Source: Magnetococcales bacterium
Lineage (GTDB): Bacteria > Pseudomonadota > Magnetococcia > Magnetococcales > JADFYX01
Direction of reading: 5' to 3'
DNA length: 45,406 nucleotides
Assembly: GCA_015231305.1 (NCBI GenBank)
Contig: JADGBW010000013.1
Location: 1-45,406, forward strand
The notes below the pieces were generated by a model that was given only the letters and a program-made list of their open reading frames with translations, ran no database searches and was not told the DNA's origin. The translations under genes and the position numbers were made by a program. Positions 1 to 45,406 of the stretch are shown piece after piece (position 1 is the stretch's first letter; every line of letters begins with the position of its first letter).

Positions 1-127
1 AAGAGCAATGTAGTAAAATCGAATGCTATTGGTCAATGGATTCTCCCAAGTAGTTGAGCGTATTAACGACAAATTAACTGCTAGCGTAACTTAATATCCA
101 TTAACGTATAGAGCAAGGAATTGGTTT

Positions 128-146
128 AAAAAAGGGATAAATCCTC
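128..146 (-). terminator. possible weak terminator after the phage module
   Basis: Read on the minus strand, just past the last phage gene, a short GGAT/ATCC dyad is followed by a run of six T. The stem is only about 4 bp with almost no loop, so this is a weak candidate. The rest of 1-174 is AT-rich and shows no gene. Confidence 0.25.
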
Positions 147-174
147 TGCATTTTATATTTATTATTCAATTGTT

Positions 175-447
175 TCAACTATAGCTAAGTATCCCTCGGT
201 CGTCCCAGGTTTGATCGAAGGCTATTTTGCCGTTGGCGTATAGGGTGGCGGTGGATTCGTCTGAATGTATGGCTGTTCTTTGTATTAGCCACACTGGGCT
301 TGCTTCGCTGCTGCCGGGGTCGGCACGACCTTTGTAAATATATTTGGTGGTATCTACAGTTGTTGACGCTGTGCGGGTGGTTAATAGAGTTTTGCTTTCT
401 AACAAGTTATTTAGCTTGCTTTTATCAATGTGAGTTGGGTTTGGCAT
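175..447 (-). CDS. small phage structural protein, last gene of the module
   Basis: This 90-residue protein lies 18 bp after the hub-like gene on the same strand. I see no catalytic motif. The segment YIYKGRADPGSS followed by a C-terminal half with VWLIQR, LYANG and TWDDR resembles small proteins of unknown function found near tail-fibre genes of tailed phages; this resemblance is from memory and was not searched. The ATG at 447 has a GGAG-type site upstream in the 18-bp gap, so the start is reasonable. Downstream there is only AT-rich DNA, so this appears to be the end of the transcription unit. Function unknown; a small tail or fibre accessory protein is the most likely role. Confidence 0.6.
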   Translation of the reverse strand: MPNPTHIDKSKLNNLLESKTLLTTRTASTTVDTTKYIYKGRADPGSSEASPVWLIQRTAIHSDESTATLYANGKIAFDQTWDDRGILSYS

Positions 448-465
448 TATAGGCTCCTTATTTTA

Positions 466-2778
466 TTATGTTTTTTTACTAATGGTTAATTTTGAAGTTT
501 GAGTGTTGTTATTAATTGAGTGGAATAGTTCTATAAGAAGCCCTCTAAATGTACGACCATATAGGGCATCGTGAACCTCTATTAACTGACCGGGAGCAAG
601 ACCAGGGCGGAATATGGTTGTAACCTCTACTATCTGTAAAGCCTCTCCTAAATCAAGTTCTTGTTGAGCGCGAGCATTTAATGCTGCTTCACTGCTTAAA
701 AGTGGGGCAATAATATCTTTAGTTGGGCTTTGACCACTGTTTCTTTCAGCAGTTATTGATTTTATTGTTGTGTTGTTGGCCTCACAACTACTTGAGAAAA
801 CCACAGGAAAACTATTTTGCCCGCCAAGCGTAAGAGGAGCCATGTATTGATAGCTGTGGCTTTTTGCTTTACCAATAATTTTGAGTATAGAAACCCCTTT
901 TATAGAGGTGGTTATTTGTTGCCCATCACCATCTAAAGCGGGAGTGCCAAGGTCACTACCTAACCATAGGTATTGTTCAATATGTTCTATGGGTCTTGTT
1001 AGTTTTGCTTGGGTTTCATTTAAAAAGGTTAAATATTGGGTGTCCGTATAAATAACCTCACCATTATTAACAATATTTGCTGTTGATGGTGTTATGGCAG
1101 TTGGTACAATACCGGGAGAAGGTGTGAGCAAAATGTGTGTTGTATCTCCTGGTTGAAATTTAGTTTTACCGCGGTTGGGGCTATCTTCTCTGCTATCTAA
1201 ATCTATAGCTAAAAAGCCTCCGTTTTGCTTAGGATCTTGGTTGTGAATAGTAACTTTATCGAATTTATTTGTGCTTTGGTAGCTCTCTGAAATACCTAAA
1301 TTATCCGTGGTATCGGTAAATATATGGTCAGGTGTTGCATTATCGAACTCTACAGGGCTAATGGGAAATTTTTCTCGAATTATAATAGCACCATCAGGTC
1401 CACTATTTACAACACCGCCAGCAGAAGTTACGATGTCATAGGCAGCCTGTATTGGAGTTTTGTTTGTAAAGCTTAATTTGCCAGCTTCTATGGGCCAATC
1501 AATCTGTTGCCAAACTGTTGTCTCATCTAAAATTTCTTCAACAATCTCCTTTGCCTGTTTTGTTTTATTCCAATCTCTATTTATAACTGTTGCTCTTGGA
1601 TATTCATGTTTTACAATAGGGCTTTTTGCAGTTAGAGTTCGTGAATGTTTATTATAGCCTTCTCGTACCACTCTTTTTTCATCAACTATTAAAACAAAAA
1701 CCTCACCAGATACATCCAGGTTAAACTGCTCATCAATGTTGAGGTTTTGCCAGCTGCTCTCATCTGCAAAAACCATCTCTACCTGCCAGCTATAACTATC
1801 TTGTGAAGTTTGTATAGTGAGGTTTGAAACATTAATGGGCAGACCATTTAATTTTATTATAAGAGGAGAAATTTGTTGTAGGTTCGTGGTTTGTAATATA
1901 TCCCAATATTTATGTTGAAAAACGTAAATGGGATTAAATTCCAGAAGGTCGGAAATTTGCCTTAACACCATAGATATTGGATATGTCTGGCTATATGTTT
2001 GTTTTAAGATAGTTGTTAAATTAGACCTTATTGCCCACTCTTGTGGTTTGCTGCTGCTCAATTGAAAATATATGGGTTGCCTGGAATAGCTCAAGAGCCA
2101 TCTTTTAAAGGGCTGTTGCTGTAAACATGTTAAGGTTATGCCAAAGTTGTGTTGGTTTTTTACCTCTACACAAGGGGAGTAGGGTAGCGCAAATTCTTGT
2201 GTTAACGATATTGGATATGTTTGAATATTGCTTTTAAGAATTGCTGTGGAATAAGGTTTGTAAAGCCACTTTTCTATAAATAAACCCAGTGGGGCTGGCT
2301 GTTGGTTTATTGTTGCAAAATTTATATCAAAAGGCTTGTTTAGTTGGTTTGTGGCAATTGGGCCTGGTATTTCAAATGACTTGTCAACACCGCCACTCCA
2401 ATCGGTAATACCGCTCCATACGGCTTCTTGGGTCCAGTCTGCACCATTATCAGAAGATGATAAGGTGAAATCTTTTGGGCACTGGCTACTGTAACGAGGT
2501 AAAAACCAGAGCTGTTTTATATCAACATCACCACCTGAAAAATCATATTGAAACCAGCATGTTTCTGATGGTCCACCGTTGCTCCAATATAAGCTTGAGT
2601 TATTATCAAACAGTTTGTAGGCGGTAGAGTTGTTGTGGCTAGCTGAACTTGAACCCCCATTACATAGATCAGCACCGCCCACCACACTACGCAATTCGAC
2701 TTCATAGAGTGATATAATATTGCTGGCCCCAGATGTAGATTGGGTGATAGTTATACGCCAATAGCGGTGAGTAGCCAT
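466..2778 (-). CDS. phage tail hub/fibre-like protein with N-terminal discoidin-like domain
   Basis: This 770-residue protein appears to be a fusion. Residues 1 to about 130 (RYWRITIT, ISLYEVELR, AYKLFDNN, WFQYDF, FTLSSSDNGADWT) read like an F5/8 type C (discoidin) carbohydrate-binding domain. From about 180 onward there is a long beta-rich region. Segments near 400-520 (a repeated VVREGYN/RATVINRDW pattern, IQAAYDIVTSAGG, DGAIIIREKFP) resemble baseplate or tail-hub proteins of the gpD/gp44 type. The start directly follows the previous stop by 8 bp and has no clear Shine-Dalgarno site, suggesting coupled translation. Inferred role: tail-tip protein that touches the host glycan. The hub assignment is tentative and the discoidin assignment is better supported. 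Confidence 0.6.
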   Translation of the reverse strand: MATHRYWRITITQSTSGASNIISLYEVELRSVVGGADLCNGGSSSASHNNSTAYKLFDNNSSLYWSNGGPSETCWFQYDFSGGDVDIKQLWFLPRYSSQCPKDFTLSSSDNGADWTQEAVWSGITDWSGGVDKSFEIPGPIATNQLNKPFDINFATINQQPAPLGLFIEKWLYKPYSTAILKSNIQTYPISLTQEFALPYSPCVEVKNQHNFGITLTCLQQQPFKRWLLSYSRQPIYFQLSSSKPQEWAIRSNLTTILKQTYSQTYPISMVLRQISDLLEFNPIYVFQHKYWDILQTTNLQQISPLIIKLNGLPINVSNLTIQTSQDSYSWQVEMVFADESSWQNLNIDEQFNLDVSGEVFVLIVDEKRVVREGYNKHSRTLTAKSPIVKHEYPRATVINRDWNKTKQAKEIVEEILDETTVWQQIDWPIEAGKLSFTNKTPIQAAYDIVTSAGGVVNSGPDGAIIIREKFPISPVEFDNATPDHIFTDTTDNLGISESYQSTNKFDKVTIHNQDPKQNGGFLAIDLDSREDSPNRGKTKFQPGDTTHILLTPSPGIVPTAITPSTANIVNNGEVIYTDTQYLTFLNETQAKLTRPIEHIEQYLWLGSDLGTPALDGDGQQITTSIKGVSILKIIGKAKSHSYQYMAPLTLGGQNSFPVVFSSSCEANNTTIKSITAERNSGQSPTKDIIAPLLSSEAALNARAQQELDLGEALQIVEVTTIFRPGLAPGQLIEVHDALYGRTFRGLLIELFHSINNNTQTSKLTISKKT

Positions 2779-2786
2779 GATGAGAT

Positions 2787-3881
2787 TTATTCCGGCAAAG
2801 GTTGAAAGGTAATGGAGTCAAAATCTACTACGGGACTCGCTATTAATGTTGCAGTTTGATTTGAAAAAATGGGGTTTTCACCTGTGCTATAGTTAAAGCC
2901 GGATTTATCCCACTGCATCTCAGCAGTTAGGGTAAAAGATTTACCAGATATTTTTTTTGCAAACTCACTAATTGGCTGGTTTATATTCACCAGCTCTGAG
3001 CCTGGTTTTATATGATTTATTTGGTGAGAAAAACCAAAATTAGAACTACAATTTATCGATATATCACTCCACCTATCTATACATGAAGATAGGGATATTT
3101 TTAAATTAACATCAGTGTGTAATTTATATATACGATCATAAATACTGCTGGGGGTGGCAGTTGGCCGGTTAACATTATCGGGGAATTGCCACGGGGCATG
3201 AGTTGTTGATGATTCGCAGACATCTCTTATATCAAAATATCCATACCACTCAGATAAATCTTCGGTTGGTCGCCAGACAATACCTAAAATTGGGAACTTA
3301 AAATTGGCAAGAGCTTGCCCATCAATAATGGCAAAATCGGCCCTATACGGCACACTACTAAATAGGGTAGTTGTTTTTTTAAGTGTTGTTAAAGAAAACT
3401 GCTCAACCTGGTTTGTTATTCGCCAAAATGGAATTGTAATTGTGTAACTGCCAGGGGGTATTAGTTTCATGGCAGCATCTGCATGATAAGATCGATTATA
3501 TATTGTGGTTAAAGTACCCTTACCATTGGTGGTTAAAAACAGTTGCAAATCTTGTTGTATTATGGCGAAGTTTTGGGCCAAAATTTTAGCGTCCAGCTCA
3601 ATATGGTAATGGCTATTTTTATAGCTGTATTTTATCACCAATCCTGTGACACCCTCGCTAAAGTTAATGGTTTGAGAGTTTTCTGATAGCTGGCTCTCAC
3701 CTTGAAAGATAATATCCAGGTCTTGAGTAAGAAGAGTAATTGTTATGTTTTCGTTTTTAGTTGGGGTGTACTCGTAACCGTCATCACGAATAATTTTAAA
3801 ACAATAACGTTGTATTGTTGCAAAGTTTATAGCTTTGATGCGGCTAAATGGCCCAGGTGTTTTAAAAACTGTGTTGCCCAT
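2787..3881 (-). CDS. uncharacterised phage structural protein (364 aa)
   Basis: I do not recognise a family. The 364-residue product has no signal peptide or membrane segment and is rich in beta-prone, Thr/Ser/Asn sequence, as is usual for tail proteins. It lies 6 bp after the 358-residue gene and 8 bp before the hub-like gene, so it is certainly part of the same unit. The centre has a cluster of aromatic residues (about residues 200-225: IVWRPTEDLSEWYGYFD). By position it would be a tail, baseplate or adaptor protein. Nothing indicates decay: the reading frame is intact. Confidence 0.6.
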   Translation of the reverse strand: MGNTVFKTPGPFSRIKAINFATIQRYCFKIIRDDGYEYTPTKNENITITLLTQDLDIIFQGESQLSENSQTINFSEGVTGLVIKYSYKNSHYHIELDAKILAQNFAIIQQDLQLFLTTNGKGTLTTIYNRSYHADAAMKLIPPGSYTITIPFWRITNQVEQFSLTTLKKTTTLFSSVPYRADFAIIDGQALANFKFPILGIVWRPTEDLSEWYGYFDIRDVCESSTTHAPWQFPDNVNRPTATPSSIYDRIYKLHTDVNLKISLSSCIDRWSDISINCSSNFGFSHQINHIKPGSELVNINQPISEFAKKISGKSFTLTAEMQWDKSGFNYSTGENPIFSNQTATLIASPVVDFDSITFQPLPE

Positions 3882-3887
3882 TGTTTT

Positions 3888-4964
3888 TTAACTATTAAAA
3901 CGAAAAGTGATTTCTGGTTGATATGGGTATAGATCCCAATCTGCACTTGACTCATTGCCATCAACTCGGGATAGCTTCATGGTCAATGTTGTTGGACGTT
4001 CAACATCAATGTAAATATCATCGCTATTTTGATTAAAAATACGGTCAACTTTGGTATCACGACTTGTCTCTACATATTGAAGCTTTGCGGGTGCTTGTGA
4101 TGACTTTGCACACAATACAATAGCTTCGTATTCTTCTATGGTTAGGTCCAACCTTTTGTTGGCTATCTTCTGCCAACAGGCATCCCAGAAAATGTCGGGG
4201 TCTTCAATTTGTGCTAATAACTCCATAGGCGGAGGTGGGGTTTCGTTAGCATACCCCCTTATACCAAGGGAGCCTTCGGGCCAGAACTGGCGGGCAAATG
4301 ATAGCTGGGTTGCATGACCATCTGCCAAGGCAATAATATTTACTTGGGGTATGTCACAGTCCCTAATATTGCCAGCCAGCCACGCCTGTTTCATCTCAAT
4401 CAACCGTTCTGGCTCCATCTGCTCTTCACCCATGTCATACTCAACTGAAAATAGGGAAAATTCAGGCTGATACTCCACCACCATTGCCCCTGTTACTGCT
4501 TTTGCATGGTGAAAAATTCCCTGACTGGGTATAAATGTTGGCGGCTCAACTTCTCCACCATTTTGGTCAAAAAACCTGGTTTTATCCACAACTACAACGG
4601 TTGGATTATCGTAGGGAAACCTTAATGACTGGCTGTTTTTATTGGTCCAGCTTAAGGTTTCACATAGTTTAGCTTGTCTGCGACCAATGGCTTTTGCACT
4701 GCCAGTGTGAACACTTAACCTTGCTGTGGTTGCTGTCTCTTTTGAACAGTACAGGCGTATACGCCTAACTCCCGGTTTTATCATCTTGAGGGTAGTTTTA
4801 TACTGGTCTATGTAGTGATCTGGTGATCTGCTCCAAACTCCTACAACCTTGGGCCTAACCTGTATTGGTGTTGAGCCAAGTTCATCGCCTATCATTAGGG
4901 TAAAACTTGAGCGTTTTTGCTGGCTTAAAAAGTCTAGAGTTAAGCCGGCATTTAACTGGCTCAT
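3888..4964 (-). CDS. uncharacterised phage structural protein (358 aa)
   Basis: The family is not recognised. The start overlaps the preceding stop as ATGA at 4961-4964, showing translational coupling with the 343-residue structural protein. The first 100 residues are beta-rich and basic (KPGVRRIRLYCS, KAIGRRQAKLC). The second half is acidic with a long helical stretch (EQMEPERLIEMKQAWL, LDLTIEEYEAIVL). There is no transmembrane segment and it is too short to be a tape measure. A tail or baseplate role is inferred only from position. Confidence 0.6.
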   Translation of the reverse strand: MSQLNAGLTLDFLSQQKRSSFTLMIGDELGSTPIQVRPKVVGVWSRSPDHYIDQYKTTLKMIKPGVRRIRLYCSKETATTARLSVHTGSAKAIGRRQAKLCETLSWTNKNSQSLRFPYDNPTVVVVDKTRFFDQNGGEVEPPTFIPSQGIFHHAKAVTGAMVVEYQPEFSLFSVEYDMGEEQMEPERLIEMKQAWLAGNIRDCDIPQVNIIALADGHATQLSFARQFWPEGSLGIRGYANETPPPPMELLAQIEDPDIFWDACWQKIANKRLDLTIEEYEAIVLCAKSSQAPAKLQYVETSRDTKVDRIFNQNSDDIYIDVERPTTLTMKLSRVDGNESSADWDLYPYQPEITFRFNS

Positions 4965-5992
4965 TCACTCTCTCCGCTTATGGCGATAACTACTTTGTTG
5001 CCAGATAGACTATCGGCCCCAGCAGGTACACTTCGTTTTTCCCAAACTGCTACAGCAGCAGGGTGGGTTTTAAATGTTATGGTTTCACTTGCAGCCCAAC
5101 TTCCACCCCAAGGTGGGGTTCCATCGGTTATAGTAAAATATGGCTTGGCAAAGTCACTATTAATGGGGGCAAAATCACCACCACCAATTGCTCCACTACC
5201 AACACTACCAACTGTATCTCCAGTACAAGAAAAATTTGTTGCATCAATAAATGTGATTATCCAAGTCTGCTCTATAGTACCAATATGGTCCGTAATAGGC
5301 GGGTATGTGGTTTCATCATAGCTACCAGATGTTGATGATTCTCCCCAACTATCTGTAGTTGCCTCAATATCTGCTGCCTCAATTACAGAGGCTACTGTGG
5401 TATTGCTTGCAAGGTAACTATTAGCAAGAGATACTCCATCGGCAAAGGTTAGGGTAGCTTTATCGCCATTCCATGAAACACCAGCACTTGCTGCTAAGAG
5501 GATAAATTCACTATTACCTGTAGGATCATCAACAGTTGCTTGGTTGGATATGCGGATGAGATCCCCATCTTGAAATATATTGTGACCAGTAGCACTGTTA
5601 CCTGCCTCTACATTAACTGCAATAGTTGTATCCAAAGCAGCAACATTGGCATCTAAATCACCTGCTCCATAAAAGCGGGTATAATCATCTGCCTCTGCTT
5701 GGGTATCGGTTTGCGTGCCGCTTATTAAGACAATGCTGTCATCGCCTGGGGTGTGGGTCTCAATAAATATTTTAGCATCAATTAGTTTTAAATCATCATC
5801 ATTGGCGACTTTAATAAAACTTTTACGGTATTTAACAGAGCCAGAGGTACGTTCGGCTTGAGGGACATCGGGCCAGACGTTATTTTTCACCCCGTCAGGA
5901 ATCTCATTGGCAGTAATACTACCACCATTGGCGGTAGTATCATTTACTATGGTTGGTTTATACCATTTGATTTCACTTGTTTGAATGGCCAT
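4961..5992 (-). CDS. phage tail/virion structural protein (343 aa)
   Basis: The 343-residue protein begins MAIQTSEIKWYKPTIVND and continues with NGGSIT, GVKNNVWPDV and TSGSVKYRKSFIKV. I recall this style of N-terminus from virion proteins in Mu-like and related prophages whose exact role is not defined; this is memory, not a search. The middle is Ala/Thr/Asp-rich with repeated DAN/DTT patterns typical of beta-structured tail proteins. The ATG at 5992 has an AAGGA site about 10 bases upstream. An 85-bp gap separates it from the 120-residue gene, and it overlaps the next gene by 4 bp. A tail tube or outer tail role is possible. Confidence 0.65.
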   Translation of the reverse strand: MAIQTSEIKWYKPTIVNDTTANGGSITANEIPDGVKNNVWPDVPQAERTSGSVKYRKSFIKVANDDDLKLIDAKIFIETHTPGDDSIVLISGTQTDTQAEADDYTRFYGAGDLDANVAALDTTIAVNVEAGNSATGHNIFQDGDLIRISNQATVDDPTGNSEFILLAASAGVSWNGDKATLTFADGVSLANSYLASNTTVASVIEAADIEATTDSWGESSTSGSYDETTYPPITDHIGTIEQTWIITFIDATNFSCTGDTVGSVGSGAIGGGDFAPINSDFAKPYFTITDGTPPWGGSWAASETITFKTHPAAVAVWEKRSVPAGADSLSGNKVVIAISGESE

Positions 5993-6077
5993 TACTATTT
6001 ATTCCTTGTGAGTCATTGTTTTTGTTTGCCTAAAATCGTTGGCTGTTAGAACGTGCTTACATCTGCCGAATTTAGAG

Positions 6078-6440
6078 TTAAATACATGTCAAACTAATTG
6101 TTCCGGTAAACTGGTTGTGATTAGGCCATAACGGAGTTAGAGATAAGGCTGGTGGTTCGTGGTGACGAAATATCACATTAAAGCTCAACTCTTCCCATAT
6201 TAAGGTAAAGACAGCCCCCTGTTGGTCAGCCATCTCTTTTAGTTGATCAGCTGCTGCTAGGTCTAACCATGTTGTATCTCCCGTTGCAGCAAGGGTTATG
6301 GAATGTCCAGTAACCTTGCTGCTAAAAACCACCGGTGTTCCAGCCAAAGTCTGGGTAAAAGTCTGGTTGACGGGGGAAGTTATGTGCCTGTCTATCCATT
6401 GGAGAGAGTCTGGTAAAATTAGATTGCCAAGTTTTTTCAT
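6078..6440 (-). CDS. small phage structural protein (120 aa)
   Basis: This 120-residue protein has the pattern LGNLILPDSLQWIDR near the N-terminus and FRHHEPPALSLTPLW near the C-terminus. It resembles short tail or tail-completion proteins that follow gp37-like genes in phage late operons. The start codon shares its A with the stop of the gp37-like gene (TAATG at 6438-6442), so translation is coupled. No catalytic motif is seen. Assignment to the virion is by context. Confidence 0.6.
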   Translation of the reverse strand: MKKLGNLILPDSLQWIDRHITSPVNQTFTQTLAGTPVVFSSKVTGHSITLAATGDTTWLDLAAADQLKEMADQQGAVFTLIWEELSFNVIFRHHEPPALSLTPLWPNHNQFTGTISLTCI

Positions 6441-6877
6441 TAGATATTTGTTGCACCCCTAATTGTAAATCTGGTGCTAAAACGCACTTGGTAGTAACCA
6501 TAGCCATTGTTGTAAACCGGGCCAGGTGCGGTTGTGAGAGCTAGTGGTCCAAAATCATTATTTGGTTGCCAGCCAATTAAGGCGGTAGCGATTGTATTTA
6601 TAAGTGGACCCGCTTCAAGCCGTTCATAGGCTCCTGCTGCTGTTTGGCGTGCACAACGCACCACAATTACTAATAACCATTGCTGATCAACTACCTGTTC
6701 TTTCCCTGCTGCCATGAAGGGTTCTTGTCCGTCATAAATAAGAAAAAGGGCAGGGGTAGGGCTGGGGTGATTAATCAGCTCTTTTAAGCTGCGTGTGGTG
6801 CTGATTAATTTAAATTCATTTTCCAAATTTTTTAGTTGATTAAGTATCAATGCCTCGGCAGCAAAATAGTTATTCAT
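6440..6877 (-). CDS. Mu gp37-like protein (DUF1834 type)
   Basis: The 145-residue protein fits the Mu gp37/DUF1834 group in length, order and general pattern: an N-terminal helical part, a central strand-rich core (QQWLLVIVVRCARQ), then LINTIATALIGWQP and a C-terminal YYQVRFSTRFTIRG. These proteins sit after gp36 in Mu-like head-tail joining regions and are thought to act at the head-tail interface. The start overlaps the stop of the gp36-like gene as ATGA at 6874-6877. Confidence 0.72.
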   Translation of the reverse strand: MNNYFAAEALILNQLKNLENEFKLISTTRSLKELINHPSPTPALFLIYDGQEPFMAAGKEQVVDQQWLLVIVVRCARQTAAGAYERLEAGPLINTIATALIGWQPNNDFGPLALTTAPGPVYNNGYGYYQVRFSTRFTIRGATNI

Positions 6878-7407
6878 GATCCAAAGCTCTTGGTTGAGAT
6901 AAAGTCTTGTAAAGAGGTGCTATCAAAAATACGCTCTTTACTTTCAAATTCTGCTAACCCAGCTCCAACTTGACCTGGGCTGGTTGTTTTGAGGCATAGG
7001 TCAGCACGGTTATTAGCTAAATCGCGAAGCCAGCCAAGAGCTTGTTCATATCGTTTTTCTACCTCTTGTGGTACGGCATCGTCATAAAGCAGTCGTTGTG
7101 CCATTGTTCCACATGAACGAGGCAGGGGGCTGGCTGCAACATCAGTGTCAGTTATGGGAAGTTCGTAACGACGAGAAATATATGATTCAATAAGTAGGGT
7201 AGCCTCTGATAAAGCTGCGGTAATGCGTTCTAAGCCTTTATCGGCAGACAACATCTCCTCTTGGGAAAATGCGTCTCGGTTACCACCATCAATTGTTAAG
7301 CGCATGAGTTGGGCTGGTACTGCCACCAGATCGTCTGGAGTGGCTATTTCAGCCAGCTCTTTTGCACCATACCACCTTAAAAGATTTTGAGGTGTGGCGT
7401 AACTCAT
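6874..7407 (-). CDS. Mu gp36-like head-tail connector (DUF1320 type)
   Basis: The product begins MSYATPQNLLRWYGAKELAEIA, a close match to the opening of Mu gp36/DUF1320 proteins. It continues with a helical region that holds ESYISRRYELPI and the run RDLANNRADLCL, both typical of that family. I place the start at 7407 rather than at the in-frame codon 10 residues upstream, because the 7407 ATG overlaps the stop of the preceding gene as ATGA and the family starts there. The resulting length is 177 residues. The role is head-tail connection in the virion. Confidence 0.78.
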   Translation of the reverse strand: MSYATPQNLLRWYGAKELAEIATPDDLVAVPAQLMRLTIDGGNRDAFSQEEMLSADKGLERITAALSEATLLIESYISRRYELPITDTDVAASPLPRSCGTMAQRLLYDDAVPQEVEKRYEQALGWLRDLANNRADLCLKTTSPGQVGAGLAEFESKERIFDSTSLQDFISTKSFGS

Positions 7408-7754
7408 GGTCTGTTTTCCTCTTTCCACTGTTGCCAATTTATATCTCTTTCTTTAGCTGTAATACGATAACCAACAATTGCGATAAGAGCCTCTGTACGA
7501 GGTCTTCCATCCTTCATCCATAACGATTTGTCTTTAACATCTAATTCGTTTATGGCTTTACTAAGATCCGTTTCTTCTGCTTTTTTAAGCTCTTTGTTAG
7601 CAGTTTTAACCTCTGTTTGTGAAAAGGGCTTTTCTGCAATAGCAGCAGCCCTAATTAGGGCTGCTGCTTGTTGTTGTGTCATATCCACCGCTGCACCAGG
7701 AGAGTAGACTTTTGCATTGTGGCGCAAAGGTGTAAGTACAATAAACTGTGGCAT
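7404..7754 (-). CDS. small phage head-region protein
   Basis: The 116-residue protein opens with VLTPLRHNAKVYSPGAAVDMTQQQAAALIRAAAI, written here only as its pattern: a hydrophobic strand, a HN-K-Y-PG turn, then Q/A-rich helix ending at a di-alanine. This matches the small N-terminal domain seen in FluMu-type prophage proteins that sit between capsid and gp36 genes. The C-terminal half is charged and helical. It starts 5 bp after the capsid gene and overlaps the gp36-like gene by 4 bp. Function is not known. Confidence 0.62.
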   Translation of the reverse strand: MPQFIVLTPLRHNAKVYSPGAAVDMTQQQAAALIRAAAIAEKPFSQTEVKTANKELKKAEETDLSKAINELDVKDKSLWMKDGRPRTEALIAIVGYRITAKERDINWQQWKEENRP

Positions 7755-7759
7755 TGGTC

Positions 7760-8686
7760 TTAAGCTGGATTTTGAATTAAATAGCCAGAAAGAATACCTG
7801 TTAAAACTGGTACTCGTTCATACGAGACTGGGAAAATCCAGCTCTTAGCATTGTTTTCGTAGTAAGGCTTCTCAACCAACGGATAACCATCCATGGTATA
7901 TGTATAACCAAAAGATGGGTCTTCCATGCCTGATGGAGTGGTTGGAACATATGCCAAAATAGCGTTGTTACCCCAGATATCGATATCGTTACCATCATCA
8001 TCAAAAGCAACGGCTTTACCTACCACAACTTGCTCTAAATCCAATAGTGAGGCGAGCATATCTGGTGTGACAGATTCCTTGCTGGTGTACTTAAAACGGT
8101 CGATGATAGATTGATGATTTTTCATGGCATTAAAAGCTTGAGCTGATAGCATTAGTGTGTTGGGGTAGATTCCAACAGATGTGCGTATAGCCTCTTTGCC
8201 TGTATTGATATCTTGGGTAGGATCTGAAGCTCCGTCACTCCACTGGTCTGTACCAGAAAGGGTGATTTTATGGTCAGAGTCATAGTTGGATGCATCTGTT
8301 GCTAGCTGTGCTTGGTCATATTCTAATGTTAACGATAAAGCTCGTAATGTGCTGTTAACAGAACGACCACCAAGATCGATACCAGGAATTTGAGCTGCAT
8401 CACGCAGATATTCACGAGGCACTTGACCTTCAAGAGCGTCTTGCACCAAAGCAAAGCTTTTACCAAGATAACCAAAACGGATCCGTTTTGTAGCAGTGCC
8501 AGGAGCGCGACGTGATTGATATAATTTAAAGCTCTCTTTACCAAATTCTAAAATTTGACCACCAGATACAGAAACAGGAACCTTGGGAAACAGAGTGTGG
8601 CCAACGTGTTCAACATGACGATAACCTTGGGCAATTTCGGTTAGAACCGGGTCAATAACCCGAACTTGACTAGACGACATAGGCAT
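7760..8686 (-). CDS. phage major capsid protein
   Basis: This 308-residue protein has the features of a major capsid protein of the HK97 fold. They include the N-terminal IDPVLTEIAQGYR and TLFPKVPV region, a long central helix region with LEYDQAQLATDASNY, the segment NTLMLSAQAFNAMKNH typical of the A-domain, and a C-terminal YPLVEKPYYENNAKSWIFP. It follows protease-scaffold and decoration genes, the standard order. An AAGGA site lies about 9 bases before the ATG at 8686. There is no long delta domain before the shell region, which fits the presence of a separate scaffold. Confidence 0.85.
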   Translation of the reverse strand: MPMSSSQVRVIDPVLTEIAQGYRHVEHVGHTLFPKVPVSVSGGQILEFGKESFKLYQSRRAPGTATKRIRFGYLGKSFALVQDALEGQVPREYLRDAAQIPGIDLGGRSVNSTLRALSLTLEYDQAQLATDASNYDSDHKITLSGTDQWSDGASDPTQDINTGKEAIRTSVGIYPNTLMLSAQAFNAMKNHQSIIDRFKYTSKESVTPDMLASLLDLEQVVVGKAVAFDDDGNDIDIWGNNAILAYVPTTPSGMEDPSFGYTYTMDGYPLVEKPYYENNAKSWIFPVSYERVPVLTGILSGYLIQNPA

Positions 8687-8717
8687 AATAATTTTTCCTT
8701 TATTTATATTGATTTAA

Positions 8718-9134
8718 TTAGCGGCGCAGGAGTACTTCGATCATTTTTCCCGCAGCTGAAGCAGTTTGTAGGGCATCGGCAATTACAAAATCTGGTAGTT
8801 CTGCACCCTCAAAAATGGCTCCATCGGCTGCTGTGCTGGTTACTGGAGTAGCACCTGTAGCAATTGTTAGTGCTGAAGCAGGAATAACCCTGCCTTGGTT
8901 GTCGGTTATTAGGGAATCTCCAATGCTAATAGCAGCACCTGTTTCCATAATTGCAGTACCGTTGGTTACTACCGCAACTCCGCTACCAGATTCGGCATCG
9001 GTTACACAAGCACCCATTACTTTTTGGCCCTGAGTTGTCGCTTGTACGCCATCATAGCCTATGGCTCGACTAGCAGTAACTGCACCGTTGGCTACTAAAG
9101 TTAAGGTTAAAACAGAAATATTTTGTTGGCTCAT
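8718..9134 (-). CDS. capsid decoration (cement) protein, DUF2190-like
   Basis: The 138-residue protein is rich in Ala, Gly, Thr and Val, with repeated beta-strand patterns (LTLVANGAVTASRAIGYDG, GVAVVTNGTAIMETGAAI, SIGDSLITDNQGRVIPA). This matches the small capsid cement proteins (DUF2190 type) that bind the outside of the shell and stabilise it. It lies directly before the major capsid gene, as such proteins usually do. An AGGAA site about 9 bases before the ATG supports the start. Confidence 0.75.
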   Translation of the reverse strand: MSQQNISVLTLTLVANGAVTASRAIGYDGVQATTQGQKVMGACVTDAESGSGVAVVTNGTAIMETGAAISIGDSLITDNQGRVIPASALTIATGATPVTSTAADGAIFEGAELPDFVIADALQTASAAGKMIEVLLRR

Positions 9135-9163
9135 TTTGTTGTTTCCTATAAAAAAATGATTGG

Positions 9164-9730
9164 TTATTTATCGATGCTTAAGGCAGCGGTGAGATAGTCT
9201 ATTTCATGGCTTTTAGCGTAGGCGAGAATCTTGTTGTGGGTGGTTAATCCAGCTTTATCTACCTGATACCCTCGTGGGGTTGTATAGTGATGTAGGTTGT
9301 TGTTTTCATAGGATTGTGTAGTTGGTGTGGTTTCGGCAAATTCAACTTGAACTGGCAATCTTTTTATGAATGATTGAAAATAGCTAGCAGCTTCAGATTT
9401 TTTTGCTTCACCTTCGCCCTCTGAAAACTCAATAACTCCTGACGTATCCAAGCGATCTAAAAGTGCTAATAGACCTTCTTTATCACGGGGAAGTACACGG
9501 CCCTCTTTTATTAATTGATCAATTAGCTGGCCCATACGTTGTTTTTTGTTGTCACGTTCTTGGTTATTTATCTTCTCTTCTCTTTTTGTTAGTTCATCTT
9601 CTCGTGCTTTAAGATCTTGTTGCTGTTTTTCAAGCTCTTCTTTTGTTGGCGCAAGTTGTTCTTTGGTCTGTTTTTCTGGCTGCTTTTTTTGTTGCTCATC
9701 TACTTTTTTTTCTTTTTGTTCTGGTTCCAT
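9164..9730 (-). CDS. internally initiated scaffold protein (nested in frame)
   Basis: Codon 173 of the protease-scaffold gene is an ATG at 9730-9728, preceded by a perfect AGGAGG with 5-base spacing. Translation from it would yield a 188-residue protein comprising only the coiled-coil scaffold and its C-terminal part. The arrangement is the same as lambda C/Nu3, where the scaffold is made in excess from an internal start. The full-length gene has a poor ribosome binding site, which fits few proteases and many scaffolds. Seen: the site and frame. Inferred: that it is used. Confidence 0.65.
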   Translation of the reverse strand: MEPEQKEKKVDEQQKKQPEKQTKEQLAPTKEELEKQQQDLKAREDELTKREEKINNQERDNKKQRMGQLIDQLIKEGRVLPRDKEGLLALLDRLDTSGVIEFSEGEGEAKKSEAASYFQSFIKRLPVQVEFAETTPTTQSYENNNLHHYTTPRGYQVDKAGLTTHNKILAYAKSHEIDYLTAALSIDK

Positions 9731-10246
9731 TATTGCCTCCTGTTTTGTGGGATATTCTGAAAATTCATTGCTGTTATTTTGTTGTTTATTTTGGGGGAAG
9801 ATATTCTTAGATATGGTTATTATCCCGGTCTCTTTTTCATTAAAAGAGGCTTCTGTCAGCCCTTTTATTGCTGGGGGTTGCGCCCCTAAAAAACCCACAT
9901 GACGAAGATAAAAGGTTCCTGGCGCAGGGTTGTTTGCTGCATCTGGGGTGTAAAAACTTGCGGATACTTTTTTATAACGGCCTGCGGTAACAATTGCTGA
10001 AAAGGCAGGGTCAACCTGTTTAACAGAGGCGAGTAACATCCCTTTTTCAACTCGTAGACCAGCAACCCACCCCCAAGCTGGAGCATCATGTTGAGGGTGT
10101 CCTATAACTAAAGGTGCTTCATGGAGTGAAGGTTGGTAGATGGATACAGTTTTTTGTAGTTCCACCTCAGTTATTGTAACAGCCGCTCCGCTCATGTCAC
10201 GGTGGCGACCAGCCTGGAATATTGGGATATCAGTCAGTGTTTTCAT
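9164..10246 (-). CDS. phage head maturation protease fused to scaffold
   Basis: The 360-residue protein has two parts. Residues 1-130 look like a Mu I/U35-type head protease: LVIGHPQHDAPAWGWV (His50/His53), RYKKVSASFY (candidate nucleophile Ser95) and YLRHVGFLGAQPPAIKGL (His116). Residues about 173-285 are a highly charged Glu/Lys/Gln coiled coil typical of scaffolding proteins, followed by a globular tail. The ATG at 10246 has no good Shine-Dalgarno site, and no alternative start exists before an upstream in-frame stop. It is the first gene of the module; no portal or terminase precedes it. The family assignment rests on pattern and order, and the catalytic residues are proposed. Confidence 0.78.
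   Translation of the reverse strand: MKTLTDIPIFQAGRHRDMSGAAVTITEVELQKTVSIYQPSLHEAPLVIGHPQHDAPAWGWVAGLRVEKGMLLASVKQVDPAFSAIVTAGRYKKVSASFYTPDAANNPAPGTFYLRHVGFLGAQPPAIKGLTEASFNEKETGIITISKNIFPQNKQQNNSNEFSEYPTKQEAIMEPEQKEKKVDEQQKKQPEKQTKEQLAPTKEELEKQQQDLKAREDELTKREEKINNQERDNKKQRMGQLIDQLIKEGRVLPRDKEGLLALLDRLDTSGVIEFSEGEGEAKKSEAASYFQSFIKRLPVQVEFAETTPTTQSYENNNLHHYTTPRGYQVDKAGLTTHNKILAYAKSHEIDYLTAALSIDK
9736..9741 (-). promoter_or_regulatory. internal Shine-Dalgarno AGGAGG for scaffold
   Basis: Read on the minus strand, AGGAGG lies 5 bases before an in-frame ATG inside the protease-scaffold gene. It is the strongest ribosome binding site in the phage module. Confidence 0.7.
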
Positions 10247-10582
10247 GGGTTGGGATATTGGAGAATTTCTATGGTTATAAAAATGTGAATTATTACAGCA
10301 GTGAATTTGTTAAAAGATTGTTAAAACAAAGTTGTATAAAACATGATAGTTGTACAAAACTGTTTAGTTGTACTGTCGCTTGTTCACTTAACTGTTTGGC
10401 AAAGAAACGATTTTGCTTGCGATTGGGTTTGTAAAAGTATTTGAATTTTGGGCTAGTGTTGTGTTAAGATGTGTTGATCTTTAATATGTAATAATACTTG
10501 TTGGTGTTATTATTTCTAATGGGATAAATATTCTAAGTTTTATGAAATTAAGATTAATTAAATAATATTATACATAAAAGAG
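10247..10582. other. AT-rich intergenic region between phage module and GGDEF-EAL gene
   Basis: This 336-bp stretch separates divergent genes and must hold both promoters. It carries three AGTTGTA elements at an exact 18-bp period (see the repeat entry). A weak sigma70-like pair for the plus strand is visible: TTGTGT at 10459-10464 and TAATAT at 10482-10487, spaced 17. No open frame with phage-like content was seen, so there is no trace of a portal or terminase gene here. Confidence 0.5.
10329..10382. repeat. three 18-bp iterons, core AGTTGTA(C/T)
   Basis: AGTTGTAT starts at 10330, and AGTTGTAC at 10348 and 10366, so starts are exactly 18 bp apart. The first two units also share the following AAAAC. 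They lie about 85-135 bp before the phage protease start. This spacing is close to, but not exactly, two helical turns. They could be operators for a regulator of the phage module; that role is inferred. Confidence 0.55.
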
Positions 10583-13246
10583 TTGCTAACAGAGAATATG
10601 CAGGAAAATAGAAACATAGATGGGGATATAAGTGGTGAAGGTGATAGTGACTTACGCTTTGCTGAAGAGTCACTCGATGCCGTTTCTGATGCTCCAGTAA
10701 CTGGTGACCCTTGGAAAATCTTGGTTGTCGATGATGACAAGGATATCCATAGCCTAACCAATATGGTTTTGCGTGAGTTGGTGGTAGATGACTGTGGTGT
10801 AGCTATAATAAGCGGGTACTCCGGCAAGGATGCTTGCCGAATAATGGAAGAAGACCCCAGCATAGCAGTTTTGTTGCTAGATGTGGTGATGGAGAGTGAT
10901 AATGCTGGCTTAGAAGCCGTTCGTACAATTCGCGAAGAGTTGAGAAATAGCTTTGTTCGTATAATTTTACGTACTGGTCATGCTGGCCAAGCCCCAGAAT
11001 TAGACATCATATCCATGTATGACATCAACGACTATCGAGAAAAGACAGATCTCTCCAGTCAACAGTTGATAACTGCTGTAACAACTGCCATTAGAGCATT
11101 TCGTGATTTGCGCACCATAGAAAACCTAGCAGGTCGTCTTAAAGGTGAGAGAGAAACACTGAAAATTGCCCAGAAAATTGCTCATATAGGTAACTGGGAG
11201 TGGGACACTGTATCTGATAAAATAACTATTTCTGATGAGTTGTCTAATATATTTGGTCTTAAACTAGGTGAATTTGGTGGACGTATAGGCGATTATCTCG
11301 AACGAGTCCACCCAGATGATCGGGAAAAACTCGAGAGAATCACCCGAGATTCATTGAAAAACCGCAAATCTTTCTCCACAGAATATCGGGTTTTGCGTCC
11401 TGATGGCTCTAAACGTACCGTTAGAGCTTTAGGAGAGCCTTTTTATGATGGCAACGCATTGGGCAAACTTCGCATGATAGGTACTGTCCATGATATATCC
11501 CGTCAGCGTGACGCTGAAGACCACCTAAAAATTGCAACATCAGTATTTGGTGGTGTAATGAAGGAGGTAGAGACCCAGTTAACCCTAACTACCCAGGTTT
11601 TTGAAAGTGCAATTGAAGGGGTGGTAATTACCGATGCAAAAGGGATTATCCAAACTGTAAACAGTGCATTTACAACTATCACAGGTTATTCTGGCAAAGA
11701 GGCTATTGGCAGTTCTATAGATTTTCTCTGTTCTTCTGATCAAAATGATGAATCTTCTAAAGAGAAACAATCTGCCTTAAGAGATGGCACAGCCTGGAAG
11801 GGTGAAATTTGGAATAGACGAAAAAGTGGTGAGGCGTATCCCCAGTGGGAGACAATAACTGCAATATCTGACCAATCTGGACAGGTGACTAATTATGTTT
11901 CGGTATTTCATGATTTGTCAGATATTAAAGCCAGTGAAAAACTTCTTAAATTCAGAACTTACCACGATACCCTTACTGGGCTTCCAAATCGTGATCTTTT
12001 TCTTGACCGTTTAAATCAGTCTATTAGCCTTGCATCTCGTTCTAACAGCAAGGTGCTGGTGCTGTTTCTTGGTCTTGATCATTTTAAAAATATTAACAAT
12101 AGTTTAGGTCATGGTAGCGGTGATTTACTTCTGCAAAGTGTAGCAATTAGGTTTAAAGATTTTATTCGTGAGGGAGATACCATCTGCCGCTTGGGAGGTG
12201 ACTCTTTTGGTTTTATCATTCGCGGTATAAACTTGGTTAAAGATGCTCTAATAGTTATCCAAAAGCTATTAGGTGTAATAGCTCTACCTTTCAATATTAA
12301 TGAGCATGAACTTTTTGTTACTGCTAGCTCTGGTATTACCATGTATCCTGACGATGCAATGGATGCCAACTCACTGATTAAATATGCTGATATGGCATTA
12401 AATCGTGCTAAAGCAGCAGGGCGAGATAGATATCAGTTTTATACTGAGGCAATGGGTCGTCAGGCAGACAAACGTTTACACCTTGAAAAAAATTTACGTT
12501 TGGCTCTTGATAAAGGTGAGTTTGTGCTTTATTACCAGCCAAAGTTAAACTTACTTAATAAACATATTATAGGTATGGAGGCTCTTGTACGTTGGCAGCA
12601 TCCAGAAACTGGATTGATTCCTCCTAACGATTTTATTTCTATAGCTGAAGAGACTGGGCTTATTATTACTCTTGGGGAGTGGATTTTAAAAACGGCATGC
12701 CAACAAACTAAAGATTGGATAGACCAGGGATATGTTCCGTTAAAAGTTGCTGTTAATCTTTCAGCTCGGCAGTTTAGAGAAGAGGGTTTGGTTGGTTTGG
12801 TGGAAAACATATTGACCGAAACCGATTTGCCAGCCCAGATGTTGGAATTGGAAATAACAGAGAGCATGGTTATGGATGATGTGGATGAGGCTATTAATGT
12901 TCTGCAACAATTGCGCTCTTTGGGTGTCTCTATTGCTGTAGATGATTTTGGCACAGGATACTCATCCTTGAGTTATTTAGGGCTGTTTCCAATCCACACT
13001 TTAAAAATTGACCAATCTTTTGTCCGAGACTTAACTTCAGACTCCAAAGATGCTGCCATCGTTGAATCCATTATCTCTCTTGCTAAAGGTCTGGATTTGC
13101 GGGTTGTTGCAGAAGGGGTAGAGGGTAGCGAGCAGCAGGTTTTTCTTGAGTCAGAAGGGTGTGATGAAATACAAGGTTACTATTACAGCAAGCCTCTGCC
13201 AGTCGCAGCCTTTACCCAATTTTTAGCTACGAAAAAAAAATCCTAA
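10583..13246 (+). CDS. REC-PAS-PAS-GGDEF-EAL c-di-GMP phosphodiesterase
   Basis: The 887-residue cytoplasmic regulator has a receiver domain (about 44-175; acidic Asp50-52, phosphoacceptor Asp100 in LLLD, Lys154), of the type with RTGHAGQAPE and YDINDY. Two PAS domains follow (about 195-310 and 335-450), then GGDEF (about 455-620) and EAL (about 635-885). The GGDEF motif is GGDSF at 538-542, and the metal-binding Asp of LDLDHFK is Gly (LGLDHFK), so cyclase activity is probably lost. EAL residues are intact: EALVR 666-670, NLSARQF, ITES, DDFGTGYSS, LKIDQSF, AEGVE and QGYYYSKPL. Net activity is therefore probably c-di-GMP hydrolysis. The frame begins with TTG; an ATG at 10598 (five codons in) is an equally likely start. 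The gene stands alone. Confidence 0.9.
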   Translation: MLTENMQENRNIDGDISGEGDSDLRFAEESLDAVSDAPVTGDPWKILVVDDDKDIHSLTNMVLRELVVDDCGVAIISGYSGKDACRIMEEDPSIAVLLLDVVMESDNAGLEAVRTIREELRNSFVRIILRTGHAGQAPELDIISMYDINDYREKTDLSSQQLITAVTTAIRAFRDLRTIENLAGRLKGERETLKIAQKIAHIGNWEWDTVSDKITISDELSNIFGLKLGEFGGRIGDYLERVHPDDREKLERITRDSLKNRKSFSTEYRVLRPDGSKRTVRALGEPFYDGNALGKLRMIGTVHDISRQRDAEDHLKIATSVFGGVMKEVETQLTLTTQVFESAIEGVVITDAKGIIQTVNSAFTTITGYSGKEAIGSSIDFLCSSDQNDESSKEKQSALRDGTAWKGEIWNRRKSGEAYPQWETITAISDQSGQVTNYVSVFHDLSDIKASEKLLKFRTYHDTLTGLPNRDLFLDRLNQSISLASRSNSKVLVLFLGLDHFKNINNSLGHGSGDLLLQSVAIRFKDFIREGDTICRLGGDSFGFIIRGINLVKDALIVIQKLLGVIALPFNINEHELFVTASSGITMYPDDAMDANSLIKYADMALNRAKAAGRDRYQFYTEAMGRQADKRLHLEKNLRLALDKGEFVLYYQPKLNLLNKHIIGMEALVRWQHPETGLIPPNDFISIAEETGLIITLGEWILKTACQQTKDWIDQGYVPLKVAVNLSARQFREEGLVGLVENILTETDLPAQMLELEITESMVMDDVDEAINVLQQLRSLGVSIAVDDFGTGYSSLSYLGLFPIHTLKIDQSFVRDLTSDSKDAAIVESIISLAKGLDLRVVAEGVEGSEQQVFLESEGCDEIQGYYYSKPLPVAAFTQFLATKKKS

Positions 13247-13384
13247 AAAATATCCTTCATAATCTAAGATCATAACTGGTAAAAAAACCTAAGATTCGTT
13301 ATTTTAGTGCAGACCTGAATATCAAATAGTATGTTCAAGGTAGGCAAGTTGTGGTTTTAACCTCATGTTTTAGGTTTATGCTAA

Positions 13385-14284
13385 ATGACAATTCGTACTG
13401 CTGTTCTTCCCGTTGCGGGTTTAGGAACCCGTTTTTTACCAGTTACAAAATCTATCCCGAAGGAGATGTTGTCGGTTGTGGACCGCCCTTTGATTCAATA
13501 TGTGGTTGAGGAAGCGTTCTCAGCAGGTATTGAACAGGTTGTTTTGGTCTCTAGTAGGAGTAAATCTGTTTTGGAAGACCACTTTGATTCTCATGTAGAA
13601 TTAGAGATGGCATTAGAGGCAAAGGGTAAGGATGAGTTATTACAACTCGTAAAAGATCTAACGCCACCAAAAGGCAGATCAATTAGCGCGGTTCGTCAGA
13701 GTGCGCCTTTAGGTTTGGGGCATGCTGTGTTGTGTGCACAAGCTGTAGTTGGCAGAGAACCATTTGCAGTATTGTTACCAGACGATCTTATATGGACCGA
13801 CGATGCTACCCCATCTGTTTTAACTCAAATGGTAGAGCAGTATGAAAAAATTCAAGCATCGGTAGTTGCCGTCATGGAAGTTTCACCTGCACAGACTAAC
13901 CTCTATGGCGTTATTGATCCTTCTAATCCAGATGTTAGCAAAGGTGATAGTGTTATCAAGGCTAAAGGATTTGTGGAAAAACCATCTCCAGATATTGCTC
14001 CTTCCAATTTAGCTGTAGTAGGTCGTTATATTTTAACCCCTGAAATTTTTCCATTATTGGCAAATGGCAAAAAAGGAGCGGGAGGGGAAATTCAACTAAC
14101 CGATGCTATTTCAGCCTTGCTTGAGCAGCAGTCTGTATTTGGTTATCGGTTTTCAGGAACCCGATACGATTGTGGAGATAAAATAGGCTATCAAAAAGCT
14201 AATTTAGCTCTATCTTTGCAGAGACCAGATATGCGAAGTGAGCTTTTGCCTTTTATAAAGGAGCAGTTAGCGAGTTGGAGCTAA
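13385..14284 (+). CDS. galU: UTP-glucose-1-phosphate uridylyltransferase
   Basis: GalU makes UDP-glucose from UTP and glucose 1-phosphate for surface polysaccharides. The 299-residue protein has the nucleotide loop AGLGTRFLP (residues 11-19), IPKEML, DRPLIQYVVEEA, EDHFD, LPDD, the sugar-binding VEKPSPD, GGEIQLTDAI and the C-terminal RYDCGDKIGYQKAN. Length and motifs are normal for the family. Its downstream neighbour is UDP-glucose dehydrogenase, which uses its product. The 119-bp gap suggests a separate or weakly linked transcript. Confidence 0.95.
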   Translation: MTIRTAVLPVAGLGTRFLPVTKSIPKEMLSVVDRPLIQYVVEEAFSAGIEQVVLVSSRSKSVLEDHFDSHVELEMALEAKGKDELLQLVKDLTPPKGRSISAVRQSAPLGLGHAVLCAQAVVGREPFAVLLPDDLIWTDDATPSVLTQMVEQYEKIQASVVAVMEVSPAQTNLYGVIDPSNPDVSKGDSVIKAKGFVEKPSPDIAPSNLAVVGRYILTPEIFPLLANGKKGAGGEIQLTDAISALLEQQSVFGYRFSGTRYDCGDKIGYQKANLALSLQRPDMRSELLPFIKEQLASWS

Positions 14285-14403
14285 ATTGGATGTTTTTGAA
14301 ATATCCTAGCTAAAAATTATCTTTAGATCGTTAGTTGCAAATGAGTTTGTAGCTGCTTTTTTAAGGGTTAAAATAAATCATTAAAATGTAAGTGGAACTT
14401 TCA

Positions 14404-15720
14404 ATGCGGATTTCAATAATTGGTACTGGTTATGTTGGTTTGGTTTCAGGAACATGTTTTTCTGAATTTGGTGTCCATGTAACATGTGTAGATAAGGACG
14501 CTGATAAAATAGCCAATTTGAACAAGGGAATAATTCCTATTTTTGAGCCAGGCTTGGATCTTCTTGTTACAAGAAACCATGCTGCAGGGCGGTTAGAGTT
14601 CTCCACTGATACTATTGGGGAAGTAGGAAAAAGCGATGTAGTTTTTATTGCTGTAGGTACTCCTGAACGCCGTGGTGATGGTGCAGCAGATTTACAATTT
14701 GTATATGATGTTGCCAAAGAGGTAGCCAAAGGTTTAAAGGGGTTTACAGTAATAGTTACAAAGTCCACTGTTCCCGTTGGCACAGGTTCAGAGGTTGAGA
14801 AAATTATCCGTAAAGAGAACCCTGATGCTGATTTTGCCATGGCTTCTAACCCAGAGTTTCTACGAGAAGGTGCAGCTATTGAAGATTTTATGCGTCCAGA
14901 TAGGGTTGTTATTGGGGTAGAGGATAAAAAGGCAGCGGAAATTTTAAAAAGCCTTTATCGTCCATTATATCTTATTGAGACTCCGGTATTAATAACTAAT
15001 ATTGCAACAGCTGAGCTGACAAAATATGCAGCGAACGCATTTTTGGCAACTAAAATTACCTTTATAAATCAAATAGCTAATTTGTGTGAGTCTGTAGGGG
15101 CTGATGTACATGATTTAGCAAAAGGTATGGGATTAGATAGAAGAATTGGCAAAAAATTTCTTCATCCTGGTCCTGGTTATGGTGGATCTTGTTTTCCTAA
15201 AGATACACAAGCTTTGGCTAAAACAGCAGTTGCCAACAATGAGCCTGTAACAATTGTTGATGCTGTAATAGCAGCAAATACAAAACAAAAAGAGAGAATG
15301 ACTGATAAAATTCTCAAGGTTTTAGGTGATGACCTTACAGGTCTGAAAATTGGTATTCTGGGTTTGACATTTAAACCCAACACAGACGATATGCGTGATG
15401 CTCCAGCTTTAACTATTCTACCTGAGTTGATAAAACGCGGGGCAAAGATATCGGCTTATGATCCTGAAGGTATGGGTGCAGCAGCTAGGATGATGTCTGG
15501 TATTAGTTATGCGACTGGGGCGTATGATGCTTGTGAAGGTGTTGATGTTGTAGTTATTTTAACTGAGTGGAACCAATTTAGAAGTTTAGATTTAGTACGT
15601 TTAAAATCGGTAATGAAAGCACAAGATGATGGCAAGTTTATTTTCTTTGATTTTCGTAATATTTATGATCCCATTCCCATGGCAGAGCAGGGTTTTAAAT
15701 ATACCAGCATAGGACGTTAG
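14404..15720 (+). CDS. ugd: UDP-glucose 6-dehydrogenase
   Basis: The enzyme oxidises UDP-glucose to UDP-glucuronate with two NAD+. It has the Rossmann motif GTGYVGLVSG at the N-terminus, GTPERRGDG, STVPVGTG, NPEFLREGAAIEDF, the linker ELTKYAANAFLATKITFIN, the catalytic GYGGSCFPKDT (Cys263 in this numbering) and GLTFKPNTDDMRDAP. I choose the ATG at 14404 (438 residues) rather than an upstream in-frame GTG at 14392, because an AAGTGGA site is well spaced from it and the family starts with MRISIIGTGYVG. It follows galU and ends 3 bp before the hexomutase gene, with which it is probably co-transcribed. Confidence 0.95.
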   Translation: MRISIIGTGYVGLVSGTCFSEFGVHVTCVDKDADKIANLNKGIIPIFEPGLDLLVTRNHAAGRLEFSTDTIGEVGKSDVVFIAVGTPERRGDGAADLQFVYDVAKEVAKGLKGFTVIVTKSTVPVGTGSEVEKIIRKENPDADFAMASNPEFLREGAAIEDFMRPDRVVIGVEDKKAAEILKSLYRPLYLIETPVLITNIATAELTKYAANAFLATKITFINQIANLCESVGADVHDLAKGMGLDRRIGKKFLHPGPGYGGSCFPKDTQALAKTAVANNEPVTIVDAVIAANTKQKERMTDKILKVLGDDLTGLKIGILGLTFKPNTDDMRDAPALTILPELIKRGAKISAYDPEGMGAAARMMSGISYATGAYDACEGVDVVVILTEWNQFRSLDLVRLKSVMKAQDDGKFIFFDFRNIYDPIPMAEQGFKYTSIGR

Positions 15721-15723
15721 ATT

Positions 15724-17130
15724 ATGATCAATTTCAACCAACACATGTTTCGTGAGTATGATATCCGTGGCATTGCTGGCAAGGATTTAACTGAAGCTTT
15801 GTTAGTAGACTTTGGTAGGGTTTTCGCAGCCCACATACGGGCAAAAACTGCAAAGAAAAAATTATCTGTTGCTATTGCTCGTGATGGGCGGCTTTCTTCT
15901 CCTGGGTTGGCAAAAAGTTTAGCTTTAGGGCTTTGCATGGGTGGCGTTGAGGTTGTAGATATTGGTTTAGCACCTACTCCAACTCTCTATTTTGCTACAC
16001 ATCACTTTAGCACAGATGCTGGCATTATGTTAACAGGTAGCCATAATCCCCCGGACTATAACGGTATTAAAATGGTACGTGGCAATAGCCCGGTTTATGG
16101 TGAAGAAATACAGGAATTAAAAAATGGTTTGTTAAAAGGCATTCCTCCATTAGCGGCAAAACAAGGAACAGTAAAGCAGGAGTCTATAATAGATATCTAT
16201 CTCGATAGATTGGTTAGTGACTTTTCGCCAGGAAGACCTATTAGGGTTATATTTGACTGTGGCAACGGAGTTACCGGAGTTGCTGCCCCAGGGTTGAGCG
16301 ATCGTTTAGCTAGATTTGCCATAGATAGCGAAGTTTTGTTTCCGGAGGTAGACGGCACTTTTCCCAATCATCATCCTGACCCGACAGTTCCTGAAAATCT
16401 TATATCTTTAAGGCAGAGGATGAGTGATACAGGTGCAGAGCTTGGTATTGCTTTTGATGGTGATGGAGACCGTATCGGAGCATTGGACGAGCAGGGCAGG
16501 GTTGTTTGGGGTGATCGTTTAATGATTCTGTTCGGACGACAGATTTTAGCTAAAGATCCGGGTTCTATGATTATTGGCGATGTTAAATGTTCGCAGCTTT
16601 TGTTTGATGCCATTGCTGATGCTGGTGGCAAACCATTAATGTGGAAGACTGGTCATTCTTTAGTTAAAGCAAAAATGCGTGAGACTGGAGCGCCGTTAGC
16701 TGGTGAAATGAGTGGACATCTATTTTTTGCAGACCGTTATTACGGTTTTGACGATGCACTTTATGCTGCGGTACGCCTTATAGAGCTTGTAGCATCCCAG
16801 CCCACTGTTTTATCGGAACGCCTTTATGGTCTACCGACAATATATGCAACCCCGGAGTTACGTATCGACTGCCCTGACGACAAAAAATTTCAGGTAATGG
16901 AGCGGGTATTAGAAGAACAACAAAAGCAGGGGTCCGATTTTTCTGATGTCGATGGGGTAAGGGTCAAGGTTGCAGGTGGTTGGTGGTTGTTGCGAGTATC
17001 TAATACTCAACCAGCGTTAGTTGCTAGGGTAGAGGCAGATAGTATGGAGGGGCTTAATAAAATTGCTGGTGATGTAGCCAACATTTTAGGTAAAGAAGGT
17101 GTAGTTTTTCCTAAATGGGAACAGTCATAG
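15724..17130 (+). CDS. phosphomannomutase/phosphoglucomutase (AlgC/ManB type)
   Basis: The 468-residue enzyme interconverts hexose 6- and 1-phosphates, supplying glucose 1-phosphate for GalU and mannose 1-phosphate for other sugars. It has FREYDIRG at the N-terminus, the phosphoserine loop TGSHNPPDYNG (Ser106), the metal loop DGDGDR (245-250), the sugar-binding loop GEMSGH (327-332) and the C-terminal phosphate-binding RVSNTQPALVAR. All four domains are present and intact. The gene starts 3 bp after ugd, so the two form an operon. Whether it acts on mannose, glucose or both cannot be told from sequence. Confidence 0.92.
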   Translation: MINFNQHMFREYDIRGIAGKDLTEALLVDFGRVFAAHIRAKTAKKKLSVAIARDGRLSSPGLAKSLALGLCMGGVEVVDIGLAPTPTLYFATHHFSTDAGIMLTGSHNPPDYNGIKMVRGNSPVYGEEIQELKNGLLKGIPPLAAKQGTVKQESIIDIYLDRLVSDFSPGRPIRVIFDCGNGVTGVAAPGLSDRLARFAIDSEVLFPEVDGTFPNHHPDPTVPENLISLRQRMSDTGAELGIAFDGDGDRIGALDEQGRVVWGDRLMILFGRQILAKDPGSMIIGDVKCSQLLFDAIADAGGKPLMWKTGHSLVKAKMRETGAPLAGEMSGHLFFADRYYGFDDALYAAVRLIELVASQPTVLSERLYGLPTIYATPELRIDCPDDKKFQVMERVLEEQQKQGSDFSDVDGVRVKVAGGWWLLRVSNTQPALVARVEADSMEGLNKIAGDVANILGKEGVVFPKWEQS

Positions 17131-17232
17131 TTACTGTTTTTTGCTTGTTTTATAATTGGTTAAAGGAGTATGTCTCACTTAGCCTATGATAATAAAATCA
17201 TATTTTCCCCACCACCTACAGACTCATAATTT

Positions 17233-17236
17233 GGAG
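17233..17236 (+). promoter_or_regulatory. GGAG site that fixes the TTG start of pyrD
   Basis: GGAG lies 8 bases before the TTG at 17245. There is no ATG within the first 60 residues of the conserved frame, so this site decides the start. Confidence 0.6.
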
Positions 17237-17244
17237 TTGACCCA

Positions 17245-18183
17245 TTGCATAAACCAGATCTTAAAGTAAACTTTGCAGGAATTCAACTAGCCAACCCAGT
17301 GGTTTTACTCTCTGGATGTGTCGGTTTTGGCGAAGATTTAGCAAGACTGCAAGGTTTTGATTTTGCTAAAGTTGGGGCCATCTGTCTAAAAGGCACTACT
17401 TTAACTCCAAGGTTAGGTAACCCACCTCCAAGAATTGCTGAAACTGCTAGCGGTATGTTAAATGCTATCGGTTTGCAAAATCCTGGTGCAAAACATGTGG
17501 TACAGGATATTCTTCCACGTATAAGCCACTGGCCCACCAAATTAATTGCTAATATTGCAGGTAATAACTTTGATGAATATGGCGAGGTTGCTAGAATTTT
17601 TAATGATAGCCCAGTAGCAGGTATAGAGATTAATATCTCTTGTCCTAATGTTAAGGAGGGAGGGGCTGCTTTTGGTTCTGACCCTATTGTTGCTGCCAAG
17701 GTGGTTGAAGCAGTGCGTAAGGGTACTGATAAGCCAATTATAACCAAGTTATCGCCAAATGTTACCGACATAAGAACAGTAGCCCGTGCAGCAATTGAAG
17801 CAGGAACAGATGGTTTTTCTGCTATTAACACGCTTATGGGTATGGCAATAGATCTACCTAAAGGAGAGGCTGTGCTTGGTAATTTTCAAGGTGGTTTGTC
17901 TGGCCCTGCTATTAAACCAGTAGCTCTATTACAGGTTTGGCGGGTGTATGAGGTAGCTAAACCCCATGGCATTCCAATTATGGGCCAAGGTGGTATTGAA
18001 AATAGTAATGATGCTTTGGAGTTTATTTTAGCAGGTTCTTTAGCGGTTGGTGTGGGTACATCTCTATTTAAAAATCCCCTTGTAGGTAATGAGGTTGCCC
18101 AAGGTATTGAAGATTATCTGGCTAAAACAGGTCACAAATCCATAGAGTCTCTAACTGGAACATTAAAAGCCAGGAGCCAGTAA
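17245..18183 (+). CDS. pyrD: dihydroorotate dehydrogenase, class 1B catalytic subunit
   Basis: This FMN enzyme oxidises dihydroorotate to orotate in pyrimidine synthesis. The 312-residue protein shows class 1B features: LKGTTLTPRLGNPPPR, GLQNPG, NISCPNVKEGG (candidate catalytic base Cys133), ITKLSPNVTDI, INTLMGMAIDL, GGLSGPAIKP and GQGGIENSNDALEFILAGS. Class 1B enzymes normally pair with the iron-sulfur/FAD subunit PyrK, which is not in this window. The TTG start is supported by a GGAG site 8 bases upstream. The stop is immediately followed by the ispH ATG, so the two are co-transcribed. Confidence 0.92.
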   Translation: MHKPDLKVNFAGIQLANPVVLLSGCVGFGEDLARLQGFDFAKVGAICLKGTTLTPRLGNPPPRIAETASGMLNAIGLQNPGAKHVVQDILPRISHWPTKLIANIAGNNFDEYGEVARIFNDSPVAGIEINISCPNVKEGGAAFGSDPIVAAKVVEAVRKGTDKPIITKLSPNVTDIRTVARAAIEAGTDGFSAINTLMGMAIDLPKGEAVLGNFQGGLSGPAIKPVALLQVWRVYEVAKPHGIPIMGQGGIENSNDALEFILAGSLAVGVGTSLFKNPLVGNEVAQGIEDYLAKTGHKSIESLTGTLKARSQ

Positions 18184-19104
18184 ATGCGGGTGTTATTAGC
18201 AGAACCTAGAGGTTTTTGTGCTGGTGTTGACCGAGCTATAGCTATTGTTGAAAAAACTTTGGAAAAATTTGGTCCACCAATTTATGTACGCCATGAAATT
18301 GTCCATAATCGTTGGGTTGTAGATTCCCTCAAACGCAAGGGTGCGATATTTGTTAAGGAGTTAAGTGACGTACCCGATGAAGCCACAGTAATATATTCAG
18401 CCCATGGGGTTTCAAAAGCAGTTGAGGCAGAGGGTAGTGCAAGACCTTTGCAAGTATTAGACGCAACTTGCCCTTTGGTTAGCAAAGTCCATAGAGAGGC
18501 AGAACGGTTGGATAAAAATGGACAGCGTATTATTTTAATTGGTCATAAGGGACACCCAGAGGTTGAAGGAACTGTTGGTCAATTAGAAGATGGGCAGATA
18601 GAGGTTATATCGCAAGTATATGAAGTGGAGAAAATGTCCTCTAATCATAAACAAGAGACTGCTTTTATAACCCAAACCACACTTTCGGTAGACGAAACAG
18701 CAGACGTTGTAGATGCTTTAAGAAAGAAATTTCCTGGCATTAAAGAGCCAGGTCGAGAAGATATCTGTTATGCCACTCAAAACAGACAAAATGCAGTTAA
18801 GGCTTTGGTTAAAGAGTGTGACCTTATATTAGTAATTGGTGCGCCAAATAGTAGTAACTCAAACCGCTTACGAGAGGTTGCAGAGCGAGGAGGGGTGAAA
18901 GCACATTTAATTGAGTCTGCCCATGATGTTGATCTTGCTTGGTTAGATGGTGTGCACAGCTTAGGTGTAACGGCTGGTGCTTCGGCTCCTGAGATTTTAA
19001 TTGAGGAGTTGTTAGAGTGTTTATCAGATAGGGTAGAGCAGGTGGATGTTCTTTCGGTAAGTGAGGAAAATCTTGTTTTTCCCCTACCAACTATTTTGCA
19101 GTAA
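18184..19104 (+). CDS. ispH: 4-hydroxy-3-methylbut-2-enyl diphosphate reductase
   Basis: IspH (LytB) catalyses the last step of the MEP isoprenoid pathway with a 4Fe-4S cluster. The 306-residue protein has the three cluster cysteines: Cys12 (PRGFCAGV), Cys96 (DATCPLVSKVH) and Cys195 (EDICYATQNRQ). It also has the catalytic Glu126 in GHPEVEGT and the substrate loops SAHGVS, APNSSNSNRL and GVTAGASAPE. The ATG directly abuts the pyrD stop codon. Its products feed the polyprenyl diphosphate synthase encoded at 33883-34905. It is convergent with the DksA-like gene across a 66-bp gap with no clear terminator. Confidence 0.96.
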   Translation: MRVLLAEPRGFCAGVDRAIAIVEKTLEKFGPPIYVRHEIVHNRWVVDSLKRKGAIFVKELSDVPDEATVIYSAHGVSKAVEAEGSARPLQVLDATCPLVSKVHREAERLDKNGQRIILIGHKGHPEVEGTVGQLEDGQIEVISQVYEVEKMSSNHKQETAFITQTTLSVDETADVVDALRKKFPGIKEPGREDICYATQNRQNAVKALVKECDLILVIGAPNSSNSNRLREVAERGGVKAHLIESAHDVDLAWLDGVHSLGVTAGASAPEILIEELLECLSDRVEQVDVLSVSEENLVFPLPTILQ

Positions 19105-19170
19105 AGTTTTGAGTTATAAAAACAATTTTTAAGATTGATTTTTGGGTGTAGCCCTAATAAATTATTTATT

Positions 19171-19530
19171 TTAAGTAGTTTCCGACGATCTAGCACAACC
19201 AATACATGTAGGTATAGCTGGTTCTAGGTTAAGGCGTTTTTCATTAATAGGCTCATCACATTTAATACAGTAACCATAATCGCCATTTTCAATACGCAGC
19301 AGCGCCCCTTTAATACGTAGAAGCTCTAGTTCTCGACGGCGTTGGGTCTCTTGGGCCATAGACTGCATCTGTATGGCATCCATACGTGATAAACGACCTA
19401 CTTTGGTTTGGTCTAGTTCCACGGGATCTTGGGACTCTTTAGCAGTGGCGCAAATTTGGGTCAACTCTTTTTGCCTTGCAAGTATAAGCTTATGCATTTT
19501 GGTTATGTCAATTTTGAGTTCATTATCCAT
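19171..19530 (-). CDS. DksA/TraR-family zinc-finger regulator
   Basis: The 119-residue protein has an N-terminal coiled coil and a C-terminal four-Cys zinc finger: Cys88, Cys91, Cys109 and Cys112 in CIKCDEPIN and TCIGC. GDYGYC before the finger is typical of DksA-like proteins, which bind the RNA polymerase secondary channel. It is shorter than E. coli DksA (about 151 residues), and the coiled-coil tip is ELDQTKVGRLSRMDA rather than the DxxDxA type, so it belongs to the shorter paralogue group, not to DksA itself. The ATG overlaps the start codon of the divergent nuclease gene within CCATGG. Confidence 0.85.
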   Translation of the reverse strand: MDNELKIDITKMHKLILARQKELTQICATAKESQDPVELDQTKVGRLSRMDAIQMQSMAQETQRRRELELLRIKGALLRIENGDYGYCIKCDEPINEKRLNLEPAIPTCIGCARSSETT

Positions 19531-20068
19531 GGTTAAATTTCAATCTGTTTTCTTAAAGCTATTAAACCTATTGCTAGTTTTGTTGGTATTGGTATATCCC
19601 CAAACCACACTAGCTTATGGAGAGTGGAGAGGGCAAGTGGTTTGGGTTCAAGATGGCGACTCTTTGATAATAAAAAAAGGTAGTAAAAATATAAGAGTAC
19701 GTTTGCAAGGTATTGATGCTCCTGAAAAAGGCCAACCTTTTGCCCAAAAAGCCAAATATGCAGCCATAAAAATGGCGAAAAACCGTAATGTACGGGTTAT
19801 GGTTAAAGAGAGAGATAAATATGGTCGTACAGTAGCTAAGGTTATTCTACCTGATGGACGTAATTTGAGCTATACCATGGTAGAGAAGGGTTTAGCCTGG
19901 AGACATGTTCGTTATGGTAAAGATCCTCATCTAAAAACTTTGGAGACTAAGGCCCGAAAAAAAGGGGTGGGTATATGGGCAGATAAAAAACCGACTCCTC
20001 CCTGGGTTTGGAAGCGACAGCATAAAAAACAAAAAAATAAGCAGTGTAAGGTTAAGGGCAAAGAATAA
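19529..20068 (+). CDS. secreted thermonuclease-like (SNase) protein
   Basis: The 179-residue protein has a signal peptide (residues 1-29, long Leu/Val core, cleavage after TTLA) and a staphylococcal nuclease fold. Catalytic residues match the family: Arg58, Asp63 and Glu66 in VRLQGIDAPEKG, and Arg100 in KYGRTVAKV. Related features are GDSLIIKKG, LVEKGLAWRHV (seen as MVEKGLAWRH) and KKGVGIW. The C-terminus is Lys-rich. I choose the ATG at 19529 because it places the signal peptide at the N-terminus; longer in-frame starts would put 52 antisense-derived residues in front. It probably degrades extracellular or periplasmic nucleic acid. Confidence 0.85.
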   Translation: MVKFQSVFLKLLNLLLVLLVLVYPQTTLAYGEWRGQVVWVQDGDSLIIKKGSKNIRVRLQGIDAPEKGQPFAQKAKYAAIKMAKNRNVRVMVKERDKYGRTVAKVILPDGRNLSYTMVEKGLAWRHVRYGKDPHLKTLETKARKKGVGIWADKKPTPPWVWKRQHKKQKNKQCKVKGKE

Positions 20069-20079
20069 AAGGCGCTGTT

Positions 20080-20403
20080 TTAAAGCTCTGTTAGTAGCAC
20101 AATTTCGTCTTCACTTTCAATTATATAAAGGCCAATGTGAAAACCGTTTTTCTGTTCTTTGCAAAAGGATACCTTGCATGTATAGCGTGCTACACCAACA
20201 TCTTCAGTGATATCCAAAAACACCTCATTATCTTGTTTAAGCTGCTGTTGTGATAGTATGCCAAATCCATTTAAGCCTAGATTTAAAACCGTTACTTCAA
20301 AAAATGAGTTTTCAAAATATAGGGTTGCGCTCTCTCTGGTGTTTATACGCTCTGAGACTCTCGAACTTTTTATAATATCATGTTTAATTGATTGAGATGT
20401 CAC
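20080..20403 (-). CDS. PilZ-like domain protein
   Basis: The 107-residue protein consists of one PilZ-like beta-barrel. The first c-di-GMP motif is present as RINTR (Arg19, Arg23; RxxxR). The second motif, usually (D/N)xSxxG, is NLGLNG at 41-46, with Gly in place of Ser, so binding may be weak. The strands YTCKVSFCK and GFHIGLYI fit the C-terminal half of the fold. The gene starts with GTG overlapping the kdsB stop (GTGA at 20400-20403), so it is the last gene of the DUF3108-kdsB-PilZ operon. It converges with the nuclease gene. Confidence 0.65.
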   Translation of the reverse strand: MTSQSIKHDIIKSSRVSERINTRESATLYFENSFFEVTVLNLGLNGFGILSQQQLKQDNEVFLDITEDVGVARYTCKVSFCKEQKNGFHIGLYIIESEDEIVLLTEL

Positions 20404-21170
20404 TGTTTATCCCTCTCAAGTATTTTTTGCACCTTTGCAACATCCTCTGGTGTATCTACTCCTATTACCGCTTGAGAAATTTCTACAACACGAATTTTAT
20501 AACCATGTTCTAAAGCTCGCAGTTGTTCTAGGTTTTCTAATTGTTCTAACTGGGTTGGGGCAAGCTTTGCGAATTTTTGCAGAAAATCAGCCTTGTATAC
20601 ATATAGCCCTATATGACGTAGCATACCTAATGGTGCTTTTTGTGGATCTTTTCCCGTTGTATTATTTTCATTGTTATTACGGCTAAAGGGTATAGGTAGA
20701 CGAGAAAAATATAGGGCGAAGCCCTGTTTGTCAGCCACCACTTTTACAATGTTTGAATTTTTTACATCATCTATTTCTGTAAGGCTGTGGGCTAGGGTTC
20801 CCATAACAATAGTGTCATCGAGCAAAAGAGGTTTTACTGCTTGGTTTATTGAGTCTGGGTTAAGCAGGGGTTCGTCCCCCTGTACGTTTATAATTATATC
20901 GGCATTTAGCTGCCTTGCAGCTTCTGCAACTCTATCAGTACCGGATACATGGTCTAAAGAGGTCATTAAAACCTCGCCGCCAAAGCTTTTAACTGCTGTA
21001 AAAATTCTTTTATCGTCCGTTGCAACTACCACCTGGGTAACATCGGCTTGAGATGCCCGCTCATAGACATGCTGTATCATTGGCTTGCCAGCAAGTTTTA
21101 TAAGTGGCTTGCCCGGTAGGCGGGTTGAGGCATAACGAGATGGTATGACAACAGCAATGTTTTTGCCCAT
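20400..21170 (-). CDS. kdsB: 3-deoxy-manno-octulosonate cytidylyltransferase
   Basis: KdsB activates Kdo with CTP to form CMP-Kdo for lipopolysaccharide. The 256-residue protein has IPSRYASTRLPGKPL, GKPMIQHVYERA, VATDD, the region SGTDRVAEA, NVQGDEPLL, IVKVVAD, YFSRLPIPF, RHIGLYVY and QLEQLENLEQLRALEHG, with GVDTPEDV near the end. This is a complete, normal-length enzyme. Its ATG directly follows the stop of the DUF3108 gene, and its stop overlaps the PilZ gene. It shows that the organism makes Kdo-containing LPS. Confidence 0.96.
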   Translation of the reverse strand: MGKNIAVVIPSRYASTRLPGKPLIKLAGKPMIQHVYERASQADVTQVVVATDDKRIFTAVKSFGGEVLMTSLDHVSGTDRVAEAARQLNADIIINVQGDEPLLNPDSINQAVKPLLLDDTIVMGTLAHSLTEIDDVKNSNIVKVVADKQGFALYFSRLPIPFSRNNNENNTTGKDPQKAPLGMLRHIGLYVYKADFLQKFAKLAPTQLEQLENLEQLRALEHGYKIRVVEISQAVIGVDTPEDVAKVQKILERDKQ

Positions 21171-22004
21171 TTAATCATCATCCTCCATATATTCTTCTAG
21201 CTCGCCATGGCCTCCAAGTCCGTCAAAATATTCAACCAGATCAGCAGCTACACCACCCAAGCTTAAACGGGTTTCTACCCTTAAAGGCATACGCCTGTCG
21301 TCTGCTGTTAGCCAAATATCTATAGCTTCATCTTTAGTATGTAACCCGCCATTTTTGGGTATTTTAAGGGTAATTGGTATAACATTAAACCAGCCTAAAG
21401 AGGTGTTTTTCTCTGTTATTTTACCTACTTCCACTCTCATTAGAAACTCTTTTTTGCTGTGTATAGTAGGAAAACTATATGTATGGTGTGGTTTTAGCTC
21501 TGGCAAGCTGCGTAAGGTATAAAAAACTGCAAGGGGGTCGTTAATAATAGGGGATGAAACCTTTAGCTCATTGATTTTCTCGCCCTTGCGATGCCGTATT
21601 ACGGTGTAATTTTTACGGTTGAATTTATAATTTGTCTGTCTAACCCGTTTTTTAGAACGTTGGTCTTTGTTGTATATTTCTGTTTGATATTCTGCTGTGG
21701 CTGGCAAGTTGCCATCAGAGCTAAGTGTATCGCGGATATTGTGGAGCAGCTTTACCATGCCTGCTGCTTTAATTGTGGCTTCAAGTTTATATTTGCCTTC
21801 AGATGCCGATTTTCTGTCCATAGTGGCTAAACCAGCGGGTATACCCATCCAATGCACATTATATATAAGCCGTTCACCCACCATAGCGCCATATTTTGTA
21901 TCTGCCGAACTTTTATTTGTAAATATAGTTACAAAACAGAAAAAAGTGAAAAGAAAAATAGCCAGAGCAAATTTAGGCTTTAACATAAAAACAGAGTGTT
22001 GCAT
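21171..22004 (-). CDS. DUF3108 periplasmic protein
   Basis: The protein has a signal peptide (MQHSVF...FLFTFFCFVTIF...SSA, cleavage near residue 34). The mature part carries the DUF3108 pattern: GERLIYNVHWMGIPAGLATM, FYTLRSLPEL, IDIWLTADDRRMPLRVE and a C-terminal acidic tail ending EEYMEDDD. I prefer the ATG at 22004 (277 residues) over an upstream in-frame TTG, as it places the signal peptide correctly. DUF3108 proteins are exported and of unknown function; their neighbours often concern the envelope. Here the gene heads the operon with kdsB and PilZ. Confidence 0.8.
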   Translation of the reverse strand: MQHSVFMLKPKFALAIFLFTFFCFVTIFTNKSSADTKYGAMVGERLIYNVHWMGIPAGLATMDRKSASEGKYKLEATIKAAGMVKLLHNIRDTLSSDGNLPATAEYQTEIYNKDQRSKKRVRQTNYKFNRKNYTVIRHRKGEKINELKVSSPIINDPLAVFYTLRSLPELKPHHTYSFPTIHSKKEFLMRVEVGKITEKNTSLGWFNVIPITLKIPKNGGLHTKDEAIDIWLTADDRRMPLRVETRLSLGGVAADLVEYFDGLGGHGELEEYMEDDD

Positions 22005-22130
22005 TGAATATCCATATAAATTACTAGGCTGTGCCAAGTTAATTGAATTATTTTAATTTTAAACCATAAAAAACAGGTTTATATAGCTATTACATTTAAA
22101 AATAAAATATAAAAAAGCTTTTATTAATAT

Positions 22131-22240
22131 GGGTCAAGGGAGGTTATCTCCCTTGTGGGTTTGGGTAAAGCCCAAGGTTTTGCTTTTATTTTCAAAGGCA
22201 TGGTGGTTTGGGTGGGCTGCAAGCCCTCCCAAGGTTTTGC
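22131..22240. repeat. cluster of three GC-rich hairpins
   Basis: In the 332-bp region between DUF3108 and gmhB lie three palindromes: CAAGGGAG/CTCCCTTG (22135-22155), TTGGG/CCCAA (22161-22175) and TTGGGTGGGCT/AGCCCTCCCAA (22208-22232, one T-T mismatch). A 13-bp direct repeat CCCAAGGTTTTGC occurs at 22171-22183 and 22228-22240. It looks like a degenerate intergenic palindromic repeat family. The rest of 22038-22369 is AT-rich and shows no gene. Confidence 0.65.
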
Positions 22241-22369
22241 CTTTGATTTGAGAGCAATTTAAAAATGGAACAACCATACTAAAAAAAATCCTATTCTGTC
22301 TTTAAGTTTGAAAATGGTGTATTACTTTCTCTTTTTAAATGGTAGCTCTTTTATAACCGGGGAAAAAAG

Positions 22370-22909
22370 ATGACATCAGTAAATCGAGCGATAATCCTAG
22401 ATCGGGACGGCGTATTAAACGAAAATTGTTCAACCTATGTACAAAACCCCGACCAGCTAAAAATTATAACAGGTGTTCCCCAGGCAATTTTTAAACTAAA
22501 CCAAGCAAACTATAAAGTATTGGTTGCCACCAACCAAGCCTGTATTGGTAAAGGGATAATATCACCGGACACTCTAACAAATATTCACAAAAAATTATAC
22601 ACTGAAATTGGCAAGGCAGGCGGAAAAATAGATGCAATCTACCACTGTCCCCACAAAAACGAAGACAACTGCAACTGTAGAAAACCAAAACCGGGCATGT
22701 TAATAGAGGCGCAAAAGCAGTGGAGTTTTAACCCAGAGCAAACATGGTTTGTGGGAGACACCCCAAGAGACATGCAAGCAGCAAAAGGCGCAAACTGCAA
22801 AGGGGCGTTGGTGTTAACTGGCTTGGGTGCTGAAAGTGCAAACGAGGTAACTGACAACCCTCATTTTAATAACCTGCCAGAATTTGTAGATTTTTTACTA
22901 AAAGTATGA
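22370..22909 (+). CDS. gmhB: D-glycero-beta-D-manno-heptose 1,7-bisphosphate 7-phosphatase
   Basis: GmhB removes the 7-phosphate in ADP-heptose synthesis for the LPS core. The 179-residue HAD enzyme has the nucleophile motif DRDGVLNEN (Asp11, Asp13), the family zinc site Cys93, His95, Cys101 and Cys103 (HCPH...CNCRKP), VATNQ and the C-terminal VGDTPRDMQAA. All are intact. It stands alone after the hairpin cluster. With kdsB it completes the LPS-core theme, although hldE and gmhA are not in the window. Confidence 0.92.
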   Translation: MTSVNRAIILDRDGVLNENCSTYVQNPDQLKIITGVPQAIFKLNQANYKVLVATNQACIGKGIISPDTLTNIHKKLYTEIGKAGGKIDAIYHCPHKNEDNCNCRKPKPGMLIEAQKQWSFNPEQTWFVGDTPRDMQAAKGANCKGALVLTGLGAESANEVTDNPHFNNLPEFVDFLLKV

Positions 22910-22962
22910 CATCAGAAAATTGAGCAATAACTATAAAAACAACACTCAATATTAATGTAACC

Positions 22963-23035
22963 CTGTAGGAGCGCAGTTTGCTAGCGAATTTTGGTGGTAA
23001 CAATAAAATTTCGCGAGCAAGCTACGCTCCTACAG
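22963..23035. repeat. REP-like palindrome pair
   Basis: CTGTAGGAGCGCAGTTTGCT at 22963 and its near reverse complement ending CTACGCTCCTACAG at 23035 form a long imperfect hairpin with a short spacer. The core TGTAGGAGCG...TTGCTCGCGA closely resembles Pseudomonas-type REP sequences, which are propagated by RAYT transposases. No RAYT gene is present in this window. Confidence 0.75.
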
Positions 23036-23434
23036 TAAACATCTTACAAAAATAGTGTGTATTTTTACCTTTTCTCTATCTAAAGAATAAACCTATTTGG
23101 AACTCTTACCTTATTTCTCTTTTCATTGAAAAAGACATATTCTTCACCGTTCAAACGAGGGGAGGTAATTGATATATATGTTTTACCCTTAGTTGTTGAT
23201 ATTAGATATTCAGGTGGAGGTGTTGGTGAAGCTCATCCAGATTGTAGAATTAGTAGTTCAGCAAATTTTATGATACAAAAAGTTATATTAATGCACCAAA
23301 TAATAGTTAAGGTAAAATAAGAGTTGAGAAATAGATTCCTCTCACAGTATTGTTTTTAATCTATCTTGTTCGTCATAAATTATACAATTTGCTATATACA
23401 TTAAATATCAGGCGTTTTTAGTTAGCACTTATTT
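23036..23434. other. AT-rich region without a supported gene
   Basis: The stretch after the REP pair holds one short frame (23126-23320, TTG start) with no recognisable content. I see no promoter or RNA structure that I can support. It may be remnant DNA belonging with the decayed gene beside it. Confidence 0.4.
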
Positions 23435-23837
23435 TTAGTTTAGGTAGGATGTTAATTTATCTCGAAGATTACAGAAGGCTGTAAAATAGTTGGCTTTAAT
23501 TGCTGTAATTATTTCTTGGAGTGTTTCGTCATTATAGGTATAGGTGGTCATATTACGGCTATCAAACATAGCTAGCCAGATCTGCTCAGTTTTTTCACTT
23601 TGATTGATTGAAAGTAGATTATGTTTTAATGCTTTTTTTAAAATATCATGATTATCTTGAAAATTTAGTTCTCCTTGATATTCTAAAAAAGCCTTCAATG
23701 TTTTGCATGCAAGGTCATAATTATATTAAAACGTTTTTATTAATCCCCGTTCCTAAAACTCGTTAAGCTTTGACTGAGTCTGATAAAGGGTTAATTGTTC
23801 TAATACTTTGCTGTAGATCTGTAAATGTTGTTTCCAT
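23435..23837 (-). pseudogene. decayed HI0074-type nucleotidyltransferase substrate-binding protein
   Basis: The open part (to 23698) encodes residues like NILKKAL, EQIWLAMFDSRNMTTYTYN, the HI0074 signature (WLAML-DRN-TTHTYN). Reading further upstream in the same frame gives ERGLIKTF-stop-YNYDLACKTLKAFLEYQG. This is the family's helix RFEYxYDLAWKTLK with a TAA where Glu is expected and Cys for Trp. A second stop precedes it. The N-terminus METTFTDLQQSIRT, with ATG at 23837, lies in a different frame. So a frameshift and two stops inactivate the gene. The partner MNT nucleotidyltransferase is not seen next to it. It was probably half of a HEPN/MNT toxin-antitoxin pair. Confidence 0.75.
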
Positions 23838-23902
23838 ATGAAACCTTCATCTCGCATTCAACAATCCTTAAATACTTTTGAATCTTTTGAATTCTATTTG
23901 CA

Positions 23903-24859
23903 CTACATACAACAGCAGTTTCTGCCGCTATCTTTAGCTTTATATAGATTATTATCGGCCTGTTTTATTATATCTTCAAGTGAGCAAGTGTTGGATGATT
24001 CGCCAATGCCTATTGATACTGTGATGGAGGGGAGGGGGTCGCCTTTTTTTGCTTTTATCTCTTTTTTCTCTACGTTTTTACGCAAACGTTCTGCTACTTT
24101 TAGGGCATCTTTTGCGCTGGATTCTGGTAGTATAATCGTGAACTCTTCGCCACCGTATCTACCTGCTACATCCATGGGTCGGACTGTCTCTTTTAGTACT
24201 GCTCCTAGTGCAATTAAGGCTTGATCTCCGGCTTGGTGGCCTTGGGTGTCGTTGTAGTTTTTAAAGTGGTCTACGTCTAACATGATTACAGAAAACTTTT
24301 TACCACTCATCTGGCTGCGTGTGTATACCCGGTTTAATAATTTATCTAGCTCTCTTCTGTTTATCAGTCCTGTTAAGCCGTCTAACTGACTTAAACCTTT
24401 AAGGTTTTCTACTTCGTGGGAGCGGTCTATGAAACGTTCGTTGTCTGATATTATCCAATCGGTTAGTATAAAAAGTAGGTTTTGTGAAATATTAGCCGAT
24501 TTGCGAATTAAACCCCACAGTCGCTTTCTTGGTATAACAAGTAGGTGACAGGGTTGGCGAACAACCACTACAGCGGTAGCTTTGGTCTCTCCTAAAACTG
24601 ATAGTTCTCCTACTGTCTCTCCCACGTTTACTTGGCGTATGGGATGAGTGTCTATTGTTTCTAGGTGTATAGATAGGCTACCAGAAAGCACCAAATATGT
24701 GTTTTTATTTTCAGTGCCAACATCAATTAAAATATCACCGGGTTTGGTGCTTAAAACAGAACACTCTTCTAACTCGTATCTATAAATCTCAGGATCTATA
24801 TTTTGAAATAGTTTGCAGCTTTTAATTGCGTCAAGTTGATCGGTGTTAAGAGTTGACAT
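23903..24859 (-). CDS. cNMP-binding domain diguanylate cyclase
   Basis: The 318-residue cytoplasmic protein has a cyclic-nucleotide-binding domain (about 15-130; GDILIDVGTENKNTYLVLSGSL is the conserved first half) joined to a GGDEF domain (about 160-315). The active motif is GGEEF at 236-240, with DVDHFKNYND upstream, so cyclase activity is expected. RPMD at 227-230, five residues before the motif, is an intact inhibitory I-site. In the cNMP pocket, GELSVLGETKATA lacks the usual Arg-Ser/Thr-Ala, so ligand binding may be altered. It probably makes c-di-GMP in response to a small molecule or protein contact. Confidence 0.9.
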   Translation of the reverse strand: MSTLNTDQLDAIKSCKLFQNIDPEIYRYELEECSVLSTKPGDILIDVGTENKNTYLVLSGSLSIHLETIDTHPIRQVNVGETVGELSVLGETKATAVVVVRQPCHLLVIPRKRLWGLIRKSANISQNLLFILTDWIISDNERFIDRSHEVENLKGLSQLDGLTGLINRRELDKLLNRVYTRSQMSGKKFSVIMLDVDHFKNYNDTQGHQAGDQALIALGAVLKETVRPMDVAGRYGGEEFTIILPESSAKDALKVAERLRKNVEKKEIKAKKGDPLPSITVSIGIGESSNTCSLEDIIKQADNNLYKAKDSGRNCCCM

Positions 24860-25157
24860 GGTTTGTTAATGCTCCTCTAACCAAGATATTTTATAAATTT
24901 CCATATTAATGGCTGACAATTCGCAAGCTGCTGCTTAATTAGTATCGTTTCTTGGTTTTTTGTGTTCTGTATTTGTTTAAATGATCATATCATAACTACG
25001 TCACATAAAAAGACAAATGTTTATAACTATAACTATTTGTTGCAAAACATCTCATACTGCTGGCGAATCTGGGTTGACCAATGATTGGCTGGTGGTTAAT
25101 CTCATCCTAGCAATATTTTGGCCTCTCTTTTTGCTTTATATGGATAGCTAATAATTT
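24860..25157. other. divergent intergenic region before the acyl/glycan operon
   Basis: This region must hold promoters for the cNMP-GGDEF gene and the six-gene operon. It is AT-rich. An imperfect dyad (CAAATGTTTATAA / CTATAACTATTTG, about 25015-25050) is visible, but I could not assign a promoter with confidence. Confidence 0.35.
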
Positions 25158-27170
25158 ATGTTGGATATATTATCATCATCAAAAACCGATAGCCTTACAC
25201 TATATAAACGTATGGCCTTGGTGCGCTGTTTTGAAAAACGGTTGCTAGGTATGTTCTCACAAGGGTTGTTAATGGGAACTACCCATACCTGTTTAGGGCA
25301 GGAGGCCAACGCCGTTGGGGTGGTTGCAGCTTTGGCAGGTGATGATGTTGTGGTTAGTAACCACAGATGCCACGGGCATTTTCTTGCCCATACCGGAGAT
25401 ATGGCAGCTTTAATGGCAGAAATTATGGGTCGCGCCACTGGTGTTTGCGGTGGTTGGGGGGGAAGCCAGCACCTCTGTGTACCTAATAAATTTTATTCTA
25501 ACGGTATTCAAGGTGGTATTCTGCCTATGGCAGCAGGGCTTGCTTTAGCTCATAAAAATAGTGGTAGCAAACAAGTAGTTGTAGTTTTTATTGGTGATGG
25601 CACTATGGGGCAGGGGGTGGTTTATGAAACTCTTAACATAGCTAGCGTGTTATCACTGCCCCTGCTTATTGTTGTGGAAGATAACCACATTGCCCAAAGC
25701 ACCACTACAACAAACGTATTAGCTGGCAGTATTGGAGCCAGAGCTGAGGCTTTTGGAATTAAGTGGCAACATTTAAAAGCTCCATTAGTAGAGGATATTT
25801 ATGGAGCTGCCCAAAAAGCTGTCACAAAAATAAGAGATGGCAGTGGGCCACAAATGTTATGGTTGGATAGTGTGCGTTTAGGACCACATAGCAAAGGTGA
25901 CGATACCCGACCACAAGATGAAGTTGCCAAACTGCACCATTTAGACCCCCTAGAAAAAGCTAGTAAAGCCTTGTCTCCTGAAGTTGTGGATGAAATTTGG
26001 CTAGAAGCTGAAAAAGTTGTAGATGAGGTGGTTGCCAAAGCTAAGGATGCTCCTTGGCCTCAATGGACAAAAACCCAAAAACTAGTTTCACCCATAAATA
26101 GTGAACCGCAAATAGATGAGCCAGAATCTCTAGCTATATTAAATAAATTAAGCAACAAAAGCATGTTGGCAAACCTGCAAGATGCCCTAAACCAAATTTT
26201 GGGAGAAAATAGCGATTTATTATTGTTTGGTGAAGATGTTGTAGACCCCTATGGTGGTGCTTTTAAAGTAACCGATGGTCTATCTACTGCTTTTCCTAAT
26301 CAGGTTTTAGGAATGCCCATAAGCGAGGCAGCTATGGTAGGTATTGGGGGTGGTTTGGCTTTAGCTGGTAAAAAAGCTGTTGTTGAGATTATGTTTGGTG
26401 ATTTTTTAGGTCTGGGTATGGACCAACTTATAAATCATGCTGCCCGTTTCAGAGGCATGTATAATGGTCAACTTGAGCTACCCATGGTGGTGCGAACTCC
26501 CATGGGTGGTGGCCGTGGTTATGGCCCGACCCACTCACAAACCCTGGATAAACATTTTCTCGGCATACAGGGTTTAACAGTGCTTGCCCCTTCACCATTG
26601 CACCCACTATACCCCATGTTGCAAGGGGCCTTAACCGCAAAAGACCCCACCCTTTGGCTGGAAAATAAACTTGCCTATAGTTTTCGCACAAACGGTGGTG
26701 GTGATACTGCCATGGTGGACGATTTTTATATCTATTATGCAGGAGACGCTAGCCAACCTTGGGTTGTATTATCACATACAGGGTTTGAAGAAGATAGCGC
26801 AACTATAATAACCTATGGTGGCATGTTAGGGGTTGCTATGGAGGCTGCAAACAGGCTTTTGTTAGAGCATGAAATTCCAACTCGGCTCTTACTGCCTGGT
26901 TGTCTTTCACCTTTTGATGCAGAAGGTTGCATGCGTCTGCTTGCTGATGATGGCCCGCTATTGTTGTTAGAGGAGGGGTCTTCTCCGTTTGGTTTTGCTT
27001 CAGAAGTTATTGCTACTCTTACCGAAGCCGGGGCGTTAAACAGCCGGGCTGTTGGTCGTATTGGTATGGAAGGTCCTGCTATTCCTGCTAGTAAAGTTAT
27101 TGAGGAGAAAAGCTTGCCTGGAGCCGATGCTGTAGTAAACTGTATGTTGAATTTAAGGGAAAATAAATGA
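25158..27170 (+). CDS. fused alpha-beta 2-oxoacid dehydrogenase E1 component
   Basis: The 670-residue protein joins the E1 alpha and beta chains in one polypeptide. The alpha part (about 1-320) has YKRMALVRCFE, GQEANAVG, SNHRCHGHFLAHTGD and the thiamine diphosphate motif GDGTMGQG...EDN (146-176). The beta part (about 335-670) has LLFGEDV, GLSTAFPNQVLGMPISEAAMVGIG, MGGGRGYGPTHSQ and LLLEEGSSPFGFASEV. It would decarboxylate a 2-oxoacid and acylate the lipoyl group of E2. The substrate cannot be told. It overlaps the E2 gene by 4 bp (ATGA). No E3 gene is nearby; the housekeeping E3 could serve. It heads the six-gene operon. Confidence 0.9.
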   Translation: MLDILSSSKTDSLTLYKRMALVRCFEKRLLGMFSQGLLMGTTHTCLGQEANAVGVVAALAGDDVVVSNHRCHGHFLAHTGDMAALMAEIMGRATGVCGGWGGSQHLCVPNKFYSNGIQGGILPMAAGLALAHKNSGSKQVVVVFIGDGTMGQGVVYETLNIASVLSLPLLIVVEDNHIAQSTTTTNVLAGSIGARAEAFGIKWQHLKAPLVEDIYGAAQKAVTKIRDGSGPQMLWLDSVRLGPHSKGDDTRPQDEVAKLHHLDPLEKASKALSPEVVDEIWLEAEKVVDEVVAKAKDAPWPQWTKTQKLVSPINSEPQIDEPESLAILNKLSNKSMLANLQDALNQILGENSDLLLFGEDVVDPYGGAFKVTDGLSTAFPNQVLGMPISEAAMVGIGGGLALAGKKAVVEIMFGDFLGLGMDQLINHAARFRGMYNGQLELPMVVRTPMGGGRGYGPTHSQTLDKHFLGIQGLTVLAPSPLHPLYPMLQGALTAKDPTLWLENKLAYSFRTNGGGDTAMVDDFYIYYAGDASQPWVVLSHTGFEEDSATIITYGGMLGVAMEAANRLLLEHEIPTRLLLPGCLSPFDAEGCMRLLADDGPLLLLEEGSSPFGFASEVIATLTEAGALNSRAVGRIGMEGPAIPASKVIEEKSLPGADAVVNCMLNLRENK

Positions 27171-28306
27171 CCACAACAACCATAATAGTACCGCAAATTA
27201 ATGTTAACGATACCTCAGTATTTGTGGTTGAATGGCTGGTTGATGCTGGCAGTAAGGTGGAGGTTGGTGACCCTGTTGTTGCGGTAGAGACATCAAAGTC
27301 TGTTGTTGAGGTGGAGGCCGAAACCGTTGGTTATTTGCGCTGTGAAGCTGAAATTGGTGAGGAGCTTGAAATAGGCGCAACTTTGGGCTGGATAGATTCT
27401 CAAGCTAAGGGGGCTGGGCAGGACAATGCAGTACCTACAAAAAGCTCACAAAAAATAAAAGCCACAGCTAAAGCTCAACAACTAGCTGATGAGAACGGTA
27501 TTGAGCTTGCTGCCATAACAAAACGGGGAATAATAACCGAAAAAGATGTTATGCGCGCTATTGAACAACAGACATCACAAGTTTCTCAAACCCTAGACAA
27601 TCCCGAACTTAATTCTACAGATATTATCATCCCTTTAAACGCTGTTCAAAAATCAGCTATGCGGGTAGTTTTGCGATCTACCCAAGAACAGGCAGCAACC
27701 TTTATGTTGGGTGAGGTAGATGTTACCAATACGCTGCCAAAACTAAAGGAAATATCAACAAAAGACCGCTCCATAAGCAACTATACCATGGCTGATTTAT
27801 TGTTACACCAAGCTGCCAGAACATTAAAGGAGTTTCCCCGCTTTAATGCGACACTAATGGCTGGTGGCATTGTAGAACATAGCAGCGTTGATGTTGGTGT
27901 TACCATGGAGATTGAAGAACAGCTATATATGGGTGTGTTGCAAAATACAGATCAACTAACAATTGGTGAAATAGCCAAAAAACGCATGGCAATTTTGTTG
28001 AATATAATGCGGGGTAAGGGTCACGAAGCCGTTAGCCAACGTGGTACTTTTTCGGTGACAGTATTAGACCAGCCAGAGGTGCATCATCAAGTGCCAATTA
28101 TTTTTCCTGATCAAGCCGGAATTATCGGTCTGGGTGGTGTACGACGTGAGGTACGAGTGGGGCCAGACGATAAACCTTCTGTGCGTATGGTTGCAGGGCT
28201 CTCTCTTTCATATGATCATCGTTTTATCAATGGTCATTATGCTGCTCGTTTTCTAAAGGCTATATCTGCAAGGCTTGTTGAACCCCAAGGGATGAACAAT
28301 GTTTAA
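27167..28306 (+). CDS. 2-oxoacid dehydrogenase E2 acyltransferase
   Basis: The 379-residue protein has one lipoyl domain (about 5-75; lipoyl Lys44 in ETSKSVVEVE), a peripheral subunit-binding domain (about 102-137; KATAKAQQLADENGIEL...GIITEKDV) and a catalytic domain. The catalytic motif is SYDHRFING: the active His351 is present, but the Asp of the usual DHRxxDG is Asn355. The E2 would transfer the acyl group from lipoamide to CoA, or here perhaps to another acceptor. The Asn change may alter activity. It overlaps E1 upstream by 4 bp and the methyltransferase downstream by 8 bp. Confidence 0.9.
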   Translation: MTTTTIIVPQINVNDTSVFVVEWLVDAGSKVEVGDPVVAVETSKSVVEVEAETVGYLRCEAEIGEELEIGATLGWIDSQAKGAGQDNAVPTKSSQKIKATAKAQQLADENGIELAAITKRGIITEKDVMRAIEQQTSQVSQTLDNPELNSTDIIIPLNAVQKSAMRVVLRSTQEQAATFMLGEVDVTNTLPKLKEISTKDRSISNYTMADLLLHQAARTLKEFPRFNATLMAGGIVEHSSVDVGVTMEIEEQLYMGVLQNTDQLTIGEIAKKRMAILLNIMRGKGHEAVSQRGTFSVTVLDQPEVHHQVPIIFPDQAGIIGLGGVRREVRVGPDDKPSVRMVAGLSLSYDHRFINGHYAARFLKAISARLVEPQGMNNV

Positions 28307-29204
28307 TGGCAACTATCCCAAGCTACAATTGTTAAACGAGATATTTATAGAAAAATATCCCTTTATGGGGTCTACTATTAACAACGGCTTTACTGCTTTT
28401 GGCAAAACTTGGGCTGTGGAAGTTGAAGAGTTGCTTGCTGCTATGTTTGCAACTAACCAACAGCTAACTAAAGCAGTAGATGGCTATGTACGTTTTGCTA
28501 TGGATGTTACCCGTAGACAGTCGCGTTTTGATGATGCTTGTGAGTATCCGCAAAAAAGTTTTAACCAAGTTGCCGATGAGGTTTATCTTAACGACGAATA
28601 TATGGAGAGATATTACCTGCCGGGGCTTTTGTTATCACACATGCTTTGGCCCCACCACTACAGGCAGAGCAGGTTTTTTACTGCAACCTTTTTGCGTGAT
28701 ATGGAGGTAATGGGGGCTAAAGAGTTTGTTGATGCTGGTGTGGGTACAGGTTTTCTCTCCCGTTTAACCTTGGCAGCTTGCCCTGATATAACAGGTGTTG
28801 GTTTTGATGTAAGCCCTGCATCTAAAAAATTTGCTGAACTACAGGTGGCAAATTATAAACTATTAGACCGATATCAATGCAAATTGCTTAATCTATGTAC
28901 ACAGCCCACAAAGGTTGAGACCGATTGGCTAATATCAGCCGAGGTGTTAGAACATTTAGAAGATCCACTCTCCTTTCTGCAAAGGCTTCGTGTTATTCTG
29001 CGTCCTGGTGGTAAGGGTTTTATAACTGCTGCTTTAAATGCAGCGGAGATTGACCATATATATCTTTACCGCAACCCCATTGAGGTGCAAGATCAGCTTA
29101 TTGAGGCTGGGTTTACCATAGAGCAATATCAGTCTATTCCGGCTTATAAACCAAGAAAAATCAACATACCAACCCCAGAAGTGGTGGCTTTTATAGTTAC
29201 TTAA
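28299..29204 (+). CDS. class I SAM-dependent methyltransferase
   Basis: The 301-residue protein has an N-terminal helical region of about 130 residues of unknown role, then a Rossmann methyltransferase fold. That fold has the SAM-binding DAGVGTGFLS (145-154), the acidic VGFDVSP, and SAEVLEHLEDPLSFL, a strong match to motif II in Methyltransf_11-type enzymes, followed by LRPGGKGFITA. The start overlaps the E2 gene by 8 bp and a 17-bp gap precedes the ACP gene. The substrate is unknown; by context it could modify the acyl chain or the sugar. Confidence 0.85.
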   Translation: MFNGNYPKLQLLNEIFIEKYPFMGSTINNGFTAFGKTWAVEVEELLAAMFATNQQLTKAVDGYVRFAMDVTRRQSRFDDACEYPQKSFNQVADEVYLNDEYMERYYLPGLLLSHMLWPHHYRQSRFFTATFLRDMEVMGAKEFVDAGVGTGFLSRLTLAACPDITGVGFDVSPASKKFAELQVANYKLLDRYQCKLLNLCTQPTKVETDWLISAEVLEHLEDPLSFLQRLRVILRPGGKGFITAALNAAEIDHIYLYRNPIEVQDQLIEAGFTIEQYQSIPAYKPRKINIPTPEVVAFIVT

Positions 29205-29221
29205 AAACGGATAAATTTATT

Positions 29222-29461
29222 ATGAGCAACATGGAAAAATTGGTAGCAATATACCGTGAAGTACTAAAAAAACCAGATTTAGAGCTAAAGCCGGAGCTAA
29301 CCGCACGAGATGTTGATAATTGGGACTCTCTGGCCCATGTGCAGATTATTGTAGAAGTTGAAAAAAAATTTGGGGTTGAGTTTGATCTAGATGATTTTTT
29401 AGCCATCCGCAATGTGGGTGACTTTTTTAAACTACTGCAACGTTATGGTGTGGAACTTTGA
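29222..29461 (+). CDS. acyl carrier protein
   Basis: The 79-residue protein is a stand-alone carrier. The phosphopantetheine attachment site is Ser36 in DNWDSLAHVQ, and the helices MEKLVAIYREVL and VEKKFGVEFDLDDFLAI fit the fold. It is not in a fatty-acid operon, so it is a dedicated carrier for this pathway. It overlaps the next gene as TTGA at 29458-29461, which indicates translational coupling. Confidence 0.92.
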   Translation: MSNMEKLVAIYREVLKKPDLELKPELTARDVDNWDSLAHVQIIVEVEKKFGVEFDLDDFLAIRNVGDFFKLLQRYGVEL

Positions 29462-30327
29462 GCAACCTTAAAATAAAGCCTATTACAAACTCAGATTTAG
29501 CTTTGATGGCTAAATTTCTAACGGCTAATTTATCAGCACAGTTTAGTGCTGATGAGTGGGAGTTTGCATTTTCACAAGATTGGAGCAGCAATAAACCCAA
29601 CAACGGTTTTATGTTGTTAGATGGCGAGCAAGTTGTTGGAGTAGTTGGGGCTATATATTCTCAACAGATTGTAAACGGAAAAAAGGTTGATGTTTGCAAT
29701 ATAAACAGTTGGACAGTTTTACCCCAGTATCGTTCTGACAGTATCTATCTTTTAATTAAAACCATTCGCCAGCCTGGTTTTCATTTTACTATTCTCACTC
29801 CTCGCTTACAAGAGATGGAGATATACCGTTTTTTAAAATTTAGAACCATAGTCACCCGTATGATAGTTACTGCTAACCTACCATGGCCTTTTGCTCGTTT
29901 AAGAGGGGTGCGTACAATAACTGATATTGGTGCTTTGCAGCAGATGTTAAGCTTAAAAGATGCTAGAGTGCATAGGGAACACACATCAAGCCCATGGCTT
30001 AAACATATTGCAGTTGGTGTGGAGGGTGAGCTGTGTTATGTTATTTATCAGCGTGTAAAATTAAAAGGTCTGCCAACTGCTGCAATTTTATATGTTAGTG
30101 ACAGCGCGCTGTTTGATAAATATCGCTTGGCTTTAGGTCATGCATTGCTTGGGCGAGGTGCTCTGTTTATGCGGTTGGAGTCACGTTTTAATACCAATAA
30201 ACCCAAGCTCTCTCTCTTGCAAAATTATTCTACCCCCACTTTGGTGCTAAGCGACTTGCTTAAAGATTCTGACGTGCAAAATATCTACTCCGAACGAGCA
30301 GCATTAAATCTAGATGGCGTAACTTAA
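29458..30327 (+). CDS. GNAT-like N-acyltransferase
   Basis: The 289-residue protein has an N-terminal GNAT-like fold: IKPITNSDLALMAKFLT, FMLLDGEQVVGVVGAI, then SWTVLPQYRSDSIYLLI, which resembles the conserved acyl-CoA/pantetheine loop region. The C-terminal half lacks a recognised domain but has the look of a second GNAT-type half (LCYVIYQR, AAILYVSD). The TTG start overlaps the ACP stop, and the stop shares an A with the next start (TAATG). By context it could move an acyl group from ACP to an amino group. The GNAT assignment is moderate and the substrate is inferred. Confidence 0.7.
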   Translation: MSNLKIKPITNSDLALMAKFLTANLSAQFSADEWEFAFSQDWSSNKPNNGFMLLDGEQVVGVVGAIYSQQIVNGKKVDVCNINSWTVLPQYRSDSIYLLIKTIRQPGFHFTILTPRLQEMEIYRFLKFRTIVTRMIVTANLPWPFARLRGVRTITDIGALQQMLSLKDARVHREHTSSPWLKHIAVGVEGELCYVIYQRVKLKGLPTAAILYVSDSALFDKYRLALGHALLGRGALFMRLESRFNTNKPKLSLLQNYSTPTLVLSDLLKDSDVQNIYSERAALNLDGVT

Positions 30328-31328
30328 TGATCCACCCATATGCATCCATTACCTTACCAGCAGATATGCGCCCTATACTGCTTGTGGTGGTGGATACAGA
30401 GGAGACTTTTGCCTGGGATAAACCATTTGATCGTGGTGAAACTTCAGTTGCTGCAATGGGCAGTATTTACAAAGGACAAAAGATATTTACCGATTTTGGT
30501 ATAAGTCCGGTTTATGTAGTAGATTACCCCATTGCTGATCAAGAGGAGGGTTTTTTACAACTGCGAGAGTTTGTTGCTGCTGGTCAAGCTGTAGTAGGCG
30601 CTCATCTTCACCCTTGGGTATCCCCACCCTTTAACGAAAAAGTTAACCCTTATAATAGTTACCCAGGTAACTTGACTGTTGAGCAAGAAGAAGAAAAATT
30701 GAGGGTTTTAACTAAGCGTATAACCGCTGCATTTGGGGTAAGCCCACAGATATATAAAGCTGGGCGTTATGGTGTAGGCCCCAACACAGCAGCAATTTTG
30801 GCGAAACTTGGTTATAAGGTTGATTTAAGTATCGCCCCACCATTTAACTATAAAGCAGATGGTGGGCCAGACTTTACCAAAGCCAGCAACCAACCTTTTT
30901 GGTTTGGCGATGATGGAGAGTTGCTGGAGATACCGTGTAGCGGATCTTTTGTTGGGTCACTAAGTAAATATGGCAATAGGCTTCACCCCTTTATTAACAG
31001 CCCTTTTTTGCAGCAGTTACGCTTGCCTGGCATTATGTCTCGTTTGGGGCTGTTGGAGCGTATTCGCCTAACACCTGAAGGATATGATCTTGCCGATTTA
31101 AAAAGGTTAACTGACCATCTTCTGACGAACGGTACAAAAATTTTCACCTTGAGCTTCCACTCCCCGTCTTTGTCCCCAGGGGCTATAGATTATGTGCAGG
31201 ACGATGCAGCTTTACAGCGGTTTTTAGCAACAATAAGTGGTTATTTAGAATATTTCTTACATACCATTGGGGGTGAGTCGTTAACCCCGCTTGATATCAA
31301 ACAACGCTTACAAAAGCTAAAGCTATAG
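30327..31328 (+). CDS. WalW-like polysaccharide deacetylase family protein
   Basis: The 333-residue protein matches WalW-type deacetylases: LLVVVDTEETFAWDKPF, VVDYPIADQ, GAHLHPWVSPPF (metal His residues), NSYPGN, YKAGRYGVGPNTAAIL, GYKVDLSIAPP, LLEIPCSGSFVGS and LSFHSPSLSPG. The family belongs to the NodB-like fold that removes N-acetyl groups from sugars, usually in exopolysaccharide clusters. Metal-site Asp and His are visible at DTEE and HLHP. It is the last gene of the operon, coupled by TAATG to the GNAT-like gene. It would generate the free amine that the acyltransferase uses; that link is an inference. Confidence 0.85.
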   Translation: MIHPYASITLPADMRPILLVVVDTEETFAWDKPFDRGETSVAAMGSIYKGQKIFTDFGISPVYVVDYPIADQEEGFLQLREFVAAGQAVVGAHLHPWVSPPFNEKVNPYNSYPGNLTVEQEEEKLRVLTKRITAAFGVSPQIYKAGRYGVGPNTAAILAKLGYKVDLSIAPPFNYKADGGPDFTKASNQPFWFGDDGELLEIPCSGSFVGSLSKYGNRLHPFINSPFLQQLRLPGIMSRLGLLERIRLTPEGYDLADLKRLTDHLLTNGTKIFTLSFHSPSLSPGAIDYVQDDAALQRFLATISGYLEYFLHTIGGESLTPLDIKQRLQKLKL

Positions 31329-31478
31329 TTAGTGTATGCTAGCTCAATAGCTTGATTGGCTTGGAAAATTAGAAAGCAGTTTCGTAAATTACTTGGTGGC
31401 ATCTATTTTTTTGTTTACCATATATAACCAAGTTGCTGCACCATTAATACACAACTAGATGATATATTTAGGCTATAT

Positions 31479-32732
31479 TTAAGAGTGTTGCAAATAGCGT
31501 AAGACACCTTGGCTTAATGCCTGTGAAATTTGGTTTTGGTATCTTTCATCTTTTATCAGTCGTTCATCATTGGGGTTAGATAAAAAGCCCATTTCTACTA
31601 GTGCCGATGGTGTGGACGGTGTTCTTAAAACATAAAAATCTGCTCTTTTTACCCGGTTATATTGCAAGTTAATTTGTCTGTTTTTAGCAAGAGACTTAAG
31701 CAGTTTTTTGCCAAAAGCACGAGCATTCACAAGTGTTGCTCTATGCATATTGTCCATTTGTATCCAGTCGGCAGAGTTATCAATTAAATGTTGCTTATTA
31801 CCGCTGTTAGCACCCCACCTAATGCTGTTCTCTTTCTCAATTAACATTTTAATAAGAGGGTCTATAGGCAGTACTCCATTTTCGTTTAAACAGTAAACCG
31901 ATGCCCCGTGGATCGATTTATCATGGTAGGCATCTACATGGAGGCTGATAGATAGGTTTGCTTTGTGTTCTTGTACAATAGCTACCCGTTTTGTAAGTGT
32001 GAGGAAGCTGTCGTCATCTCTTGTGAGGTATGCTTTATATCCAGAAATTGAATTAAGCTGTGATTGCAACCTTTTAGCAACAGCCAGCACTACATCTTTC
32101 TCTTTTGTGCCTGCTTCTCCTATGGTTCCCGGGTCTATGCCTCCATGACCAGGATCTATTACAATAATTTTATCATTATTATCAGTTGTTTTAGGTGGTT
32201 CTTCCAGTTGCGATGTTCTTATTTTTGGTTGGTTGTTTGTTGTGGGTACTTGTTTTGCAGTATGTATATCTTGGTTGCTATTTGCTAAAGATCTGGCAAT
32301 TAAAGTAACTTTTAGATATGGCCCTAAAATATCATTCTCAAAAGATGTCCTGGTTATTGCCTGCTCGTTTAGGTCTATGACTATTCTTGCAGTGTTTTTT
32401 CTGGGGTGTCCGACTCTTATTTTTGCTATTAGTTTGTTTGCAAACCCTTTTAAATTGTCAATACCGTAAATTCCAGAGTTATGGAAATCTATAACATATC
32501 GTGTTGGTGAGTTAAGGTGAAATTTACTGTAGGATAGATTGTTATCAACTCTAAATATCAACTCTGTATAGTCAATATCATAAATAATTTGTTGAGCTGT
32601 TACAGTAGTTTTTGCCGCAGTTTTGTTCTGTTTTGCACTTTCATGAACTCCTTCTAACTTGAAAATAGGCATTGGCAACGCAATATTCCCAGTAGATAGA
32701 GCAAAGAATTTTAGAAGGTTTCGGCGTTTCAT
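31479..32732 (-). CDS. N-acetylmuramoyl-L-alanine amidase (AmiC type)
   Basis: This 417-residue protein cleaves peptidoglycan at the septum. Its N-terminus is a likely Tat signal (MKRRNLLKFF). An AMIN domain (about 45-150; FRVDNNL, YVIDFHNSG, RIVIDLN) targets the septum. The zinc amidase domain (about 188-415) has His196 (DPGHGG), Glu211 (TKEKDV), His265 (SLHVDA) and catalytic Glu380 (LVEMGFLSN). All are present. It is a single gene convergent with the deacetylase operon. Confidence 0.92.
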   Translation of the reverse strand: MKRRNLLKFFALSTGNIALPMPIFKLEGVHESAKQNKTAAKTTVTAQQIIYDIDYTELIFRVDNNLSYSKFHLNSPTRYVIDFHNSGIYGIDNLKGFANKLIAKIRVGHPRKNTARIVIDLNEQAITRTSFENDILGPYLKVTLIARSLANSNQDIHTAKQVPTTNNQPKIRTSQLEEPPKTTDNNDKIIVIDPGHGGIDPGTIGEAGTKEKDVVLAVAKRLQSQLNSISGYKAYLTRDDDSFLTLTKRVAIVQEHKANLSISLHVDAYHDKSIHGASVYCLNENGVLPIDPLIKMLIEKENSIRWGANSGNKQHLIDNSADWIQMDNMHRATLVNARAFGKKLLKSLAKNRQINLQYNRVKRADFYVLRTPSTPSALVEMGFLSNPNDERLIKDERYQNQISQALSQGVLRYLQHS

Positions 32733-32966
32733 AAAATGGACACCTTAATTTTTTAACTAACTTTCGATAAGTATAACTTTGTTGTCCTATAAAATAACTT
32801 ATCGGTATGAAATTGATAATACTTTAGAATGTTTGTGTATTTTGCCTTTTTCGGGTATATTGAATGGTTGGGGTGAGGATAGCTTAAACGTTAGGCATTA
32901 ACTTATCTTTGAGTTGCTAAGCAAGCGTGCGCATACATATTTAACAAGAAATAAGAGAACGGCTAA

Positions 32967-33851
32967 ATGGTAAATCTTGATAAGATATCCTTCAGCAAAG
33001 CTCATCATATTTTGCATACATTAGAAATGTGCATGATAAGTCATGAGCAGTGGTTTGAGAGAATAAACCGCAACCTGATAAAAAAGCAGCCATTTGCTCT
33101 ACAGTTTACCGACAAAGAAGCATATAACAAGTGCCGTATGGGTGGTTTTTTGCGAACCCTAGAAGATGATCTTCTAGGCAGCGATATATATGAAGATATT
33201 ATTTTTTTACATAAAAGAGTGCACTTTACAGCACGTGCAATTACCCAGGTTAAAGTATCAGAATATAATAAAATATACGAACTGTATGACGAGCTTATAA
33301 ACCAAAGAAACGCCATGAAATGGATTGTGCTTATTCTTGAAAATCAGTTGAAGAATAATATTGTTCAGGTGGACCCCCTAACTGGTCTTATGAACCGACA
33401 AAAAATGGAGACTACTCTACAACGTATACGTGGTGGTGAAGAATCAGACTCTATAGTATGTATTGCCGATGTAGACCATTTTAAAAAGGTTAATGATACA
33501 TATGGCCATACTGTCGGTGATCTTGTACTTATAAATATTGCAAATTTAATGAAGAGCAATTTACGACCAGCTGACACAATTTTTCGTTATGGTGGTGAAG
33601 AGTTTGTGCTATCAATTACCGCACCTAAAAACAAGGTGTTCAAAATAGTTGATAATTTACGCAAGATAATTGCAAAATCAGTAACTAATACTATGGATGG
33701 CCAGGAGATAAAGGTCACAGCATCTTTTGGTATTACATTTATGGATAGAGAAATTTCGGTTACTGATAATCTTTCAAATGCAGATAAAGCTCTTTATCAC
33801 TCTAAAGAGTCAGGGCGCAACCGTGTTACCCAGTATGAAGATATTGTTTGA
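32967..33851 (+). CDS. DgcZ-like zinc-responsive diguanylate cyclase (CZB-GGDEF)
   Basis: The 294-residue protein has an N-terminal CZB (chemoreceptor zinc-binding) domain and a C-terminal GGDEF domain, the architecture of E. coli DgcZ (YdeH). The zinc ligands are His26 (ISHEQW), Cys56 (YNKCRMGGFL), His82 and His86 (LHKRVHFTAR), in the same spacing as DgcZ. The GGDEF domain is intact: GGEEF at 199-203, DVDHFKKVND and an I-site RPAD at 190-193 five residues before the motif. It should make c-di-GMP, with zinc inhibiting it. It is monocistronic and converges with the prenyltransferase gene. Confidence 0.92.
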   Translation: MVNLDKISFSKAHHILHTLEMCMISHEQWFERINRNLIKKQPFALQFTDKEAYNKCRMGGFLRTLEDDLLGSDIYEDIIFLHKRVHFTARAITQVKVSEYNKIYELYDELINQRNAMKWIVLILENQLKNNIVQVDPLTGLMNRQKMETTLQRIRGGEESDSIVCIADVDHFKKVNDTYGHTVGDLVLINIANLMKSNLRPADTIFRYGGEEFVLSITAPKNKVFKIVDNLRKIIAKSVTNTMDGQEIKVTASFGITFMDREISVTDNLSNADKALYHSKESGRNRVTQYEDIV

Positions 33852-33882
33852 AAAAGTAGCAAAAAGTGGTAAGAAAAAAAGC

Positions 33883-34905
33883 TTAATAACTCCGGTCTAC
33901 AGCAAAGTCAGCTAGTTTTAGCATGGTGTCACGTTCAGTAGATTGTGGAAATGATGCTAATTGGGCTTTAGCTTGTTCCACAAGGTTACGGGCGGTTTTC
34001 ATGGCATAATCAAGAGAGCCTCTATCCTTTATAATTTGAATAGCTTTTTTTAGACCTTCTTCAGGGTGGTTGGTATCTTCAAGGCAGAGCCGCCAAAATT
34101 CTCGTTCTTCCTCAGAACCCTCAGCATAAGCATGGATAACAGGTAGGGTTATTTTCCCCTCTTGAAAATCATCGCCAATAGTTTTGCCTAAAGTCTCTTG
34201 TGTGGCAGAATAGTCCAAAGCGTCATCTACTACCTGATAAGCTTGGCCTAACAGAAGGCCATAATTAGAGACCTTTGCGATTTCCTCTTCACTACGATTG
34301 CATAACAGTGCCCCAAGTTGTGTGGCAGCAGCAAATAGAGTGGCGGTTTTACTAGAGACCACCTGCATATATTTTGTCTCATCTGTTGCCAGGTCGTTGG
34401 TGACAACCAACTGCAACACTTCACCTTCTGATATAACCGCACAGGCATCAGCAATAATTTGTAAAACTTGCAAGTCTCCATGTTCTACCAGCATTTGGAA
34501 AGAACGAGAAAATAGAAAGTCACCTACTAACACTGGTGCTTTACTGCCCCAAACAGAGTTTGCAGTCTCGCTACCTCTACGTGTAAGTGAACCATCTACC
34601 ACATCATCATGTAAAAGGGTGGCGGTATGGATAAACTCTACAACAGCAGCAAGTAGTGCGTGTTGCGTACCAGAGTAACCAAACATTTTTGCTGTTAGTA
34701 GAGTGAGTGCCGGACGCAGACGCTTGCCACCACTATTAATTAGGTGTGATCCCAGTTGGGGAATAAGCTCCACCTGAGCATTTAATTGCTCTATAATGAT
34801 CTGGTTGGTTTTTTCTAAGTCGTCTTTAATTAGAACGTGCAACTCTGCTAAAGCTGTAGGTAGCTCTTTTTTTGGACTATTATTATCTGGAGATTGGATC
34901 TTCAC
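33883..34905 (-). CDS. ispB: trans-polyprenyl (octaprenyl-type) diphosphate synthase
   Basis: The 340-residue enzyme elongates isoprenyl diphosphates for the quinone side chain. It has GGKRLRPAL, the first Asp-rich motif LLHDDVVDGS (Asp100, Asp101, Asp104), GSETANSVWG, the LVGDFLF region and the second Asp-rich motif VVDDALDY (Asp227, Asp228, Asp231). Length is normal for long-chain synthases. It stands divergent from maf and the rplU block. The chain length made cannot be told from sequence alone. Confidence 0.93.
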   Translation of the reverse strand: MKIQSPDNNSPKKELPTALAELHVLIKDDLEKTNQIIIEQLNAQVELIPQLGSHLINSGGKRLRPALTLLTAKMFGYSGTQHALLAAVVEFIHTATLLHDDVVDGSLTRRGSETANSVWGSKAPVLVGDFLFSRSFQMLVEHGDLQVLQIIADACAVISEGEVLQLVVTNDLATDETKYMQVVSSKTATLFAAATQLGALLCNRSEEEIAKVSNYGLLLGQAYQVVDDALDYSATQETLGKTIGDDFQEGKITLPVIHAYAEGSEEEREFWRLCLEDTNHPEEGLKKAIQIIKDRGSLDYAMKTARNLVEQAKAQLASFPQSTERDTMLKLADFAVDRSY

Positions 34906-35147
34906 TTGAGACCGTTTACGTAGGATTTCATGGAGAACTAAATAGTCACAGGTTTAAGGGTTAAAGATCTACAAACAAGCACAACTACATTGTAAAACCA
35001 AACCATAAAGCCTATAAACACCACCTGATATATTATAAATTAAACCAATTTTTAACAGACTAACCAAACAACAGTCAATACACAATTTCTATACAAATCA
35101 GGGCTACTGTATACCTAACCCCCACAATTGGGGAGGAAAAAACCGTC

Positions 35148-35744
35148 ATGACAGGTAAAAAACAACTTTTTTGGCTTAAAAAAGGCCGTACAATATGCTT
35201 AGCCTCGGCATCACCAAGGCGGTTAGAACTGTTGGTACAGGTAGGAATAGAACCATTTGTCTACCCAACAGATGTAAACGAGACTATTTATAAAAAAGAG
35301 AAACCAAAAAAGTACGCCAAACGTATGGCGATAGCAAAAGCTCAGGCTGGATTAAAATCAGGTCATGATATTATATTAGGTGCGGATACGGTTGTGGTTT
35401 TGGACGGCAAAGTTTTAGGCAAGCCAGCAGATAAACGTGATGCTATAAATATGTTGAGTAAATTATCAGGTAGGCAGCATAAGGTTATTACGGCAATTGC
35501 CATTATTTCACCAAAAACCGATAAAATTTTAGCAAAAGAGGTAGAAACCAAAGTTTGGTTTAAAAAAGTTAGTAAAAGTGATATCCGTAAATATGTCGCT
35601 ACAAATGAACCGATGGATAAAGCTGGGTCATATGGTATACAAGGGGTTGGGGCGTTTTTAGTGAAGAAAATAAAAGGCTCTTATAGTGGTGTTGTAGGGC
35701 TGCCATTGTTTGAAACTTTGCATTTATTGACAAATTCTAATTGA
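35148..35744 (+). CDS. maf: Maf-family nucleoside triphosphate pyrophosphatase
   Basis: Maf proteins hydrolyse dTTP/UTP or modified nucleotides and affect septum formation. The 198-residue protein has LASASPRRLELL, DVNET, RMAIAKAQ, ILGADTVVVLDG, GKPADKRDA, SGRQHKVITAIAI and the C-terminal DKAGSYGIQGVGA. A GGGAGG site about 10 bases before the ATG supports the start. It precedes the rplU block by 142 bp. Confidence 0.93.
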   Translation: MTGKKQLFWLKKGRTICLASASPRRLELLVQVGIEPFVYPTDVNETIYKKEKPKKYAKRMAIAKAQAGLKSGHDIILGADTVVVLDGKVLGKPADKRDAINMLSKLSGRQHKVITAIAIISPKTDKILAKEVETKVWFKKVSKSDIRKYVATNEPMDKAGSYGIQGVGAFLVKKIKGSYSGVVGLPLFETLHLLTNSN

Positions 35745-35886
35745 CTCTTTCTTCAATACCGTGATAATGGGTCGGTTCAGGGATAGGAGATTATACATAT
35801 CCCTTGTATAGATAAATATATTATTACTTAATAAATTTCAGATGCAGTATCGGTCTTAATGATTGTAATTGGAGGTTTTCTTTAAC

Positions 35887-36192
35887 ATGTATGCAGTGGT
35901 CCGCACAGGCGGCAAACAATATAAAGTAGCAGTGAACGATATTCTGCGTGTTGAAACCCTATCTGGTGAAAAGGGTGATGAGGTCACATTAGATGATGTG
36001 GTCATGTTAAGTGATGATGACGGTATTAAAACCGGCAAAGATCTTGAATCAGCAGCAGTGAAAGGAACTATCGTTTCACAGTTTCGTGATAAAAAAGTTC
36101 TTGTCTTTAAAAAGAATCGTCGTAAAAACTATCGCCGGACCAATGGTCACAGGCAGAGTTTGACTGAACTGAAAATTACCTCAATTCAGTAG
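35887..36192 (+). CDS. rplU: ribosomal protein bL21
   Basis: The 101-residue protein is a full bL21: YAVVRTGGKQYKV, VNDILRVE, the conserved basic segment FKKNRRKNYRRTNGHRQ and C-terminal LTELKITSI. I choose the ATG at 35887, not the TTG 18 bases upstream; GGAGG at 35872-35876 fits it. The leader (35745-35886) has a small GGGATA/TATCCC dyad, which could be a leader structure but is weak evidence. rpmA follows at 138 bp, as usual. Confidence 0.96.
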   Translation: MYAVVRTGGKQYKVAVNDILRVETLSGEKGDEVTLDDVVMLSDDDGIKTGKDLESAAVKGTIVSQFRDKKVLVFKKNRRKNYRRTNGHRQSLTELKITSIQ

Positions 36193-36330
36193 ATTTTATT
36201 TTCATAGTTGATCTTCATGTTAAGTTGAAAGTTTTTAGTATATTAAAACCACCATTTGTTAATTTATTTGGTTTTTTAATTTTTTCTCAAAATAGTGAAG
36301 GTCTTAAACTTATAAAAGAGAGTTTTAACA

Positions 36331-36582
36331 ATGGCACATAAAAAAGCCGGTGGTAGTACCCGTAACGGGCGGGATTCAATTGGTCGTAGGTTAGGCGTAA
36401 AAAAATATGGTGGCCAGAATGTTGTCCCTGGCAACATCATCATGCGGCAGCGTGGAACCAAGGTAAATCCTGGTGACGGTGTTGGCATGGGTAATGACCA
36501 CACTATATTTGCTGTTGCTGAAGGTAAGGTAGAATTTAGCAAACGCAACAACAAACAGTATGTAAATGTAGTACAAGCCTAA
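36331..36582 (+). CDS. rpmA: ribosomal protein bL27
   Basis: The 83-residue protein is a complete bL27: [55 protein letters not shown] and the C-terminal KVEFSKRNN. It has no extra N-terminal extension of the Firmicutes type that needs cleavage. It sits between rplU and obgE as in most bacteria. Confidence 0.97.
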
Positions 36583-36658
36583 ACCTGCTTTTTGGGACTG
36601 TTTGTTTTAAGATTAAGTTTTTCATGTCCTTTGCTTGTATGTAGAAGTTATTTTTGTG

Positions 36659-36700
36659 AGAAACGGCAGTTGAAAGTATAAACTTTCAACTGCCGTTTCT
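36659..36700. terminator. perfect 19-bp hairpin after rpmA
   Basis: AGAAACGGCAGTTGAAAGT at 36659-36677 is followed by a 4-base loop and its exact reverse complement ending at 36700. The stem is 19 bp with no mismatch. It lies 77 bp past the rpmA stop and 176 bp before obgE. There is no T-run directly after, so it is not a standard Rho-independent terminator; it could be a terminator, an attenuator or an mRNA stabiliser. Confidence 0.6.
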
Positions 36701-36869
36701 GGCTTTAACCTAGCAACATTAATGAATAATTTCTCTTTTACTAGGCGCTAACTATAGCAGTTACATTACAGTTTTACATATAGTTCTATATCTTTCAGCT
36801 GGATATAAACCATGTATTATCATGATGTTATCTATAGGGTAGAGCCTTATTTAAGAATAATCCGGTTAG

Positions 36870-39201
<2,332 letters not shown>

Positions 39202-39221
39202 ATATTTGAGGAAATATAACC

Positions 39222-40490
39222 GTGCGCGATATTGAAACCATGGTAGAAACAGTTGCTAAACAGGCTAGGCAGGCAGCTAGAACTTTGGCTGGTGCTTCTG
39301 GTGGCAATAAAAACAAAGCTTTGGAGATTATGGCAAATCTGCTCATTGAGCGATCCGCAGATTTAAAGCGTGAGAACAAAATCGATTTAATAGCAGCAGA
39401 AAAAAATGGTCTCACTTCAGCTATGATTGACCGTTTAAGGCTTACCGATAAGGTAATAGCTGGCATGGCTGATGGTTTACGACAGGTAGCTGCACTGCCT
39501 GATCCTGTTGGAGAAATAACAGAGATGAAACCAAGGCCCAACGACTTGAAAATTGGCCGAATGCGGGTTCCATTAGGGGTTGTTGGCATTATCTATGAGT
39601 CTCGCCCTAATGTAACAGCAGACGCTGCTGCTCTTTGTGTTAAGTCAGGCAATGCAGTGATTTTACGTGGTGGTTCAGAGGCCAGATATTCCAACCGGGC
39701 TATTGCAGCTATTCTTGCCCAAGGTTTAAGTGATGCAGGGCTGCCCCAAGCAGCAGTACAATTTATTGATACTACAGATAGGGCAGCGGTTGGTGCTCTG
39801 CTTAAGTGTAATGAATTTGTAGATGTAATTATTCCCCGTGGTGGTAAAGGGTTGATTAAACGGGTAATGGAAGACTCTACCATTCCGGTTATTAAACATT
39901 TAGATGGAATTTGTCACACCTATATAGACCGTTACGCTGATTTGCAAATGGCCGAAAATATTGCTTTTAACGGTAAGATGCATCGCACTGGTGTGTGTAA
40001 CGCAACAGAAACTCTATTGGTGCACAAAGCAGTAGCAAATGAGTTTTTACCTCGTATTACCAACCTTTTATCAGATTCTGGTTGCGAAATAAGAGGGTGT
40101 GAGCAGACCCGTGATTTATCAGGAGCATCAATATCTGTCGCACAAGCTACAGATGAAGATTGGAGAACTGAATATTTAGAAGCAATTTTATCAATAAAAG
40201 TTGTGGCCAGCCTTGATGATGCCATGAATCACATAGAAAAATATTCGTCACGACATACTGAAGTAATAGTTACTGATAACCATAACCGAGCCATGCGTTT
40301 TTTAAGGGAGGTAGACTCCTCCTCGGTAATGGTTAATGCATCTAGTAGGTTTAGTGACGGTTTTGAATATGGCTTGGGGGCTGAAATGGGTATTTCTACT
40401 GATAAGCTCCATGTTAGGGGGCCAGTAGGGTTGGAAGGTCTGACTTCTCTTAAATATATAGTAATGGGAGAGGGGCAGGTAAGGGGTTGA
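39222..40490 (+). CDS. proA: gamma-glutamyl phosphate reductase
   Basis: ProA reduces glutamyl phosphate to glutamate semialdehyde in proline synthesis. The 422-residue protein has [46 protein letters not shown], the catalytic Cys259 in [13 protein letters not shown] and [12 protein letters not shown] near the end. GAGG 9 bases before the GTG at 39222 supports that start over an in-frame ATG six codons later. It follows proB by 20 bp, so the two act together. Confidence 0.96.
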
Positions 40491-40503
40491 GGTAGGTAAA
40501 GAA

Positions 40504-41175
40504 GTGAAAAACCCTACCAAAAGAAAAATAGGTGTTTTAGGAGGCGCATTTAACCCACCGCATTTTGGTCATTTATTACCTGCTATGGAGGTGATAGAGA
40601 GAGTTGGTTTGCAGCAGGTACTGTTTTTGCCTTCGGGTGAACATCCCTTAAAAAAAAATAGTATCATTGCCGCTAATCATCGATATGCTATGACTAAAGC
40701 TGCTATAGACCAAACTCCGCAATTTGCAATAAGCGACTTGGATGTTAAACGCGCTGGCACTTCTTATTCGGTAGATACATTAGCAGAGTTAGCCAATAGA
40801 TATCCTGACCATGAGCTGGCTTTTATGGTGGGTAGCGATATTTTAGGAGAGCTTCACCTTTGGAAAAGTTGGCATAAAATACTGGATAATGCCCACATGT
40901 TAATGATGGTGCGTCCAGGGATTGATGTTGATTTAAACTCTCCAATTGTAGATAAAAATGTAGTTGAATTTTTAGTAAACAACCGAGTGGAAAATCCAGA
41001 ACAACTAGACGCTGCAAGTGGTGGGTCATATAAATTTATCCAGATACCAGTTACCCCTGTAGATATTTCTGCTACCAAGGTAAGGGCTATGGTAAAAAAT
41101 GGGATAAACTACGACAAATATACCCCAGCTGGGGTGGTGAAATATATAATAGAGCATAGACTTTATTTAACCTGA
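40504..41175 (+). CDS. nadD: nicotinate-nucleotide adenylyltransferase
   Basis: NadD adenylylates nicotinate mononucleotide in NAD synthesis. The 223-residue protein has the nucleotidyltransferase motif GGAFNPPHFGHL (13-24), LPSGEHPLK, RYAMTKAAI, SYSVDTLAEL, VGSDIL and the C-terminal ISATKVRAM with IIEHRLY. It starts with GTG at 40504, 13 bp after proA, with GAGG upstream. It is normally followed by rsfS, as here. Confidence 0.95.
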   Translation: MKNPTKRKIGVLGGAFNPPHFGHLLPAMEVIERVGLQQVLFLPSGEHPLKKNSIIAANHRYAMTKAAIDQTPQFAISDLDVKRAGTSYSVDTLAELANRYPDHELAFMVGSDILGELHLWKSWHKILDNAHMLMMVRPGIDVDLNSPIVDKNVVEFLVNNRVENPEQLDAASGGSYKFIQIPVTPVDISATKVRAMVKNGINYDKYTPAGVVKYIIEHRLYLT

Positions 41176-41219
41176 GTTTAAACCCGTCATAAAAAAAATA
41201 TACGGGTAAAGAGAGTATA

Positions 41220-41645
41220 ATGATGGAAAGTGAACAGCTAGCAAAACAGCTCCAAGAAGTTTTAGAAGACAAAAAAGGGGTTGATATTGAGCTGATGGAC
41301 CTGCGTGAACGCTCTACCTTTACAGATTTTTTTCTAGTTGTTACCGGAACCTCATCCACCCATGTTTCAGCTTTAGCAGAAGAAGTTGACAGATTTGCCT
41401 CACAAAATAAGGTGCAAATTTTAGGTAATGAAGGAAACCGTGAGTCAAAGTGGGTTTTGGTAGATTTAGGTGATGTAATTGTCCATGTATTTTTAGCCGA
41501 AGCTCGTGAGTTATATAGTTTAGATAAACTATGGAGCAAAGATACCATGTTGCTTAATAAACGTCGTGATGAAGAGGCGTTAGCTGAGGAAATAAGTAAA
41601 TTTGAGGCCAGTGAAGTTGAGGCCAGTGAAGAAGATAAAAATTAA
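41220..41645 (+). CDS. rsfS: ribosome silencing factor RsfS
   Basis: RsfS binds uL14 and blocks subunit joining in slow growth. The 141-residue protein has LMDLRERSTFTDFFLVVTGTSSTHVSALAEEV, NRESKWVLVDLGDVIVHVF and REYLELDKLW-like AREYLS variants (here ARELYSLDKLWS). The core matches the family; the C-terminal 25 residues are acidic with a repeated EASE motif and extend beyond the usual end. It lies between nadD and rlmH. Confidence 0.94.
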   Translation: MMESEQLAKQLQEVLEDKKGVDIELMDLRERSTFTDFFLVVTGTSSTHVSALAEEVDRFASQNKVQILGNEGNRESKWVLVDLGDVIVHVFLAEARELYSLDKLWSKDTMLLNKRRDEEALAEEISKFEASEVEASEEDKN

Positions 41646-41660
41646 GTAAGAGGGTAACAC

Positions 41661-42134
41661 TTGAAGTTTCGTATAATAGCAGTTGGTCGAGGTGCGCCCA
41701 AACCCATTAAAACCATGGTAGATGACTATATCAAACGTCTACAACGCATGGCTCCTACCTTGTTAGTAGAGATAGCAGAAGAGCGTCGCACAACAGCAAG
41801 TAGCAGTAACACAGCACAGCTTTTAAAAAAAGAGGCGGGGCGAATACGAGATAAAATCCCGCCGGGAGCAGTTGTAGTACCTTTAGAGATAACTGCACCA
41901 ATAATATCATCAACGGATCTTGCAACAAAAATAAACCGTCAGGCTGACAGTGGAGAGAGGGAGATATGCTTCATAATAGGTGGCCCTGACGGTCTTGATA
42001 AAAGTTTGTTAAATAACCCCTGGAAAATATCTTTTGGCCCTATGACTTTTCCCCATATGCTGGTAAGGGTGATGTTACTAGAGCAACTCTACCGCGCTAT
42101 GACTATTTTGGAGAGAGTTCCTTATCATAGATAA
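41661..42134 (+). CDS. rlmH: 23S rRNA pseudouridine-1915 N3-methyltransferase
   Basis: RlmH methylates m3-Psi1915 in 23S rRNA. The 157-residue SPOUT protein has KEAGRI, VPLEI, CFIIGGPDGLD, ISFGPMTFPHMLVRVMLLEQLYRA and the C-terminal ERVPYHR. All of the trefoil-knot SAM site is present. The TTG start has an AGAGGG site 6 bases upstream and follows rsfS by 15 bp. It is the last gene of the conserved block. A weak GGTG/CACC dyad follows the stop. Confidence 0.95.
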   Translation: MKFRIIAVGRGAPKPIKTMVDDYIKRLQRMAPTLLVEIAEERRTTASSSNTAQLLKKEAGRIRDKIPPGAVVVPLEITAPIISSTDLATKINRQADSGEREICFIIGGPDGLDKSLLNNPWKISFGPMTFPHMLVRVMLLEQLYRAMTILERVPYHR

Positions 42135-42576
42135 GGTGCTAATAACACCGTAATATATTTTCTCTATTTGTAAAATTATTCTTTTTTATATTAATTACAG
42201 ATACAGATTAAATATATATTTAACCATGTTCTTAATATCTCTTCTGATCTTAAATATTTTTTTTATTTGCGATATTTATCTATAACCAACCTCTGTACAG
42301 CCTCAGTTAGAAATATTATACTTCAATTTTTATGAATTTCAGCTAGAAATATATCTTCTTGAAGTTAAGGCCTTAACGATCAATTAAATGTTGTTTCTTA
42401 AGTCGTAAACATTTGTTTTTTTTGTAAGTTATTTATTTTATTAACAAATGTTCATTATTTAAATAATTCCAACAAAAAAAATGCAAAATAATTCAAAAAA
42501 AATGGTGAATAAATTTAGGGTTTGAGGTATTAGTATATTAACGGTCATTAATCCCTAAAATAATAGGTTCATCACC
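42135..42576. promoter_or_regulatory. AT-rich regulatory region before the giant adhesin
   Basis: This 442-bp gap holds several elements: a 14-bp perfect palindrome GTTAAGGCCTTAAC (42364-42377); direct repeats CAG(T/C)TAGAAATAT at 42304 and 42340; an inverted repeat AACATTTGTT/AACAAATGTT (42408-42417 and 42443-42452); and A-tracts starting at 42474, 42485 and 42495, phased at about 10.5 bp, which would bend the DNA. No clean sigma70 promoter was assigned. It is a likely control region for the large gene that follows. Confidence 0.55.
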
Positions 42577-45406
42577 ATGGCAGAAGATCCAAAAACCAGC
42601 GAAGAAACTACCGAAGAAGAAGATACCGAGAGACAGAATCTTGATGATATGACTGTCTTGGATGGTGCTGGTCAGTCTGAAGATATTGATGCTGAGAGTA
42701 TGGCTGATATCTCTTCAGAAGGGGTAGAGGATAGCGGTGGATCAAGCTCTATTAATATGGGTAGTAGAGAGCAGGCTACGGAAGATGCTGCCAATGTGAT
42801 GTCAGCCTTAACAGATATAGAAGGTTTTTCTCAAGTATCGCGTGGTGAAGAAGAAGAAGAGGTAGCAGATGATGCACTAGATTTAGGCACACAAGAGTTT
42901 CAAGCAGCCGAAGAAGAGTCAGTAGGAATTGAAAGTACAGCTACCCGTTATCAAACTTCAGAAACAGAAGCAGGTGCAGAGGAAGAGGATGGAGAAGAGC
43001 TAGCTGCTTCAGCAAGATCTGGAACATCAGCTCAAGGCGGCTTCGGAGTTGGAGAGGAGGAGGAAGAAGAAGAGGCAGAAGAGGAGGCGGAAAGAGCAGC
43101 AGAAGAGGCAGCCCAAGAGTTAGCAGAAGAAGAAGAGCAAGAGGCAGAAGAGCAAGAGGCAGAAGCCGAACCAGAGCCGGAACCCGAGCCAGTATTTGAG
43201 GATACAATCGCATCGGAAGCATCGTTAGAAACCGCGGATGCCTCAGGCACAGAAGATGGAGCCATTAGTCTTAATATAGCATCTGGTTTAACAGATACCG
43301 ATGGTTCTGAATCTCTCTCCATAACTATTGAGGGTGTCCCAGAAGGAGCGGAACTCTCTGCAGGTACGGATAATGGAGATGGCACTTGGACTTTAGAGCC
43401 TGGTGACCTTGAAGGCTTGACAGTTACCCCACCTGAAAATTCAGATAACGACTTCACTTTAAGTGTAACAGCTACAACAACAGAATCATTTGGTGGTGAT
43501 CAGACCTCAGTTACCGGAAGCATAAATGTATCAGTTGATGCTGATGCTGACGCACCAACATTAGTATTAGAAGATAGCGCGTCTGGCACTGAAGATGGTG
43601 GAGCTATTCCACTTGATATAAGCTCTGGTTTAACAGATACAGATGGCTCAGAGTCCTTATCAATCACAATTGAGGGTGTTCCCGAAGGAGCAGAACTTTC
43701 CGCAGGAACCGATAATGGTGATGGCACATGGACACTGGAAGCAGACGATCTTGAGGGTTTAACAATTACCCCAGCTGAGAATTCCGACGAAGATTTTTCC
43801 TTAAGCGTAACAGCCACCTCAACAGAGGGAGGCGGTGGAGATACAGCCACCACAACGGGAACCATTGATATATCAGTAGATGCTGAAGCTGACGCGCCTA
43901 CTTTGGTAATGGATAATGCATCAGGCACAGAAGATAACGCAATAAGCTTGGACCTCTCTTCTGGCCTAACAGATACCGACGGATCAGAGTCATTATCCAT
44001 AACCATTGAAGGTGTACCAGAAGGAGCAGAACTTTCCGCAGGTACAGATAATGGAGATGGAACCTGGACCTTGGATGCTGGAGATTTAGAAGGTTTAACA
44101 GTAACCCCAGCAGAGAATTCCGATGAAGATTTCACCTTAAGTGTAACCGCTACATCTACAGAGGCTGATGGAGGTGATACAGCTACTACCACAGGCACAA
44201 TAAATGTATCCGTAGAAGCCGATGCCGACGCACCAACCCTAGAACTGACCGATACCGCATCAGGCACAGAAGATGGAGCCATAAGCTTAGACATAGCCTC
44301 CGGCCTTACCGATACCGACGGATCAGAGTCTCTATCCATAACCATTGAAGGAGTACCAGAAGGAGCCGAACTATCCTCCGGTACAGACAATGGAGATGGC
44401 ACTTGGACATTGGATGCAGGAGATTTAGAAGGTCTAACCATAACTCCTCCTGAGAATTCCGATGAAGACTTTTCCTTAAGTGTAACAGCTACATCCACAG
44501 AGGCAGATGGTGGAGATTCAGAGTCAGTATCAGGAACAATAAATGTTTCAGTAGATGCTGAAGCTGACGCGCCAACCCTAGAACTAACCGATACCGCTTC
44601 AGGTACTGAAGATGGAGCAATTAGCTTAGATATAGCTTCCGGTCTAACTGATACTGACGGATCAGAATCCCTATCCATAACCATTGAAGGAGTACCAGAA
44701 GGGGCCGAACTCTCCGCAGGTATAGATAATGGAGATGGAACCTGGACTTTGGATGCAGGAGATTTAGAAGGATTAACAGTAACCCCACCTGAAGATTCCG
44801 ACGAAGATTTCTCATTAAGCGTAACAGCTACATCCACAGAAGCTGATGGAGGGGATACAGCCACCACAACAGGCACAATAAATGTATCAGTAGATGCCGA
44901 TGCTGATGCCCCAACCCTAGAACTAACTGATACCGCATCAGGCACAGAAGATGGAGCCATAAGCCTAGATATAGCCTCCGGTCTAACCGATACCGACGGG
45001 TCAGAGTCACTATCCATAACCATTGAAGGTGTTCCAGAAGGAGCCGAACTCTCTGCAGGTACGGATAATGGAGATGGAACCTGGACTTTAGATGCAGGAG
45101 ATTTAGAAGGATTAACAGTAACCCCAGCAGAGAATTCCGATGAAGATTTCTCCCTAAGCGTAACAGCTACATCCACAGAGGCTGATGGAGGAGATACAGC
45201 CATCACAACTGGAACAATTGATGTATCCGTAGATGCTGAAGCTGATGCACCTACATTGGTTATGGATGATAGTGCCTCAGGCACAGAAGATGGAGCCATA
45301 AGCTTAGATATAGCCTCCGGTCTAACAGATACCGACGGATCAGAGTCACTATCCATAACCATTGAAGGAGTACCAGAAGGAGCCGAACTCTCCGCAGGTA
45401 CAGATA
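42577..45406 (+). CDS. giant adhesin-like repeat protein (N-terminal part, runs off the window)
   Basis: The ATG at 42577 opens a frame with no stop before the window edge, giving at least 943 residues. Residues 1 to about 210 are strongly acidic, with long Glu/Ala runs at about 153-200 and a PEPEPEPV linker; no signal peptide or hydrophobic segment is seen. From about residue 220 it consists of 113-residue repeats with the pattern SGTEDGAISL, GLTDTDGSESLSITIEGVP, AGTDNGDGTWTL, DLEGLTVTP, DEDFSLSVTAT and ADAPTL. These are cadherin/Ig-like modules with DTDGSE and DNGDG calcium-type motifs, as in RTX adhesins. Type I secretion with a C-terminal signal outside the window is likely. Confidence 0.88.
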   Translation, partial: MAEDPKTSEETTEEEDTERQNLDDMTVLDGAGQSEDIDAESMADISSEGVEDSGGSSSINMGSREQATEDAANVMSALTDIEGFSQVSRGEEEEEVADDALDLGTQEFQAAEEESVGIESTATRYQTSETEAGAEEEDGEELAASARSGTSAQGGFGVGEEEEEEEAEEEAERAAEEAAQELAEEEEQEAEEQEAEAEPEPEPEPVFEDTIASEASLETADASGTEDGAISLNIASGLTDTDGSESLSITIEGVPEGAELSAGTDNGDGTWTLEPGDLEGLTVTPPENSDNDFTLSVTATTTESFGGDQTSVTGSINVSVDADADAPTLVLEDSASGTEDGGAIPLDISSGLTDTDGSESLSITIEGVPEGAELSAGTDNGDGTWTLEADDLEGLTITPAENSDEDFSLSVTATSTEGGGGDTATTTGTIDISVDAEADAPTLVMDNASGTEDNAISLDLSSGLTDTDGSESLSITIEGVPEGAELSAGTDNGDGTWTLDAGDLEGLTVTPAENSDEDFTLSVTATSTEADGGDTATTTGTINVSVEADADAPTLELTDTASGTEDGAISLDIASGLTDTDGSESLSITIEGVPEGAELSSGTDNGDGTWTLDAGDLEGLTITPPENSDEDFSLSVTATSTEADGGDSESVSGTINVSVDAEADAPTLELTDTASGTEDGAISLDIASGLTDTDGSESLSITIEGVPEGAELSAGIDNGDGTWTLDAGDLEGLTVTPPEDSDEDFSLSVTATSTEADGGDTATTTGTINVSVDADADAPTLELTDTASGTEDGAISLDIASGLTDTDGSESLSITIEGVPEGAELSAGTDNGDGTWTLDAGDLEGLTVTPAENSDEDFSLSVTATSTEADGGDTAITTGTIDVSVDAEADAPTLVMDDSASGTEDGAISLDIASGLTDTDGSESLSITIEGVPEGAELSAGTD
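43243..45406 (+). repeat. tandem 339-bp (113-aa) repeats in the adhesin
   Basis: The SGTEDG segment begins at 43243, 43582, 43921, 44260, 44599, 44938 and 45277. Every step is exactly 339 bp, with no insertion or deletion across six complete units and a partial seventh. Most differences between units are synonymous. Later units look more alike than the first, suggesting recent duplication or gene conversion. Confidence 0.95.

Follow-up and report, generated by a model that had tools for sequence, protein, structure and literature searches.

What is made by an operon that places a 2-oxoacid dehydrogenase-like enzyme pair beside a stand-alone acyl carrier protein (ACP), a methyltransferase and two putative sugar-modifying enzymes? 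We examined this question for a locus in a Magnetococcales bacterium; the window, as we call the whole stretch of DNA analysed, spans 45,406 nucleotides. The reading that we favour, by a modest measure, is that the operon charges its dedicated ACP with a short hydroxyacyl group, glycolyl being the most likely, for placement on the amine of a cell-envelope amino sugar.

A conserved six-gene operon in one genus

The operon occupies positions 25158-31328 of the + strand, and the earlier note's description of six coupled genes proved exact for every open reading frame and junction. E1 (25158-27170, 670 aa) is a ThDP enzyme with its alpha and beta parts fused and belongs to the NapB/QncN/RenH (two-component transketolase) clade; E2 (27167-28306, 379 aa) joins a lipoyl domain to an acyltransferase catalytic domain; the SAM methyltransferase (MT; 28299-29204, 301 aa) has a conserved N-terminal extension; and the stand-alone ACP (29222-29461, 79 aa) carries its phosphopantetheine serine, Ser36, in a DSL motif (29327-29329). 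These are followed by a GNAT-superfamily-like acyltransferase with a TTG start (29458-30327, 289 aa), which we propose to be an N-acyltransferase, and a NodB/WalW-like deacetylase (30327-31328, 333 aa) with motifs DTEE, HLHPW, KAGRYG and FHSP, a proposed sugar N-deacetylase. From 5' to 3', the junctions are a 4-bp ATGA overlap, an 8-bp overlap, a 17-bp gap, a 4-bp TTGA overlap and a 1-bp overlap, TAATG. Pfam matches above cut-off were obtained for E1 (E1_dh, Transket_pyr, Transketolase_C), E2 (lipoyl, 2-oxoacid_dh), MT and ACP.

To the left of the operon lie a GmhB-like gene and KdsB, and no NRPS or PKS gene was found in or near the operon. A GGDEF/cNMP-binding gene (23903-24859, - strand) separates the GmhB-like gene from the operon in the window; this is not so in a second member of the genus (G003), where the GmhB-like gene lies ~120 bp upstream. 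At the other end of the window, a tandem array of a 339-bp unit (43243-45406; 6.4 copies, 80% match), corresponding to a repeat-rich large protein, runs up to the window end.

Gene order and position of the six-gene set are the same in two other genus members, both Magnetococcales MAGs (G003, locus L058; G004, locus L059), with the contig of G004 beginning inside E1 and leaving that gene incomplete. The same AmiC-like amidase follows the set in both. Protein identities between the window and these genomes are 61-77%, rising to 90% for ACP, and dN/dS is 0.05-0.18 for the operon genes where computable; judged by sequence, the operon is under purifying selection and its genes are not chance ORFs. 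The full set is nonetheless patchy among the genus members sampled: G002 (99% complete) has the deacetylase and no close E1, and neither was seen in G001 (65% complete). All six families together are known from this one genus only; the E1/E2-MT-ACP core is more widespread, some of its copies being split or cut by contig ends.

Enzyme class of the E1/E2 pair

The earlier note had taken E1/E2 for a 2-oxoacid dehydrogenase making acyl-CoA; an enzyme of the acetoin, branched-chain or pyruvate type is not supported. A tblastn search against plasmids matched E1 to RenH of the renieramycin cluster, with 45% identity across 70% of the query length (42% when 660 aa are aligned); identity to PDH-type E1s is 31-37%. 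Maximum-likelihood analysis of 51 E1s placed the window E1, RenH, actinomycete NapB-type E1s and E1s linked to glycan loci together in a single clade of 34 rows, supported at 100/100. The 17 rows outside it include the PDH-like E1 of the window's own genome (L004) along with BCKDH-like E1s and further fused E1s. The clade signature RGYGPTHSQTLDKHFLG lies at 26514-26564 (aa 453-469); its R453, Y455 and G469 are present in 34/34 clade E1s and differ from PDH/BCKDH E1. Around the active site, the clade is separated from PDH/BCKDH-type E1s at Q104, Q118, R453, Y455, T458, K465 and G469. The best score against the NCBIfam equivalog for PDH-like E1 was 221.5, short of its cut-off of 393.85.

E2 carries the lipoyl motif ETSK (27287-27298; lipoyl-lysine K44) and the active-site motif DHRFING (28214-28234), with the NapD-type N where PDH E2 has D. 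Namely, NapD-type E2s read DHR(I/L/F/V)(I/V)NG and PDH-type E2s DHRxxDG; the motif of RenI is DHRVLTG, so the N-motif is not universal in clade systems. With the tree and the signature residues against it, we rejected a plain PDH, BCKDH or acetoin dehydrogenase identity for E1/E2. By clade and motifs, the pair groups with NapB/NapD-type two-component transketolases, with catalysis predicted to match. Such enzymes are reported to make glycolyl-ACP from ketose phosphate (PNAS 2012, and two papers that cite it). By analogy, the window pair would also make glycolyl-ACP, with the proviso that donor specificity inside the E1 clade could differ from that of NapB/QncN.

The missing E3 noted earlier is indeed encoded elsewhere: none lies inside the operon, and one over cut-off is found in the genome at C211, so lipoyl re-oxidation would be possible without a local copy. 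Many true 2-oxoacid dehydrogenase complexes also have no linked E3, making its absence a weak criterion.

Searching actinomycete genomes revealed split E1s, several of them beside ACP or NRPS genes. One locus (L227) has the gene order KAS-III, E1beta/E2, ACP, E1alpha, which in order and sizes (KAS-III 336, 754, ACP 76 and 306 aa) matches the napE-D-C-B/dinQ-S-T-U (naphthyridinomycin/dnacin) set as given in PMC7570522. Two further loci are candidates for glycolyl-containing peptide products: in Lentzea kentuckyensis (L173, around 10001) E1/E2 lie beside NRPS genes, and in Ruminiclostridium sufflavum (L155:9968-19104) E1 is followed by a 2390-aa protein that opens with a lipoyl/E2 region.

A proposed route from acyl carrier to amino sugar

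The nearest E1s outside the genus come from Gallionella (L099) and a member of the Rhodospirillaceae (L165), with group support of 100/99; among 274 genomes of the Gallionella class, no second close E1 was found. NeuB-type synthases and cytidylyltransferase-like genes are present at both loci, and L099 additionally has a PseC/WecE-like aminotransferase. In L099, the gene after E2 (13067-14071) encodes an ACP fused to an Antibiotic_NAT (aminoglycoside-N-acetyltransferase-type) domain; in L165, E2 itself is fused to Antibiotic_NAT (11971-14157). Because the carrier is fused to a sugar acyltransferase, these proteins provide strong indirect evidence that the E1-made acyl group would go onto an (amino) sugar.

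Fusions of a related kind recur among the proteins in the E2 position at 60 clade loci (alignment A8), which have a lipoyl domain in 60/60 cases, an E2 catalytic domain in 27/60 and a hexapeptide domain in 33/60, with a PglD_N match in 28 of the 60. The lipoyl-hexapeptide fusion loci come from many phyla. These fusions, mostly PglD/NeuD-type, adjoin NapB-type E1 at L109:11807-12907 (from Mesorhizobium), L102:12054-13184, L125:3450-4553 and a further 30 loci among the 60. At L065 (G027:C25), a split NapB-type E1 and a lipoyl-hexapeptide protein lie within a NeuB/NeuC-like/LegC-like nonulosonate cluster with a NodB gene.

In the window, the corresponding acceptor step would fall to the last two genes of the operon. 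In Pfam the GNAT-like protein stays below threshold, the best E for any member of its family being 6e-4, and its AlphaFold model, built on a 2-row alignment, has a pLDDT of 45 and is poor beyond about residue 100. With this low-confidence model, nearly all of the best 50 Foldseek matches listed were GNAT-superfamily proteins (NMT, GNA1). The canonical Q/RxxGxG/A CoA loop is absent, with YR-xxS in its place (alignment A2). Pfam matched none of the 16 deacetylase family members, and NCBIfam gave nothing meaningful for them; the motifs DTEE, HxHPW, KAGRYG and HSP are invariant in the family alignment. An hhalign comparison with NodB-type deacetylases gave a probability of 69% (E 4e-5) for a partial match over the HxH and KAGRYG blocks, and the AlphaFold model (pLDDT 38) likewise rests on 2 rows, an alignment too shallow in both cases to decide the fold. 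PDB profile searches with both families returned nothing useful. Hydropathy revealed no signal peptide or membrane helix in either protein, so the acceptor should be cytoplasmic; a sugar precursor in the cytoplasm takes the place of the exposed surface glycan proposed earlier.

Of 100 relatives, 29 have the GNAT-like family, nearly all of them within the order; the deacetylase occurs in roughly half the order, usually as a single copy at ~50% identity. Enough flank was available at 21 GNAT-family places in the order. At 14 of these a deacetylase lies no more than 6 kb away (WalW-like at 10, PIG-L at 3, NodB at 1), and 7 have none in that range, some of them near contig ends; these cassette comparisons all come from one order, and the counts are not independent events. 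Because unrelated deacetylase families occupy the same slot beside GNAT, we argue that the two proteins form a putative deacetylate-then-reacylate pair.

While ACP, GNAT and deacetylase persist, the acyl-ACP source varies among FkbH, KAS-III and E1/E2. FkbH (TIGR01686, over cut-off) is the source in L080 and L190, FkbH-similar genes were detected by tblastn in the L082 and L096 cassettes, and a KAS-III-like source is found in L193. E1/E2 serve in the window and in G019, where PIG-L, GNAT and E1 lie on one contig and E1, E2 and MT on another, the two probably being parts of a single locus that a contig end interrupts. The same genome has an FkbH gene followed immediately by NapB-type E1 and E2 (L061:7280-10920). 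The MT family recurs with both FkbH-ACP (L190) and E1/E2-ACP (the window genus, G006 and Desulfovibrionaceae L145); because it accompanies both sets, our guess is that MT methylates an ACP-bound hydroxyacyl group. L190 is itself a paralogous cassette in the window's own genome (C187:17000-36101), with FkbH, two ACPs, MT, VOC, MBOAT, an SGNH-like gene, PIG-L fused to a methyltransferase-like part and a GNAT-like gene. Several paralogous cassettes have an MBOAT ending FIYFQF and an SGNH-like gene.

In aggregate, the idea that the acyl group passes to ACP and then to an amino sugar, with a deacetylase as partner, gains from the N-acyltransferase fusions to ACP and E2, the lipoyl-hexapeptide fusions and the recurrent pairing of GNAT with deacetylases of unrelated families.

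Proposed pathway, alternatives and known systems

What the sequences show directly is the identity of E1, E2, MT and ACP, the clade of E1/E2, the motifs and the conserved linkage; from these features we infer the chemistry, the product, the acceptor and the MT target. As its membership of the NapB/QncN clade suggests, E1 would transfer a two-carbon ketol unit to ThDP, with a ketose phosphate as its source. The unit would then be oxidised onto the E2 lipoyl group, giving a glycolyl thioester, with the genome's own E3 re-oxidising the lipoyl group, and E2 would hand the acyl to ACP. In the weakest step, MT may methylate the ACP-bound acyl, for example to methoxyacetyl. Finally, a sugar precursor in the cytoplasm would lose its N-acetyl group to the deacetylase, and the free amine would be re-acylated by the GNAT-like protein with acyl-ACP as donor.

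The same pathway end, with an acyl group passing from ACP to an amino sugar, would be reached if, in line with the earlier note, E1/E2 were a genuine 2-oxoacid dehydrogenase acting on some special 2-oxoacid. The E1/E2/lipoyl fold is of that type, and hydroxypyruvate would likewise yield glycolyl; however, both E1 and E2 cluster with and carry the signatures of NapB/NapD-type proteins, unlike PDH/BCKDH near the active site, and we hold this route to be unlikely. A little less probable still is that the acyl-ACP supplies an MBOAT/SGNH pair encoded elsewhere, which would O-acylate an envelope polymer, the GNAT-like protein and deacetylase serving an unrelated step of the same polymer. In G006 the E2-MT-ACP set adjoins MBOAT and a DUF1574/SGNH-like gene, the window's own genome has the MBOAT cassette at C187, and the FIYFQF ending of the paralogous-cassette MBOATs resembles the hexapeptide, Tyr included, at the C-terminus of PatA-type MBOATs (PMC12148441). 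Against this, no MBOAT lies in or near the window operon in three genomes, and the nearest relatives fuse ACP or E2 to N-acyltransferase domains. As the outlet for part of the cassette family, O-acylation is a live rival.

We regard as improbable, and as the most doubtful of these readings, a natural-product-like small soluble metabolite or lipid head group in place of an envelope glycan. NRPS natural products are the only products known to have been assigned to clade members, but the operon has no NRPS/PKS gene in or near it, its closest relatives sit in NeuB/aminotransferase/cytidylyltransferase loci, and its left-hand neighbours are the GmhB-like gene and KdsB.

Under the favoured reading, glycolylation of an envelope amino sugar, an enzyme pair that transfers two-carbon units, so far associated with antibiotic assembly lines, appears to be used for sugar N-acylation. 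If true, a reaction known only from those assembly lines would enter ordinary cell-envelope sugar chemistry, and bacteria would have a CoA-independent way to N-glycolyl-type sugars. More tentatively, and with somewhat less than even confidence, we suggest an undescribed, widespread form of glycan N-acylation: a transketolase-like E1 would load a C2 unit directly from sugar phosphates of central metabolism onto a protein-bound lipoyl group, and the lipoyl thioester, in place of acyl-CoA, would be the donor, directly, via fused PglD- or Antibiotic_NAT-type domains or via ACP as here, yielding N-glycolyl or O-methyl-glycolyl sugars. The lipoyl-acyltransferase fusions (33/60 loci, many phyla) make this idea testable with single proteins, and genes annotated as PDH-like in glycan loci may in fact encode two-component transketolases. 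Literature searches on lipoyl/PglD, E1/legionaminic acid and N-glycolyl/O-antigen found no description of such a system; in PMC4875605, 'lipoylation' refers to fatty-acyl chains, not lipoic acid.

Several known systems share parts of this set. PDH, BCKDH and acetoin dehydrogenase complexes have the same E1/E2 domain architecture and lipoyl swinging arm but differ in active-site residues, clade, the E3 missing from the operon and the ACP present in it. PglD/NeuD and Antibiotic_NAT families, fused in relatives to a lipoyl domain, E2 or ACP, likely perform the acceptor step for which the window has its GNAT-like protein; known enzymes of both families use acetyl-CoA. FkbH-type sets for glyceryl-ACP (TIGR01686), which include an ACP and an O-methyltransferase, fill the same source slot beside homologous GNAT, deacetylase, ACP or MT genes in Magnetococcales (L080, L082 and L190), although with an unrelated enzyme and carbon source. 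The closest solved structure to the window ACP is GmACP3 of Geobacter metallireducens (PDB 2lml; E 2.5e-11), which is reported to lie near LPS genes.

The nearest described counterparts are the NapB/NapC/NapD (naphthyridinomycin), QncN/QncM/QncL (quinocarcin), SclQ1-4 (scleric acid), DinU/T/S (dnacin B1) and RenH/RenI (renieramycin) systems. According to PMC6335953, QncN/L/M direct both the biosynthesis of a C2-glycolicacyl unit and its attachment to a nonribosomal peptide, with a ketose phosphate proposed as the source for their homologues. Similar to Nap-type systems, the window combines an E1 of the RenH/NapB clade with a lipoyl-E2, a NapD-type DHRxxNG motif and a separate small ACP (29222-29461), which beside E1/E2 completes a NapB/C/D-type triad. 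Unlike Nap and Qnc, its E1 is alpha-beta fused and its E2 separate, as in RenH/RenI; and unlike Nap, Qnc and Ren, the operon has no NRPS, its E1/E2 pair being linked to MT, a GNAT-like protein and a deacetylase.
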